In this document: positions 1 through 64,000 of the stretch, piece by piece
Layout of the letters: each line of letters opens with the position of its first letter
Numbering within the stretch: position 1 is the first letter of the stretch
Source of the DNA: Lepidostoma basale
Lineage: Eukaryota > Arthropoda > Insecta > Trichoptera > Lepidostomatidae
DNA: 64,000 nt
Assembly: GCA_022606425.2 (NCBI GenBank)
Contig: JAHDVF020000445.1
Coordinates: 310,001-374,000 of the forward strand
Direction: 5' to 3'
Notes under the pieces: model-generated
Seen by the model: only the letters and a program-made list of their open reading frames with translations
What the model was told of the DNA's origin: nothing
Database searches by the model: none
Translations under genes and position numbers: made by a program

Positions 1-374
1 GTACTCGAGGCGTTTACAGGACTTATGACCTGTCATTGGTTGGGTTAAGCGATCACTTTATGTTAACAACATTCCCCATCCCATTTAATAAAGATTTTCT
101 GCTTAATGCTTACAAATAATCTTAATAGGTAGCGCTAGTGTAGATTGACCTAAAAAATGTGAAGTTATTTAACATAGTAGCATATATACAAGTTCCAAAA
201 AATTGTCAGACGTGGTGGTCATAAGAAGGGCGGAATGGGGAATGTTGTTGACATAAAGTGATCGCTAAACCCAACCAATGACAGGTCATAAGTCCTGTAA
301 ACGCTTCGACTACCATATTCTGTTTCCAAAAAAAATTACATCTTCGCCTCTATTGAGATACAATTAATCCTTAA
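1..374. repeat. FB-alpha foldback element, left edge cut by window
   Basis: Bases 1-80 and about 236-310 are inverted copies of each other around GACAGGTCATAAGTCCTGTA. The right end reads CAATTAATCCTTAA (361-374). The same arms recur at 8931-9318 and 56711-57074, the last with both ends present. This is a non-autonomous foldback (MITE-like) element without coding capacity. The left end lies outside the window. Confidence 0.75.
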
Positions 375-383
375 AATTCATTA

Positions 384-878
384 TATGAATTGTGTACACC
401 TTGTTATCAAAAGTAAAAACCTTCATAAATAATAATTTTCTTTAGATCCTTGTGAAATGTCTCAAGAATCAAAATGTTTATATTTTTTAATAATGTCTAG
501 AAGAGTTATTATTTTGTTAGCAGATTATGACTTGTAACGTTGTGTAGAATTAATGATCTTTATAAATATTTCTCATAAAGGAAACGAGTTGTTTTGTTGA
601 AATAAACTTTTAATAGGCTGTTGAATAAAGCAGGTAGCTACCACCTCCCCCGTTCCTCGTCTCGGGTACTTACTTAATAATTTTTCATTCTTCAAAATGT
701 TTTTTTTTCCTAAGAGCATTATTCGAATTTTTTATTCAAACTTCATAAAAATCTGAATCCATCTTTCTCTATATAATAGCCAAATAATGTATTATGTATC
801 CAATATTTTACAGATCACGCTATTAGCTAAACGATTGCAAGTTTTTTTTGGTTTATTATTTTTTAATTAATATTACAT
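384..878. other. AT-rich stretch, nothing recognised
   Basis: Strongly AT-rich with homopolymer T runs and one short GC patch near 640-665. No ORF of note, no RNA gene and no repeat shared with the rest of the window was seen. Confidence 0.5.
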
Positions 879-879
879 A

Positions 880-1160
880 ATTCATTGTTTTGGCGAAAAA
901 CACTATGATACATCAACATTATCAACTGCTTAATTTGAAGCACTGCTATAATATCATAATTTATTTATTTAAATTGGAATAAACAGCTGTTTTGTCAACC
1001 AATGTAAGCATCATAAGATGATCCATACAACTATAAATGTTATGTGTAACACCATATGATGTCAACATCGGTCAGCGAAACAGCTGTCGCGACAATATCA
1101 GAAAATTGTAATTAATTAATTATAAAATATTACATCAGTGTTCCAAAACATACATTTATA
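880..1160. repeat. FB1 foldback element, decayed copy
   Basis: Starts with CATTGTTTTGGCGAAAAACA and contains both arms: a minus-strand arm near 988-1022 and a plus arm near 1044-1093 with GAAACAGCTGTCGCGAC. The hammerhead-like core has decayed to CATATGA here. Related copies are at 14.1, 22.0, 25.0 and 45.1 kb. Confidence 0.7.
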
Positions 1161-1567
1161 ATAGTAAAAAATATGAAATCATTACTTATCCTTGCAAGCT
1201 TTATGAATAAAATGGATGAGAGATTAATAGTTTTAAAGTTTTACAGCAGTAAGCTTATAAAAAAAGCTACGATTTAAGAAATTGTTAGATTAGAAGTTCA
1301 TTGTAAATGATAATAATTAAAAAAAATGTGAAAAAACATTTTAAAAACAGATATTTAGTTAAACAGGATTCTGATTTTGAAAATTTGGTTTGGTTCATGT
1401 GGTGCGGTGCTCCTGTAAATTTGGAGATATTTCGTGTATAAGTGAATTGTTTTGGTCAATTTAACTGTTGCCGCACTTTATAATAGTTAATTGTGACACG
1501 TAATACGTTTGTACTGTTTTGCTGTTAAAATTATATTAGTTTTATCGTTTTTATAAAGAATTTTGAC
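1161..1567. other. AT-rich stretch, no gene
   Basis: No recognisable gene or shared repeat. The short minus ORF over 1487-1693 lies partly in the neighbouring SINE and is not convincing as a gene. Confidence 0.45.
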
Positions 1568-2077
1568 AGGTATAAAAATTAATTTTTCATTTGTTCCAAT
1601 GACAATTTGAATAATTTCTTCAATATTATTCAATAATATTATTTTTAAGTTCTTTCTGGTTAAGTGCCTAAAAACAGTGGATACGTGTAACATAAATTAA
1701 ATCAACACCAAAGTCCGGATCGTCCATGTCAACATGTGCAAAATCGAAAAAAAAAACATTATACATAAATTAAATAGACAATATGTGCACTATCTAAAAA
1801 GAACATTTTATGTTAAATTATAATTATTTTGTTATTTTATTTTATATCATATTATTTTATATTATTTGTTTAAGATTTATTTTGTGGGTGTTGGACGATT
1901 GAAGTGTGCGCGGGAGATACCTATTGGTGGCGATGAGGTTCGCAACCCATCACACCGCGTCTCCTGCGCGGCGAAAAGAGAAGGATGGAGTGCCGCATCA
2001 GTAAAAGTGTGACAGTCCATTCTTTCTGCCTACCCTTTCGGGGAGACGGCGTGATGGTTAGTTAGTTAGTTAGTTAT
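1568..2077 (+). mobile_element. SINE S1, long copy with (TTAG)n tail
   Basis: A roughly 500-bp retroposon. An AT-rich 5' half (GATACGTGTAACATAAATTA, ACAATATGTGCAC) is shared with copies at 32769 and 48338. The body begins near GTGGGTGTTGGACGAT and contains GGTTCGCAACC (1937-1947), a good match to a pol III B box. The last ~60 bases, with TTTCTGCCTACCC, TTTCGGGGAGACGGCGTGAT and (GTTA)n, are shared with LINE-A. No ORF. The A box is not clear, so the head type (tRNA or other) is open. Confidence 0.75.
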
Positions 2078-2094
2078 TTAGTTAAAACCCACTA

Positions 2095-2130
2095 ATGTTT
2101 GTGTCTTCGGCCGGTTTTGCCAGCTCGCAG
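2095..2130 (-). repeat. FB3-like fragment
   Basis: Contains GGCCGGTTTTGCCAGCTCGC, which resembles the FB3 arm with its ACCGGT palindrome seen at 46.6 and 41.9 kb. Confidence 0.4.
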
Positions 2131-2166
2131 CCATATATGTTATATATAAAAAATATCTAAATTATA

Positions 2167-2781
2167 GTGACAAATTTGTTTCGCCTTGCAAGGGAATTCT
2201 AAACGCCCGCAGCACACCTCCGCTGCGAAATATGAGTAGCGGAACCGCTGGATGAATTCCGCTGCGATCAAGTGTACTCGTATATTGAGTAGCGGAACTG
2301 GGCGGCGGAACATCACGCGAGTCAGTTGAGTTCTCTCCATACCTGCAATTTTTTCATATTATTTTTATAGTCTGGATGATTTCACAAATAGAGAATAGAA
2401 TTTCTGACCTATTGAATTAATTTTTCTGTAAAATCAACGTCCATTTTATGAAAAAAATGGAGTTTCGCTTTTTATTTTTGTCGATTTCCACAAACACAAC
2501 GCGGCACTGCAACTAAATGGCGGCCGGAGCGCGGAGGTGTGGCCGGCGTCGGAGCAGATCGACGAAACCGCGCGGGGAAAGACATAGAATTATAGTCAAA
2601 TGTATGCGTTAGAACAGGCAGCTCCGCTAGTGTTCCGCTTCTCCTACATACGGATAAGACATGGCGAAATTATTGCGGCACCGCTGTTATGGTTTCGCAG
2701 CGGAGGTGTGCTACGGGCATCAAACTGACTGTCAGTTGTCACCATTATTTATATTATTTTTAATAGCTAAAAATTAAAAAT
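2167..2781. repeat. FB6 foldback element split by TIR-M
   Basis: Outer parts 2167-2204 (GTGACAAATTTGTTTCGCCT) and 2719-2781 (CTGACTGTCAGTTGTCACC) make one FB6 copy. The uninterrupted paralogue lies at 3235-3372 and another at 45868-46045. On the minus strand the arm gives GAAACAAATTTGTC, the palindromic stem III signature discussed in the findings. Confidence 0.7.
2205..2718. mobile_element. TIR-M, GC-rich non-autonomous DNA transposon
   Basis: About 514 bp with inverted ends: GCCCGCAGCACACCTCCGCT on the left and the complement of GCAGCGGAGGTGTGCTACGG on the right. Repeats of AGCGGAAC lie inside the ends. It is much richer in GC than its surroundings. Flanks TTCTAAAC and ATCAAACT suggest a decayed 7-8-bp target duplication. 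The empty paralogue at 3235 lacks it. No ORF of useful length, so the superfamily is undetermined. Confidence 0.7.
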
Positions 2782-3234
2782 ATCTTAATGATCCTCTCAT
2801 TATTTTGTTCATAACACCATCATTCGCACCGCATTCACTTCTTATATTTCTTCGACATTCTATCATACACAGAGTATCCTCACATTCGTCTAAGAGATCT
2901 CATTTCTACTGCATTTATTCGACTTTCATCCTTCTTTTTCCAGTTTTGGTTTGGAAATATGGAAAGATGAATGAAGAAATAATGGTAAAAAAGATATACG
3001 TTAAATATGTAAATGGAACTAGAAATAGAGGAAGACCGGGGAAAACGTGGCAGATCAAATAAATCAAATATTAAATGTCGGCCACGTGAGGAGCCAGAGA
3101 ATCGACGCGCGTGCATGACACGATGTATGAATATTGAGGAAGCGAGAGAATAATGTCAGGAAAGAAAAGTGTGGCAGTCCATTCTTTCTGCCTACACCTT
3201 CGAGGAGACGGCGTGATGGTAAGTTAGTTAGTTA
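2782..3234 (+). mobile_element. LINE-A copy with 5' inversion
   Basis: 2948-3234 is plus-strand LINE-A 3' sequence: it codes for NEEIMVKK, then RGRPGKTWQIK and a CMTRCMN-like part, and ends in (GTTA)n. 2782-2947 is the immediately upstream LINE-A segment, inverted. Read on the minus strand it ends GGATCATTAAGAT, and the plus part begins GGTTTGG, exactly the next bases of uninverted copies. This is the twin-priming signature of target-primed reverse transcription. Confidence 0.8.
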
Positions 3235-3372
3235 GTGACAAAATTTGTTTCGACTTGCGAGGACATTCTCAAGCTGACTGTCAGTTGTCACCATTATTTA
3301 TAATATAAAATTTTTTTTTTTAACTAAATAATAATAATGTCCATGTAAAACCAAAAGAACAATAGTTTTTAA
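3235..3372. repeat. FB6 foldback element, uninterrupted copy
   Basis: GTGACAAAATTTGTTTCG to CAGTTGTCACC, followed by the same AT-rich flank as the 45.9-kb copy (CCATGTAAAACCAAAAGAAC). It is the empty-site paralogue of the copy split by TIR-M. Confidence 0.65.
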
Positions 3373-3376
3373 TACA

Positions 3377-4235
3377 TCTTCTTTTTTCTGTGTCCTGTTA
3401 GGTCTCCCCAACGTCGACTATCACCCTTAGTGATGACCTGGGGAAAAATATCCAGAGTGGTATCCCCTTGCCTTCTCTGGAGGATTTTCTGTCAGGGTTA
3501 CCTTCCCTTAGCTGGGTGCATCCAGTTTTATGGCGCTGGAAGCTCGCCATTCGTCCTCTCTCTATCTGCTATGGCACTAAGTAATATGTGCCACATTGCT
3601 CGGGGTTCGCGGGGTCTTTAAAAAGACCTCTCATGGACGCTACAGAGTTGGACTTAATAGTAGTGTTGCTCTTGTAAATCAAATCAGTTTATTTTCTCAA
3701 AAGACATTACAAACATTTTTTATAGTTTAAGGCATCTATTGAGAACAGGTAAAACATAATAAATATATAATACCAGGAACGCATGAGAGATGGTTCGACA
3801 TTAGGAATACAAGATACTCTCCAAAGTCAAGAGTATTTGTCTTCTGAATGTACTTTCACGAATATGAAAGACATCGATCTCCGAAGCGATCATGTTCAGC
3901 AGTTTTATTGCTCTCCCCACCGGCATCACCGGAGGCAGGTTGGTTCTGCATGTTGGGAGATAAAACAGTCTGTGCTGACGCTGTCGAAGATAACCATCCG
4001 GAACATAAAGATGGATAGCCTCCAAGATGACGGAATTCTCAAAGAATCCCCTGATAAGTCTGAAGAAATGGGTAAGTGTGCACCCATCCCTTCTTATCTG
4101 TAAACTATTGGTCCCCAGCATGCCCAACAGGAATGCAGTGGGATAAAGCCACGGATAGCTACCAAACTCCCTCATGTATGCAACATGCAACATGGCGCCT
4201 TACGACATTTTGGAGAGGCATGCTTTCCAGCAAAC
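3377..4235 (-). mobile_element. SINE-like X, split by LINE-J
   Basis: Reading on the minus strand, the 3' end (right after the TTCTTTT run at 3377) matches the RTE 3' end (AGTCGACGTTGGGGAGACCT). Upstream is an X-specific body containing AGAGAAGGCAAGGGGATACC and GGCAATGTGGCAC-like sequence. The 5' part resumes at about 4190-4235 after the LINE-J insertion. The paralogue at 9409-9793 lacks LINE-J. No ORF and no clear pol III boxes. Confidence 0.6.
3680..4185 (-). mobile_element. LINE-J 3' end (CR1/L2/Jockey-like RT C-terminus)
   Basis: Minus-strand ORF over 3801-4193 encodes the end of a non-LTR reverse transcriptase after the catalytic core, with YLRQRQHRLFYLP, CRTNLPPVMPVGRAI and ASEIDVFHIRESTFRRQ. 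The 3' UTR ends AATAAACTGATTTG. The same family occurs at 11.5, 31.1, 52.1, 54.9, 56.1 and 57.6 kb with pentameric tails built on TGATT or TGAAT. The copy is 5'-truncated and sits inside element X. The clade is inferred from general resemblance. Confidence 0.7.
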
Positions 4236-4789
4236 ATACTCATAAGAAATACTGTTTAATTAACATTATTCTACAAAACAGACGTTTCCATTGGTATTTA
4301 TTATTTTATTTGAACTTTTAATATATATTTTATGAATCAATAAGCACATTTTTAATAAGTCAAGAAAAATATACTCAACACTCGAAAAAGCAGTGGTTTA
4401 GTTCGTATAAAAATCACGTTCTTTAACTATTTAATAATCGTGCGAGTGATTCAGTTCTATTGATATTGTCATCGACCAGAAGCTGGGCAGATTCCGGCGG
4501 TCCACGGGCCTAGAATAGACTCTAAACACTTTTACTGGCTATCTAAATTTGTCGCGACTCCGTGTCGATCGCTGATCTTCTTGTTTCCGACATTCCCCGG
4601 GTAGTTTCCGAGTCAACCGCCAGATGGCACTACCTTGGCAGGAGGCGAGATTTACTGTGTTTATTTTCAAATTGTTTTCATCAAAGCAAGTGCTAAAACA
4701 TATGCGGTCAGTGGAGTAACTAATAATTTATTCGAATTCAATTTTAAAAAATAAAAATAAAAAGCATAGCAATTGCAATTGGGGTGCAG
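4236..4789. other. No gene; repeat-poor island at 4470-4660
   Basis: 4236-4470 is AT-rich with a scrap resembling the FB4 end (ACAAAACAGACGTTTCCATT). 4470-4660 is GC-balanced (CCGGCGGTCCACGGGCC, CGACATTCCCCGGGTAG) and not repeated in the window. No ORF is convincing. Confidence 0.4.
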
Positions 4790-5044
4790 TGCGAATGAAA
4801 GTGTTATGAACAAAATAATGAAACGATTTTTAAGATGGATTGGACACATATAATAAATGAATGAAGAAATAAAGATTAAGAAAGCATGTTAACGAAGTGA
4901 ACGGAAAAAGAAATAGAAGAAAACGTGACACGGTCATCATCTTCATACCATAAACTGATATGATTTATATAACGAAAGGGTCATTAAGATGGTTTGAACG
5001 AATACAAAGAATAAATTAAGAAAGCGTTGTAAATAATGAATATG
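4790..5044 (+). mobile_element. LINE-A fragment, heavily decayed
   Basis: Shares GTGTTATGAACAAAATAATG, TTTTTAAGATGGATTGGACA and a lysine-rich stretch with better LINE-A copies but has many substitutions. No tail is left. It abuts an opposite-strand LINE-A. Confidence 0.6.
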
Positions 5045-5580
5045 TTAACTAACTAGCTAACTAACCATCACGCCGTCTCTCCGAAGGGGTAGGCAGAAAG
5101 AATGCCACACTTTTCTTTCCTGACATATTTCTCTAGATTCCTCAACATTCATACATTGTGTCATACACGCGTGTCGATTTCTTTGACTCCTCACGTGGCC
5201 GACATGAAATATTTGATTTATTTGTTTATGCCACGTTTTCCTCGGTCTTCCTCTACTTCTGGTTCCATTCACATCGGTAACATATATATTTTTTACTATT
5301 CTTTCTTCATTAATTCATTCCATGTGTCCAAACCATTTAAATGATCCTTTCATTATTTTGTTCATAACACCATCATTCGCACCGCATTCACTTATTATAT
5401 TTTCATTCGACACTCTATAGTACACAGAGCATTTCACACATTCGTCTAAGAGATCTCATTTCTATTGTATTTGTTCTTGTTTCATCCTTCTTTTGCCAGT
5501 TCCATGCTTTGCTTCCACACATAAGGGTCGGTAGAAGAACACCATTGTGCACTGCCATTGTAGCTTTTTTGGAATAATAT
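5045..5580 (-). mobile_element. LINE-A, one of the longest copies
   Basis: The (TAAC)n tail is at the left. On the minus strand it encodes AVHNGVLLPTLMCGSKAWNW, QKKDETRTNTIEMRSLRRMC, then GTRSRGRPRKTWHKQINQIF and CMTQCMNVEESREICQERKV before the tail. The order of motifs follows other non-LTR RT C-termini (thumb/connector region ending in GRPRKTW). Frames are broken and the RT catalytic core is missing (5' truncation). Confidence 0.8.
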
Positions 5581-6344
5581 GTTAATGACGTAAATATACA
5601 ATGTTTTAAAAAGAAATGTTTGATTTTAAAGTTCATAGATTTGCGCGAAATTAAAGGTAATCTCGAATTGAAATAACTGTTGCACGTTTCTTTAATCTTA
5701 CTTAAATAATAATCGTATATTAAGGTATTTGCATCAAGGCAATTGCCGAAGTAAAAAACACAAGAATTTGATAATGAAATGGAATAAACGCGCTCGGAGC
5801 AATCAATTTTAATCAGAGTGCTTAAATTCCCCCAATAAAAGGGGCCAGATACAACTATCTCATCATAGTGGGAATATTGCGCCCAAGGATTCGGCCAGGA
5901 GCCCATAAAATTTCATGGATGCCTTTGGAAAACATTGGTCTGGCTCGTAAAAAGCGCCTATGATCGTTCTTAGTCAGATCGCGTTTTCGAATAAAACTAA
6001 AGTCCTATTCAGGCTCGATGGCTGAATTAAATTTAATCCCGTTCCCGATTGAACGGACAAGATGAAGTATTCTTAATCACGTGAAAAACTCGTTTCGATC
6101 GCTTCTTATTTATAGTTTCCTGATACATTCGTTTTGCAGAAGAACGATTTGTTCGGCCGGATTACTCTCGCTCGAAATCTTAGGAGAGAATTTAGCGATT
6201 TTCTCGCTACGTGAGGGGAGAATGCATGTTTTCTGTTTTCAAATATTTATCAGTTTTCACACCTGATAACCGATAGTTCCTATTTACTTTAGCACGCACA
6301 TTTATTTCTTCATTAAAATAATATTTTTATACATCTTCATTATT
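5581..6344. other. Repeat-poor island, no gene
   Basis: From about 5740 to 6240 the sequence is GC-balanced and not repeated in the window (GGAATATTGCGCCCAAGGATT, TCGTTCTTAGTCAGATCGCG). The open frames end quickly. It could be unique intronic or regulatory sequence. I cannot assign a function. Confidence 0.4.
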
Positions 6345-7440
6345 CTTCTTCTTTCGGTGCCGTGTCAGGTCTCCCCAACGTTGGCGATCACTACAGCAAA
6401 GGCATCTCTATCCTGCGCCGCTTAGAACAGGTTCTGAACTCTTGTTATTCCTGTCATCTCTTTAATGTTCTGCAGCCAGGACAGCTGCCTTCTACCAACT
6501 CCCCGACGACCCTCCACTTTACCCATTTATATCAGTCGAAGGAGGTGGTATTTTTCTCCCCTCAGCACAAGACCTAAATATTATTATTATTATTATTATT
6601 TTGTTGAGTCGCTCTTTACATCATGACAGCAAGAGCCAAATCGATGTAAGGGTATTATAGCTATCATAGTGATTCTCGTGACATGTGATAGGTAGCTAAT
6701 CTATCGTCATTTTTTTGTCACCTGAATTCTACACCAAACCAATGACAGTGTGACAATCACACTGCCCTCGCCGGGAATCGAACCCGGAACCTTCGGGGTG
6801 GCAGTCAATGCACTTACCACTCGGCCACGAAGGTCATATGAGACCTTTCTAATTTTCACATTCGTCAACAGCTCTCTATTGGCTCTGGCTCTCTGCAGTA
6901 CGTCTGCATTACTGACCCTATCGGTCCACAGTATACGGAGCATTCTGCGGTATATCCACATCTCGAACGCTTCCAACCGGTTCATTGCATTCTCTATCAG
7001 AGTCCAGGTTTCGCAGCCATATAGTAGAACAGACCATATATAACATTTAATCAATATTTGTCGGAGTTTCAAGTTAAGATTATCGTTGCAAAATAATGTT
7101 CTCATTAAATGCAGCTCGTGCAACTTCAATTGTGCATTTTATTTCAATGTCCGGGTCAAGCGCTTTAGTGATAATGCTCCCAAGGTACTTAAATTGGTCG
7201 ACCATTTCAACATTTGCACCATTCAGTTGCAGAGTGGATGAAAAATAGTTTAGTCACCCAAATGTCATCCATTTGGTCTTCTTAACGTTGATTTTCAAGC
7301 CCAGATCCTCTCCTGCTATATCTATTTTATTTAGGAGTTCTTGGAGATCGGGTATACTATCAGCTAAAATAACTGTGTCATCAGCATACCTGATGTTATT
7401 AACAAAAATCTCAATCGGATAGATTATCTCCAATTGATCC
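6345..7440 (-). mobile_element. RTE-like LINE with YADD box, split by SINE S2
   Basis: Minus strand, (GAA)n tail at the left. Segment 6836-7440 encodes, in reading order, NNIRYADDTVILADSIPDL (catalytic YADD at 7377-7388), a KINVKKTKWMTFG stretch that meets a stop, KLRQILIKCYIWSVLLYGCE and RLEAFEMWIYRRMLRILWTD. Segment 6345-6577 carries the C-terminus. The motif set YADD, LYG-ET, LEAFEMW-RRM, WTDRVSN and VIANVG is typical of RTE/BovB-like ORFs. Frameshifts and stops show it is dead. Confidence 0.85.
6578..6835 (-). mobile_element. SINE S2 with (ATA)n tail, inside RTE
   Basis: tRNA-like head on the minus strand: TGGCCGAGTGG A box and GGTTCGATTCC B box. The body includes TAGAATTCAGGTGAC, and the 3' domain has CGATTTGGCTCTTGCTGTC plus (AAT)n. 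It cuts the RTE copy between its C-terminal codons. The intact RTE order is visible at 39.8-40.4 kb. Confidence 0.85.
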
Positions 7441-7769
7441 CAATAAACCCATCATAATTGTGTATTTTTTATTTTTATTTATTTATTTAACAAATTTATG
7501 AAAAATTACAGGAACATTTTACAACTTATAAACAATATTTTATAAATAATTAATAATATGAATGTCGCAAATGAGTAAAACAACAAAAACATTAAATATC
7601 GGTACTTAGAACATATTGAAAGCATTTTCGACGAAAGATCGCAAGACCGGCATCTCTTACCTAATTTGACAATTCGTTATATAATTTTAATCCTCTATAA
7701 AAAAACACCTTTCTCTGTACTTTCAAGTCTGGGTCTCCGAAGTCGGAATGACCATATTAATCAATTACT
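7441..7769. other. AT-rich stretch, no gene
   Basis: Poly-T and ATTTATTTATTTA tracts, then AACACCTTTCTCTGTACTTT and GGTCTCCGAAGTCGG. No ORF, RNA gene or shared repeat was found. Confidence 0.4.
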
Positions 7770-7905
7770 GATATGCGGCCTTGTCACAGTGCTTGTCACG
7801 ATGTGTGAATGTATAAGAGGCGCAAGAGCTATATCGAGATAGAAAAGTGTGGCAGTCCATTCTCTCTACCTACCCCTCCAGAGATGGTTAGTTAGTTGGT
7901 TAGTT
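7770..7905 (+). mobile_element. LINE-A 3' fragment
   Basis: Contains GTCACGATGTGTGAATGTAT, AAAAGTGTGGCAGTCCATTC and a (GTTA)n tail. The hairpin CCTTCGGGGAG of better copies is shortened to CCAGAG. Confidence 0.7.
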
Positions 7906-7929
7906 TATGCGATATTTCACAGCTTCAAA

Positions 7930-8505
7930 CCGCCGACCTTCGTGGCCGAGTGGTAAGTGCATTGGCTGCCAACATGAAGGTTCCGGGTTCGATTTCCGGC
8001 GAGGGCAGTGTTATTATCACACTGTATTTGGTCTGGTGTAGAATTCACGTGACAATAAAATGGCGATAGATTAGCTACCTATCCACATGACACGAGAATC
8101 ACTTCTTCTTCTCTGGTTTCAATCCTGGGATTGGTTTGCAGCAATTTCCTCCATTATTCTCCTCCATTTTTCCCTATCTTGTGCGGCTCTTTTGAGATCT
8201 GCATATGATGAGCAGTGTACGTCCACCAACAGGTCCTCCAGGTACTCTCGGCGTGGGCGTCCCCTAGAGTTTGTCCCCTCGATCATACCCTCCATTATGG
8301 CATGCAAGAGACCTTCTTGACGTATTACATGGCCGATCCATCTTGCACGCCTTTCGGACAAGGTCCTGAGCAGGTGCCTTCCTCCTTCGATTCCTTGAAG
8401 AACTTCCTTGAGAATCACTATGATAGCTATAATACCGTTTACATCGAATTGGCTCATGCTGTCATGATGTAAATAGCGATTTAACAAAATAATAACAATA
8501 ATAAT
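7930..8505 (+). mobile_element. SINE S2, split by LINE-B
   Basis: A box TGGCCGAGTGG at 7943-7953 and B box GGTTCGATTTCC at 7986-7997. The body runs to GAGAATCAC (8094-8102). After the LINE-B insertion it resumes GAGAATCACTATGATAGCTA at 8410 and ends in the TCGAATTGGCTCATGCTGTC 3' domain with an (AAT)n tail. Joined, it is a near-complete S2. Confidence 0.85.
8103..8409 (-). mobile_element. LINE-B 3' end, insertion in S2
   Basis: The minus ORF encodes ERRARWIGHVIRQEGLLHAI, then a GRPRREYLEDLL motif and SYADLKRAAQDREKWRR, the C-terminus of a non-LTR RT. It ends AACCAGAGAAGAAG. The 9-bp direct repeat GAGAATCAC (8094-8102 and 8410-8418) is its target duplication. 5'-truncated. Relatives at 22.3, 28.8 and 39.36 kb. 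Confidence 0.85.
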
Positions 8506-8930
8506 AAATGTCTTAACAAATATTCAAGTGATTAAATGCTATGCATTGAAAAAAGAACAGAACAATACACTATAGAGAAGTGTATTTATATCAATAAAAT
8601 TCCTTTAATATAGGAATTTGTAATTTTGTACCGTTGGGTGGGTGTCGAGAAAGATAATTACAAAAATGTTCCGCTTATTTTCCACTCTTAAATAAATCCA
8701 GCGTAATGGCGATATTTCATTTTGGGAAGAATGTTAGAATTACTGTTGGGCAAATACGTGAAACAGGCAAACAGAGAGTTTAAATATGCGTGACCTTTCG
8801 GGGCGAGTACGGCTAACATTAGCCGCAGTATATCCAGACGGAAATAGAAGCCGACTTGTCGAACTGAGTATGACATCTCCCTCCATATGGTTTTCGCTGC
8901 AATAATAAACAAAATGTTATTTTTTGTGAA
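8506..8930. other. Low-repeat stretch, no gene
   Basis: Includes a GC-balanced patch at about 8740-8890 (GCGTGACCTTTCGGGGCGAG). The 74-residue minus ORF over it is not recognisable. Nothing else supported. Confidence 0.35.
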
Positions 8931-9318
8931 TGTATACTTATACTTGTATACGAATACTGGATTTCACCCACCGTGGGTTATCAATTCAAATAATAAACAT
9001 AAATCTCCATAGATGGCGTTAGTATGTAGATTATATATAGAGTAATCTTAAAAAGATTAACATATGTAATCAAAATCTTCATAGATGGCACATTGAAACT
9101 GACATGTGAAACCTGGCATAGATTTGTAACATATATACAACCTCCAAAATGTGTCATACATGGTCATAAAGAAAAGGTGGAATGGGGAATGTTGTAATTA
9201 CATAAAGCGTGCGCTTAACCCAACCAATGACAGGTCATAAGTTCTGTAAACACATTGATCAACCATATTCAGTTTCCAATTTGCATATTCGTCTTTATTG
9301 AGATACAATTAAATCATG
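8931..9318. repeat. FB-alpha copy
   Basis: Right arm AACCCAACCAATGACAGGTC and end GAGATACAATTAAATCATG. The internal part with ATAGATGGCG and ATATATACAACCTCCAAAAT matches copy 1. The flanking patch ATACGAATACTGGATTTCACCC (split quote of a shared ~40-bp segment) recurs inverted beside the 56.7-kb copy, so the repeat may extend further. Confidence 0.65.
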
Positions 9319-9344
9319 AAAATGTTAATTCTTCTATGTTCGCC

Positions 9345-9960
9345 GTACTTTGTGTTGTAGATATTTTATTTGTCTTTTTCTATTTTATATACTTTGTTTA
9401 CACAATACTTCTTCTTCTTTCTGTGTCCTGTCAGGTCTCCCTAACGTTGACTATCACCCTTCATAGTGATGACCTGGGAAAAAATATCCAGAGTGGTATC
9501 CCCTTGCCTTCTCTGGAAAATTTTCTGTCGGGGTTACCTTTCCTTAGCTGGGTGGGTGTATCCAGTTTTATAGCGCTGGAAGCTCGCCATTCGTCCTCTC
9601 TCTATCTGCTATGGCACTAAGTAATATGTGCCACATTGCCCGGGGTTCGCGGGGTCTTTAAAAGACCTCTCGTGGACTCTAGAAAGTTGGACTTGATAGG
9701 TGTTGCTGTTGTAAATGCAACATTACATTTTGTAGAGGCATACTTTCCAGCAAAGCATACCCCATCGTAGCCCTACTACCCTTTTGAACCTCATACACAA
9801 CACTAACTTATGAAAAATTAAATTACATATCAAACATGTTTCGGACAACCGGTCCTTCTTCAGTGATACATATTATAAAGATACATATTTAAAATATTTA
9901 TATTTTTACAAATATTATCAGTTTTGACAGATGTTATACAAATTTATTTTGGAACGTTTA
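9345..9960. repeat. FB2 foldback, split by element X
   Basis: Left part 9345-9408 (CGTACTTTGTGTTGTAGAT to TTTACACAATAC), then right part from 9794 (TACACAACACTAACTTATG). The minus strand at 9827-9869 carries a consensus-fitting hammerhead-like motif: GUAUCA, CUGAAGA, A, GGAC/GUCC hairpin, GAAA, ACAUGU, U, UGAUAU. Confidence 0.75.
9409..9793 (-). mobile_element. SINE-like X, complete copy
   Basis: Bounded by a 10-base near-perfect repeat, TACACAATAC (9399-9408) and TACACAACAC (9794-9803). The 3' side on the minus strand ends CACAGAAAGAAGAAG, and its last ~50 bases match the RTE 3' end. The body is non-coding. The absence of LINE-J makes this the empty-site version of the 3.4-4.2-kb copy. Confidence 0.65.
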
Positions 9961-10019
9961 TGCTTTTGTTATAACGAATATTATGAATCAATTTAAATTT
10001 TAAAATATTAATTTAAAGT

Positions 10020-10180
10020 TCTTTTCGGGGTTCAGGTAATTTCTGACAACAAAGGAAATAAATCAAAGATTGATTATGGGAATGACATGTTTTTTTTCAC
10101 AATGCTTAAGCAACGTGAAACATGTTATTTATATCGAATAAAATAAAACTTAAAAAACAGACGATTTTAATTTGTATTAA
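10020..10180. repeat. FB4 remnant
   Basis: GGGAATGACATGTTTTTTTT to GTGAAACATGTTATTTAT and AAAAAACAGACGATTTTAAT: a decayed foldback with both ACATGT arms. Confidence 0.5.
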
Positions 10181-10867
10181 GTATATTTAAAATCTAAATC
10201 ACAGAAAGCTATATTTTTTATTTATTTAAATTCATATTTTTATCTTGTAAGCTCATTCAGTATTTAAGAACTAAAGATTTATCGATCGCATAAAGTAAAT
10301 TATTGTCGTCTTTATTAGGGTCGATTTCCAAATTGCACGAATTTTCAATCCTTCAATTAGCTCGAATATTAATATCTCAACGATTAGCAGATGAGGAATT
10401 CGTAGAAGGCAAGAAACCCCTTAATTGGGGAAAGTTAAATAAAGTCATTGAGAATCCACTAATTGTGGAAGTTTGAAATTCATATCTGACCTATTCACAC
10501 CGATAACTGTGCGGCGCGCATCAATGCAGTTTACTTCAACTGAGAAATAATACCGTGAATTAGGCATCATTTGAAATTTTGTTTGTAATTAACTTGATGA
10601 TTTTTTAGTGGTTATAATGTCATGTTTGTTTAATATATTTATCTTCTAACTAACTAAGTATTAATTATACGTGTTGGGTGGTCAAAGAGTTAACAAATTG
10701 CTAAGTACAAAGAGGAGCGATGCTCCAATTTTAAAATTGAGACATTGCATGTTTCTAGCGTATAAAACGTAATAGACTGGGCCAGATAATTGTATCGTTT
10801 ATATAAAAAGAAGATAAACGAAATTTATAACAATTTTTTCGAATGATCTGTTTTCTAGAAGTTTTAA
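10181..10867. other. Unique-looking stretch, no gene
   Basis: AT-rich with a more balanced patch at 10330-10510 (ACTGTGCGGCGCGCATCAA). No ORF of note and no repeat shared with the window. Confidence 0.4.
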
Positions 10868-11165
10868 TCATCATCGGCTATCCCTCGTGTCCGAGGAAGA
10901 CTGTTCTTCACGGTTGTGGGTCTGCATGTGACTGAAGAGCCCGATCCTGTACCCACATATTCTGAGGCATCTGGGGCAGGGGAAGGCGCTTGTAATGGAG
11001 CCGTCACCGTCTCCCGGTGGTCTCTCCTTTCTCCTCCTCCTCACCTCTGCGACGTCGTCTCTGCGCTGTGCTTCAAAGTCTTGTGTGCCTTTATGTACTA
11101 CTGTTCTCCACTCTGCAGTCGCAGTGTAGGTCTGTCCTCTACAGTATTTTTCGAGCAATTACAGT
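10868..11165 (-). mobile_element. LINE-H tail with C2H2 finger
   Basis: The minus ORF ends FPCPRCLRICGYRIGLFSHM then QTH, a CxxC...HxxxH zinc-finger-like end found at the C-terminus of some non-LTR RT ORFs. It is followed by a short 3' end (CACGAGGGATAGCCGATGAT). The upstream residues include TATAEWRTVVHKGTQDFEAQ. 5'-truncated; only the C-terminal ~95 residues remain. Family resemblance is from memory of the motif. Confidence 0.7.
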
Positions 11166-11169
11166 CGAT

Positions 11170-11275
11170 GCCAGTCTTTTGTAGAAGTTTTAATATATTT
11201 TATAGGAATGACATGTTTCACCCAGCTAAGACACGTGCTCGAAACACGTATTTTTTAGATTTAAATCAATGGTAA
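11170..11275. repeat. FB4-like remnant
   Basis: TAGAAGTTTTAATATATTTT, GGAATGACATGTTTCACCC and CTCGAAACACGTA. It has diverged from the main FB4 consensus. Confidence 0.5.
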
Positions 11276-11405
11276 TAGAATTTGTTTTACGATCTTCAAT
11301 ATGAGCAGTAAATAGCTCATTATTAAAAAGAAAGAATCTGATCGGGTCCGGGCTTGAACCCATGTCCACAGGATCAGAAGCCAAGGGTTCTAACTCCTAT
11401 CAAAT
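11276..11405 (-). mobile_element. SINE S3, 5' part
   Basis: Minus strand with tRNA-like CTTGGCTTCTGATCC region and GGGTTCAAGCCCGGACCC B-box arm, plus the shared 3' piece with AGCTATTTACTGCTCATATT. Truncated at its 5' end relative to the copy at 20107. Confidence 0.7.
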
Positions 11406-11454
11406 ATAAATTGTAGATAATAGACATTTTTATTCGTATTAATTATTTTTTTGG

Positions 11455-11660
11455 AGATTCCATTATTATTAATGAAAGTACAATACGTTCAGAAGAAAAA
11501 TACTTTTGACTTTAGAGAGAATCTTGTCTTCCTAATGTCGAACCATATCCATGCGTTTCTGGTACTATATACATTATATTATTTTACCTGTACTCAATAG
11601 ATATCTTAAACATTAATATTATTTGTAATGTCTGTTAAGAAAATAAACTGATTTGGTTAT
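11455..11660 (+). mobile_element. LINE-J 3' end
   Basis: Shares CTTGTCTTCCTAATGTCGAA, TACTCAATAGATATC and the end AATAAACTGATTTGG with the other LINE-J copies. Nearly all of it is 3' UTR. Confidence 0.7.
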
Positions 11661-12744
11661 TCAAGACACAATAAATATGTTAATTTATTTATTGAACAAT
11701 TTAATGTGTGATAAACAATTTAAGTTAATGAATGGCTGAAATTTTGGGTGGCGTTGGACAACTAAGAGACGTGTTGATTTTTAAGCTTTTATAATTTAAA
11801 TTAATAACTCCGTACAAGTTTCTTATTCTTTTTGTTGTGTCACACATGTGTTGAGTGGTTTTTCTAGACAAATAGGTATCTATAACAATTTTAAAAAATG
11901 TATAATACTAACTTGAATTATAATATTTTAAATCAAGCGTCCAAAGTTACGCGAATTATCTCTTAGTGCATTGTTTTAATAAAGATTGGTGAAATGTAAC
12001 ACTTGAAACTAAATGGAGAAATGTTGTACGCAAAGGTAAATTGATAAATAAACAATTCGGTAATAAATTACACCGAATCAAAGGTCCATGTCTTGTTTTA
12101 ATATTTACAGTTTAATTCTAAGCGCTAAATATACACTGTTACTTTGATAATTACCTTCCGTTCACACATGAAATCCCGATACACATGGCCCGTAAACAGA
12201 ACAACATAAATATGAGGAGAACTTTATTTACCCTCGCATACACACAACCGTCGAATGCAATATGCTGCGCTGGATCGGGAGTTTAAAATCCATTTTCAAA
12301 GAGCGACTTCGGCGAAGTAAACTTGGTATGAATCATTGCTTCGTTTATTGCGTGAAATGTGTAAGTGGATGCTTATACTAGGTTGCCGTGCATTGCAGTC
12401 AAGTTCACTTTGTCGCAATCGGGAATCGCGCTCATTGGCAATGGGTTGCCGCGCGCACTTATGCGCTCCTGGCTGACATTCCGGATAATTCGTTCGGCCA
12501 AATACCACCCGGTGAATCTATTGTGTGCTGCAATTGCTGCGCTAACTAATTTACTTCCATCTGGCCATGATCTCCGGGTAGTTAGGCCCTCGTTTAGAAA
12601 GTCAATCTCTCCAAATTTCAAGCTTCTGAGGAATGTAAATGCTTAACAGCGAAGCATTCACTGTAGATAATTCCGTACTTAAAACAACGGACAAAAATTA
12701 TAAATCTTTATAAATTTAAAAATTTTTCACAAGAGTTGAAAAAA
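11661..12744. other. No gene; GC-balanced island at 12150-12660
   Basis: 11661-12150 is AT-rich and featureless. 12150-12660 is repeat-free with many CpG (GTTGCCGCGCGCACTTATGC). Overlapping ORFs of 70-93 codons in three frames match nothing I recognise. Either a degenerate exon or a conserved non-coding block would look like this. Confidence 0.4.
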
Positions 12745-12890
12745 ATAAATGACTAACAAACCATCACGCCGTTTCCACGGAGGGGTAGGCAGAAAAAATT
12801 GACCGCCATACCACTCTATTCTCACATACCTTTTGAGCTTCCTCTATATTCATTTATCTTTACATGTACGCTCGTCAAATTTTCGAAGCC
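12745..12890 (-). mobile_element. LINE-A 3' fragment
   Basis: ACCATCACGCCGTTTCCACG, GGGGTAGGCAGAAAAAATTG and TTCCTCTATATTCATTTATC: a 5'-truncated, decayed LINE-A tail. Confidence 0.7.
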
Positions 12891-12944
12891 GTTTCTTAAT
12901 AATTTATTAAAAAAACATCGTTTTATTTAATTATTATTCATAAT

Positions 12945-13343
12945 ATGTTAACTCAATGAACAGACTGGAAGCATTTGAAATATGGCTCCATCGCCGAATG
13001 CTCAGAGTTCCCTGGACAGACATGGTGACCAATACAAAAGTCCTGAGGCGAGCTAGAGTTGACAGGGAACTGTTATCAACTATCAAGGTTCGAAAGATCT
13101 CACATCTGGGTCATATACTGCGTGGGAAAAAGTACCACCTTCTCCTACTGATATTGGAGGGGAAAATTGAGGGAAGCCGAGGGCCCGAAAGGAGACAAAT
13201 GTCCTGGCTGCGAAACGTGAGGGAGTGGACCGGCATCCGAAGTGTGGAGGAGCTGTTCCGAGCGACGCAGGACAGCGACAGGTTCGCCGAGGTGATCGCC
13301 AACGTTGGAGGGACCCGACAGGGCACTTGAAGAAGAAGAAGAT
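12945..13343 (+). mobile_element. RTE-like LINE C-terminus
   Basis: An open 124-codon frame: MNRLEAFEIWLHRRMLRVPW, then WTDMVTN, HLGHILRGKKYHLLLLILEG, RRQMSWLRNVREWTGIRSVE and FAEVIANVGG, followed by TTGAAGAAGAAGAAG. The frame is still open over the last third of the ORF. 5'-truncated; no catalytic residues are included. Confidence 0.85.
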
Positions 13344-13734
13344 TATTCATATTTTCTATTTAAATATTTTATACTTTTTTATTATTTATGCCATATAATC
13401 ATTTATATCGTTTTATTCTAGCCGGTTATGAAATGTTTGATAGATTTAATTCGTCTTCGGTTTTCAAAAGAAAACATATAGGTATGACGAATTTCAATTC
13501 AGTTCAGAACGTAAATATATTATTTGTGTATTTTACATTTTCCGCCCATCAATGAGCTTTACGCTAATCACTTAACTTGCTAAGTATTAGACGTGCATAA
13601 TTCCTACTCAAATCTTATTCGTTAAGCGTAACATAAAGTGGCGTCTATACGAAAACTAAATTAGTTTCAAATCAAACTTCTCCTCGTTTGTTCTGGATTA
13701 GTCTTTACGAGATATTAGAATTTTAGAAATAATT
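13344..13734. other. AT-rich stretch, no gene
   Basis: No ORF, RNA gene or repeat shared with the rest of the window was recognised. Confidence 0.4.
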
Positions 13735-13932
13735 TGTCGGCTTTTTTTTTTAAAGACTAATACCAAAGATTACAATCAATGATATAAGAATTAATTTTAC
13801 AATCTTCAATATGAGCAGAAAATAGCTCATTATTATGAAGAAGAAATCTGGTCGTGTCCAGGCTCAAACCCATGTCCCCCGGATCAGAAGCCAAGCACTC
13901 TATCCCTTAGACCACCACCCGATTGGTCTTTG
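13735..13932 (-). mobile_element. SINE S3
   Basis: Near full length on the minus strand: GGTGGTGGTCTAAGGGATAG head, GGGTTTGAGCCTGGACAC B-box arm, AGCTATTTTCTGCTCATATT body and a TAGTCTTTAAAAAAAAA end. Non-coding. Confidence 0.75.
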
Positions 13933-14044
13933 ACTTTTGTTTGACTTTCAAAATTATTTTGTGTATATTATTTTCGCAAAACATAACAACAACTTATGAT
14001 AACAACAAAATATAACTTTACGTTTTATAAATTATGAAATTAGA

Positions 14045-14262
14045 TAATTAAATACTTTGATATTTCAACATTATTAACTGTTAAATAAAAACATTGTTAC
14101 AATGTTTTTCGACTCTTGATTGTAACACCTGATGATGCTAACATGGGTTAGCGAAACAGCTGTCGCGACATTTTAAAAATAGATATAATCAATTGTGATA
14201 TTCTAAGTTATCACAGTGTTTGAATTAAACAGTTGTTATTAAATTTTCAATCAATTATGCAT
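14045..14262 (+). repeat. FB1 copy with intact core motif
   Basis: Left arm scrap CAACATTATTAACTGTTAAA, then the plus-strand motif at 14129-14164: CUGAUGA, U, GCUAAC/GUUAGC hairpin with loop AUGG, GAAA, ACAGCUGU, C. The right arm ends in CAGTGTTTGAATTAAACAGT. Confidence 0.75.
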
Positions 14263-14560
14263 TTCTTCTATATTCGCCATAACTTCGTGCTGCGGATTCA
14301 TTGAACAAATGTTTTTTTAAACTTTGTATACAACATAAACTTTATTAAAAAATTAAAAAACAAACATATTTCCGACACAGTAGCCCTTCATCAGTGTTAT
14401 AAATATTTTAACAATTTTTTCATAATTGTGGCTGACCACAGATATATTATAATAATTTTTTTCGAACGCTTTTTTTGCTTTTCTATAACAAATATTTTGA
14501 ATTGAACTGTCCACATTCATGGAAAATTTGGTAAAAAAATTATAACACTGATGAATATAA
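14263..14560. repeat. FB2 remnant
   Basis: ATATTCGCCATAACTTCGTG, AACTTTGTATACAACATAAA and, on the minus strand, a decayed motif (CUGAUGA, then GGGCUACUGUGUC and GGAAAUAUG). Confidence 0.6.
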
Positions 14561-14569
14561 TAATAACAA

Positions 14570-14965
14570 TAATTAGGCTAATTTGTATAGCGCCGTTTTC
14601 GTGAATAGCTCACCTCAGGGGCGCTTTGACAGTGTTTTTAATCATGAGAGCTGCATGTGACACCAGCAATCAGATAACAGTTGAGTACATTTTATGCGAT
14701 ATTTTGAAAAGGTGGATTTTAAGGTGAGATTTAAAGTATATTGGATTGTCAATGCATCTGAGACGTGCAGGACGCATATTCCAGGCGGACGGACCTGCCA
14801 CCGCGAAAGCCCGATCTCCGAAATTTGTCCGTAGGTTGCGCTTTTTCTCAACTAGTCTGCCTATTGCCGAGGGGTTTGCTGATCGACGCGTAGATTGCCA
14901 AAAGTTAGGGCTATCAGCAACACAAAGTTCATATATATAGGCTGGTGCCATTCTAGCCTATATAT
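14570..14965 (-). mobile_element. L2/CR1-like LINE tail
   Basis: The minus ORF (14670-14951) ends NFGDRAFAVAGPSAWNMRPA then LR, IYFKSHLKIHLF. GDRAFAVAGP-WN-LP followed by FKS-LK-LF is a hallmark of CR1/L2/Rex C-termini. The 3' end reads GGCGCTATACAAAT plus ATT repeats, also L2-like. A second overlapping frame indicates a frameshift. 5'-truncated. Confidence 0.8.
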
Positions 14966-15904
14966 CTGAACTTTGTGCTGCTGGTAGCGATATTAAATAA
15001 AATAATAATACATTAATAAAAGTGTATTATTATTTAATTTAATAATATCACACCACAAATTAAGTGCTTCATACGAAAGCTTCTTAAATAATATTTTATA
15101 ACAGTTCTCCACCTCTTGTTCTTCACCATCCTTTCCGTTCTCCGGGTCATTCCAATATAAACAAATGTAATAATAATTAAAATATTGTTCTACATTGGAT
15201 AGAATGGATCAATTTGTTTTAAATATTTGAATACCTTACGTTCAACTTTCGTATCATGTGAACCCACTATTATTATAAGTTCACGCTTGCATTGGCCATT
15301 GATGTAGAAATGACGGCCGTACAAGTATGCATTATGTTCGCTCGTCGGTGCTACCCCTTCGCGTTCATGCCGTCCGCGGTTATGATATTCACGTTCTCGT
15401 GAAATTAGAGAATTTCACAGACCCTAAAGTTTAACGCGGGGCAGTTAATTCGGAAGGGGTTTAGTCACGAGTGACAATGCCTTTTAAAGTGGCCGAGGAA
15501 AAAACTATTTCGGCTTCCATTGCGGAGAAATGAGCCACGAAATCGGTTTCCGTTGATAAAGTTGTCAGTGCTCGGGCAACATTAGCACCCGGTAGCGATA
15601 ACAACCAGTCGATAGCGGATGGGTCGGAAGTGACGTCACGGCTTTATCCGTCACTCGTGTGTGTAAGTGAGACCATGTGTGTATGCCCTACGTATAATTG
15701 ATGTAAGGCGCTCTTGAAATCGTATTAAGAAAATCATATAATTTTACTGAAATCTCTTGGTGGAAATTCATCTATTAAATGCCATATATATAAATAAAAC
15801 GCAATGTGTGTTATTGTGTTCTCAGAGCACTCTGTAATAATAATACCTTAATTTTTTCACCATTTTAAATAAAAATTAAATGTAACGTTGTTTTTTAACT
15901 ACTG
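14966..15904. other. No gene; GC-balanced island with TGACGTCA
   Basis: 15290-15690 is repeat-free and CpG-containing (TGCCGTCCGCGGTTATGATA). It has a perfect CRE/ATF palindrome TGACGTCA at 15631-15638. No ORF is convincing. The flanks are AT-rich. A regulatory role is possible but rests on one 8-mer. Confidence 0.4.
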
Positions 15905-16088
15905 CTTTCTTGAGGGAAATTGAGTGACGCCGAGGGCCCGGAAGGAGACAAATGTCTTGGCTGCGAAACGTGAGGGAGTGGACCGGCATCCAAAGTGTGG
16001 AGGAGCTGTTCCGAGCGGCGCAGGACAGAGACAGGTTCGCAGAGGTGATCGCCAACGTTGGGGGGGCACTTGAAGAAGAAGAAGATAT
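15905..16088 (+). mobile_element. RTE-like 3' fragment
   Basis: Codes for MSWLRNVREWTGIQSVEELF and RFAEVIANVGG, then TTGAAGAAGAAGA. It is very close to the 13-kb copy, so a recent subfamily. Confidence 0.8.
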
Positions 16089-16349
16089 AATATATAAAAA
16101 TTTGTCATTATGGAATTCCACAGTGTTAACACTTTGATGAAATTGATTTAAATTCCATTCAATTGAAAACAAAATGATTTTTTATATCGATATTTAAAAT
16201 CAGTAAATTTTACAAAATTATTTTAATGTTATTTTTATTTAGAATCATATTTACCACCTATGATCTGTATGTATATAAAGGAGTCAGGAGGGAAGATGAG
16301 TTGACCCGAAACGTTCTCTCGCAAGAAGAAACAAAGTTGGCACTACTAT
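16089..16349. other. No gene; GAAACGTT-containing patch
   Basis: AT-rich. Near 16285-16330 GTTGACCCGAAACGTTCTCT resembles the hairpin-GAAAC part of hammerhead-like motifs, but the CUGANGA side is not clear. Confidence 0.3.
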
Positions 16350-16785
16350 TTGTATCTTCTTCTTCTTCTTCTTCAAGTGCCCTTTCGGGTCCCCCCAACG
16401 TTAGCGATCACCTCGGCGAACCTGTCCCTGTCCTGCGCCGCTCGGAACAGCTTCACACTTCACTCTCCACACTTAAGATGCCGGTTCACTCCCTCACGTT
16501 TCGCAGCCAGGACATTTGTCTCCTACCGGGCCCTCGGTGTCCCTCAAGTTTCCTCTCCAATATAAGTTGGAGAAGGTGGTACTTTTCCCCACGCAGTATA
16601 TGACCCAGATGTAAAATCTTTCGAACCTTGATAGTTGATAACAATTCCCTGTCAACTCTAGTTCGCCTTAGGACTTCGGTATTGGTAACCATGTCTGTCC
16701 AGGGAGCTCTGAGTATTCGGCGATGGAGCCCCATTTCAAATGCTTCCAGTCTGTTCATTGAGTTAACTTTCAAGGTCCACAATTT
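16350..16785 (-). mobile_element. RTE-like LINE C-terminus
   Basis: Minus strand, (GAA)n tail at the left. Codes for MNRLEAFEMGLHRRILRAPW, WTDMVTN, HLGHILRGEKYHLLQLILER and RRQMSWLRNVRE. A frameshift separates the last ~40 codons. Same subfamily as 12.9 and 15.9 kb. Confidence 0.85.
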
Positions 16786-16904
16786 GTATAATTTTTTTTA
16801 TTAATTAAATCCATGTAAAACCATTATGTTTACTTACATATTATAAATAAATAATGGAGTTTAACAAAATTAAAAACTAAACCATCAATAATGTGTTATG
16901 GTGT

Positions 16905-17145
16905 ATTAAACCTTCGTAGCACAGTGGTTACGAGCTCTGACTTCCATGTTGAAGGTCCTGGGTTCGATTCCCGGCGATGGCAGTGTGATTGTCAGACTGT
17001 ATTGGTCTGGTGTAGAATTCACGTGACAATAAAATGGCGATAGATTGGCTACCTTTCACATGTCACGAAAATCAATATAATAGCTAAAAAATAAAAATTG
17101 TATACAGTAATTGGGTCCAAACGACCTGTTGTGTACATTAAAAAA
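16905..17145 (+). mobile_element. SINE S2, second tail type
   Basis: CTTCGTAGCACAGTGGTTAC head and GGGTTCGATTCCCGG B box. The body GTGTAGAATTCACGTGACAA is as in other S2 copies, but the 3' end is TATACAGTAATTGGGTCCAA then ACGACCTGTTGTGTAC, not the (ATA)n domain of the 6.6-kb copy. Confidence 0.8.
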
Positions 17146-17571
17146 AATTAAAAATTAAAAATTAAAAAATTAAAAAAATAAAATAAACATTTAAAAATTG
17201 GCGTGGACCACCTTTTCTGGTTCAGGGGATCTCCGTTGTTCTGCGAAATATATTTTTGGAAACCCTACCCTATAGCATAGATAAAAAAATCTCGTCCAAT
17301 CGACTAGCAAGTGATAAATTATATTGTTTCACGAAAGTGCAGGCAAATGGATTATTTCGCCACGCTTTCTTTCCCGACATTGCTTACAAAGTCGATTTAG
17401 CTTGTTACCTAGCTTCTTCAGAGAGATAAATGAAACAATAGAATAAGACATTTATTTATTATCCTAACGAAGTTTCATCACAACCGAAACCTGTGGCTCT
17501 AAAATTTACAAATTACGGTGTAATGTTATAAAAAATAGAAAATGAAATTGTTATTAATCTTAAGTGGTATA
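17146..17571. other. AT-rich stretch, no gene
   Basis: A (TTAAAAA)n-like low-complexity start, then unremarkable sequence. Nothing recognised. Confidence 0.4.
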
Positions 17572-17645
17572 CGTATAAGACAGATAAGTGTGGCGCTCCA
17601 TCCTTTGAGCCTACCCCAACAAGAAAACAGCGTTAATTAGTTTAT
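17572..17645 (+). mobile_element. LINE-A tail scrap
   Basis: AGATAAGTGTGGCGCTCCAT, CCTACCCC and GTTAATTAG: the last ~75 bases of a decayed LINE-A. Confidence 0.5.
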
Positions 17646-17814
17646 ATACAGCTCTTACAGTCTTATCTTACCTGATGATGTACCAACACGATCTAAATAA
17701 TTTGGTTTCTAACTAGTATTTACATCTCCAAGTTATCATAAAATAAAATGTACCATATGTAACGCTGCCTTTCAATCGATCTAAGTGGCTCCTTGCAGCT
17801 TAGAATATTATTAT

Positions 17815-18212
17815 TCTTTCCGTGTCGTGTCAGGTCTCTCCAACGTTGACTATCACCCTTGAGTAGGCCTCCCTGTCCTGGGCAGCTCGGAACAGCTCCC
17901 CCACGGTCCTCAGCCCTGTCCACTCTCGGATGTTCCTCAGACAGGAAACCCGCCTCTTCCCAACACCTCGTCGACCCTCAATCTTACCCTCCAAGATCAG
18001 ATGTAGTAGTGCGTACTTTTCACCATATGAAATGATTTTGCTCAACAACTCTCTGTCAACTCTGGCTCTATGGAGAACGTTTGTATTGCCGACCACGTCA
18101 GTCCAGAAGATGCGTAACATCCTTCGGTGTATCCACATCTCAAAGGCCTCCAATCTGTTCATAACATTGACTTTAAGGGTCCATGACTCCACCCCGTATA
18201 ACATTTAGAATT
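17815..18212 (-). mobile_element. RTE-like LINE C-terminus, long open frame
   Basis: Minus ORF (17830-18204): MLYGVESWTLKVNVMNRLEA, FEMWIHRRMLRIFWTDVVGN, ALLHLILEGKIEGRRGVGKR and VSCLRNIREWTGLRTVGELF. The 3' UTR has GGTGATAGTCAACGTTGGAG and ends in GAAAGAA. This subfamily's 3' end is the one shared with element X. Confidence 0.85.
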
Positions 18213-18375
18213 TATTATTATTATTACTTTTATTATTTTTTATTATTATTATTATTTTTTATTTTTATTATTTTTTTTTATTATTTAATTATTATTTATT
18301 ATTTTTATAATTATTATTAATATTATCACTATTTTTTTATTATAATATTATTATGATTATTATTATTAGATCTTT
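18213..18375. repeat. (ATT)n low-complexity tract
   Basis: About 160 bases of imperfect ATT/ATTT repeats, possibly an expanded S2-type tail. Confidence 0.8.
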
Positions 18376-18525
18376 CTATTATGTTAGAAGTCGGAAGAAT
18401 CGACGTGCGTGTATGACTCGTTGTGTGAATGTGAAATAATCTAGAGAGGTGTGCCAGGATAAATAAGTGTGCCTATCCATTCTCTCTGCCTACCCCTAAG
18501 GGGAAACGGCGTACTGGTTTGTTGT
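18376..18525 (+). mobile_element. LINE-A 3' fragment
   Basis: GTTAGAAGTCGGAAGAATCG, TGTATGACTCGTTGTGTGAA, CTACCCCTAAGGGGAAACGG and then (GTT)n. Confidence 0.65.
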
Positions 18526-18957
18526 TATTGTTGTTGTTGTTATTATTACAATTATTATTGTTATTATTATTTTGTTGAATCGCTCTTTACATCATTACAG
18601 CCCGGGCCAAATCGATGTAAAAGTAAAGCTATCATATTGATTCTCGTGACATGTGATAGGTAGCTAATCTATCACAATTTCTTATAGATGTATTCGCCAT
18701 AACTTTGTGTTGCGAATTCATTGAACAATTGAGCTTTTTTTTTAAACTTTGTTAACAACACCAACAGAACAACAGTTGGTGCTGTATACAAAGATAAAAA
18801 ATAAATAAACATTGTTCAATCTATCACCATTTTATTGTCACGTGAATTCTACACCAGACCAAAGACAGTATGACCATCACACTGCCATCGCCGGGAATCT
18901 AACCCGGGACCTTCAGTATGAGAGTCAGAGCTCTTACCACTTTGCCACGAAGGCCGT
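18526..18957 (-). mobile_element. SINE S2, split by FB2-like element
   Basis: The 3' part is 18526-18675 with TTGTTGAATCGCTCTTTACA and the (ATA)n tail. The head and body are 18818-18957, with a minus-strand B box region AACCCGGGACC complement and TGGCAAAGTGG A box. The 10-bp repeat AATCTATCAC (18666-18675, 18818-18827) flanks the insert. Confidence 0.8.
18676..18817. repeat. FB2-like 142-bp insertion
   Basis: Contains GTATTCGCCATAACTTTGTG and an internal palindrome (ACACCAACAG...CAGTTGGTGCTG). Bounded by a perfect 10-bp target duplication AATCTATCAC. It has no hammerhead-like core, so it looks like an internally deleted FB2 relative. Confidence 0.65.
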
Positions 18958-19370
18958 CTCAAGAAGGATTTCTCCGACTCCTCACGTGGTCGATATATAT
19001 TTAATTTATTTGATCGTGCCACGTTTTTCTCGGTCTTCCTTTATTTCTAATTCCATTTACATCGTTAACATACTACTTTTTTATCATTATTTTTTCATTC
19101 ATTCTTTCTATGTGTCCAAATTATCTTAATGATCCTTTCATTATTTTGTTTATAACACTTTAATTCGAAACGCATTCTTTTTTTAAATTTTCATTCGACA
19201 TTATCACAACAGCTTTTCTACACATTCGTCTAAGAGGTCTCATTTCTGTTGCAACTATTCTAATTCCATCCTTACTTTGCCAGTTTCACGCTTCGCCTTC
19301 TTACAAAAGGGTTGGTACAAAAACATCATTGTGCACTGACATTTAAATTTTTTGGATAGGCTTTGATTTG
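18958..19370 (-). mobile_element. LINE-A fragment, no tail
   Basis: Minus-strand copies of the VGHVRS...GRPRKTW region (CTCCTCACGTGGTCGATAT, CCACGTTTTTCTCGGTCTTC) through the upstream CTAAGAGGTCTCATTTCTGT region. A detached (GTTA)n end lies at 19465-19510. Confidence 0.7.
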
Positions 19371-20098
19371 TGATGACATCTCAAGGATATTACTTGTTAT
19401 TTATAAAAATAAAGTCATAGCTACTCGGTACGAAAATCGTAATATGGTACTTTATCATTTCCGCCAATTTCTCCGAAAAAATGGCGTGATGGTAAATTAG
19501 TTAGTTATCACAAATGACAGAAAGCCAGAAAAAACTTATTTCAAAATATCAGAATATTATTGAGGGATTTTAAAATTTTCACTTTCATTCTTACTTTTGG
19601 CGATCACCAGCCAATTGAAAAATATTTTTAAAGTGTGTTCGATGAAACCCTTTCATGTATTTTTAGTCCAATGCCCTGTGTCAATTAGATTTTTTCATTC
19701 CGTCAAAGCCCCCTGCTGAAAGGGCTGACTTTTTGATCAGTTACACTCAATCGCGGAATTCTATGGGAGAATTTTCGGAGAAGCGAGGGAATTTCTACAA
19801 AGAGTCAATACACACCGATAAAGCATGCGATCAAAAGAATATTCTTATGCAGAAAACGTAATAACCTCCTTTACGAATGTACCTGTACATCTACAATATT
19901 ATTTTAATACGGCGCGCAAAATTATATTTATTAACTAGCTGACCCGGCGAACTTCGTACCGCCTCAGAATCAATATATGTTGTGTTAACTTATTAGTTAA
20001 ATTAAATTCAGTTATTCACTAAGTTAAAAAGAATACTCAAAATGAATTAAGTTCAATGAATGTGCAAAAATCAAAATGAAAAGTTTTTTAATTACATT
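19371..20098. other. No gene; mixed low-repeat sequence
   Basis: 19570-19930 is GC-balanced without repeats. At 19935-19970 TAGCTGACCCGGCGAACTTC is a sequence I associate with a common arthropod repeat end but cannot name. No ORF supported. Confidence 0.35.
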
Positions 20099-20106
20099 GA
20101 TATTAA

Positions 20107-20271
20107 TCGGGTGGTGGTCTAGGGGAAAGAACGCTTGGCTCCTGATCCAGGGGACATGGGTTCGAGCCTGGACACGACCAGATTCCTTCTTCATAATAAT
20201 GAGCTATTTTCTGCTCACATTGAAGATTGTAAAATAAATTCTAATATCATTGATTAAAATCCTTGGTATTA
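20107..20271 (+). mobile_element. SINE S3, complete copy with target duplication
   Basis: A box TGGTCTAGGGG (20115-20125), B box GGTTCGAGCCT (20159-20169), then AATGAGCTATTTTCTGCTCA and TTAAAATCCTTGGTATTA. Flanked by GATATTAA at 20099-20106 and 20272-20279. Non-coding; tRNA-derived by box spacing and sequence. The parental tRNA is not identified. Confidence 0.8.
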
Positions 20272-20529
20272 GATATTAAAAAAAAAAATAATAATAATAA
20301 AATAAAAATAAAAAATGTAATTCACAAGGCAGCAAGGGGTTTGCTTTATTGAAGCATGTTTAAATTCTGTAGACGCTTGTTATTTCAGTGACTGTAGATT
20401 TGTAATTATACATGTATTTTTATTTGTTAAAACACTTTATTTTTGCATACAAATACAATTCAATTACAAACATCTTATTCTTCTGATTGTAGATCTTGCG
20501 ATCTCTTTATGCAGGATATAAACTTTCTC

Positions 20530-20945
20530 CCTGTGATGAAGACGACCAGCCTTCTCTCTATCTCTTTGGTGGTCGTCCTGGTGGTTGACGGCCCTCTGGA
20601 GTCTCGTGCATCACAATCTTTCGAATTCTTGCTGGATCCATTCTCTCGATGTAGTCCCTCCAGAATCGTATTTTCTTGCTACTCAATCTCACTATATCTT
20701 TAATTTTGCGGGTTTTGCGAATTTCTTCATTGGGTATCCTATATCTAAGGGTTCTCCCTACAATAAGTCGCAATATTCTCTTAAGAGATGTTTGATTCTG
20801 ACGATGTCTGCTCTTTCTTCGATTCCATAAGTCATTATGGGCCTGATGCATGTTTTATAAATTCTAATATTGCTTTCCACTAGCATATGCTTATTGTCCC
20901 TCAGGCATCTGGAGATAACTGCTGCTTTATCAGTCTGTTTTTTTT
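20530..20945 (-). mobile_element. LINE-F RT C-terminus
   Basis: The minus frame encodes RIPNEEIRKTRKIKDIVRLS, RFWRDYIERMDPARIRKIVM and GRQPPGRPPKR, preceded by KHMHQAHNDLWN-like sequence with a frameshift. RN-D/EI, RR-WRDH and PPGRPPKRW are the order seen at the end of several non-LTR RTs. Related: 32.4, 43.0 and 63.5 kb. Confidence 0.75.
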
Positions 20946-20984
20946 ATTTTTTTTATTCAAATTTGTTTAGTTTAATTACAAACG

Positions 20985-21118
20985 ACAAATCGATGAGCGC
21001 GCATTTTACGATGTATGAATGTAGAGGAAGCTAGAGAGTTACGTCAGGACAGAGCATTATGGCGGTCCATCTTCTCTGCCTACACAGATGAAGTTAGTTA
21101 GTTAGTTAGTTAGTCAGT
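20985..21118 (+). mobile_element. LINE-A 3' fragment
   Basis: TTTTACGATGTATGAATGTA, GGAAGCTAGAGAGTTACGTC and a (GTTA)4 tail. Confidence 0.7.
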
Positions 21119-21604
21119 ACAGCCCTGTGAAAATGACTGAAGCCGCCCCTGTCACCATTTGTTATACATTTTACGGTGCTCCAAGGGTTTCGGTATTTAT
21201 TTCCCATAAAATTTGAAGTACCCACCGAGCAAGACCATGTCAGGTGAATCTACCAGGAATCCAGAAAATTAAGTTAACCCTTCAAACAGTTTTATGACAA
21301 CTTGCCAAGGTATCGTAAAGTCGTCATTATCCGTAACGTTCGCTTGCTTTATGGCCCGCAGATGTAATTTGGAACTTTGGCTATTTGTACAAGAATTATA
21401 CCACTTTACGGGCTTCGTAATTTAAATTTTTAAGGAAATTAGCCTTATATAAAGACGTGGTCGTCCCTTCCAAGAATCCGATATAAAAAAAAAACTTTAT
21501 ACTTTTGATTGCGAATTGTTTAAGAACAGATTTTCAAGAAGTTTTTTCTATCGTGAATATTTATAAACAAATTAAATTATATCCAGACGAATTATTTTCT
21601 AATT
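21119..21604. other. Repeat-poor stretch, no gene
   Basis: 21125-21480 is GC-balanced and unrepeated (GCCGCCCCTGTCACCATTTG). No ORF longer than noise. Confidence 0.4.
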
Positions 21605-21915
21605 TAACTAACTTACTAACTAACCATCACGCCATTTCCCCGGAGGGGTAGGCAGAGAGGATGGATCGCCACAATGCTCTGTCCTGGCATACCTCTCGGG
21701 CTTCCTCTACATTCATACACCGTACCATGCACGCATCGATTATTCCGACTTCGAAAGTGACCGCCTTTTAGTAATTGATTCATTTGCTCGTGCCATGTTT
21801 TCCTCGGTCGTCCTCGGCTTCATTATCCACTCACGCTGCTTGTGTACAACTTTTTAACCATTCTACTCTCATCCATTCGTTCCATATGTCCAAACCATCT
21901 CAGATATCCTTAGGT
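21605..21915 (-). mobile_element. LINE-A, second subfamily
   Basis: Minus strand. Compared with the main subfamily it has GGGTAGGCAGAGAGGATGGA and codes for a KGGHI/F-RSRN-RRAC version of the C-terminus (as at 37.1 and 60.0 kb). Tail (TAAC)n at the left; 5' end in KRMDESRMVKKLYT-like codons. Confidence 0.75.
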
Positions 21916-21949
21916 TCCCAGGGATTTTATAATTTAAATTAATTAAATA

Positions 21950-22745
21950 GTCCATTGTTTTGACCGAAACACTATGATACTTTAACATTATAAACTGTTA
22001 AATGAAAAAAATGTATTTTTATACCACAATTGTATTTTTATTTTACGCGATAGCTGTTTCGTCAACCTATGTTGACATCATCAGGTATTACAATAATATA
22101 TAATATCAAATGTCAAATTTTCGTGATTTTTCGAACATTTCAACTCCAGCAAGAACTTCAAAATTATATGAAAGGAAATTATTCAAATTGATGTAGGAAC
22201 AAATACACATAAAGATTCGAAAAATCATGAATATTTGACATTGTATTATTGTAACACCTGATGATGTCAACATAGGTTGACGAAACAGCTGTCGCGTAAG
22301 ATGTGGACCTACATTTGAGTTGCCCATGTTTCATGGAGGGACCACATTACAAATGAAGAGGTTCTCAGCAGAGTTGAAGAGAGTAGGCACGTGTTGAACA
22401 CCATAGCGGAGAGGCGCGCAAGATGGATTGGTCATGTGTTGCGACACGAATGTTTCCTGCATAATGTGTTGGAGGGAATGGTTGAGGGATCGATTGGCAG
22501 AGGACGACCTCGCCAAGAGTACCTAGACCAGATTTGTCGAGATATGGGCTGCACCTCTTATGCGGAGTTGAAGAGAGTTGCCGAGGACCGAGCGGAGTGG
22601 AAGAGGAGATAAGTCGCCTCGCTGCAGACCAATCACTAGATTGAGACCGAAGAAGAAGATGATTTCGACATAAGTTGACAAAACAGTTGTCGCGTAAAAT
22701 AAAAATACAATTGTGATACATAAAACAAAGTATTTAATTTAACAG
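21950..22745. repeat. FB1 with two opposed motifs, carrying LINE-B
   Basis: Minus-strand motif at 22045-22091 and plus-strand motif at 22251-22297, the latter perfect: CUGAUGA (22258-22264), U, GUCAAC/GUUGAC with loop AUAG, GAAA (22282-22285), ACAGCUGU, C (22293). Between them lies a second palindrome with AAATGTCAAATTTTCGTGAT. A further FB1 piece (22660-22745) follows LINE-B. Confidence 0.8.
22318..22660 (+). mobile_element. LINE-B RT C-terminus
   Basis: Frame 22391-22612 plus upstream codons: EEVLSRVEESRHVLNTIAER, RARWIGHVLRHECFLHNVLE, GRGRPRQEYLDQICRDMGCT and SYAELKRVAEDRAEWKRR. Ends GACCGAAGAAGAAGATG. It is flanked by ~40-bp imperfect copies of the FB1 motif. Confidence 0.85.
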
Positions 22746-23038
22746 TCTTCTTCTTCTTCTTCTTTGCTAGCCTTCTTCCCTCCACTGCTGAATATAGGCC
22801 TCTTCCAATTTCTTCCACTCGTCTCTATTCTGCCCCCTTTGCATCCAAGATTTTCCAACCCTTTTGATAATATCATCGGTCCATCTCATCGGTGGCCTTC
22901 CGACACTTCGCCTATTTTCTCATAGTCTCCAACTGAGTATCCTGGGTGCTCATCTGTTGCAACCATGTCAAGCCAAGTGTCCATCCCATTGCCATTTCAA
23001 TTTTGCCACTCGGTCCATGACGTCAGCAACCCTGGTAT
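22741..23038 (-). mobile_element. LINE-D RT C-terminus
   Basis: Minus strand: VADVMDRVAKLKWQW, then RRPPMRWTDDIIKRVGKSWM, NRDEWKKLEEAYIQQW and a (GAA)n tail at the left. KW-W-GH, GRPP-RW-DD and EAY-QQW define this family (also 25-26, 33.4, 45.6 and 62.6 kb). Frameshifted. Confidence 0.8.
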
Positions 23039-23287
23039 CAGTGGCGATACTCCCATAGAAGCCCAGAAGCCCAGCTTGCGTAAGAAATTTTGAATCAAAA
23101 CCCCCAAATCTTAGTAATCATGCCCCCGCATAAACCAATAACCCATCAAATCACCTTCCAACAATGTTTCCATCAGACGTAAAAGGAATAGCTACAATAG
23201 CTGAACCTCTGTAAGTCTGAAGAGGTTTTGATTTAAAATTTCTTAGGCAAGCCGGGCTTCTGGGCTCCTTTGGGAGTACTGCCACTG
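23039..23287. mobile_element. hAT-type MITE, 249 bp
   Basis: Ends CAGTGGCGATACTCCC and GGGAGTACTGCCACTG. Inverted arms include ATAGAAGCCCAGAAGCCC and GCCGGGCTTCTGGGC. Flanks CCTGGTAT (23031-23038) and TCTGGTAT (23288-23295) are an 8-bp duplication with one change. Closely related to the 61.2-kb copy. Confidence 0.85.
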
Positions 23288-23294
23288 TCTGGTA

Positions 23295-24225
23295 TACGAG
23301 GTATGTTCAAAAAGTATCACGAATTTTGAATTTCCGCCGGTTACGTATATTCGATTTTTGATTTTTTTGTGGCGTTATGTTGGTACTCATGTCTCTCACT
23401 TATGCCGATAAGTTCGGCCAGTTTGAATGTTCAGTTAATTTTTGAGAGCCACTTTGCTTGCACGTGTTTTGGCTCGTCTTCGATTTTTGCCCACTCCAAA
23501 AAAATGGATCAAAGAATCTGTATCAAATTTTGAGTGAAAAACAAAATTAAGTCCCCGGACGCATTCCAAATGTTGACTGTGGCATATGGTGAAGCTATCT
23601 TGGACCAAAGCAACGTTTATTGGTGGTACAAAATGTTCTCAGAGGACCGAGAAGATGTGAACGAAAAAGAGCCTGCCGGACGCCCGAGCACGTCAACAAC
23701 AGACGAAAACATTGATGAAGTGAATAACATAGTATTGGCCAATCGTCGAATCACCGCTAGAAAAGTTGCTGAGGACTTAAACATATCGCTTGGCTCGTGC
23801 CATTTGATTTTTACCAATGATTTGGGCATGAGATCGGTCGCCGCGAAATTCGTACCAAAATTGCTCAATTTCGCATCTGCTTGTGCGCGAATTTTTGGCC
23901 AAAACAACACACCAATAATGCCGCAGCCACCGTATTCCCCAGATCTGACCCCCTGTGACTTTTTCTTGTTCCCGAAACTGAAGAGGCCCATGAAAGGACG
24001 ACGCTAGGCTACGATTGAGGAGATAAAGACGGCATCGAAGGAGGAGCTGAACAAGATCACAAAAAATGATTTTTTGGGGTGCTTCGAGGATTGAAAAAAA
24101 CGTTGGCACAAGTGTATAATATCTGGTTGGGATCACTTTGAAGGGGACAAAATAGAAATTCATGAATATATAAATAATTTTTGAAAAAACACAAAATTCG
24201 CGATACTTTTTGAACAGACCTCGTA
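23295..24225 (+). mobile_element. mariner transposon, internally deleted
   Basis: 931 bp between TA dinucleotides (23293-23294 and 24226-24227). Inverted ends TACGAGGTATGTTCAAAAAG and the complement of TTTTTGAACAGACCTCGTA. Full mariners are about 1.3 kb, so roughly a quarter is missing. It entered the 3' target duplication of the neighbouring hAT MITE. Confidence 0.95.
23504..24145 (+). pseudogene. mariner transposase remnant
   Basis: Starts MDQRICIKF at 23504, meets TGA at 23531-23533, then stays open to 24007. The N-terminal helix-turn-helix region (EAILDQSNVYWWYKMFSED, AGRPSTSTTDENIDEV, ITARKVAEDLNISLGSC) is present. The sequence then jumps to NTPIMPQPPYSPDLTPCDFF, so the segment with the first two catalytic aspartates is gone. 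Only the last one (codon 23957-23959) remains. A TAG at 24005 and a diverged tail follow. It cannot encode an active transposase. Confidence 0.9.
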
Positions 24226-24227
24226 TA

Positions 24228-24954
24228 TATGTTTAATTTTATTTTCATTCGTATTAATTATTTATAATAGAGTTTTACATCATTGTTCAATAAACAATTT
24301 ATATATTTCACAACTATTTTACTATGCGCATACTGATAAGGCAATAGGGTTAGTTTAGTACATGTACTCATGTCTATCTAATTCGTAATAAGCTATAGAA
24401 CTAGCGACCCAGATTCTTCAGAACAAGACGAATATGTCCACGATTATGAGTGGTAAAGGTGCCCATATAATTTTCAAATACATCGCCCGACCCTTCGATG
24501 CCCGCACAGGGCAATAAACATTTGCAATTCAATTCATTATTTATAAAGCCGGCCGAATTGTCGCATCGGCCGATTTTATTCTCTCTTTATACTATCGGGC
24601 GCCGGAATATCGCCTCGAGCATTATAATGCCAGTCCGCAAACTGCGTACTTATCTCAATCCCCAAAGTCCAGCCCACAATAACCGACATCAGTTATTACC
24701 TCCATCTGGGTCGCAATAACCGTCCCGAAAGTTCTGGCGATCCGTTTCTGATACCAGGATCCCAGCGGACAGAGGAGTGGACTCGCGCCCAGACGCGCCG
24801 GAATTCTGAATAAATAATTCACCTCCTGCTACCGCTGCTCTCCTAATAATACGTATTTGATTGTAGACGGTACAATATTGAAAATGTATAAGTTAGTTTA
24901 CACGCTTTCGTAATTTAACAAGAACTATGTAACGAATCTAATCAAATGAAATCA
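24228..24954. other. Repeat-poor island, no gene
   Basis: 24405-24850 is GC-rich for the window (GCCGGCCGAATTGTCGCATC, GACTCGCGCCCAGACGCGCC) and unrepeated. A 73-codon ORF over it has no recognisable content. Candidate unique or regulatory sequence. Confidence 0.4.
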
Positions 24955-25316
24955 AATCATAACTGTTAATTCAAAAAACAAATCAGGTGTTATAAAAATA
25001 TATATCAAATGTCAAATTTTCGTAATTTTTCGAATCTTTGTGTATTTGTTCCTAAGTCAATTTGAATACATTTTTTTTCTTTTAAAAAAGAAATTATTCA
25101 AATTGACTTAGGAACAAATACACAAAGATTCGAAAAATTAGGAAAATTTGACATTTGGTATATATTTTTATAACACCTGATGATGTCAACATTGGTTGAT
25201 GAAACAGCTGTCGTAAATTAAAATAAATACAATTTGTGATATAAAACAAAGTTTTTGAATTAACAGTTATAAAATGTTAAAATATCATAATGTTTCGGCC
25301 AAAACAATGGACTATC
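24955..25316. repeat. FB1 with long inner palindrome
   Basis: Inner arms ATCAAATGTCAAATTTTCG and its complement meet near 25080. The plus-strand motif at 25177-25212 has CUGAUGA, U, GUCAAC/GUUGAU, GAAA, ACAGCUGU, C. It ends GGCCAAAACAATGG. The left arm's motif is deleted (ACAAATCAGGTGTT only). Confidence 0.8.
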
Positions 25317-25371
25317 AAATCAGTTAATTTACTCAAAAGACGTTACAAATAGAATAAATTTAAGGCATCTT
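25317..25371 (-). mobile_element. LINE-J tail scrap
   Basis: ATCAAATCAGTTAATTTACT and AAGACGTTACAAATAG match the LINE-J 3' end on the minus strand. Confidence 0.6.
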
Positions 25372-25505
25372 CCGTCTGTCATCCACTGCTGAATGTCAGC
25401 CTCTCCCGTTGCCGCTCCCATCCATCCATGTCCAGCAATTCTCTTCAGATCGGGAGGGGGACGTCCAACTCTGCGGAATCCTGTACGCGGTCTCCACTCT
25501 CATAC
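25372..25505 (-). mobile_element. LINE-D 3' end
   Basis: Minus strand: codons like FRRVGRPPPDLKRIAGHGWM and TFSSG-region ADIQQWMTD. It abuts a plus-strand copy of the same family head to head; the two belong to different subfamilies. Confidence 0.65.
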
Positions 25506-25895
25506 AAAGTGCTGAGAAACTATGAGTGACGCAAAGTGCCATGGAAAGAGCCATGTTAGGAATAAGCCTAAGAAACAGAGTCAGAAACGATACGATAAGA
25601 AAAAAACAAAGGTCACTGACATCATCCACCGGGTGGCGACTCTAAAATGGCAGTAGGCAGGTCACGTAGCCAGAAGCTCAGATGAAAAATGGACAAGAAG
25701 ACTGCAGACTTGGAGACCGTGGACGGCAAAGAGAAGTTCAGGGCGACCGTAACTACGGTGGAAGGATGATCTAAACAGACACGTCGGAATAACCTGGATG
25801 CAGTCTGCACAAGACAGAGTGACATAGAAGCGAATGGAGGAGGCATTTGTTTAGAAGTGGGCGGGGAAAGGCTGAGGAAGAAGAAGAAGAAGAAT
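25506..25895 (+). mobile_element. LINE-D RT C-terminus
   Basis: QSAMERAMLGISLRNRVRND, TKVTDIIHRVATLKWQ, SEDEKWTRRLQTWRPWTAKR and a GAGGAAGAAGAAGAAG tail. Stops (TAG after the KWQ codons and others) interrupt it. Confidence 0.75.
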
Positions 25896-25939
25896 ATTAC
25901 ATATTCATACATCATACAGACTGCTGAACGCGGTCTCAT

Positions 25940-26130
25940 ATTATCAGAATACTTCTGTGGAGGTCTTGGATAAAAATAGGATTACCCAAAGGATGGACTG
26001 ACAACATTGTCCGAATTGCTTAAACGACCTGGATGTGGAAGGGATAAGACAAGGATGAGTAAAAGAAAATGTAAAAGGTCTATATCCAGCAGTGGAGAGA
26101 AGAAGGCTGAAGAAAAATAAGAAGGAGTTA
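25940..26130 (+). mobile_element. LINE-D 3' fragment
   Basis: GLPKGWTDNIVRIA and VYIQQWREEG in one frame with stops, then GAAGAAAAATAAGAAGG. Confidence 0.65.
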
Positions 26131-26217
26131 ATTTAAATGTCATCCAATGTTACAAATTCATCAAATGTTATAAAATGTCTCCAATCGTGCTTATTTCGTA
26201 GAGTGTAAATAAAAATT

Positions 26218-26800
26218 GTCCGACTCTTCTATTATATTATTATAGAAGAGTCGGACTAAGCTGGGCAGCTTTCAAAAATCTTGGTCACATTTTGAAAAAT
26301 CCGAAAATACCCATCAACTTGAAAAGGAGAGTGTTCAATGCCTGTGTCCTGCCAGTGTTCACTTATGGTATTGAGACAGTCACAGTGTTACAAAAAAGTG
26401 CCAACAAGCTAAGAGTCACTCAGAGAGCAATGGAGAGAGCCATGTTGGGTATCAGTTTACGGGACAGACTCAGAAATGAGGACATATGAGTCAGGACAAA
26501 GGTTTCCGATGTTATCAAGATGGCCGCAACCCTCAAGTGGCGATGGGCGGGACATGTCGCTCGCGATCCAGATGAAAAGTGGACAAGGCGACTTCTGTGG
26601 TATTGGCAAGGACGGCAAAGCGTGGAGTTGGGCGCCCACAGTTGCGTTGGCGCCACGATGTCCGGAGGAGTGCGGGAAGTGCCTGAATGCGGATCGCTCA
26701 GGATAGAAGAGAATAGAAAATGCGAGAGGAGGCCTACATCCAGGAATGGACGGTCAATACAGGCTGAAGAAAAAGAAGAAGAAGAAGAAGAAGAAATAAA
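26218..26800 (+). mobile_element. LINE-D, long copy with 5' snap-back
   Basis: Codes for NLKRRVFNACVLPVFTYGIE, LRVTQRAMERAMLGISLRDR, a stop, then MAATLKWRWAGHVARDPDEK and a (GAA)n tail. The 5' junction is a perfect 14-bp hairpin (26218-26231 with 26243-26256, GTCCGACTCTTCTA), i.e. a tiny 5' inversion. The frame shifts after KSGQG. Confidence 0.8.
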
Positions 26801-27654
26801 AATTGGTGTACTCCGATGGTTACATTTTTATATTTCCTCGATTAAGGTAATCGAGTGTTAAATTGTTGACAAAACTGTAAATAAATCGCTTATATTAGAA
26901 ATATTTTTTCCATCAAACAAGTTAAAGAACAATTTTCACTGAGAGCACTTAGGGTTCTTTTAGTGCCATTAGGAATCCGGTTCACCAAAAATTCAGTCAC
27001 GCGTGTGATTCTTAAAGTGTCCTTAAATTTCCATTCAAATGGAAGAAATATTTCCCTCCCCTTAGCCATACAGGCGTGCATCGCTCCCCATATTACATTA
27101 TACATCCAAGACTGAAATTGCTTCCAGTAGCTACTGATAAAGTGAATTTTAAAAAGCGAGTATTCACCGCCGAACTCAAAGGCACACACAATACGTAAAT
27201 CATTTATAAATAATCCACAAATATATTTGTTTAAAAAAACGCAGAACCGGCTATTTTATTTTATTTATGCCATTTATTAACATTTAAACAATATTCATAA
27301 AATAAAAAACAATTTGACATACTTTAAGTGGGTATTCGACTTCTTCCGGGTGAACAAAACATAAGCATTTCAAGATGGCAGCAAGAGGGCGCCTGTAGGT
27401 AAGCTGTCATTTTATTTTAAAAAATTATATTTATTTTGTATTGTTCTAGTACTTTTTAGAGTGTGAGATGGTTTAAAAAGGTTTTATATACATACATTTG
27501 CATTGCCGTATGTGGTTGATGGTTTTTATGGTGCTTCATAACGGAATAAATATAACACGTGTACGCTGTCATACCCTAAAGTTTATATATGAAAAATAAT
27601 ACAATTAAGTTAAACACAACGTTTTGTGGACAACTTCTTTTCTCTTTCTCATGC
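26801..27654. other. No recognisable gene
   Basis: A minus ORF of 99 codons (26890-27189) is unrecognised and lacks coding hallmarks. 27240-27640 is AT-rich. No repeat shared with the window. Confidence 0.35.
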
Positions 27655-27775
27655 TATAATAACTAACTAACTAACTAACCATCACGCCGTCTCCCCGAAA
27701 GGGTAAGCAGAAAGAATGGACTGCCACACTTTAATCGATGCGGCACTCCATCCTTCTCCATCTTCTATAATATAT
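27655..27775 (-). mobile_element. SINE S1 3' end
   Basis: (TAAC)n, CCATCACGCCGTCTCCCCGA and then the S1-specific AATCGATGCGGCACTCCATC. Truncated before the B box. Confidence 0.7.
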
Positions 27776-28015
27776 ATCAGTTAAGTTGTTTGCTACATAC
27801 AAGTATTTATTATGTATATTATAATATATAAATACTTAAGCTCAAAAAATAATGTAATGTAAACAACTATGCAATCGAAGTTTAAATGACGTAATCCTAA
27901 AAAGACGAAACTAGTCCTAAAAATACTAAAATCCGTTAAAATACGTATTTTTGAAATGGCTTAAATAAATAATTTTGATCGAAATAATAAAATTTCAACT
28001 CTTTGATCCAAATAC

Positions 28016-28272
28016 ATTACTAACTAACTAACTGACCATCACGCCGTCTCCCCGGAAGGGTAGGCAGAAAGAATGGAACGCCACACTGTTCTGTCGTGAC
28101 ATACTTCTCTAGATTCCTCTACATTCATACATCTTGTCATGCAAACACATCGATTTCTCCGACTCCTCACGTGACCGACATTTAATATTTGATTGATTTG
28201 ATCGTGCCACGTTTTCCTCGACTTTTCTCTATTTCTAGCTCCGTTTACGCCGTTTACATATACGTTCTTTAT
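28016..28272 (-). mobile_element. LINE-A 3' end
   Basis: Tail, then CCGTCTCCCCGGAAGGGTAG, CTGACATACTTCTCTAGAT-like and TCGTGCCACGTTTTCCTCGA (GRPRKTW codons). 5'-truncated at about KRRKRRK...LYV. Confidence 0.75.
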
Positions 28273-28394
28273 ATTACAATTTTGTATAATGGCTTATACA
28301 ATTATAAATACATCAAAATCATTATACATATATATCCTTGCATATTATTTTATTTTTAACTGTCTATTCATGAAATAAACTGATTTGATTTGTT

Positions 28395-28610
28395 CTATGT
28401 TCGCCATACTTTGTGTTGTGAATGTTTTATATTTTTCTTTTTCTTTTTTATATACTTTGTATTCAACACTAACTTTTTAAACAAATTAAAATTAAATATA
28501 AGACATGTTTCGGACAACCCGGTTCTTCCTCAGTGATATTATAAAGATATATAAAATATTATAAAATTGTTTACAAATATGATCAGTTTTGACAGATTTT
28601 TTAATTGATT
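28395..28610 (-). repeat. FB2 half element
   Basis: CGCCATACTTTGTGTTGTGA, TATACTTTGTATTCAACACT, then the minus-strand motif at 28494-28540: CUGAGGA, A, weakened hairpin, GAAA, ACAUGU, C. Centre region CAAATATGATCAGTTTTGAC. Confidence 0.7.
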
Positions 28611-28774
28611 TATTTTGATATTTGCTCCAAGTGATAATGTGATTAAGGTGGTTTTTTTATTAAATTATATTTTGTTGTTAAAAACCTTCTGTAAAATTCT
28701 AGTGTTGTGAAATCGGTGTGGTAAAGTAAGATTTTTTTTCATCTAAATTTGTTTATCTTCTGTCACGTATAGGG

Positions 28775-28925
28775 GGCGCTCCAGATAGAAGTATCTGAAA
28801 CAGGTGGGCGAGGACGTGAAATGTGTCTCATATGTTGAGCTGAAGAGGGCTGCAGAAGACCGAACGCAGTGGAGGACGAGGTGCAAGATTTGCTGCAAAC
28901 CAATCCCTAGGATCGGATTAAAAAA
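28775..28925 (+). mobile_element. LINE-B 3' fragment
   Basis: GEDVKCVSYVELKRAAEDRT then QWR, followed by CKPIPRI, matching the LINE-B C-terminus. No tail is obvious. Confidence 0.65.
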
Positions 28926-29007
28926 CAATAAGTTATGTGTTCTCTTGAATTTGGTAAGTTTTTTTTTTATGTATATACTCGTATTATCTATCTGATGGTT
29001 TAAATAA

Positions 29008-29358
29008 AATAATTAACTAACTAACCATCAGCGAAGGTATAGTCGAAGAGAATGAACCGCCACACTGTTCCTTTCTGTATCCTGTCATGCACGCACGTCT
29101 ATTTTTCCGACTCCTAACATGACCTACATTTAATATTTGATTGATTTGATAGTGCTACATTTTCCACGATCTTCCTCTATGTCTCGTACTGTTTATGTGA
29201 TTAACATATACTTTCTTTGTGTTTCTTTCTTCATTCATTCTTTCCGTGAATCTAAAACATCAATGACTCTATCATTATTTTGTTCATATGATTGTTTTCA
29301 TTTCCACTATATTCACTTCTTATATTTGGATTTGACACTCTATCGTATACATGAGGCT
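29008..29358 (-). mobile_element. LINE-A, decayed
   Basis: AACTAACTAACCATCAGCGA, CGTCTATTTTTCCGACTCCT, CCTCTATGTCTCGTACTG and CATTATTTTGTTCATATGAT in LINE-A order. Confidence 0.65.
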
Positions 29359-29871
29359 TATAGAAACAAAAACGGCAATTTCAGAATCATCAAATTGTAG
29401 GTGAACAGTGAAATTTTTTAATTTAAACCTGTTTGAGGTTATACGATGCAACAATTTTTTAATATTAAAACATAGCGTGGAGCTAAATTTCTGTTATTTT
29501 ATATTTGACATTGCCGTTTTTGTTACAATTTTTCTAACACTTCCGGTTTTGTTTTGAATGCAGCATGACATTGCCATGTTTGTTATGAATACCTTTTCAT
29601 ACAAACGATATTTGTATGGGACGCCATCTTGAAAAATGCCATTTCTCGCATTCTGATTGGTTCATTTAGTAACTACCGTTTTTGTTCTGAAATTTTGTTG
29701 ACACTACCGGGTTTGTTTCAAAACTGATTTTAAAAAGTCGAAAATATATGTTTTAATGGCGGATTTGTTTCAAACCAAATTTACACTCAAATTGTCATCA
29801 ATTTTCTCTATCAAACTGAATATCTAACTCATTTTCGTATTTTGCTTGACATTGCCGTCTTTGTTTCTATA
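29359..29871 (+). mobile_element. TIR-N element, copy 1
   Basis: 513 bp. Left end TATAGAAACAAAAACGGCAA (29359 on) and right end GCCGTCTTTGTTTCTATA (to 29871). Inside, variants of TGACATTGCCGTTTTTGTT recur about seven times in one direction. Non-coding. The inverted copy is at 52529-53037. A non-autonomous DNA transposon; superfamily unknown. Confidence 0.75.
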
Positions 29872-29924
29872 CACTTCACATGTTCAAATACTGTAAACAA
29901 AAAAATAACGGAAATTTCTTGGTA

Positions 29925-30065
29925 GAAGTACATTTTAAATAAATAAATAAAAATTTGATACGAAATTACTTTATCATTATGTATTTAATGGGCTTCCACT
30001 TGTGTTTAACGTTGACCGGTTTCGGCAGTTATAATAATAAAGAAAAATTATGTCATTTTTTTATT
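29925..30065 (-). repeat. FB3 fragment
   Basis: AAATTTCTTGGTAGAAGTAC and GACCGGTTTCGGCAGTTATA, shared with 41.75 kb. The minus strand reads GCC GAAACCGGUC. Confidence 0.55.
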
Positions 30066-30565
30066 TATTTAACATTATTTAAATACTGTATTATGTATTT
30101 TTAAATATTTTACTGAAGATAAATCTTGATTTATTTGAATCACTAATAAAACTTCATTTTCGGAATAAATTATGCAAGTAATTTGCGGCCGCGGCGAACC
30201 CTCGCATAAAAAGGGGGGAATCAATGCACGTGTGAAGTCCTCAGCACCCATAAAAGGAACCGTTACCGGTTGTAAAGTTCCCCCGGAATGACAAAGAAAT
30301 GGGCCCTCGTAAAATTAGGCGAGTCACGTCTGCTTAACAAAAGGTGTTAAAAGCTACAATGGAGGCGTAAAAAGTGCGAAAGTACAATACAGCGGGAAAA
30401 TCGAAGCCGGAGTTCGTGCACTTGACTTTTTCACCATCTCGAGTAATAAGATTTTCGTATAAAATCACGTGCCTTCGGTAATAAATTATCTTCAACGACA
30501 TTAGAATCGTTTCAGAAACATTGGAAATTTTTAACTTTTTTTAAACAAGTTGACTGAAGGAATTA
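30066..30565. other. GC-balanced island, no gene
   Basis: 30180-30480 is unrepeated (TGCGGCCGCGGCGAACCC, CACCCATAAAAGGAACC, TTCCCCCGGAATGACAAAG). Three ATAAAA-type cores (homeodomain-like) are present, but such short words are not evidence of function on their own. Confidence 0.4.
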
Positions 30566-30830
30566 AAAAAACATTGTTTAAACCACTTTTTAATAAATAA
30601 AATATTAAAATACACGACACGTTTCGGAGGATACTTCCGAAATACATTTTTCTTAATTACAATTTTTTCTAAATTATATTATCATCATGTATAATTGTTA
30701 TTTAATTTTATTTATTATTTCTTAGATGATGTTATAAAAATAAATCTTTATAACATCTGTCAAAACTGATCATATTTGTAAACAATTTTATAATATTTTA
30801 AATATATTTATAATAAAAAAAAGCTAATTT
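30566..30830. repeat. FB2-related foldback
   Basis: ACACGACACGTTTCGGAGGA and TACTTCCGAAATACATTTTT form a hairpin. The FB2 centre ACATCTGTCAAAACTGATCA follows at 30758. Minus strand: CUCC GAAACGUGUC with the core lost. Confidence 0.6.
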
Positions 30831-30831
30831 A

Positions 30832-31640
30832 AAAAAAGGTGGATACGTGGAACATTAATTAAATCATATAATAGACAATATGTGCACCATCTAAAAAGAA
30901 CATTTTGTGTTAAATTATTTTTATTTTGTTATTTTATTTTATATCATTGTATTTTATATTATTTATTTAGTGGGTGTTGGAAGATCGAAGTGTGCGCGGG
31001 AGATGCCTATTGGTGGCGATGAGGTTCGTAACCCATCACACCGCGTCTCCCGCGGGGCGAAAAGAGAAGGATGGAGTGCCGCATCGGTTAAAGTGGTTAT
31101 TACCCGTGGCTCTTTCCGACTGAATTCTTGCTAGGTATGCTAAGCTACCAATCATTGGAGAGAAGGAGGAACATTCACTTGGGAGTTCATTTCTTTCAGC
31201 TGATTGGCGGCCGTATACAGAACTCGGATGTCCTGAGTGATGTAGGTCTATTTGTCCCTGATAATTACCTTCGTCAAAGACAGCACAGATTGTTTTATTT
31301 GCCACGCTGCAGAACCAACCTGCCAATGGTAATGCCTGTGGGTAGGGCAATCTTATTGCTTAATCGGATCGCCTCGGAGGTCGACATATTTCGTGATAGT
31401 GTGAGTTGCCTCAGGGATGCAATATCAATGTTATGATTTTTTCTTACTCTTAAGCTTAATTTTTATTTTTTTTAATGCTTCTCTGTTTATAATGTAATTG
31501 CAAACGATTTGGAATTGTATGTCTGTAATGTTTGTGATTATTATCAAAATAAATGAAATGAAATGAAAATGAAAAAAGTGTGACAGTCCATTCTGTCTGC
31601 CTACCCTTTCGGGGAGACGGCGTGATGGTTAGTTAGTTAG
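30832..31640 (+). mobile_element. SINE S1, split by LINE-J
   Basis: GTGGATACGTGGAACATTAA start and a body with B box GGTTCGTAACC. Interrupted at AAAGTG (31090-31095), resuming AAAGTGTGACAGTCC at 31575 and ending in (GTTA)n. Full-length apart from the insertion. Confidence 0.85.
31096..31574 (+). mobile_element. LINE-J insertion in S1
   Basis: ORF 31128-31436: SLERRRNIHLGVHFFQLIGG, VGLFVPDNYLRQRQHRLFYL, CRTNLPMVMPVGRAILLLNR and IASEVDIFRDSVS, then a 3' UTR ending in (AAATG)n. Target duplication AAAGTG. The frame is open to its natural stop, so this is a fairly young, 5'-truncated copy. Confidence 0.9.
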
Positions 31641-31795
31641 TTAGTTATCTTTATAATATTACTGAGGATGGACCGGGTTGTCCGAAACATATCTGATATT
31701 TAACTTTTTTTTTTAAGTTAGTGTTGTATATACAAAGTATGTAAGAAAGAAAAAGACAAATAATTTAATTAAGTACTAGTGTTTTATTTCGGGTT
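31641..31795 (+). repeat. FB2 right half with intact motif
   Basis: Plus-strand motif 31656-31699: AUAUUA, CUGAGGA (31662-31668), U, GGAC/GUCC hairpin, GAAA, ACAUAU, C, UGAUAU. The right arm GTTAGTGTTGTATATACAAA follows. Confidence 0.8.
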
Positions 31796-32154
31796 TTTCT
31801 TTTAAATATAATATTCGTATTCAATTTAAAGATGACTTTTTTTTTAAATGTGACACGTGTAAAATCAATCAATTTATAATGTTTCAAGGAGAATGAACTT
31901 AATTTAAATATTCTTCCATAGTCAATGAAGAATATTTAAACTATCGTGCCAATGGCAAGATAGTTTTGGAGGAATGTACCTAAAATGACCACATCCCTCC
32001 TCTTCTCTTGTGGTGGAAGAAGAATTCAAACATTAACAGTTTAAATTAGAAGAAATCTCAATATATTTAAATATGTTTTTCATAGTAAGCTAAGTGTCCA
32101 AGTATCAAATACATATATAAAAGTGTATATTTTAGATAAACTTAATGACGATTT
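31796..32154. other. AT-rich stretch with one small hairpin, no gene
   Basis: AATATTCTTCCATAGTC and its near complement at 31907-31940 form a hairpin. No ORF or shared repeat. Confidence 0.35.
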
Positions 32155-32245
32155 TTTTATGAATTAAAACACTGTTTTTTCCACTTTTGAGTTTATTTCT
32201 CTCGACATGTTCCCAAGGATTACACCTTCATCATCAGGAGAACTA
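32155..32245 (-). repeat. FB5 element with CUGAUGA motif
   Basis: Minus strand: UUCUC, CUGAUGA, U, AAGG/CCUU hairpin, GGAACAUGUC, GAGAGAAA. UCUC and GAGA pair as stem I. Its sister is at 33250-33365. Confidence 0.6.
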
Positions 32246-32269
32246 TATAAACATTTATATGTGGTAATT

Positions 32270-32385
32270 AATACGAATGAAAACGTTAGTTTTTTTAGAA
32301 GTTTTATTATATTTTATGGGAATGACATGTTTCGCCCTTCTAAGGCATTATCAAATGTGAACATTTGATAATGAACATGACCGTA
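32270..32385 (-). repeat. FB4 left half
   Basis: ACGAATGAAAACGTTAG, GGGAATGACATGTTTCGCCC and GGCATTATCAAATGTGAACA. Cut at its centre by LINE-F. Confidence 0.7.
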
Positions 32386-32610
32386 CCAGTCCCTTCTTCG
32401 CTGTCTGCTCCATCTTATAACATCCTCAACCTCACATATCTCTCATATTCTGGTGTTCCTCAAGCGATCTCTCAGTATCTTGCCTGCTATCGTCCTCAGT
32501 GTCTTCATCTTGGAAGTGCTCAAAACTTATTTGGTTCTCATTGTTTCTGCCCTTGCTTCAACGTCATGTGTTACGTGGGATCTGCTGGAAGAAATACAAG
32601 CTAATATTAA
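32386..32610 (-). mobile_element. LINE-F fragment
   Basis: Minus strand: near-identical to 43035-43260 over GACCGTACCAGTCCCTTCTT and CTCCATCTTATAACATCCTC. Codes for part of EMKTLR-IAGK-LRD-RN-RI. Confidence 0.7.
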
Positions 32611-32654
32611 AAAAACTAACTAACTAACTAAAAAAAACTAGCTAATATTAAATA

Positions 32655-32768
32655 TTAATATAAATGAAAACGTCTGTCTTCTATGGAGTTTATTGAGTTT
32701 TTGAAAATGCCTTAGTAGGACGAAACATGCCATTCCAAAAAAAAATTATTATGTTTTCATTTATATTA
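32655..32768 (+). repeat. FB4 right half
   Basis: TTGAAAATGCCTTAGTAGGA and CGAAACATGCCATTCC, then ATGTTTTCATTTATATTAAT. The core reads UUGAAAA with hairpin GCCUU..AGGAC. Confidence 0.65.
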
Positions 32769-33215
32769 ATTATAGGTGTAAAAATAAAAAATTTCATTTG
32801 TTCCAATGACAATTTGAATAATTTCTTCAATATTATTTTTAAGTTCTTGCTGGTGTTGGTTTTTTTAAGTGCCTTATTACAGCTAATTAAAAAAAAATTG
32901 AATACGCGTAACATAAATTAAATAGACAGTATGCACACCATCTAAAAAGATTATTTTGTTTTAAATTTTTTTTTTTTTGTTATTTTATTTTATATCATTG
33001 TATTTCATATTATTTGTTTTAGATTTATTTGGTGGATTTTGGACGATCGAAGTGTGCGCGGGAGATGCTTATTGGTGGTGATGAGGTTCGCAACCCATCA
33101 CACCGCGTCTCCCGAAAAGAGGAAGATGGAGTGCCGCATCGGTTAAAGTGTGACAGTCCGTTCTTTCTGCCTACCCTTTCTGGGAGACGGCGTGATGGTT
33201 TAGTTAGTTAGTTTA
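32769..33215 (+). mobile_element. SINE S1
   Basis: From GTAAAAATAAAAAATTTCAT through GTGCGCGGGAGATGC, B box GGTTCGCAACC and AAGTGTGACAGTCC to (GTTA)n. A short deletion removes part of CCCGCGGGGCGAAAAG. Confidence 0.8.
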
Positions 33216-33249
33216 TTTAAAAGTATAGACCATATCTTGCATTACACCC

Positions 33250-33365
33250 TTCTCTGGAATTAAAACACTGGTAATCTACTTTTGAGTTTATTTTGACATG
33301 TTTTTCACCTTCATCATCGGGAGAATGTTATAAACTTTCTCGTATATTGAATTATATAACAATAA
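33250..33365 (-). repeat. FB5 element, second copy
   Basis: TGGAATTAAAACACTGGTAA, TGAGTTTATTTTGACATG and CACCTTCATCATCGGGAGAA. The core is changed to CCGAUGA. Confidence 0.55.
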
Positions 33366-33384
33366 ATATACCAATACATATACA

Positions 33385-34078
33385 AGAAGTGGCCGAGTGG
33401 GTCTCTGGATGAATTTGGACAAGACGAAAGTCATGTATAATGAACATTTTATCCCGAAATCAGTAACCGTCGATGGGTCGGCTCACGAAGTGGTACAAGA
33501 ATATACATATCTTGGCCAAATCATACAACTGGGTAGAAATAATTTTGAGAAAGAAGCCGGCCGAAGATTCAGTTGAGTTGGGCGGCCTTTGGAAAATTAC
33601 GCTATGTTCTCACCTCTAAAATGCCACAATGCCTCAAGTCTTCAACAAGTGCCTCTTGTCAGTCATGACGTACGGAGCCGAGACGTGGACACTAACAAAA
33701 GGTTCTAGTCTACAGATTCAAGGTCGCCCAACGAGCCGTGGAAAGAGCCTATGAATAACCTAGAGGGATAGATTTAGAAACGAATTTATTCGACAACAAA
33801 CCAAGGTGACTAAGGTGACTCTTAGGATGGGCGGGCTGAAGTGGCATTGGGCTGGCCATGTCTGTCAGAGAAACGACGGCCGATGAGGGAGACGGGTTCT
33901 GGAATGGAGACCGCGTATAGGATTCCGCAGAGTTAGACGTCCCCCTGCCTGGACCTACGATCTGAAGAGGATTGCTGGACATAGATGGATGGAAGCGGCA
34001 AAGGATAGGATGCGGTGGCGTGCTTTGTGAGAGGCCTGCATTCAGCAGTGGATGACAGACGACTGATGATGATGATGA
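33385..34078 (+). mobile_element. LINE-D, long copy
   Basis: MNLDKTKVMYNEHFIPKSVT, VVQEYTYLGQIIQLGRNNFE, then in other frames MTYGAETWTLTKGSS, RVAQRAVERA and QQWMTD(D), with a (GAT)n tail. It covers the RT region just after the catalytic box to the end. Several frameshifts. Confidence 0.8.
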
Positions 34079-34560
34079 TATACAAGAAAACACAATTCTC
34101 ATTTTACGTAATAAATTAACCTTGCCATAGTAATCCACCGTAATCTGTTTCTGATTATATTTTAATACAACTTTTTACGTGTTATTACAAGTGTTAAAAA
34201 AGTAGGCATCCGAGAAGGATCCGTTAATCAGAATAAAGGGAAGAATGCGGAGTTTATCACGGCGAGAGCCATTAAATTTTATCTAGTTGGAAATTATTCA
34301 AATTAACAACCCTCCCATCCACCCCTCTTTTCACCGAAGCTTTTATTTATTCATATAAATAAGAAAGCGTAATATATTTTCTCTCTTTGAAAGCTTTTTT
34401 CTGATTATTATTTCACAAAGATCTCCCATGAAATATTAGTAGCAGTGAAAATATCTTCTGCTATGTCTGGCTGCAAGTGTTTAAATTTTGCTCTCTTGTG
34501 GTCTTATTGCTGGTTATGGAAATTCTTAGAGATTTATAGTTGAATTTGATTCCTTTATAA
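34079..34560. other. No gene; left copy of a local duplication
   Basis: 34340-34452 (GTAATATATTTTCTCTCTTT, CACAAAGATCTCCCATG) recurs at 34822-34929 inside the hAT element. CTTTATAA at 34553-34560 is the hAT target site. Confidence 0.5.
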
Positions 34561-35178
34561 CAGTGATTCTCAAAGTGGTCTATGCGATGTGTATTTTCGA
34601 CACTTGATCAAACGAAATGTGCGAATATAAGACAAAAAAATTATTGAAAATTTTTTTTTTGGATAAAGTTACCTACTTAACAAATAGGGGCGTTTTTTTA
34701 TTTTATTTAAAAACTGATTTTTTTTTCTCCTCAATTAAGCGGCGTATTTACTTTAAAGTAGTCTTATTTGAAAGCTAGAAAATCTACCTAGCTAAGAAAA
34801 TAAGTAAATCAAGATTTCATCTATTCATATAAAAAAGTGAACGTAATAAATTTTCTCTCTTTGAAAGCTTTTTTTCAGATTATTATTTCACAAAGATCAC
34901 CCACGAAATATTAGTAGCAGTGAAAAAAACAGTGATTCCCAAAGTGGTATATGTAAACCCCCAGGGGTCTACGACAATTAAAAAAAAATTGGGGGTCCAC
35001 GAGATGGTTAAACTAAATTGAAGCCGAATATTGTAACGCAAAACGAATATCGAAATCAGAAAAAAAGGTGGCCAACGTTTCGACCGCAAATTTTCCCCAA
35101 AGCAGGGTGTAAGCAGTGTAACACAAAATAGAAGAAATCGGCAAGGGGCTGCGGAACAAAAAAGTTTGGGAACCTCTG
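34561..35178. mobile_element. hAT-type element with duplicated left end
   Basis: Ends CAGTGATTCTCAAAGTGG and GTTTGGGAACCTCTG. Perfect 8-bp duplication CTTTATAA (34553-34560, 35179-35186). A second left end CAGTGATTCCCAAAGTGG lies at 34930, preceded by a copy of sequence otherwise found outside the element. No transposase ORF. Confidence 0.8.
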
Positions 35179-35355
35179 CTTTATAAGATATTTAACTTGA
35201 TTTAATACATTACCCATATTTATAAAACTAATTGCACTTGCTTGAGTCCTAAATAAAAAAATATATATAATAATATTTTGAAGTAAGTTATTGTTTCTTG
35301 AACAATGATGTAAAACTCATGTCAAAGATGTAAAACTCAAAAGTCATGCAGTGAA

Positions 35356-35885
35356 GGGTTAAATCATTAATACGTATGAAAACGTCGGTTTTCTAGAAGT
35401 TTATTATAATTTATGGGATATCCGTCTTTCTGAGGCATTATCAAATATCACATTTGATAATGCCTAACAATGGCGAAAAATGTAATTTCCATGAATTATA
35501 ATACAACTTCTAGAAAATAGACCAACCAATAATGAGGTGCTTCATAGAACCGGAGTAGGAAGACAATTGTTGTCTGATATAAAGTCTAGATTGACGACAT
35601 ATTTGGGATACATTCTCCGCAACAAGAAATACGGTCTGCTGCAATTCATCATGATAGGGAAGATTGAGGGTAGCCGCGGTGTGGAAAGACCCCAGATGTC
35701 CTGGCTCGAGAACATCAAAGAGTGGGCCGGAATTTGGAGGGTGGGGGAGTTGTTCCGTCTGGCACAGGACAGAGAGGCCTACGCCAGAGTGATAGCCGAT
35801 GTCGAGGGGACCTGATATGGCACTCCAAGAAAAATATTTAAAAAAAACAGACATTTTCATTCATATTAATTATATATTTAGCAGT
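35356..35885. repeat. FB4 element split by RTE
   Basis: Left arm ACGTATGAAAACGTCGG and TTTCTAGAAGTTTATTATAA, centre GGCATTATCAAATATCACAT, right arm to CTTCTAGAAAATAGAC. It resumes AAAACAGACATTTTCATTCA at 35844. Target duplication AAAATAGAC / AAAACAGAC. The plus-strand core is UUGAUAA, U, GCC/GGC. Confidence 0.75.
35523..35843 (+). mobile_element. RTE-like C-terminus inside FB4
   Basis: ORF: RTGVGRQLLSDIKSRLTTYL, YILRNKKYGLLQFIMIGKIE, RPQMSWLENIKEWAGIWRVG and LAQDREAYARVIADVEGT. An intact reading frame over ~90 codons to the natural stop. Confidence 0.85.
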
Positions 35886-35892
35886 AACGTTA

Positions 35893-36262
35893 AAAGCGTA
35901 CTGCTGTGCGGATGTGAGACTTGAAATCTACTGCGGACGTTAATAGAAAACTACAGGTGTTTATAAATAGGTGCCTTCACTCAATATTCAAGATCGTTCT
36001 CTGGTCCATGGCAGGCGAAAAACCAATTAGAGAACAAGTTGCTCGACACAAATGGCAGTGGATCCGTCACACTCGGAGACGGAACCTACCCTGCATTGCT
36101 CAGGGCGCACGAGACTTGTCCCCTATGGGAGGAAAGAGGAAGCGAGGCAGACGAGGTAGGGCAGCAGGCCTCATTTGGGATGATGTTAGGCATCAGGCAT
36201 GCGATAGAGTCGGGTGGAGAAGGTTTATTGAGGCCCTATGCACCACGGAGGTGTGACAGAAC
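35893..36262 (+). mobile_element. LINE-E RT C-terminus
   Basis: AGEKPIREQVARHKWQWIRH, GGKRKRGRRGR and LIWDDVRHQACDRVGWRRFI then EALCTTEV. Order W-W-GH, GRP, LTW, A-DR--WR, EALC is typical of a widespread invertebrate LINE end. A ~20-codon deletion follows RGRRGR relative to the 44.3-kb copy. Confidence 0.8.
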
Positions 36263-36431
36263 AAAAAAAGAAGAATTATTATATATATTTAAGTATCTCA
36301 TATGCCAGAAAAGTAAAGCAATTCTTCATAGTTCTATGGCCGGTCGATTCATTATTGTTTTGTCTACAAGTCTATCTTTCGATCTTTCCGTTAATTAATA
36401 GAAGTATCAATGCTTATTATGGATCTTGATC

Positions 36432-36615
36432 ATTTTCAGCGTGACAAACCTTGGTGGGTCTTATCTTCCTCCAAGAATTTCTCTATCCTGTACTGTCTCT
36501 GGCCGCCACCTCCCAGTCTTGCTGCCCCAAGGTCTGACGATCTACCATGACATCCTTCAACCATTGCAGTCTCAGCCCGCCGATGTTTCTTCGTCCTACT
36601 GGTGAGTTGTTCACG
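36432..36615 (-). mobile_element. LINE-K RT C-terminus scrap
   Basis: Minus strand: PVGRRNIGGLRLQWLKDVMV, GQQDWEVAARDST, then FLEEDKTHQGL. It resembles RT ends of the form GRP-LRW-DD---L, RDR--WR-LLEEAKTH. Confidence 0.6.
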
Positions 36616-36689
36616 AAAACAGCATACATTATATATTATCATTATTATTATTATTACTACTGAGTTCGTTTATTATTGATGCTCTAGTT

Positions 36690-37085
36690 CAGGGATGGCG
36701 AACGACGGACCCACGAGAAATTACGTGACCCGTGGGAGAAATTCGGTACCGAATTCTGGGTCGTTTTCAGGGATATTTTTCGGCGGGACTTTTTTTTTAG
36801 CTCATATGCGACTTCCGGTCAGTAGTTCGGAAATTATATTGGTCGTTGCCGAATTCTACCAGCCGTAAGTCGCTTATGGGCTAAAACCTACTACCTACTG
36901 GCCGGAAGTCACTTAAAAAAAAAAGTCGCCGCCAAATTCTCTGCCTACTAACAGGAAGTTGCTGTCGAGTAAAAAAAGGTTGACATCGACTTCTAAATAG
37001 AAACATCTCACTTTTATGAAACCCCTAGTCAGCGCTCTTTTTTATATAAATTTGACCCACTTGAGAAAAAGATTCACCATCCCTG
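36690..37085. mobile_element. hAT-type MITE, 396 bp
   Basis: Ends CAGGGATGGCGAACGACGGA and GATTCACCATCCCTG. Flanks CTCTAGTT (36682-36689) and CTCTAGAT (37086-37093) match at 6 of 8. Internal AGCCGTAAGTCGCTTATGGG and CTGGCCGGAAGTCACTT repeat each other. No ORF. Confidence 0.85.
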
Positions 37086-37099
37086 CTCTAGATCATTTC

Positions 37100-37600
37100 T
37101 CTAACTAACTAACTATCTAACTAACTAACCATCATGCCATTTCCCCGAAGGGTTAAGTAGAGAGGATGGATCGCTACAATGCTCTATCCTGGCATACCTC
37201 TCGGGCTTCCTCTACATTCATACATCGTACCATGCACGCACGTCGATTATTCCGACTTCGAATGAGACCGCCTTTTAGTAATTGATTAATTTGGTCATGC
37301 CATGTTTTCCTCGGTCGTCCTCAGCTTCTTTTTCCACTCACGCTGCTTGGGTACAACTTTTTGACCATTCTACTCTCATCCATTCGTTTTATATGTCCAA
37401 ACCATCTCAGGGATCCTTTTTTTAATTTTATCCATGATGCAGTCATCTGCCTTACATTTCTTTCTTATTTTATCGTTCGGTATTCTATCATACAACGTTT
37501 TCCTGCACATTCTTCTTAGTGATCTTATTTCTACGGCGTTTATCCTGCTTTCATCCTTCTTTTATACTCTTTCACAGTACATGCGCTTTCTTATACTTCA
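37100..37600 (-). mobile_element. LINE-A, second subfamily, long copy
   Basis: Tail at the left, GGTTAAGTAGAGAGGATGGA, then minus codons for ACMVRCMNVEE-REV, KGGLIRSR, GRPRKTWHDQI, MDESRMVKKL, and upstream SLRRMCRKTLYDRIPNDKIR. Confidence 0.75.
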
Positions 37601-37824
37601 TATTTGCTTACATAGTATATTCAAGATATTGATTTTTTTTCTTCGATATGTCCACATATTGAATGTTTCTTGAAAAATCAAAGTAATTCAGGAGACACTT
37701 ACATAATAATCTGTCCGTAAAATATCACAGTTGGTAAGAGTTATCATAGTTTTTTGTTTTATTTTGTTGACTTTAATTATTTTAGAGAACATTGTCAAGT
37801 TAAAAGATTTATAATAATAAGATA
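37601..37824. other. AT-rich stretch, no gene
   Basis: Nothing recognised beyond the 5' edge of the neighbouring LINE-A. Confidence 0.35.
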
Positions 37825-38222
37825 AAGTGGTATGTCACGAAAGAACTGTTTTGCGGTCCATTCTCCCCGCCTAGCCTTCGGGAAAACGGCATATTGGTTA
37901 GTTAGAATATTAAAAACGGTTAAATCATCTCGTAAGATCTTCTTCTTCTTATCCTATCACAGCTCGGTGGTGCAAAAGGCCTCGGGAATTCTCCTCCATC
38001 TAACAAACGCACATCTTAGAGTAAAGAGAAAAATGTGTACCAGGATTATTGAAAAGTGCGGAGGTGGAAATATTAGCCTATCCGAAAGATGGCGTGAATG
38101 TTAGTTAGTTAGTTAAATATTTAAAAGTTAAATCGTCATGTTGGGTTAAAAAAATGTGTACCAGGATAACAGAATAGCGACGAGGTGGAAAAATTAATAA
38201 GCCCTACGTGATGGTTAGTTAC
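37825..38222 (+). repeat. Cluster of three (GTTA)-tailed fragments
   Basis: Tail fragments end at about 37905, 38120 and 38222. The second and third share AAATGTGTACCAGGAT and a GGTGGAAA-AATTA stretch that also occurs at 38755-38885. In the second, a LINE-E 3' end (minus, 37930-38005: TCTTCTTCTTATCCTATCAC, GGCCTCGGGAATTCTCC) is inserted. Confidence 0.55.
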
Positions 38223-38754
38223 AATGCCCTCTCGAAATCACTGTTTACCATGCTAATTAAACCAGCGTTAATTTGAATAAAATGTGGGCCGATCTGTTTT
38301 GACAGCTTTCAAATGTCAAAAAATTATTAAAAATATCGGGATTTTTTTAAACAATTGATAAACATAAAAAATTTAATCAATGATATTTGATTAAAAGTAT
38401 TGGTAATTTACAAATGGAGAATATATTTACTACATCATATTATTTGAAAATGTAATATATTATAGAATCTTTAGTGTATTGAGGTTAGGTACCTAGTCAA
38501 ATTGATATACCAGCACTGCGGTATACGCAAATTTATTTTATTAAAATGTTTGTAACTCGTATATAAGGAGGAATGATACAATCTTAGTCATATTTTACAT
38601 TAATTTCACACTTTGAATCGAAATAAAATACGATCACGGCATGAGACATATAGTAACTTAACGGATTTCAATACTGATATGTCGGTACACTCGGCCCCAT
38701 AAATCTCCATGTTGTAAAAAAAAATTATGGTGCTTATGGTCTGGTAAATACTTT
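38223..38754. other. AT-rich stretch, no gene
   Basis: No ORF or shared repeat recognised. Confidence 0.35.
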
Positions 38755-38885
38755 GAGATGGCATTTGGTTAGTTAGTTAGTCAGTTAAAATATTAAAAAA
38801 GGTTAAATCATCTTGTAGGGTAAAGAGAAAAATGTGTACCAGGATAATAGAAAGGCGGGGAGCTGGAAACATTAATAAGCCTTCC
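38755..38885 (+). repeat. (GTTA)-associated repeat, third copy
   Basis: GGTTAAATCATCTTGTAGGG, AAATGTGTACCAGGATAATA and GGGGAGCTGGAAACATTAAT match the 38.0-38.2-kb pieces. Confidence 0.55.
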
Positions 38886-39354
38886 CGTCCGGGAGCCACC
38901 CTTACAGATATTGATGATGAATTAAATTGCTCATTTAGGACCAATGAACCAGAAAACAGTATGTCAGCATACTCGACTGATCGTATTGATGAAGGTTCAA
39001 AACCTTTCGGTTTCCGTGCTCCAGGGCCCGTGTTTTAATATAAAAACCGTTCATTTGTACCAAGTATCTCGAACAGCCGGGGCGTTAAAATTGCTAAAAG
39101 AGCGCACTTAGAAGACACGTGAATTATAACCCTCGTTGAATACGCAGTTATCATTTTTCTGACGGGAGTTATAATAAACCTATCCTTCTATATCTTGACT
39201 TACAGATTTGGTTTTGATGAGGGCGACCATTTGCCCACGAGTATACATATTTCATTCAAATTCTTATTTTTTTCTAATGGAAAATACAAATATTAATATA
39301 TTTAAGTCGAAAACATAGAAAATACATCGATAACAAATAAAAAACGCTTCTACT
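38886..39354. other. Unique-looking stretch, no gene
   Basis: 38940-39240 is GC-balanced and unrepeated. The 68-codon ORF over 38832-39038 starts in the repeat and has no recognisable domain. Confidence 0.35.
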
Positions 39355-39395
39355 TCTTCTTCTCTGGTTTCAATCCTGGGGATTGGTATTCAGCA
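39355..39395 (-). mobile_element. LINE-B tail scrap
   Basis: TTCTTCTTCTCTGGTTTCAA then TCCTGGGGATTGG equals the end of the 8.1-kb copy. Confidence 0.6.
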
Positions 39396-39424
39396 AAGAT
39401 TTACAGGACATTAATATAAAATCG

Positions 39425-39812
39425 ACCTTCGACCTTCGTGGCAGAGTGGTAAGAAGTTGTCATATGATGTTCTTTGGCTGTAATTTTTTTATGAATGAAA
39501 TATTTTAGTTCTGCTTTTGGATTGTGTTTATTTGATATCTTATTTATTTTCCATTAAGTTGAAAAAATTATATCGGCTAAGTGGCCGCCGCCATCAAAAC
39601 CGAATCTGTTGAAGACCATACGGGCCCGATTTATGGCATTTTCCATCACTCTTTCCAGAACTTCCGGCGATAGGTTCTCGCATTCTTGACGGATATTCTC
39701 TGACTTCCTCTGAGATTGGCTACCTATCACATGTCATGAGAATCATAAATAAAATAGCTAAAATTAATGTGTATACAGTAATTGGGTTCAAACAACCTGT
39801 TGTATACAGAGA
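39425..39812 (+). mobile_element. SINE S2, split by transposase-like insert
   Basis: Head ACCTTCGTGGCAGAGTGGTA (39430-39453). The 3' part from 39716 (GGCTACCTATCACATGTCAT, ACAGTAATTGGGTTCAAACA) carries the second tail type. The B box and body are missing, lost or displaced with the insertion. Confidence 0.65.
39454..39715 (-). pseudogene. Tc1/mariner-like transposase C-terminal scrap
   Basis: Minus strand: SENIRQECENLSPEVLERVM, ENAINRARMVFNRFGFDGGG, HLADIIF and a stop. The pattern (short helix, SPEVL--V---, R----NR, GGHL--II) resembles the C-terminal end of Tc1/mariner-superfamily transposases. About 50 codons; no catalytic residue. Weak assignment. Confidence 0.4.
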
Positions 39813-39814
39813 GA

Positions 39815-40368
39815 GAAAAAAAATGGAAAATTGAAGTTGCACGAGCTGCATTTAATAAAATGAGAACATTCTTTTGCAACGATAATCTTAACATGAAACT
39901 TCGACAAATAATAATTACATGTTTCATATGGTATGTTCTACTACGAGTATATGACTGTAACACCTGGACTCTGAAAGTGAATGTAATGAACCGGTTGGAA
40001 GCGTTCGAGATGTGGATATACCGCAGAATGCTCCGTATTCCGTGGACCGATAGGGTCAGTAATACAGATTTACTACAGAGAGCCAGAGCCAATAGAGAGC
40101 TGTTTCGAGTGAGAAAATTGGAAAGTCTCATATTTGGGTCATGTGCTAAGGGGAGAAAAATACCACCTCCTTCGACTGATATTAATGGGTAAAGTGGAGG
40201 GACGTCGGGAGTTGGTAGAAGGCAGCTGTCCTGGCTGCGGAACATCAAATAGTGGACAGGAATAACAAGAGTTCAGAACCTGTCCCAAGTGGCGCAGGGT
40301 ATAGATGCCTTTGCTGCAGTGATCGCCAATGTTGGGGGGGACTTAACACGCCACCGATAGAAGAAGAA
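39815..40368 (+). mobile_element. RTE-like LINE C-terminal third
   Basis: IEVARAAFNKMRTFFCNDNL, NMKLRQIIITCFIWYVLL, VMNRLEAFEMWIYRRMLRIP, WTDRVSNTDLLQRARANREL. After a frameshift it continues LRGEKYHLL-like sequence to a GATAGAAGAAGAA tail. It begins about 30 codons after the catalytic box. Confidence 0.85.
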
Positions 40369-40504
40369 TACATTTAAAATATAATACAATTTTTTTTTTT
40401 CATTATTAACTTCAACCATGAAATTTTAAATAACCTTTTTTTTTTTAAACCATTAATACTTTAAGCATCAATAGAAACATTTTCAATATCTAATTTTCAG
40501 TGTC

Positions 40505-40582
40505 ATATTCAGTAACGTTCGAGATGTGGATACACCGCAGAATGCTCCGTATTCCGTGGACCGATAGGGTCAGTAATACCGT
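40505..40582 (+). mobile_element. RTE-like scrap
   Basis: AACGTTCGAGATGTGGATAC then ACCGCAGAATGCTCCG repeats 78 bases of the adjacent RTE copy almost exactly (one base differs), so it may be a local duplication. Confidence 0.7.
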
Positions 40583-40769
40583 TTTTTATTCGTATACCTA
40601 TATTCTGGATGATAAACTATTATAATAAGCGGTTATCTTGTAGTGTATGTAGGTTACCTAATTCAGTCATAAAAAACTCAATAATTCATCAAATTACATT
40701 ATTATTTTTGAAAATGTGTTAAAACCTATGAGTTCTTTTATTAAAAAAATAAAACAACACTATCCTAAT

Positions 40770-40930
40770 TCATTCATAAGTGGATTGAAGGATTTCTGTA
40801 TCACATCCGTATGAACAGTTCCCACTTCAATGTATTGGATATTCCTCCTTCCTGTAGTTTTCTCACAATATCCCTTAGCAACACTCTGTCAAATGCCAAA
40901 TCGATAAAACATATACTGAATCATTATGAA
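40770..40930 (-). mobile_element. RT domain scrap (motif A)
   Basis: Minus strand: CFIDLAFDRVLLRDIVRKLQ then EGGISNTL. F-D---AFD-V is the motif A region of non-LTR reverse transcriptases with part deleted. It is the only piece in the window from upstream of the YADD box. Confidence 0.65.
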
Positions 40931-41097
40931 AAATAAATGTACTCTAAAAACTTCCAAAATAACCTGTAACCAATAAAAATGTAGTAAGTACACAATTAAA
41001 AAATATGACGCGCGAAGTGTTCCGTTCGAAGTAACACAAAATACAATTCGCCATAACTACCTATTCACCATAACTATATTACCTGCCTTTTACAAAT

Positions 41098-41310
41098 GAA
41101 ATTTATTTTGTGGGTGTCGGACGATCGAAGTGTGCGCGGGAGATGCCTATTGGTGGCGATGAGGTTCGCAACCCATCACACCGCGTCTCCCGCGGAGCGA
41201 AAAGAGAAGGATGGAGTGCCGCATCAGTAAAAGTGTGACAGTCCATTATTTCTGCCTACCCTTTCGGGGAGACGGCGTGATGGTTAGTTAGTTAGTTAGT
41301 TAGTTAGTTA
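41098..41310 (+). mobile_element. SINE S1, body only
   Basis: Starts ATTTATTTTGTGGGTGTCGG and has B box GGTTCGCAACC, the 3' end as in LINE-A and (GTTA)6. Comparing 41230-41300 with LINE-A at 42055-42120 shows the shared tail best. Confidence 0.85.
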
Positions 41311-41754
41311 TCTTGTAGTGTATGCCATTTCTCTTTAAATCATGAAAATGTACTTTATCTAAATTTTCATTAGAGTGATTTCATTGCGGAATTAGGTAAA
41401 AGGAGTTGTTATAGTTCAAAGTGGTACATTTAGCCCTGTAATGGAGGTCGAACATCACTTATTCCGGTTGACTTGTCGGATATTCTTCGAAAAGTATGTA
41501 TAGTTCATCATAAAAGGTTCGCCGGATTCGTTTTTAATGTAGGACTTACGTTATTAGGCTCAGAGGAATCGCCCAGCGGGGTACTACGGCCGCAAATTAC
41601 TCTAAAAAGATATCGGAACTTTTTGTGAATTCTATTATGTATTTGAGACTTTATTGACTTCATAATTTGAATAATTTTTTTTAAGAAAAAATCTTATGTA
41701 ACCTAACTATACAAATGCTAAATTTTGTTGAGGTTTCAATTCTTCTTCTCTGAA
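41311..41754. other. Repeat-poor stretch, no gene
   Basis: 41400-41620 is GC-balanced (GAGGAATCGCCCAGCGGGGT). No ORF of note. Confidence 0.35.
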
Positions 41755-41930
41755 TTAATGTTTTTAATTGAAATTTCTTGGTAGAAGTTCATTTAAAATA
41801 ATGAAAACAAAAAAAAAATATTCAAAATTTCTTTATTATTATGTATTTAGTGTGCTTCCACTAGTGTTTATGTTCGACCGGTTTCGGCAACTTGCTGCCA
41901 TCTTCTGGTAACTACATAAAACAATTGGTT
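41755..41930 (-). repeat. FB3 half element
   Basis: TTGAAATTTCTTGGTAGAAG, TTCGACCGGTTTCGGCAACT. Minus strand: CAGAAGA, U, GGCA/UGCC hairpin, GAAA, ACCGGU, C. Confidence 0.65.
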
Positions 41931-42125
41931 TATACAATAAATGATCAAATAAATAAAATATTGAATGTCGGCCATGTGAGGAGTCAGAGAAATCAACGCG
42001 CGTGCATGACACGATGTATAAATGTTGAGGAATCGAGAGAAATATGTCAGGAAAGAAAAGTGTGGCAGTCCATTCTTTCTGCCTACCCTTTCGGGGAGAC
42101 GGCGTGATGGTTAGTTAGTTAGTTT
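41931..42125 (+). mobile_element. LINE-A 3' end
   Basis: Encodes QINKILNVGHVRSQRNQRAC, MTRCINVEESREICQERKVW and QSILSAYPFGETA, then a stop inside GATGG, followed by (TTAG)n. It shows that the ORF runs to within a few bases of the tail. Inserted directly into FB3. Confidence 0.85.
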
Positions 42126-42854
42126 TACTTAGTATGTATGTACATTGTCACGGTTGCCATAATTCTATTTCATGGATAGATCTTTCGTAGATTCGTAGAT
42201 CTTTATAGACTCCATCATAAGAATAGATTCTGTGATCTATGTTCATTCGTATCACTACATCATCATTCTTTGTTGATACCACGAGTCACAGACATACCTA
42301 AGATCCTAGTAAAAATATTAAAAGTCAAAGAAAATTTCTGAAATAAAAAATATGTTTGTTAACAAACGGATTTTAATGTTTATAAAAAAAAAACATTTAC
42401 ACAAGATCCAACGAAAATATTGCATCAGTGCACCAATCTATTAAACAATTAAAATAATAGATTTAAACAATATGTACTTAGTGATGCATCCTGCAAGATG
42501 TTGAATAATATTATATAAACGTAGGTACGTGTATTCCTGTATTATTCAATGGGTTTATTTAAATAAAGAACAGGTTGAGGTAGATACCGTATTCAAACAA
42601 AAGAAAAATAACAGTTAACAATGACCTAACACAATAGGGTATCATTATAAACAAAGTTCCCTCAGATATTTGAATAAGCAATCATTCTTTAACACAAAGG
42701 GTATCTGACAAGGCTCGTTATCGAATTCACTTTTTATAGACGACCTTCGTTAACTGAACGCCTTATTGATTGGAGATCCTTTTTAAAGATACATATTGTA
42801 GTATATTTAATCCTGAAACATTTAAATATCGATTCAACCATTTATACTCTTTTT
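42126..42854. other. AT-rich stretch, no gene
   Basis: Imperfect GTAGATTCGTAGATC repeats near 42188-42205; otherwise nothing recognised. Confidence 0.35.
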
Positions 42855-43025
42855 AGTTATGATATTTGAAAAGGAAGAATGTATGACGGATTGTGACATA
42901 AGTGCAAACGGTGAGAAATCAGAGCGAGTTACCGAATTTGTCTACCTGGGAAGCATGTTTACAAGTGATGGAAAAATGAAGAAAGATATCGGAAGAAGGG
43001 TAGGAGCTGGAAACAATATAAATGG
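42855..43025 (+). mobile_element. Non-LTR RT fragment
   Basis: ISANGEKSERVTEFVYLGSM then FTSDGKMKKDIGRRVGAGN. F-YLGS--T-DG----DI-RR is the stretch between the YADD box and LINE-A's LYGSE-type motif, so it may be an upstream piece of LINE-A. Confidence 0.65.
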
Positions 43026-43034
43026 TGAGTCTGG

Positions 43035-43480
43035 TAGTGTTCATTCTTTGAACATGACCGGACCAGTCCGTTATTCGCTATCTGCTCCATCTTATAATAT
43101 CCTCAACCTTACATATCTCTCTAATTCTGGTGTTCCTCAGATCTCTCAGTTACTTGCCTGCTATCATCCTCAGTGTCTTCATCTCGGAAGTCCTCAAAAC
43201 TTGTTTGGTCCTTACTGTGTCTGCCCTTGCTTCGACGCCATATGTTATTATTGGTCTTACGCTTTATAGATTCTTATCTTACTTTAATGGCCATGTCTTT
43301 GTTTTTCCATATTGTGGATTTTAGTGTAACAGAGATTGCAGCTGCCTTGTTTACTTAGGCTTGTATTTCTTCTCGCATATCAGCTCCTCCCACCAGGTCT
43401 ATGCCTAGATACTTGAAGGTCCTAACCTCTTCAATGGGTTGATTCTTTATAACCAGGTTGCATGTTTCGGAAAAATTATC
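43035..43480 (-). mobile_element. LINE-F, longest copy
   Basis: Minus strand: NLVIKNQPIEEVRTFKYLGI, DLVGGADMREEIQA, stop, VNKAAAISVTLKSTIWKNK and, after a frameshift, YGVEARADTVRTKQVLRTSE MKTLR. Covers post-catalytic RT sequence. Confidence 0.7.
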
Positions 43481-43884
43481 ATATGATGTTAAGTAAAAGA
43501 CTCCAAGTTCATTTTTATCCATGTATCGAATATATCACAATGTTTTCAAACACATTATTTGATCAGTTGTATATATAAGGATGTGTTGGATAATTTATTC
43601 TATTCCTAGTTCCGCAGTCTGGAGCTATATAAAGCTCTATACAGCGGGCTCCAAAATGTTAACAAGCCATAAACAAAGGTTGATTTCAAAGTCAAATGCC
43701 TTATTATTGTTCGAGACCCCCTCCCGGGGCTCGTTTATAGGGTGTCAAAAAGGTAATCACTCGTAAATTCCTTGAATTGGTAACACATATTTAAATTTAA
43801 CGTCTAACCTTGATTTATTTTGATCCCTAACATAACCTCTACGCGGCTCGCTGTCTCGTCACATAAGATTTAAGCAAATTGATG
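43481..43884. other. No recognisable gene
   Basis: Mixed composition. A 61-codon ORF at 43581-43766 is unrecognised. Nothing else supported. Confidence 0.35.
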
Positions 43885-44334
43885 ATCAGACAATCCATTG
43901 TTTTGGCGGAAGCACATGGTACTCTGATATTATTGACTGTTTAATTTTAAATACGGATCAAATTAAGGATCATTCAAATGGTTTGGAAAATAATGAATGA
44001 AGAAAGAATGGTAAAAAAATTATATGTTAATGATGTAAATGGAACTAGAAATAAAGGAAGACCGAGAAAAACGTGTCACGATCAAATAAATCAAATATTG
44101 AATGTCGGCCATGTGAGAAGTCGGAGAAATCGACGCCCGTGCATGACACGATGTATGAATGTTGAGGGAGCGAGAGAAATATGTCAGGAAATAAAAGTGT
44201 GACAGTCCATTCTTTCTGCCTATCCCTTAGGGGAGACGGCGTGATGGTTAGTTAGTTAGGTAGTTTTTAATTTTAAATACTGTTAAAATATCACAATTTG
44301 TTAAAAAATAATTTTCAAACACTTTTATTAGTTT
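43885..44334. repeat. FB1 arm carrying LINE-A
   Basis: Left piece ATCCATTGTTTTGGCGGAAG to TTTAATTTTAAATAC, right piece from 44266 (TTTAATTTTAAATACTGTTA) to TTAGTTTATGCACCACTT. The join is interrupted by LINE-A with a 15-bp duplication. Confidence 0.75.
43955..44265 (+). mobile_element. LINE-A with 15-bp target duplication
   Basis: Flanked by TTTAATTTTAAATAC (43940-43954 and 44266-44280). Encodes MNEERMVKKLYVNDVNGTRN, KGRPRKTCHDQINQILNVGH, VRSRRNRRPCMTRCMNVEGA and REICQEIKV. It gives exact element boundaries: 5'-truncated start, (GTTA)n 3' end. Confidence 0.9.
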
Positions 44335-44790
44335 ATGCACCACTTTGGTTGCAACGCTTTTTCTTCTTTTTCTTTTACTTTTTATTTTTGTCCTGTCACT
44401 CCTCCCTCGTGCATAGGGCCTCAAGGAGTCTTCTCCACCCCACTCTATCGCATGCCTGATGCCTAACATCTTCCCAAGTGAGGCCTGCTGCTTTGACCTC
44501 GTCATTTATGGCTCTTCTCCAGATGGCTCTAGGTCTGCCTGGCTTCCTCTTTCCCCCATTATTGACCAATCTAGTGCGTAGGGTTGGGTTCCGTCTCAGA
44601 GAGTGACCGATCCACAGCCATTTGCGTCTAGCGACTTGTTCTCTATTTGGCTTTTCGCCTGCTATGGTCCAGAGAACGGCATTTGATACTGTTTGCGGCC
44701 AATAGATCTTGAATATTGAGGCACCTGGAGTTTTCCAATGACGTCCGCGGTAGATTTTCAAGTCTCACTACAGCAGTACGTTTTTAATGT
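44335..44790 (-). mobile_element. LINE-E RT C-terminus, best copy
   Basis: Minus ORF 44396-44761: VLWTIAGEKPNREQVARRKW, LWIGHSLRRNPTLRTRLVNN, GGKRKPGRPRAIWRRAINDE, VKAAGLTWEDVRHQACDRVG and WRRLLEALCTREE. The frame is open to its stop; the 3' UTR is short and ends AAAAGAAGAAAAAG. 5'-truncated after the LLCG-ET motif. Confidence 0.85.
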
Positions 44791-44839
44791 TTCTGCTGAT
44801 TATTATTTAACTGAAATTTATTTTGTAACCAATACGAAA

Positions 44840-45500
44840 ACACCCGGCAGTACTGAAACCTGTTTGTTTCGACAAAAATAAGGTGGTGTAAAAACTAGTA
44901 AAAGTCTTTGAAAAATATTTTTAAACATTCTGTGATATTATAACAATATTTAAAATTAAACAGTTAATTAAATATTAAATAGTATTTTGTTTTGGTCGAA
45001 AGATTTCAACATTATTTAATGCTAGAATTTATAACACTGTTATAATAAAAAATCGCAATTAAAATTATTCACTTTTTTAGTTTCGCGACAGATGTTTCGC
45101 CAACCGATGTTAGCATCATCAGGTGTTACAAACAAATTGTTTCAACATCTTACTCAAAAAGTAAATAATTAAAATTGTGATATTATATTGTAACAGTGTT
45201 ATAAATTCTAACATTAAATAATGTTAAGTATCACAGTCTTTCGGCCAAAATAATATTGATTAATTGTTTAATTTTAAATATTGTAAAAATATCACAGAAT
45301 ATGGTATTTAAAAATATTTTTTCAAAAACATTTCCTAGTTTTTACACCACTTTATTTTTGTCAAAACAAACCGGTGTGTTTGCTAACACCCGATGATACC
45401 AACATCGGTTGGCGAAACAACTGTCGCAACACTCAAATAGTGAATAATAAAAATTGGAATATCAAAACAGTGTTCTGAATTTTAGCAGTTTATGAAATCA
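44840..45500. repeat. Nested FB1 palindrome, ~550 bp
   Basis: Outer arms 44840-44980 and 45250-45390 (ACAAAAATAAGGTGGTGTAA and its complement) enclose an inner FB1 (44985-45250) with arms TTTGTTTTGGTCGAAAG and CTTTCGGCCAAAAT. A minus-strand motif at 45087-45122 has CUGAUGA, U, GCUAAC/GUUGGC, GAAA, ACAUCUGU, C. A third, plus-strand motif near 45390-45430 has CCGAUGA with hairpin CCAAC/GUUGG. Confidence 0.75.
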
Positions 45501-45559
45501 GTTCCCTGGTTGATGAAGATCATTATAAAAATGTTATTGTATAATAATTACGAGTAGGT

Positions 45560-45765
45560 ATATTACTTACTTACTTACTTACTTACACAGCCGTTGTCGT
45601 CCACTGCTGCACATAGGCCTCCCCATACTTCTCCACGTATCCCTGTCTTGTGCCTTTCGCATCCAATAGCCAACAATTCTTCTAATGTCATAGGACCATC
45701 GTGTGCGGGGTCTCTCTTTGTTTATTTTGTCTTCGCGGGTTCTCCACTCTACCATCCTTCTGTTT
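45560..45765 (-). mobile_element. LINE-D-like tail with (TAAG)n
   Basis: Minus strand: REDKINKERPRTRWSYDIRR, MRKAQDRDTWRSMGEAYVQQ, WTTTAV. Ends in (TAAG)5. RPRTRW, RDR-W and EAYVQQW are as in LINE-D, but the tail differs. Confidence 0.75.
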
Positions 45766-45769
45766 CATC

Positions 45770-45860
45770 TATCTTCTACCAATCTGGTTATGAAGAAGGA
45801 GACTGCAACGATCTCCGAAACATCGGTCCAGAAAGACGAGTTAAACGGATTTTCCTAAGA
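45770..45860 (+). repeat. Hammerhead-like hairpin of another type
   Basis: UGAAGA, A, GGAGA/UCUCC hairpin, GAAACAUCGGUC, with CUGG upstream and CCAG downstream. Resembles the CUGAAGA...GAAAC-CGG motif common in animal repeats, with one core base changed. Confidence 0.4.
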
Positions 45861-45867
45861 TCCCAAA

Positions 45868-46045
45868 AAACATAGTGACAAATTTGTTTCGCTTTGCGAG
45901 GGCATTCTCAAACCCTATCCATTGAGAATGCCTTCGCAAGCCAAAACTACTTTGTCACTATTATTTATATATTTTTTTATAAATAATAAAACAATCAATA
46001 TAAAACCAAAAAAACAATCGCGTTTTTAATACACACTCGTAATGA
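45868..46045 (-). repeat. FB6 complete foldback
   Basis: Arms AGGGCATTCTCAAACC and TTGAGAATGCCTTCGCA. The minus strand reads UUGAGAA, U, GC..GC hairpin, GAAA, ACAAAUUUGU, C, ACU. Stem I UGG/ACU-type pairs (U-A, G-C, G-U) are possible. Confidence 0.7.
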
Positions 46046-46554
46046 GAAGATTTCATATAGGATTATTTATAATCAAAAGAAAGGAGTTTTTAATACCCTA
46101 CACATTTGGAATGCAGCTACCAAATTAATCTCTATTTAAAATACTGTGTTCCAAAAATTACTTACCATTACAAATTAGTAATGTAAAGTGTTTATTCTGA
46201 GAACATAATAGAGTTTACTTTTTTAGCTCCTAATAGAGGGAAGTCACGCAATATATTTGTATAAGATTGTATCATGGCGCGTATTTTATTAACACATCCA
46301 TAAAATAAATAACCGAACTGACTTTTGGCCGTACACAAAGTCGTTATTAACTTTGATTCATACTTGAGTTTACAGTCCATTAAAAATATATTAACTTGAT
46401 ATAAAGCTCAGCTTAATTGAAGCTAAAGTTCTTATGAAGTATTACTTGTTGTTAACGAGATTCAAGTAATTATTTACGAATTTCGAACGCGGGTTTCTAC
46501 ATTCAATTCATTATTAAATAATGTTTAAACTAATAATTAAATTAAATAATATTT
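46046..46554. other. AT-rich stretch, no gene
   Basis: A minus ORF of 62 codons (46192-46380) is unrecognised and looks like chance. Confidence 0.35.
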
Positions 46555-46740
46555 TTTAACTACTTCCACTTTTGTCTTTATTTAGACAGCGACCGGTTTC
46601 GCCAGGCTCGCTGGCATCGACAGACTGGTGACACTATTGTAAACTTAGTGGAAGTAGAAGTAGTTAAAATAACATCGTTTTATTTAACTATTATTTAAAA
46701 TGAACTTCCATCAAGAGATTTCAGTAAAATCATTTGATTA
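46555..46740 (-). repeat. FB3 element
   Basis: Minus strand: CAGU, CUGUCGA, U, GCCAG/CUGGC hairpin, GAAA, ACCGGU, C, GCUG. The arms CCACTTTTGTCTTTATTTAG and GAAGTAGAAGTAG close it. Confidence 0.65.
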
Positions 46741-46742
46741 TC

Positions 46743-47520
46743 TTAACCCTTAACGTACCGTGTTCAAAACAAAACGCTTGCTCCCATGTGGTAAGTTCAG
46801 TTTACCGCTAACTTTATCTAAATATCAAGCATATGACTAGATGAATCAAAATTTAATTTATGTCATCTTGTAGGGAATTTCATTAGGAATAGATCGATAT
46901 CTATAACATACATGATTATTTGAAAAACATATCATTATTAATTTTTTTCTGGAACCATGCGATTTCTGATATGTAATGCGTCATAACATACGGGCGACTA
47001 AAAATCGGGTCGGGTCGGGTCGAAACTTGTCTGCACGCCGAGCCGGCGGGGCGAAGATAAAGGCACCTAGGCAAAATGTATAGTACGTTCAAGACAACGA
47101 GTACGTATTAATATTTGTCCCTTTTGGTAAAGTGTTAATATTTTCACAGTTCTGATATTATTAAGTTACGTGGTGCGTTTTCATCCAGTCGGTATCATTA
47201 CGTACCTATTGAAAAGGTCAAAGATATAATTTATAATATGTTTAAAACAGCGAGTAAGTATTTGTCACTTTTGATAAAGTTGTAAATATTAGCAAAACAA
47301 ATTCTACCTTAACACGAATGAAGGTGAGGGCAGTCTTAGAAAATATTTTTTTTTGGGATGAAGGAAGTAATTTTTTACTTTTTTTTTATTACGAAATATT
47401 GAGAACACTTCAATGGAGGATTACAATTTTTTTATAATATTAGGGTCCATAGGTTTTAAGAAAATCAACTTTAAATTGGCAGTGGAAACTCAATTGACCA
47501 CATGGCAACGCGACGGTTAA
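46743..47520. mobile_element. TTAA-flanked element, copy 1 (piggyBac-like)
   Basis: Between TTAA at 46743-46746 and 47517-47520. Left end CCCTTAACGTACCGTGTTC, right end GCAACGCGACGG. Subterminal CCCATGTGGT...TTCAGTTTACC matches the complement of GGAAACTCAATTGACCACAT. Two internal stretches with CGAGTA-GTA-TTTGTC repeat each other. No transposase. The TTAA target suggests piggyBac; the evidence is indirect. Confidence 0.7.
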
Positions 47521-47639
47521 AAATGTTTAAACTCTTAGTAAAAAAAAATTAAATAATAAAATAAACTTCAAAACGAAATAAAAACGGTGGTTAAATATAT
47601 TTTAAAACAAATTTTAACATTTTTTCACTCAGTACAAAC

Positions 47640-48337
47640 CACTAACTAACTAAATAACTAACCATCACGCCGTCTCTTCGAATGGGTAGGCCAAAAGAAT
47701 GGACTGCCATACTTTTCTTTCCTGACATATTCCGCTCGATTCCTCAACATTCATACATCGTGTCATGCACGCGCGTCGATTTCTCTGACTCCTCACATGG
47801 CCGACATTTAATATTTTATTTATTTGATCGTGCCACGTTTTCCTCGGTCTTCCTCTATTTCTGGTTTCATTTACATCGTTAACATATAATTTTTTTATCA
47901 TTCGTTGTTTCCATACGTCCAAACCATCTTAATGATCCTTTCATTATTTTTTTCATAACACCATCATTCGACACTCTACGTATCGACACATTCGTCTAAG
48001 AGATCTCATTTCTACTACATTTATTCTACTTTCTTTTTTTTTACGTATACAACAGGTCGCTTGAACCCAATTACAGTATACAATTGGTTTTTAAGCTGAT
48101 ATATTGATTCTCGTGACATGTGACAGGTAGCCAATCTATCGCCATTTTATTGTCACGAGAATACTACGCCAGACCAAAGACAGTGTGACAATCACACTGC
48201 CATCGCCGGGAATCGAACCCAGAACCTTTGGAATGGGAATCAGAGCTCTTACCACTCTGCCACGAAGGTCGTCATCCTTCTTTTGCCAGTTCCATGCATC
48301 GCTTCCATACATAAGGGTCGGTACAAGAACATACCGT
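47640..48337 (-). mobile_element. LINE-A split by SINE S2
   Basis: 47640-48035: minus codons KKLYVNDVNETRNRGRPRKT, WHDQINKILNVGHVRSQRNR and RACMTRCMNVEESSGICQER. 48276-48337 continues the upstream QKKDD, CMEA-TLMYG part. The S2 copy lies exactly between the codons of ..RINVVEMRSL and QKKD. Confidence 0.85.
48036..48275 (-). mobile_element. SINE S2, complete, second tail type
   Basis: Minus strand: TGGCAGAGTGG A box, GGGTTCGATTCCCGG B box, body, then AATTGTATACTGTAATTGGG and GTTGTATACGTAAAAAAAAA. Confidence 0.85.
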
Positions 48338-48935
48338 TTTTACTAACTAACTAACTAACCATCACGCCGTCTCCCCGAAAGGGTAGGCAGAAAGAATGGA
48401 CTGTCACACTTTAACCGATGCGGCACTCCATCCTTCTCTTTTCGCCCCGCGGGAGACGCGGTGTGATGGGTTGCGAACCTCATCGCCACCAATAGGCATC
48501 TCCCGCGCACACTTCGATCTTCCAACATCCACAAAATAAATCTAAAACAAATAATATAAAATACAATGATATAAAATAAAATAACAAAATAAAAATAATT
48601 TAACACAAAATGTTCTTTTTAGATGGTGCACATATTGTCTATTTAATTTATGTTCCACGAATCCACCGTTTTTTTAATTTAGCACATAATGTTTTTTTCG
48701 ATGTTGCACATGTTGACATGGACGATCCGGACTTTTGTGTTTATTTAATTTATGTTACACGTATCCACCGTTTTTTAAATTAGCTGTTATATGATTGAAT
48801 TAATGTTCCACGTATCCACTTTTTTATTTGGCAGTAATTAGGCACTTAAAACCAACCAACACCAGCAAGAACTTTAAAAGAATATTGAAGAAATTATTCA
48901 AATTGTCATTGGAACAAACCGTTTTTACCTTAATA
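48338..48935 (-). mobile_element. SINE S1, longest copy
   Basis: Minus strand, tail at the left. The body has B box GGTTCGCAACC, and the AT-rich 5' region is partly duplicated (two GGATACGTG-type blocks near 48655 and 48800), as in the 1.6-kb copy. Confidence 0.8.
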
Positions 48936-49199
48936 TTATACAGAAAGATAGCATAGCGCCTCATATTTTAATAAATTTTAATATATCCAGCATATGGCAG
49001 TCGGCAATAAACACGTTATAAAACATCTGCCTTGTAAAATAAACACACTGAGCATTCAACTCGGTTATACATTTTTTAGATCCTCTGAACGAAGCTTCCA
49101 AGTTTACTAATTAACGTTTGTGTTCCAATTATAATTTATTACCCATTAAACTTGATTCAAAGGGATATGCCCCTCGTTTTTTTTTAATTCCTGATATTG

Positions 49200-49996
49200 T
49201 TAACCCTTAACGTACCGTGTTCAAAACAAAACGCTCGCTCCCATGTGGTCAATTCAGTTTACCGCCAACTTTATCTAAATATCAAGCATATGACTCGATG
49301 AATTAAAATTTAATTTATGTCATCTTGTAGGGAATTTCATTAGGAATAGATCGATATCTATAACATACGAGTACATGGATTATTTGAAAAACATATCATT
49401 ATTATTTGTTTTCTGGAACCATGCGATTTCTGATATGGAATGCGTCACAGCATACGAGCAACTGGCACCAAGTATAAACTTGTCTCGCTCCGTGGCGCCG
49501 CGGGGCGAGACTTTACGAGATTTTACGTATGATAAAGGCACCTAGGCAAAATGTATAGTACGTTCAAGACAACGAGTACGTGTTAATATTTGTCCCTTTT
49601 GGTAAAGTGTTAATATTTTCACAGTTCTGATATTATTAAGTTGCGTGCTGCGTTTCCGTCCACAGTCGGTATTGTTACGTACCTATGAAAAGGTCAAACA
49701 TATAATTTATAATACGTTCAAAACAGCGAGTAAGTATTTGTCACTTTTGATAAAGTTGTAAATATTAGCAAAACAAATTCTACCTTAACACGAATGAAGG
49801 TGAGGGCAGTCTTAGAAAATATTTTTTTTTGGGATGAAGGAAGTAATTTTTTGCTTTTTTTTATCACGAAATATTGAGAACACTTCAATGGAGGATTACA
49901 ATTTTTTTTATAATATTAGGGTCCATAGGTTTTAAGAAAATCAACTTTAAATTGGCAGTGGAAACTCAATTGACCACATGGCAACGCGACGGTTAA
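49200..49996. mobile_element. TTAA-flanked element, copy 2
   Basis: Same ends and orientation as 46743-47520, TTAA at 49200-49203 and 49993-49996. The two copies are nearly identical over long runs but differ by a replaced block at about 49445-49530 (GCGCCGCGGGGCGAGAC). Confidence 0.75.
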
Positions 49997-50009
49997 GAGT
50001 CCCTGCAAC

Positions 50010-50814
50010 CAGTGGCGGTACTTCCATACAAGCCGAAAAGCCAGGCTTGCCTTAAAAAATCTACCATAAAACGATGTTTTTTGCGCGTTTGAGTCGTCTA
50101 CGAATAAATGAACATTTCGAATTTTTGTTGCGTTGCAAATGACTCCGCTGACATACGCAGAAATGACCTACGCATGTACGCGAAATCGGCTACGTCCATA
50201 TGTTTTTTTTCATGTTTTCTATGGGCTTCATATTGGGCTTGCGAAATGTAAAAGGGTCTTTGTCGCACTTACGTATTTTTGGCTTGTAATCACATAGCTA
50301 GGTGCATATATACTATAAGATATCTACAATTGTTTGTATGGATTTGAAGCCGGGCTTTATCACTCTGAAGTATGTTATTATTCGATGTGTTACGAACTTC
50401 ATTGCTATTGTCAGAATGTTATCTGTTATTTACTTTATGTGCAGAAATGTTATGAAAAGAAAGATTATGTAACTTTTTTACAAACATTTATTTATAATTT
50501 GTGTTTCGGTGTTAACAAATTTATTATTATAGTCTATTTACAACTTATTTATTATTAATTCTATTTCTTCTTGTATTTGTAAATACATTATAATATTATT
50601 CAAGAACATGAGTTTAATGACGTAGAAAGTTTTTTTTTGTATAGATTTAAAATGCGCCTAAAATAGTATATAAAATCAATTAATTTACGTAATTATTTTA
50701 GAAAGATAAAACTCTTTTAACCTGGAAAATACATTATTGTGACCCTCTACTAATATTATAACTCAAAAAAGTTGGACGGGTTTGCCTTAATGGTTGACCC
50801 TAGGCACGCCACTG
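50010..50814. mobile_element. hAT-type element, 805 bp
   Basis: Ends CAGTGGCGGTACTTCCATAC and CCTAGGCACGCCACTG. Perfect duplication CCTGCAAC (50002-50009, 50815-50822). The first ~40 bases resemble the 23.0- and 61.2-kb MITEs. A 74-codon ORF inside (50334-50558) has no transposase motif. Confidence 0.9.
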
Positions 50815-50940
50815 CCTGCAACTATTTTGTTAAAACCGAATAAAAAAACGAAAATCTGAGTTTTTTTATAAATTTACTTTCTTAAATTTGTAAGGATGAT
50901 TTTTAACACAGTTTTGAGTGTAAGATGAAAAAAAATTTAA

Positions 50941-51290
50941 AAAGTAAATGCGGTGCAAATTATGGTGTAATGAACGAAATAATGAAGGGATCATTAATAT
51001 GGTTTGGACACACGGAAATAATGAATGAAGAAAGAATGGTAATAAAAGTATATGTTAATGATGTGAATGGAACTAGAAATAGGGGACGTACGAGGAAAAC
51101 GTGACACGATCAAATAAATCAAATATTGAATGTCGGCCACGTGAGGAGTCAGATAAATCGACGCGCGTGCATGACACAATGTATTAATATTGGGAAGTGA
51201 GAGAAATATGTCAGGAAAGGAAAGTGTGGCAGTCCATTATTTTTGCCTACCCCTTCGGCGAGACGGCGTGATAGTTAGTTAGTAAAAACT
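50941..51290 (+). mobile_element. LINE-A copy
   Basis: GTAATGAACGAAATAATGAA through MNEERMVIKVYVNDVNGTRN codons, then TRKTW disrupted by a stop (ACGTGACACGATC) and the CGGCGAGACGGCGTGATAGT tail. Confidence 0.8.
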
Positions 51291-51309
51291 GTATACATGG
51301 ATATAAAAT

Positions 51310-51690
51310 AACTAATTTACTAACCATCACGCCGTTTCCCCGGAGGGGTAGGCAGAGAGGATGGACCGCCAAACTGTTCTATCCTGACATAATTTTTGCG
51401 ATTCTTCTACATTTACTCAACGTGAAACGCACGCTCGTCGATTGTTCCTACTTTGAATATGGCCGCCTTTCAGTACTTGATTAATTTGGTCATGCCATAT
51501 CTTCAATGGCATGATCAAATTAATCAATTACTGAAAGGCGGCCATGTTCGAAGTAGGAACAATCGACGAGCGTGCATGTGACGATGTGTGAATGTAGAAA
51601 AGGCGCGAGAATCATGCCAGTATAGAACAATGTGACGATCCATCCTCTCTGCCTACCCCTCAGAGGAAATGGCGTGTGGTTAGTTAGTTA
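51310..51690. repeat. LINE-A inverted dimer
   Basis: Left arm minus (51315-51495), right arm plus (51505-51690). Both are the same 3' region of the second subfamily (GGCGGCCAT..., CGACGAGCGTGCAT), with (GTTA) tails pointing outward. The centre is ATGCCATATCTTCAATGGCAT. The arms agree over ~180 bases. Confidence 0.85.
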
Positions 51691-52138
51691 GTTCTTTGTT
51701 ATCATACTTCCTAGTGGCGACATCCCATTCGCCTTCTAATTCCCTCCAAAAATCTACCTACCAACTTCCCAATAATGATTGTCACCTGTCAACCTATATG
51801 AACTATATACGGTGTTCAATCAGTGTGAACGTCAGTATCAAATTACTGTTTTAGCCGTTGCGTCACATAGTTCAACGCGAAAAATTACGGGAAATTCTGT
51901 CCAGTATCCGCGCCGTGGAGATTTCGATTGGAATACATTTTGCAGAAGGAATTAAAGGACACGGGTAAGCAGTCAGCCCTCTCGGTGAGTCCAATCCATT
52001 TTCTTTCCTAGTTGCATCAATACCATATCTCTCTAGATGGTGAAGTTTCTATTATCGTATCTAGAACAGGTGATAAATGTGTCGTTTACCTGTTCCCAGT
52101 ATGCGGTCATTAATTAATATTCCATTAAATTAGGCGTA
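51691..52138. other. Unique-looking stretch, no gene
   Basis: 51720-52130 is GC-balanced, unrepeated, and without a significant ORF. Confidence 0.35.
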
Positions 52139-52528
52139 TATCAATCAATCAATCAAATCAAATCAATCAAATCAGTTTATTTACTCTAAAAGACATTACA
52201 AACAGCATAAATGTTTAAGGCATCAATTGAGTGCAGGTAAAATATTATAAACATACAACATAATACCAGGAACGCATTAGTGATGGTTCGACATTAGGAA
52301 GACAGAATACTTTCCAAAGTCAAGAGTATTTGTCCCCTAAACGTAATTTCACTAACATGAAAGACGTCGATCTCCGAGGAGACCGCGTTCAGCAGACTAA
52401 TTGCTCTTCCCACCGGCGTCACCAGAGGCAGATTGGTTCTGGCGGCCGGTAGGTAAAACAATCTGTGCTGTCGCTGTCAGAGATATCTATCGGGGACAAA
52501 AAGACCAACATCCTCCAGTACGGCCGAC
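52139..52528 (-). mobile_element. LINE-J 3' end
   Basis: Tail (AATC)n at the left, then minus codons for RQHRLFYLPAARTNLPLVTP, VGRAISLLNAVSSEIDVFHV. Truncated where TIR-N begins. Confidence 0.75.
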
Positions 52529-53037
52529 TAGAAACAAGGACGGCAATGTCAAGCAAAATACGAAGATGAATTAAATATACAGTAGAAAATTTATCACAAT
52601 CTGAGTGCAAATTTTGTTTTAAACTAATCCGCCATTAAAACATACATTTTCGATTTTTTTAAATCAGATTTGAAGCAAATCCGGAAGTGTCAACAAAATT
52701 TCAGAACAAAAGCGGCAGTTACTAAATTAACCAATCGTAATGCGAGAAATGGCATTGTTCAAGATGGCGTCCCATACAAATATCGTTCGTATGAAAAGGT
52801 GTTGATAACAAACATGGCAATGTCATGCTGCATTCAAAACAAAACCGGCAGTGTCAGAAAATTTGTAACAAAAAAGGCAATGTCAATTATAAAATAGCAG
52901 ACATCTTGGAAAAAATTGCTATGTTTTAAAATTTAAAAATTGTTGCATCGTATAACCTTAAACAGGTTTAAATTAAAACATTTTTCATTGTTCATAAACA
53001 ATTTGATGACGCTGACATTGTCATTTTTGTTTATATA
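52529..53037 (-). mobile_element. TIR-N element, copy 2, opposite orientation
   Basis: 509 bp. Ends TAGAAACAAGGACGGCAATG and TGACATTGTCATTTTTGTTT. Internal GGCAATGTCA-type motifs recur, now on the plus strand. It abuts LINE-J. Confidence 0.75.
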
Positions 53038-53174
53038 CACCTCAAATACACCAATTCTTCAATTTTTTTCAAATTTTCATCATTCACGCGGATGTTGTGG
53101 AATGTCATGCTTTCTTCTATTTTGACAATCATAACTTTGGTTGGCCCGATATATGAAATTTTAGGAATCGAGAT

Positions 53175-53250
53175 CTTTATGTCAAGATAGGACAGTGCGG
53201 CTGTCCATTATTTCTGCTTATCCCTTCGGTGAGACGGCCTGATCACTTTG
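53175..53250 (+). mobile_element. LINE-A tail scrap
   Basis: GGACAGTGCGGCTGTCCATT and CTTCGGTGAGACGGCCTGAT; the (GTTA)n tail is lost. Confidence 0.55.
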
Positions 53251-53384
53251 TTTTTTATTATTTTTTTAAACTTATTCACATTCATCATCAGATACTAGAC
53301 ACTAGGACAATAAACTGTTTTTCCGAAGGGATTGATTTGCGCAGAGTGTAACATATAACTGGTTCTTGGGATGACACTTGTTTC

Positions 53385-53940
53385 TTTGATGTGGCAGTTT
53401 CCTGTTGCTTTCCGCATTTTGTTAACAGTAGGTTATTTGAACCCAATTACTGTATACTACTTTTTAAGCTATTGATTCTCATAACACCTGATAGTTAGCT
53501 ATTCTATCGCCATTTTATTGTCACGTGAATTCTACACCATACCAAAGACAGTGTGATAATCATACGTCCCTTTAATGTGGTAGTTTACTGATGCTTTCCA
53601 CATTTCATTCTATCGCCATTTTATTGTCACGTGAATTCTACACCAGACCAAAGACAGTGTGATAATCATACGTCCCTTTAATGTGGTAGTTTACTGATGC
53701 TTTCCACATTTTGTATACAGCAGGTTATTTGAACTCAATTACTACAGTAAGTATACATACAACTTTTTGGGTATTGATTCTCATAACATATTATAGTAAA
53801 CGATTCGCCATTTTATTGTCACGTGAAGTCTACACCAGACCAAAGACAGTGTGACAATCGTACTGCCGTACTGTATGCGAACTCGGGACCTTCTGGGTGA
53901 CGGTCATAGCTCTTGCCACTCTGCCACAAAGGTCGTCATT
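53385..53940 (-). mobile_element. SINE S2 with internal tandem duplication
   Basis: The head (A and B boxes) is at about 53860-53940. The 3' body occurs three times because a ~104-bp block (ATTCTATCGCC at 53502 and 53606; AATGTGGTAGTTTACTGATG) is repeated. The B box is damaged by an ACTGCCGTACTGTATG change. Confidence 0.7.
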
Positions 53941-54339
53941 TGTCTAGTCATTCGAATTTCTATAATTGGTCAAGAAATAAAAAAGGATTTTTTAGACATC
54001 TGGAAAACATCCAACTTTAAAATAAACGGCTATTGTATGGAGTGGAGGATTTAATTGGATACAACATAAATTAGTTAGGCAATTACTGCCATCCTTCCGA
54101 TCTTGTCCGCTCCGGGCGTTGGACTATTTCTAATTAGGTAGAGGCAATATCCGATTGGTTTCTTTTTCTTACCTAAACAACATATCAGTGCCCTTCAGGT
54201 AAATATTTCATTAAAGAGGCGCATCAAATCGCCTTAAAGGCGCTGATTTATAATAATACACAAATCATCAATCGTCTTAGCATTTTTTACGAAGGAAAAG
54301 ATAATAATATTAATTTTTCATTTAATATTTAACTAAATA
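53941..54339. other. Unique-looking stretch, no gene
   Basis: GC-balanced at 54085-54240 (CCGATCTTGTCCGCTCCGGG); no ORF. Confidence 0.35.
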
Positions 54340-54690
54340 ACTAACTAACCATCACGCCGTCTCTCCGGAGGGGTAGGCAGAAAAAATGGAACGCCACACT
54401 GTTCTGTCCTGACAAACTTCTCTCGCTTCCTTAACATTTATACATCGTGTCATTCACGTGCGTCGATTTCTCTGACTCCTCACATGGCCGACATTCAATA
54501 TTTGATTTACTTGATTGTGCCACGTTTTTCTCGGTCTTCTTCTATTTCTGGTTCTATTTACATCGTTAACATATAATTTTTTTACCATTCTTTCTTCATT
54601 CATTCTTTCCATATGTCCAAAACATCTTAATGATCCTGTCATTATTTTGTTCATAACACCATCATTTGCACTATTATTTTGTTCATGACA
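54340..54690 (-). mobile_element. LINE-A copy
   Basis: Minus: MNKIMTGSLRCFGHMERMNE, ERMVKKLYVNDVNRTRNRRR, PRKTWHNQVNQILNVGHVRS. Tail at 54340. A 35-base repeat of CATTATTTTGTTCATGACAC follows its 5' end. Confidence 0.8.
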
Positions 54691-54789
54691 CCATCAACAG
54701 ATAATAATATTAATTATTAATTTAATATTAAAGTTAAAATGCTAAATAACAATACGAGTACCTACATAGATTTTCTCAAAACCACTAGT

Positions 54790-55385
54790 AATGCTTGCAA
54801 TGATCATTTATACGAACGAAAAGGTCTGTTTTTTAGAATTTTTATTATATTTTACGTAAAGAACATTTTTCGCCTGTCTAAGGCATTATCAAATTCAATT
54901 CAATTCAATTCAATTCAATTTATTTTTAAATCATAAACATTACAGTATTAAACCAAGGCGCTTATGACTATACAGGTAGGTAAAAAAAAAAATATTTTAA
55001 ACAGTAAATACAATAAAGAAATTTAAAAATAGACAAAAACACAAAAAAACACCAGATAATTAAAAAATAAAGACCAAATAAATAATTAGAAACAATAAGA
55101 AGAACAACACATTATTTAAGAGATAGATGTTTTCTGAGGGAAGCCTCACTATCGTGAAAGATGTCCACATCCGAAGAGATGCGATTTAGAAGGATTATTG
55201 CCCTGCCCACGGGCATAACTTTAGGTAAATTGGTTCTACACAGTGGCAGGTGAAATAATCTTTGTTGCCTTTGTCGCAGATCAAATGTTTTGATACATTC
55301 GATAATGCCTTAAACAGGCAAAACATATCATTCACATAAAATATAATAAAACTTTTAATGGAACAGACGTTTTCATTGATTTTTA
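54790..55385. repeat. FB4 element split by LINE-J
   Basis: Left half 54795-54894 (ATACGAACGAAAAGGTCTG to GGCATTATCAAAT), right half 55287-55385 (TTCGATAATGCCTTAAACAG to GACGTTTTCATTGATTT). Core UUGAUAA or UCGAUAA, hairpin GCCU/AGGC. Confidence 0.8.
54895..55279 (-). mobile_element. LINE-J insertion in FB4
   Basis: Tail (TTCAA)n, then minus codons RQRQQRLFHLPLCRTNLPKV, MPVGRAIILLNRISSDVDIF, HDSEASLRKHLS. Target duplication ATCAAAT (54888-54894, 55280-55286). A distinct subfamily from the TGATT-tailed copies. Confidence 0.85.
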
Positions 55386-55391
55386 TTATTT

Positions 55392-55480
55392 AATATGCAG
55401 TAAAAGTGTTACAGTCCATTCTTTCTGCCTACCCTTTCGGAGAGACGGCGTGATGGTTAGTTAGTTAGTTAGTTAGAGTA
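55392..55480 (+). mobile_element. SINE S1 tail scrap
   Basis: CAGTAAAAGTGTTACAGTCC, GGAGAGACGGCGTGATGG and (GTTA)5. Confidence 0.65.
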
Positions 55481-55487
55481 TAACATT

Positions 55488-55820
55488 ATTTCTTCTAGGT
55501 TCGCCATACTGTTGTAGATGTTTTATTTGTCTTTTTTTATATTATTTCTATATACAACACTTACTTTTAAAAAAATTACATATCAGACATGTTTCGGACA
55601 ACCGGTCCTTCCTCAGTGATAAAGATGTATATAAATTTTTATAACATCTGTCAAAACTGATCATATTTGTAAACAATTTTATAATATTTTATATTTGTAT
55701 CTTTATAATATCACTGAGGAAGGATCGGTTGTCCGAAACATGTCTGATGTGAAATTTTAAAAATTGTTTAAGTTAGTGTTAATGTTATACAAAGTATATA
55801 AAAAAAAAAGAATGCAAAAT
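55488..55820. repeat. FB2 complete foldback with two hammerhead-like motifs
   Basis: Minus motif 55581-55621: UAUCA, CUGAGGA, A, GGAC/GUCC with loop CGGUU, GAAA, ACAUGU, C, UGAUA. Plus motif 55708-55750: AUAUCA, CUGAGGA (55714-55720), A, GGAU/GUCC, GAAA (55735-55738), ACAUGU, C (55744), UGAUGU. The arms continue to TTAGTGTTAATGTTATACAA. Confidence 0.85.
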
Positions 55821-55937
55821 TTACATCATTTTTCAAAAAAACGTGTAATAAATACTTACAATGATCGTTTTTGCCTAAATGATGACTTTTAAATGTTTAA
55901 ATGAAAAATAATTTAATTGCGATAAATAGGTGACAAA

Positions 55938-56012
55938 ACGTCTTCTTCTTCTTCTTCTTCTGGTGCCGTGCAGAGTTCCCCCAATGTTGGCGATCACTGT
56001 ATATATGTCTCG
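55938..56012 (-). mobile_element. RTE-like tail scrap
   Basis: CTTCTTCTTCTTCTTCTGGT then GCCGTGCAGAGTTCCCC and AATGTTGGCGATCACTG: the (GAA)n end plus ~45 bases. Confidence 0.7.
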
Positions 56013-56084
56013 TCATGTACTTAGAATCCTTTCCAACTAATTTGTATAATAATAATTGTATAATAATAATTGTTTAATAATAAT

Positions 56085-56430
56085 TGTATAGTAATAAGAT
56101 AGATATCTCCGACAGCGACAGCACAGATTGTTTTACCTACAGAACCGCCAGAACCAATCTGCCTCTGGTGACACCGGTGGGAAGAGCAATTAGTCTGCTG
56201 AACGCGGTCTCCCCGGAGATCGACATCTTTCATGTTAGTGAAAGTACGTTCAGAAGGCAAATACTCTTAATTCTGGAGAGTATCCTGTCTTCCTAATGTT
56301 GAACCATCTGTTATTCGTTTCTGGTAGTATACTATATATAATATATTATTTTACCTGTTCTCAATAGATGCATTAAAAATAATTTTTGTAATGTCTGTTG
56401 ATGAAATAAACTGATTTGATTTGATTTGAT
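56085..56430 (+). mobile_element. LINE-J 3' end
   Basis: ORF: RTARTNLPLVTPVGRAISLL, NAVSPEIDIFHVSESTFRRQ, ILLILESILSS, then the 3' UTR to AATAAACTGATTTGATTTG. Confidence 0.8.
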
Positions 56431-56710
56431 TTGTTATTGTGTATCGAAGGTTCATATTTTCGTTTCAGAGCAATTCCTTTAAGTAAGAGAATCTCTTGGT
56501 ATCATAAGTTAGATTGCTGCAACCAGAGATATAAAGAATTCGTGAAACAGAACATTTTTCTTCTTAAATACAATGAACTCCAGAGACCATCTCATAGGTA
56601 CATACGTAGAGTAAACTCTGGACCATATATGATGTGAAACAGGGCTACCAATTCGATTATACCCTAGAACATTTTTGAAAGAGACAGTTAAGTTACATAA
56701 AAAATATTTT
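56431..56710. other. Unrecognised open frame, no assigned gene
   Basis: A ~68-codon open frame begins at the LINE-J tail and ends TGA near 56637 (WYHKLDCCNQRYKEFVKQN). It matches nothing I recognise. Length and position make chance likely. Confidence 0.3.
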
Positions 56711-57074
56711 TTAAGGATTAATTGTATCTCAATAGAGACGAAGATGTAAAATATTTGGAAACAGAATATGGTAGTCGAGGCGTTTTCAGGACTTATGAAC
56801 TGTCATTGGTTGGGTTAAGAGATCACTTTATGTTAACAACATACCCCATTCCGCCCTTTTTACGACACCACATTTGACGAATTTTTGGAACTTGTATAAA
56901 TGCTACTATTTTTAATAACTTCACATTGTTGTACACTAGCGCCATCTATTAAGATAAACGTCTATTAAAATAAATATCTTGACAGGTCATAAGTCCTGTA
57001 AACGCCTCGACTACCATATTCTGTTTCCAAATAATTTACATCTTCGTCTCTATTGAGATACAATTAATCCTTAA
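56711..57074. repeat. FB-alpha, complete copy
   Basis: Ends TTAAGGATTAATTGTATCTC and its complement GAGATACAATTAATCCTTAA. Arms share GGAAACAGAATATGGTAGTC. The centre contains GCGCCATCTATTAAGATAA. Confidence 0.85.
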
Positions 57075-57327
57075 AAAATGATTAACCCGCAATGGGTAAA
57101 AATCCAGTATTCGTCTACAAGTATTTGTATACAAAAAAAAACAAATTCTAAAAATTAATTATTTTTTTTAATATTAAAAATAAAATTAGCTATTCTACAA
57201 TAAAATTGTGATCTCCTTCATACTAAATTAGGTTTAAATAATAAATTTTATTTTATTTCTTTAGGCATTGTTAAATGATAGCATTTGCAAAAATTATGCA
57301 GCATTGTTTAGAAAAGTATATAAAAAA
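57075..57327. other. AT-rich stretch, no gene
   Basis: Apart from the ~40-bp CCAGTATTCGTCTACAAGTA piece shared with 8.95 kb, nothing recognised. Confidence 0.4.
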
Positions 57328-57425
57328 CTCCATTGTTTTGGCCGAAACACAATGATACTTCAACATTATTAAATGTTTAATTTACAACACTGCAACAATA
57401 TCACATTATTTTATTTAACACTTTT
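57328..57425. repeat. FB1 left arm scrap
   Basis: TCCATTGTTTTGGCCGAAAC and CTTCAACATTATTAAATGTT. The hammerhead-like part is absent. Confidence 0.6.
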
Positions 57426-57429
57426 TGAG

Positions 57430-57610
57430 AATGTCGCGGCAAGCTTGGCATGACCAAGTTAATCTAAATTTAAAATTGTCGGAAGAAATTACGTGCGTGT
57501 ATGACTAGCTGTATGAATGTGGATAAAGTAAGGGAGGTATGTCAAGATCGAGTAGTTCGTTGGTTCATAATCCCTGTAAACGCCTTCGGAGAAATGGCGT
57601 GATTTGTTTG
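57430..57610 (+). mobile_element. LINE-A fragment, second subfamily
   Basis: TTGGCATGACCAAGTTAATC, ATGACTAGCTGTATGAATGT and CTTCGGAGAAATGGCGTGAT in order; decayed. Confidence 0.6.
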
Positions 57611-57611
57611 C

Positions 57612-57775
57612 TAATAAATACAAGATACGCTCTCAAGTTTAGAGTTAAGTTTTGTCTTTTGAAAGAACTTTCACTAATATTAAATTAATGACGTCGATCT
57701 CTGAGGTGATCATGTTAAGAAGACTAATTGACTGGCAGCATCAGAAATATATAGCTGAAACAAAACTTGGATATT
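57612..57775 (-). mobile_element. LINE-J scrap
   Basis: CAAGATACGCTCTCAAGTTT, GAACTTTCACTAATATTAAA and GACGTCGATCTCTGAGGTGA align to the ESTFRRQ and SEIDVFHV codons on the minus strand. Confidence 0.55.
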
Positions 57776-58034
57776 AAAAGTAACAACCTCGTTCTTGGAA
57801 CAGCCCTGTTCCACGAGATATAACCGTTCACTAAGTGCAACACCCTTTCATATTTATATGTGATGCACGTAAAAATGTTTTACCTCTAGCGTAGGGCACG
57901 CTTTACTTCTAAGCCAGACATAATATCAAACCATCGTCCTTTTTTACGGTGTATAAAGGTTAAAACACACCAAGGCGTCACGCCGCATGCCATACAAGTC
58001 AATCGAGATTTCAAACAACCACAAAACTTTAACA
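57776..58034. other. No gene; one member of a direct repeat
   Basis: 57915-57960 (CCAGACATAATATCAAACCA then CGTCCTTTTTTACGGTGT) recurs at 59608-59650. Confidence 0.5.
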
Positions 58035-58470
58035 ACAACCACAACAAACCATCACTCCGTTTCCCCTCAGGGGTAGGCAGAGAGAATGGACCGCCACACT
58101 ACTCTATCCTGACATACCTCTCTAGCTTCCTCCACATTCATACATCGAGTCATACACGCACGTCGATTCTTCCGGCTTCTGACATGACCAACTTTTAATA
58201 TTTGATTAATTTTCCATGCCATGTTTCCCTCGGTCTACCTCGACTCCGTACTCTATTTACAACGTTAGTGACCCTTTCTTAATTTTATTTATCACGCATT
58301 CATCCGCCTTACATTCATTTCTTACTTCATCATTAGATATTCTATCATACATTGTTTTTCGGCACATTCTTCTTAGTGACCTCATTTCTACGGCATTTAT
58401 CCTACTTTCATCCTTCTTCTGCCAACTCCAAGCTTCACTTCCATACATAACGTCCATAAATGTTTTATTA
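58035..58470 (-). mobile_element. LINE-A, divergent third subfamily
   Basis: CCATCACTCCGTTTCCCCTC; minus codons NRVRSRGRPRETWHGKLIKY-like and MLLNKTFMDVMYGSEAWSWQ, KKDESRINAVEMRSLRRMCR, KTMYDRISNDEVRNECKADE, CVINKIKKGSL. Confidence 0.75.
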
Positions 58471-58525
58471 AGTAACATGTTTCGTTTTACTAGAGATTTA
58501 TCAAATGTGCACAGAATCTAAAAAG
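58450..58525 (-). repeat. FB4 scrap
   Basis: GTTTTATTAAGTAACATGTT, TCGTTTTACTAGAGATTTAT and CAAATGTGCACAG: minus core UUGAUAA with a diverged hairpin. Confidence 0.55.
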
Positions 58526-58790
58526 GTAATCGTTATCTAATGTAATCATAATAATGTGATTACATTAGATAAAGGCCTCGCATATTGTTAAGAGTCATTA
58601 AGGTGAAAATAAAACAAAAAAACTTCCTTAATTATTGAAATGCTTTGAAAAGTTTGAATATTTACGAATTTCATTTGACACTATCATGTAATTGGCTTTG
58701 AATATACCAGCATGCATTGTGTTTACAGATTTGAAAGTAAAAACGGTAATGTCATAATTATATATTTTTTCAAGAGAATTTAAAAAAACA
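58526..58790. other. AT-rich stretch with a hairpin, no gene
   Basis: ATCTAATGTAATCA and TGATTACATTAGAT (58537-58573) form a perfect 14-bp hairpin. AGTAAAAACGGTAATGTCAT at 58737 resembles the TIR-N motif. Confidence 0.45.
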
Positions 58791-58794
58791 GCAA

Positions 58795-58990
58795 TCAAAA
58801 CTTTGCAGGCTTCAAAACCAGAGGGAGTAAGACCTTTGGGAAGGCCTTGGCATCGTCTAATGGATAATTTTACGGCTGATCTGGCTAAGCTGAGTGAAAA
58901 GGACTGCTGCAAAAGGCGCGGGATCAAGAAGCTTGAAAACACAACATCAAAGAAGCTAAAATTGTGCAGCCATCTGAAGTGAGTAAGTAA
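58795..58990 (+). mobile_element. LINE-L RT C-terminus scrap
   Basis: KPEGVRPLGRPWHRLMDNFT, ADLAKLSEKD, then RRGIKKLENTTSKKLKLCSH. GRP-HRWMDN---DL is a non-LTR RT end. Tail (GTAA)n. Confidence 0.6.
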
Positions 58991-60009
58991 GAAATATTTA
59001 CTACGTTAGCGTTTTTAGATTTTAAATATTTAAATTTTATTTTTAAATACTGAATAGAATTTTTACATATTTATTCAAGAAACTATAAATAATATCATTA
59101 TGAATGTAATTTATTGAATTAAATTCAAGCATGAGAAATAAGTTGAACGTAATTTGGGAACACCGAATCAAAATAATATTTGTTATTCATATACAATATA
59201 AATATTTCTGTTATAAGGCTCTTTGCCCTTTTTCACAAAATTTGCAGAACAAAAATATATGTTCATTTATAATTTATTATAAATATCACAATAATCAAAT
59301 TTAAAAAAACACCTCCTTCCAGCAAAACATATTGTCAGTCAAAGTTAACAAATATTTTACTCGAATGTATATCCACTTGTAACAATTTGAATAATATCAT
59401 TGTATATCTAAGAATTTAAACGAAGTGTTAAAAAGTTGTGAGGTTTAATTTAAGCATGAAATAATAATTGTTTATGTTACCATAGGTGTAAATAGCGTAA
59501 TTCAATACGCGTTATGAATCTGTACCTACTCGTATGTGCGTAGCAATACATCGCAAAGGATACATGACGCACGTGACGCATCGCGCCTATGTGTTCTCGG
59601 CCTAATCCAGACATAATATCAAACCGACGTCCTTTTTTACGGTGTGTGTTATGGTGGGGCCATTACGGGAATGTCGTGTGTTAGAGAGTAGAGAGAAGGA
59701 AGAATGTAAGGGATGTGAATATGGGAATTTGAGTTATGTAGACAGCGCACGAAACAATGCATTTAATTAAAAATGGTTACATTATTTTGATTTATTATTT
59801 ATATAATACTAGCCATTTGTCATGAATGTACCAAACACGATAATAAATTTCTGTTTAGTAATATATTTTATCGTATATTAACACTTAATCTGTTAAAATC
59901 GAAAGTGGAAAAAAAAACGTGTTTTTAATATCAAAAAAATGTAATTGAAAATGAAACTTCTTCAAGAGATTATCATATGAACATTTGACACTCTATCATT
60001 ATACAGATG
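58991..60009. other. Long AT-rich stretch, no gene
   Basis: Apart from the 59608-59650 direct repeat and a GC patch (CACGTGACGCATCGCGCC, 59575-59592), nothing recognised. No ORF above ~40 codons of interest. Confidence 0.4.
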
Positions 60010-60320
60010 TAAGTTAGTTAGTTAGTCAGTTAACTAACTAACTAACTAACCATAACGCCATTTTCCCGGAGGGGCAGGCAGAGAGCATGGATCGCCACAA
60101 TGCTCTGCCTGGCATACCTCTCGGCCTTCCTCTACATTCATACACCGTACCATGCACGCACGTCGATTATTCCGACTTCGAATGTGACCGCCTTTTAGTA
60201 ATTGATTAATTTGGTCATGCCATGTTTTCCTCGGTCGTCCTCGGCTTCTTTTTCCACTCACGCAGCTTGTGTATAACTTTTTAACCATTCTACTCTCATC
60301 CATAAGAACTATATATGAAG
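60010..60320 (-). mobile_element. LINE-A, second subfamily
   Basis: (GTTA)/(TAAC) palindromic tail, then minus codons DESRMVKKLYTSCVSGKRSR, GRPRKTWHDQINQLLKGGHI, RSRNNRRACMVRCMNVEEGR. Open across ~85 codons. Confidence 0.85.
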
Positions 60321-60434
60321 AGATAACTGGGAAGCTACCAGGCTGTAAAATTCTGTAAATCAAGAATAAGAGAAAACTTGTGAAAAATAAAATAAATTGC
60401 TGAAAACTCACAAGCTATTTATATATAATAATTA

Positions 60435-60870
60435 ATAACAATGTTATATGGAGCAGAGTGCTGGACCAACAAAAAAGTCCACGAAAGTCGAGTCCACGCT
60501 GCCGAGATGAAAATGTTGAGGTGGGCTGGAGGCGTCACAAGGCTGGACCACGTTAGGAACGAATACGTGAGGGGTAGCTTTAAGGTTGCCCCAATAACGG
60601 AAAAATTAAGAGAATCTCGACTCCGGTGGTACGGTCATGTGATGCGAAGAGACAGCGAGCACATTGTCCAAAAAGCCCTCAGCATTCCCACAAAACCAAG
60701 AAGAAGAGGTCGCCCAATGGCAACATGGTGGGCCAACATGGAAAAGGGGCTCCAACGCGAGAACCTGACAGTGGAAATGAGTGAAAACAGGAAAGTTTGG
60801 CGTTTTCGTACGAGGAGGGCCGACCCCAGATGATGGGAAATGGCAAAGAGAAAGAAGAAGAAGAAGAATG
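60435..60870 (+). mobile_element. LINE-G RT C-terminus, open frame
   Basis: 130-codon frame: MLYGAECWTNKKVHESRVHA, AEMKMLRWAGGVTRLDHVRN, EYVRGSFKVAPITEKLRESR, LRW(YGHVMRR), PTKPRRRGRPMATWWANMEK, ending RRADPR. Tail GAAAGAAGAAGAAGAAG. Typical of a widespread RTE/BovB-like group. It starts after the RT core. Confidence 0.85.
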
Positions 60871-60874
60871 TTTT

Positions 60875-61040
60875 CAACACTACATCCACATTTGTCTTTA
60901 TTTCGACAGCAAGGGATTTTGCGAGGCTGACTGCTGGTTAGACTGTTCTATCAGACTGTCCTGGTCTTTCGATGACAGCCAGTCTGGTGAAACCGGTCTC
61001 TGTCGAAGTAAAGACAAAGGTAGATATAGCAAATATACGA
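60875..61040. repeat. FB3 foldback
   Basis: Arms TTGTCTTTATTTCGACAGC and GTCGAAGTAAAGACAAAGG. Right arm CTGGTGAAACCGGTCTCTGT. Confidence 0.65.
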
Positions 61041-61059
61041 ATGCAGTGCAAATGAAAGT

Positions 61060-61800
61060 AAAACTAACTAACTAACTAACCATCACGCCGTCTCCGCAAA
61101 GGGGTAGGTAGAAAGAATGGACTGCCACATTTTCCTTTCCTGAAATATGTCTCTTGCTTCCTCAACATTCATACATCGTGTCCAGTGGCGGTACTCCCAT
61201 AGAAGCCCAGAAGCCTGGCTTGCGTAAGAAATTTTGAATTAAAATCCCCTAATCTAATTATTCATACCTCCGCATAAACCAACAACCCACCAAATCACCT
61301 TCCAACAATATTCCCATCATGCGTAAGAAGATAGCCACAAGATCTGAACCTCTGTAAACCAGAAAAGGTTATGATTTATACGCAAGCAGGGCTTCTGGGC
61401 TTCTATGGGAGTACCGCCACTGATCGTGTCATACACGCGCGTCGATTTCTCTGACTCATCACGTGGTCTATAATCAATATTCTATTTATTTGATCATGCG
61501 ACGTTTTCCTCGGTCTTCCTCTATTTCTAGTTCCATTTACATCGAGAACGTATATTTTTTTTTACCATTCCTCCTTCATTCATTTTTTCCATGTGTCCAA
61601 ATCATCTTAATAATCTTTCTATTATTTTGTTCATAACACTATCATTCGCACCGCATTCACTTCTTATATTTTCATTCGAAATTCTATCATACACAAAGTA
61701 TACACACATTTGTCTAAGAGATCTCATTTCTACTGCATTTATTCTACTTTCATCCTTATTTTGCCAGTTCCGTGCTTCGCTTCCATCATTCTTGATAAGA
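61060..61800 (-). mobile_element. LINE-A, long copy split by hAT MITE
   Basis: Tail at 61060, minus codons through CMNVEE (interrupted 61183-61430), then SRN-RACMTR..., GRPRKT, and upstream NGSEARNWQNKDESRINAVE, MRSLRQMCVYFVYDRISNEN, IRSECGANDSVMNKIIERL. Removing the insert and one 8-bp repeat restores continuity at the DNA level. Confidence 0.85.
61183..61422. mobile_element. hAT-type MITE, 240 bp, in LINE-A
   Basis: Ends CAGTGGCGGTACTCCCATAG and CTATGGGAGTACCGCCACTG, perfect over 20 bp. Target duplication ATCGTGTC (61175-61182, 61423-61430). Same family as 23039-23287. Confidence 0.95.
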
Positions 61801-62214
61801 AATCTTAAAAAGTATTGTATATTAACCTTAACGATTTTGTAAAGCAAAACATTGATACAGATCCTTTAAACTTGTATTTCTAATTTGAGTGGTTAATAAA
61901 TGTAAAAAAAAGAAATATTAATTAAATAAGCCATTCTAAGTATTGGCTACATCAAAGATTACGTTTTTAATTTTCAAATTTCCATTTCAAAAATCATTTT
62001 ACCGAACATTGGCGGCAGGTGCGCGTTTGTTCAAATATAGATTATATTCAAAAATATATTACTAATAATTTTTTATGGTTATGGATTTGATACACATTTT
62101 CTGGTATTGCAAGGTTAGATAATGTTTTATTATGTGACAAGGTAATTTCAAAATTTGTATTTTTTTCCTTCAGCACTGATGTCAGACTCAATTTAAAGGA
62201 TTAAATAATAATAT
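61801..62214. other. AT-rich stretch, no gene
   Basis: Nothing recognised beyond scattered poly-T runs. Confidence 0.4.
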
Positions 62215-62500
62215 AAACGTTCTTTTCTTAATGTTTTATTGTATTTTATGGGAATGAAATTTTTCGCCTTTCAAGTACCTACTTATTGAATGTTAGAATT
62301 ATACATTTGATTGTGCCTAAGAATGGCCAAATTTTCCATCTAGAAAACAGACGCTATCATTCGTATTAATTGCTTAATACGAATTGAACATCATTATTCA
62401 AAAAACAAAAAATCCCTGAAATTTTTTTAAAATGACGAAAACGTTCGTTTCTTAAAGGTTGATTATATTTTATGGGACATTATCGAATGCCATACCAAGA
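62215..62500. repeat. FB4 copies, overlapping remnants
   Basis: TTATGGGAATGAAATTTTTC, TTTGATTGTGCCTAAGAATG, CTAGAAAACAGACGCTATCA and CATTCGTATTAATTGCTTAA, then a second start GAAAACGTTCGTTTCTTAAA. Confidence 0.6.
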
Positions 62501-62599
62501 TTAATAAATACAAAAATTTAATGTTTTAATTTGAAACAATACTCTTATAACGGTATCACAATTGATTTATATTAGTTTGTCGCGGATTCCTTTAGTTTT

Positions 62600-63285
62600 C
62601 CAGGTCAGATTTTAAATCCGTACTGATGGAAAATATTTAAACCATCTACGTTTTGCCGATGACATCGTACTCGTGAGCAACACCTAAATCGAATAACTAA
62701 ACGATGTATCCAAATGTAGGTTTGAATATGAACCTGGCAAAGGTGATAGGCATGGAAAGACTAGAAATCAACGTGGATGGCAACAACATTGAATCAGAAT
62801 TGGACTTAGCTGGGCAGCTTTCGGAAACATGGGTTACATTCTTAAAAACCGGAAAATACCGCTCAACTCAAAACAAAAAGTTTATGAAGCCTGCGTTCTG
62901 CCTTGAAACTGTAACATTGTCCAAACAAAGTGTCGAGAAACTACGAGTGAACCAAAGAGCCATGGAAAGAGCCATGTTAGGAATTAGCCTAAGAGATAAA
63001 GTGTAAAACGATTCGGTGAGAGAAAAAACAAAGGGCACTGACATCATCCACCGGGTGGAGACTCTAAAATGGCAATGGGCAATTCACGTAACCAGAAGTC
63101 CAGATGAAAAATGGACAAGAATACTGCTGGCTTGGAGACCGTGGAGGGCAAAGAGAAGAATGATCTGAACAGACGCTTCGGAATCACCTGGATGCAGTCT
63201 GCACAATACAGAGTGACATGGAAGCGAATGGAAGAGGCCTTTGTCTAGGAGTGGACGGGAATAGGCTGAGGAAGAAGAAGAAAAA
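62600..63285 (+). mobile_element. LINE-D with FADD box
   Basis: LRFADDIVLVSNT (FADD at 62652-62663 is the RT catalytic motif), then VGLNMNLAKV, ELDLAGQLSETW, KQSVEKLRVNQRAMERAMLG then ISLRDKV and TLKWQW, ending GAGGAAGAAGAAGAA. Frameshifts and stops throughout. Confidence 0.8.
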
Positions 63286-63349
63286 TCATCAGCTGTTACA
63301 AGCAACTGTTCGAACTAACTTGTTTATACATATTACCTAAGAAAATCGT

Positions 63350-63490
63350 TTAAATTGTGCAACCCGCTGGACCAAAGATACTTTAAGAACTTCTGAACGT
63401 AGATGAATGAGAGTGGCGATGAATAGGGGCAGTGCTTGGTTCGGGAGAGGCCTAAATTCAGCAGTAGATGACTGATAAAAAGAAAAGGAA
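63350..63490 (+). mobile_element. LINE-D tail scrap
   Basis: NPLDQRYFKNF then CCTAAATTCAGCAGTAGATG matches the LINE-D end (F-QQWMTD). Confidence 0.5.
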
Positions 63491-63519
63491 GAAACAATGA
63501 TTTCCCGTAGAGATGAAAA

Positions 63520-63960
63520 TTATTTGTGTCTAAGTCTTATTCTTCTGCCTTATTTAGGACTGCGTTCTGTTATTTCTCGGAGCCTGTTCCTGGGATGTAG
63601 ATGTCCAACTGTCTCGCCATCTTTTGGGTGATCTTCTTAGAGGTCGATTTCCTGTTGGAACTGTATTTGCGGCTATATTTATCACTCTTTTAGAACGTGC
63701 TCTTTCCACATGATCTCTCCAGTAGCGTATTCTCAGTCTTCCGCATTGCAGATCTTTCTTATTTCATAATTTCTTACACTGTCTGGAAGTGTCGTTCCTG
63801 CTACGAATCGGAGAGTCTTCATTTCTGTGGTTCATAGGAGACTTTTTGTTCTGATGGTGTCAGCTCTTGTTTCTATTCCATATGTCATTATAGGACGTTC
63901 TCAGTTTACTTACAATTGAACACCGACAGCCACTGCTGCCAATCTTCTCATAAACAAAAA
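63520..63960 (-). mobile_element. LINE-F RT C-terminus
   Basis: Minus strand in broken frames: MTYGIETRADTIRTKSLL, TTEMKTLRFVAGTTLPDSVR, NYEIRKICN, RYWRDHVERA, GNRPLRRSPKRWRDSW. Same order as the 20.5-kb copy. Runs to the window edge region. Confidence 0.7.
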
Positions 63961-64000
63961 GGAAAAAAAATATTTCTTTGAAAAAGAGCTGAGTTAATCC

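What the first reader, a model, noticed from the sequence alone, without database searches (positions are those of the whole stretch)
55488..55820. Hammerhead-ribozyme-like motifs in the FB2 foldback family
Both arms of this element carry, in order: a strand (UAUCA or AUAUCA), CUGAGGA, one A, the hairpin GGAC-CGGUU-GUCC, GAAA, ACAUGU, C, and a strand complementary to the first (UGAUA or UGAUGU). This matches the hammerhead layout: stem I closed by the outer strands, CUGANGA and GAAA cores, a tiny palindromic stem III (ACAUGU) and a GUC cleavage site before stem I. Further copies fit at 9827-9869 minus (CUGAAGA) and 31656-31699 plus. The departure from the textbook form is one unpaired base between the CUGANGA A9 and stem II. 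Stem III this short usually implies dimeric folding, as known for newt and retrozyme-type hammerheads. Activity is inferred.
Basis: partly seen in the sequence, partly recalled or inferred. Interest (0 to 1): 0.9.

Follow-up and report, generated by a model that had tools for sequence, protein, structure and literature searches.

The report
Hammerhead ribozymes in two-armed Penelope insertions
The palindrome-like "foldback" is two shortened copies of a Penelope-type jumping gene joined head to head, each still carrying that element's small hammerhead-ribozyme motif, and the pattern of such pairs elsewhere in the genome suggests how these elements insert.

Summary
The motif is real. The genome has 871 exact copies of A and 4589 of B; reversed-pattern controls give 0. 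Six families share one layout: CUGANGA, one extra A/U (69 of 69), stem II, GAAA, a mostly palindromic stem III (61 of 69) and GUC/GUU. No Rfam hammerhead model matched.

FB2 is not a DNA foldback. HHRs A, C, D and D2 lie just 3' of Penelope-like (PLE) ORFs, in 8 of 14 flanks picked by protein. FB2 is two 5'-truncated PLE 3' ends joined head to head. In family C, 33 of 33 such insertions examined have one short and one long 3' end, about 40 nt apart; 32 of 33 have a TSD-like repeat (mismatched flanks 154 of 1056). Three of 16 carry different alleles in their arms. This fits two-sided target-primed reverse transcription.

Within FB2 the arms fold into one hairpin, so no dimeric ribozyme in cis. 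Catalysis is untested. PLE hammerheads are a published class; the one-long/one-short rule is the unexpected part.

The parts
55483..55491 (.). Candidate left target-site duplication ACATTATTT
   Evidence: Read by eye; matches 55823-55831 at 8 of 9; tentative
55492..55580 (-). 3' end of the left arm, LONG type (tail past the putative start codon of the Penelope-like ORF)
   Evidence: Tail detected on the left arm only
55581..55621 (-). Hammerhead-like motif of the left arm: stem I UAUCA/UGAUA, CUGAGGA, extra A, GGAC-CGGUU-GUCC, GAAA, ACAUGU, C55586
55622..55707 (.). Head-to-head junction region between the two 5'-truncated arms
   Evidence: same arrangement in related loci
55708..55750 (+). Hammerhead-like motif of the right arm; predicted cleavage after C55744
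55751..55822 (+). 3' end of the right arm, SHORT type (no tail found); end point by eye
55823..55831 (.). Candidate right target-site duplication ACATCATTT
   Evidence: Read by eye; tentative
9828..9868 (-). Family A motif without a second arm nearby; GUU instead of GUC
31656..31699 (+). Family A motif with ACAUAU and U as extra base
28497..28538 (-).
14124..14170 (+). Family B motif: CUGAUGA, U, 6-bp stem II, GAAA, ACAGCUGU, C
22044..22089 (-). Family B motif, minus member of a divergent pair with 22258+; cleavage triplet changed (GAAACAGCTATC)
22253..22300 (+). Family B motif, plus member of the divergent pair
25172..25218 (+). Family B motif
45082..45127 (-). Family B motif (stem III ACAUCUGU)

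Best explanation
FB2 is a relic of a Penelope-like (PLE) insertion made of two 5'-truncated 3' ends joined head to head. Each arm carries the PLE's own small, dimer-type hammerhead motif in the 3' UTR/pLTR. Mechanism (inferred): the PLE protein cuts both target strands with a stagger of roughly 5-12 nt, and each 3'-OH primes reverse transcription of an element RNA. One strand starts at a proximal site (about 54 nt past the ribozyme site in family C), the other at a distal site (about 95 nt past it, just after the start codon). The two cDNAs are joined at their 5'-truncated ends, and the stagger becomes the target-site duplication. Shown: motif, pairing changes, link to PLE ORFs, divergent orientation, one-short/one-long ends, TSD-like repeats, different alleles in the two arms of some insertions. 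Inferred: two-sided priming, and any catalysis. On the FB2 locus itself the ribozyme is probably silent.
For: A family C HHR follows an ORF piece with a GIY-YIG domain (PF01541 8.2e-5, above cut-off). Of 14 flanks taken downstream of ORFs found by protein similarity, 8 hold a sense HHR pattern: C in L030 and L032; D in L033, L035 and L036; D2 in L042; A in L044 and, as a variant, L041. An 858-aa D-family ORF has RVT_1 1.5e-11 (above cut-off) followed by GIY-YIG 0.0014 (below cut-off). Neighbouring HHRs are divergent: family A 12 of 13 pairs within 1.5 kb; family C 33 of 34 pairs within 3 kb among the first 100 of 182 places; none convergent in either. Ends: C 33 of 33 one short and one long, with a TSD-like repeat in 32 of 33 against 154 of 1056 mismatched flank pairs; A 9 of 12; B 5 of 6 and D 2 of 2, read by eye. 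In 3 of 16 C insertions the two arms differ at a site that is polymorphic in the family. Published precedents: head-to-head inverted pLTRs, and an optional tail on one of them (PMC3846280, passages); purified PLE protein cuts and extends both target strands from two internal start sites, and has an HHR at the ORF start (PMC11167929, section 3).
Against: No Rfam hammerhead match at E up to 10. The FB2 plus arm alone does not fold as a hammerhead at minimum energy (z -0.63). In six typed motif strings the double-hammerhead fold is never the predicted dimer minimum, and stems I+II are the monomer minimum in A only (two of six strings). Exceptions to the end rule: L027 has two short ends, L016 and L028 could not be read (family A); L075 (family B) is not short/long. 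In 12 of the 15 C insertions that cover at least one polymorphic site the arms do not differ there, which does not separate one RNA from two; the minor allele at -23 (L055) is otherwise seen only in the insertion in L011/L029. Six of 14 downstream flanks show no HHR by the pattern (L037 has a decayed one by eye). No ORF was linked to families B and E.
Confidence: 0.85

Rival explanations
1. Self-priming: one cDNA snaps back and copies itself, giving an inverted repeat (the model proposed in PMC3846280, passages).
For: Several inner junctions look palindromic by eye (L047, L050, L052, L055). L049 and L050 share private variants in both arms.
Against: A copied arm should end where the first arm ends and carry the same alleles. 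In family C the two 3' ends differ by about 40 nt in 33 of 33, and three insertions differ at family-polymorphic sites.
Confidence: 0.12
2. A DNA foldback transposon or MITE whose inverted arms happen to contain a hammerhead-like sequence.
For: FB2 forms a long hairpin and may have a 9-bp duplication.
Against: The same motif and arm sequence are found 3' of a PLE ORF (L044); outer ends are unequal; inner lengths in the related family C vary from 7 nt to more than 2 kb. No transposase search was made.
Confidence: 0.03
3. A retrozyme: a small non-autonomous element that spreads through ribozyme-made circular RNA.
For: Type I layout, short copies without an ORF.
Against: Animal retrozymes lie in head-to-tail tandem repeats of 150-450 bp (PMC7229834, passages). 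Here same-strand neighbours are rare: 1 of 13 pairs in A, 1 of 34 in C, and by eye 1 of 7 pairs within 1 kb in the first 100 B places.
Confidence: 0.05
4. The motif is kept for RNA pairing or protein recognition and is hardly or not catalytic.
For: 95 of the first 100 family C places continue upstream through the cleavage site (GAAACATGTC or a one-letter variant), so the RNA copied there was probably uncut. In the anole PLE, ribozyme mutants still inserted, and cleavage needed protein (PMC11167929). All 69 instances have the extra base.
Against: In flanks picked by protein similarity, not by the motif, 8 of 14 hold the whole core with a cleavage triplet, in four different sequence versions; a mere binding site would not need that. 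cannot be used here, because its pattern required the core.
Confidence: 0.3

Closest known systems
Penelope-like-element hammerheads (Cervera and De la Pena 2014; Lunse, Weinberg and Breaker 2017)
   Same: Minimal type I HHR with reduced stem III, in PLE pLTRs, thought to act as dimers; so described in PMC7761336 and PMC6466107 (passages)
   Different: The two primary papers are not held, so whether their consensus has the extra base after CUGANGA could not be checked
Penelope elements of Adineta vaga (PMC3846280)
   Same: Head-to-head inverted pLTRs, TSDs of 8-10 bp in some copies, optional tail on one inverted pLTR (passages)
   Different: Here the tail is on exactly one end in 33 of 33 family C insertions, and some arms seem to come from different templates, which argues against the self-priming model proposed there
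Poseidon PLE of the green anole, PAc (PMC11167929)
   Same: HHR at the pLTR/ORF start, two internal RT start sites, cleavage and extension of both target strands (section 3)
   Different: The paper saw no difference in start site between strands in vitro; in these genomic insertions the two ends use different sites
Viroid hammerhead with an extra core nucleotide (De la Pena and Flores 2001)
   Same: An added nucleotide in the core; only the title was seen, in reference lists; that it sits between A9 and stem II is recalled
   Different: Viroid hammerhead with a full stem III (recalled)
Amphibian retrozyme hammerheads (PMC7229834, passages)
   Same: Type I, short helix III, more active as dimers
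   Different: Small tandem repeats with circular RNA, not divergent PLE arms

Membership tests
Hammerhead ribozyme | CUGANGA and GAA(A) core in type I order | tested here: met
   and in 8 of 14 flanks picked by protein
Hammerhead ribozyme | Stem II with compensatory change | tested here: met
   Pairs 2-4: 62, 67 and 64 of 69 paired, 0 of 1000 shuffles as high; pair 1 not informative (361 of 1000). Shuffles ignore relatedness
Hammerhead ribozyme | Stem I closing the core | tested here: met
   Pairs 1-3: 63, 53 and 50 of 69 paired, above all 1000 shuffles; pair 5 is not (955 of 1000); many family B copies have A-C at pair 2
Hammerhead ribozyme | Stem III hairpin in the monomer | tested here: not met
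   Only a palindrome (61 of 69; the pattern itself fixed its C and G)
Hammerhead ribozyme | Stem II directly after A9 | tested here: not met
   55 of 55 pair best at offset +1; extra base A (51) or U (18) of 69
Hammerhead ribozyme | Match to an Rfam hammerhead model | tested here: not met
   (family E not tested)
Hammerhead ribozyme | Self-cleavage after H17 | not testable with these tools
   Needs RNA chemistry
Penelope-like-element pLTR | Adjacent ORF with RT and GIY-YIG domains | tested here: met
   C: GIY-YIG above cut-off; D: RVT_1 above, GIY-YIG below cut-off; A: motif 3' of an ORF match 72% identical to the C protein piece; B and E not linked
Penelope-like-element pLTR | Inverted head-to-head pLTRs, optional tail, short TSD | tested here: met
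Retrozyme | Head-to-tail tandem repeats | tested here: not met
Retrozyme | Circular RNA | not testable with these tools
   Needs RNA data
Foldback DNA transposon | Equal inverted ends | tested here: not met
   One end tailed, the other not, in FB2
Foldback DNA transposon | Transposase-bearing parent | not tested
   No transposase search was made

The most novel reading that the evidence does not exclude
The palindromic, dimer-type hammerhead is the device that pairs two PLE RNAs, much as a retroviral dimer-initiation site does. The paired RNAs are delivered to one target and prime both cut strands, one from the proximal and one from the distal site. That would explain at once the kept palindrome, the two-armed insertions, the one-long/one-short rule and the arms copied from different RNAs, and would give PLE hammerheads a role that does not depend on cleavage.
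Probability: 0.12. Interest if true: 0.8.

Novelty: new member of a known kind. Interest (0 to 1): 0.52.

Why it matters
[quoted passage not shown] This genome, with thousands of copies and at least six HHR families by my labels, makes both questions testable: each insertion records where each strand was primed, and the one-short/one-long rule together with mixed-allele arms points to coordinated priming of both strands. It also warns that foldback-like or miRNA-like hairpins in animal genomes may be two-armed PLE insertions.

Tried and rejected
Rfam as arbiter: no hammerhead hit; miRNA-model matches on FB2, L047 and L073 stay below gathering scores and I read them as effects of the long hairpins. 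Dimer folding: the double-hammerhead fold is favourable but not the predicted minimum (mis-scored the dimers and is not used for them). Insertion 5' ends at the ribozyme site, which would show cut templates: of the first 100 family C places 5 do not continue upstream; two of these (C607, C807) share only 18 letters with the element and one flank, so they are probably not copies of it; C625 (two places, L059) and C628 (L063) begin within about six bases of the site. The pattern excluded a G at its first place, so a part of such ends was not seen. Of the 5' flanks of seven long ORFs, fetched, three showed a 5' end by eye: about six bases before the site (C853, L031), about +8 (C916, L034) and about +41 (C753, L068); none lies exactly at the site. 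C258 showed a tandem copy instead, and C887, C956 and C1406 no end. The N-terminal 32-mer of the family C ORF occurs only twice in the genome with up to one mismatch, so 5' ends are too few to test this. Alignment A1 cut several minus-strand copies short through my coordinates and was not used for counts; one search was used instead. One search used letters typed by eye and serves only as an illustration. Viral contigs held no exact match to the family A motif (records of this genome may be left out there). I make no claim that the one-long/one-short rule is not in print; the searches nearest to it were made, listings only.

Full report
What is in the window. The described motif is present in both arms of 55488-55820, in opposite orientation, at the stated places. 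The labels A-E are mine. The genome (769 Mb; the window is part of contig C1047) has 871 exact copies of the 31-nt A pattern and 4589 of a 35-place B pattern; the patterns read backwards occur 0 times.

What the motif is. From the window and L009-L065, 69 distinct instances were collected with a pattern that fixed the core, the GAAA and part of stem III, but neither the base after CUGANGA nor any pairing. The base after CUGANGA is A (51) or U (18), never G or C. In a separate count stem II pairs best at offset +1 in 55 of 55. Stem II pairs 2, 3 and 4 are paired in 62, 67 and 64 of 69 with several pair types (0 of 1000 shuffles as high); pair 1 is uninformative. Stem I pairs 1-3 are paired in 63, 53 and 50 of 69, above all shuffles; pair 5 is not. 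The shuffles ignore relatedness, so these numbers support a structure but are not probabilities. Stem III is a perfect palindrome in 61 of 69, and its letters change between families (ACAUGU, ACAGCUGU, ACCGGU, ACUAGU), as a stem formed between two molecules would allow. The last base before stem I is C (55) or U (14), as the pattern allowed. This is a type I hammerhead layout with two departures: no monomer stem III, and one extra base after A9. Rfam has no hit to a hammerhead model at E up to 10, in the window or in six loci of families A, B, C, D and D2. An extra core nucleotide has a published precedent in a viroid hammerhead (De la Pena and Flores 2001; title seen in reference lists; its place after A9 is recalled). 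[quoted passage not shown]

What carries it. L011:28-678 is an ORF piece with a GIY-YIG domain above its Pfam cut-off (8.2e-5). A family C motif follows it in sense orientation at L011:795 and an inverted one precedes it at L029:4039. A genome search with this piece scored 150 matches out of 9580 first-look candidates, with open frames up to 873 aa. I chose 14 of these matches and fetched the sequence just downstream. Eight of 14 hold a sense hammerhead pattern within 400 nt of the start of the fetched flank: C in L030 and L032; D in L033, L035 and L036; D2 in L042; A in L044 and, as a variant, L041. L037 has a decayed A motif by eye; L038, L039, L040, L043 and L045 have no match to the pattern. 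These flanks were picked by protein, so they are independent of the motif. An unbroken 858-aa ORF of the D family has RVT_1 at 1.5e-11 (above cut-off) and, after it, GIY-YIG at 0.0014 (below cut-off). RT and GIY-YIG in one ORF is the canonical PLE architecture (PMC11167929, section 3). A protein search found 11 relatives, which between them carry RVT_1, GIY-YIG and PF26215. So family A, the FB2 family, is the 3' end of a PLE whose protein match (L044's ORF, with one stop inside) is 72% identical to that of family C.

What FB2 is. In L009-L028 and the window, neighbouring family A motifs within 1.5 kb form 13 pairs: 12 divergent, one tandem, none convergent. Among the first 100 of 182 family C places, 34 pairs lie within 3 kb: 33 divergent, one tandem, none convergent; 33 places are solo. 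In the first 100 of 4589 family B places I count by eye 6 divergent and 1 same-strand pair within 1 kb, none convergent. Each divergent pair is two 3' ends pointing outward, joined head to head at variable 5' truncation points, 9 nt to 2.7 kb apart from start to start in family C. The ends are not alike. In all 33 divergent family C pairs (16 fetched, 16, and the one in L029/L011) one arm matches the element to 48-59 nt past the ribozyme site and the other to 91-99 nt; the short end is on the left in 21 and on the right in 12. If each end chose its site independently and evenly, 33 of 33 would have a chance of 2^-33. A TSD-like repeat of 5-12 bp, with small offsets and one mismatch allowed at 8 bp or more, is found in 32 of 33, against 154 of 1056 when flanks of different insertions are compared; the control used the nearest 16 bases of each flank. 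Some of these repeats lie in simple sequence (L049, L029/L011). In family A 9 of 12 pairs have exactly one tailed arm, FB2 included; L027 has two short ends, and L016 and L028 could not be read. In family B 5 of 6 and in family D 2 of 2 follow the rule, read by eye; L075 does not. The long end lies just past an ATG in A, B, C and D. In FB2 the left arm is the long one, and ACATTATTT / ACATCATTT may be the target duplication (by eye).

How it most likely works. Two outward 3' ends with a short target duplication, unequal but fixed start points and separate 5' truncation are what two-sided target-primed reverse transcription would leave. A snap-back copy of one cDNA should give two equal ends and equal alleles. 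In 3 of 16 insertions the two arms differ at one of the two positions that are polymorphic across the family (-41: L048, L053; -23: L055), which suggests different RNA templates. Other differences between arms: single private ones inside the arm in L049, L050 and L056, and some in the last bases near the insertion boundary (L047, L048, L049, L054, L057). The minor allele at -23 is otherwise seen only in L029/L011, so L055 is the weakest of the three. In 12 of 15 insertions that cover at least one of the two sites the arms do not differ there, and L049 and L050 share private variants in both arms, which fits one source locus or one RNA. The purified anole PLE cuts and extends both strands and starts inside the RNA at two sites (PMC11167929). 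The one-short/one-long rule sharpens the published remark that a tail is optionally present on one of the inverted pLTRs (PMC3846280).

What the ribozyme does. Unknown, and not shown to be active. 95 of the first 100 family C places run on upstream through the predicted cleavage site, so the RNA copied there was probably uncut. L059 and L063 begin within a few nucleotides of the site, but both keep some bases from before it. In the anole PLE, cleavage needed protein, and ribozyme mutants still inserted. In FB2 itself the two arms are complementary and the transcript folds into one hairpin (-102.3 kcal/mol, z -14.6), and the plus arm alone does not fold as a hammerhead. Typed family A motifs do have stems I and II as their predicted monomer minimum; B, D, D2 and E do not. 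The double hammerhead of A (-22.4) is near the dimer minimum (-25.7); D2 is furthest off (-16.6 against -34.0); family C was not scored. I therefore think that the locus is a silent relic, that dimeric RNAs of intact PLEs may cleave, and that pairing of two RNAs through stem III is the most interesting open role.

Relation to the literature. PLE hammerheads with reduced stem III that act as dimers are published (Cervera and De la Pena 2014; Lunse et al. 2017). I know them here only through passages of PMC7761336, PMC6466107, PMC6155905 and PMC7229834 and through reference lists; neither is held. The finding is therefore filed as a new member of a known kind. Animal retrozymes are tandem repeats (PMC7229834, passages), which these are not.

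Noticed in passing
14129+, 22084-/22258+, 25177+, 45122-: Second hammerhead family (B) with 4589 exact genomic copies of its pattern; no ORF has been linked to it. 22084-/22258+ is another divergent pair in the window.
   Followed up: partly
6763-6834 -, 7936-8007 +, 18883-18954 -, 48198-48269 -: Four tRNA-model hits with modest scores (29.6-38 bits, cut-off 29), possibly tRNA-derived SINEs rather than tRNA genes.
   Followed up: no
31590-31650 and 55415-55478: A stretch like 'cctaccctttcggrgagacggcgtgatggttagttagttag' directly abuts family A arms at both places; it looks like another repeat family.
   Followed up: no
L069 (C258:613700-614800): Head-to-tail tandem PLE copies of the D family, with a hammerhead between the two ORFs: the arrangement in which a dimeric ribozyme could act in cis.
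   Followed up: partly
window 25021-25142 and 51221-51552; L047, L073: Rfam miRNA-model matches below gathering score; in L047 and L073 they fall on two-armed PLE insertions, a possible trap for miRNA annotation. The two window places were not examined.
   Followed up: no
L022:62-1150 -: Separate reverse-transcriptase ORF (RVT_1 1.2e-25, no GIY-YIG hit).
   Followed up: no
L063 (C628:456245-456650): One-armed family C insertion: long end only, 5' end six bases before the ribozyme site, flanked by CTAAAGTAT on both sides (by eye).
   Followed up: partly
L055 (C335:430165-430770): A family C locus with three motif copies (-, -, +), probably an insertion with an extra tandem partial arm.
   Followed up: no
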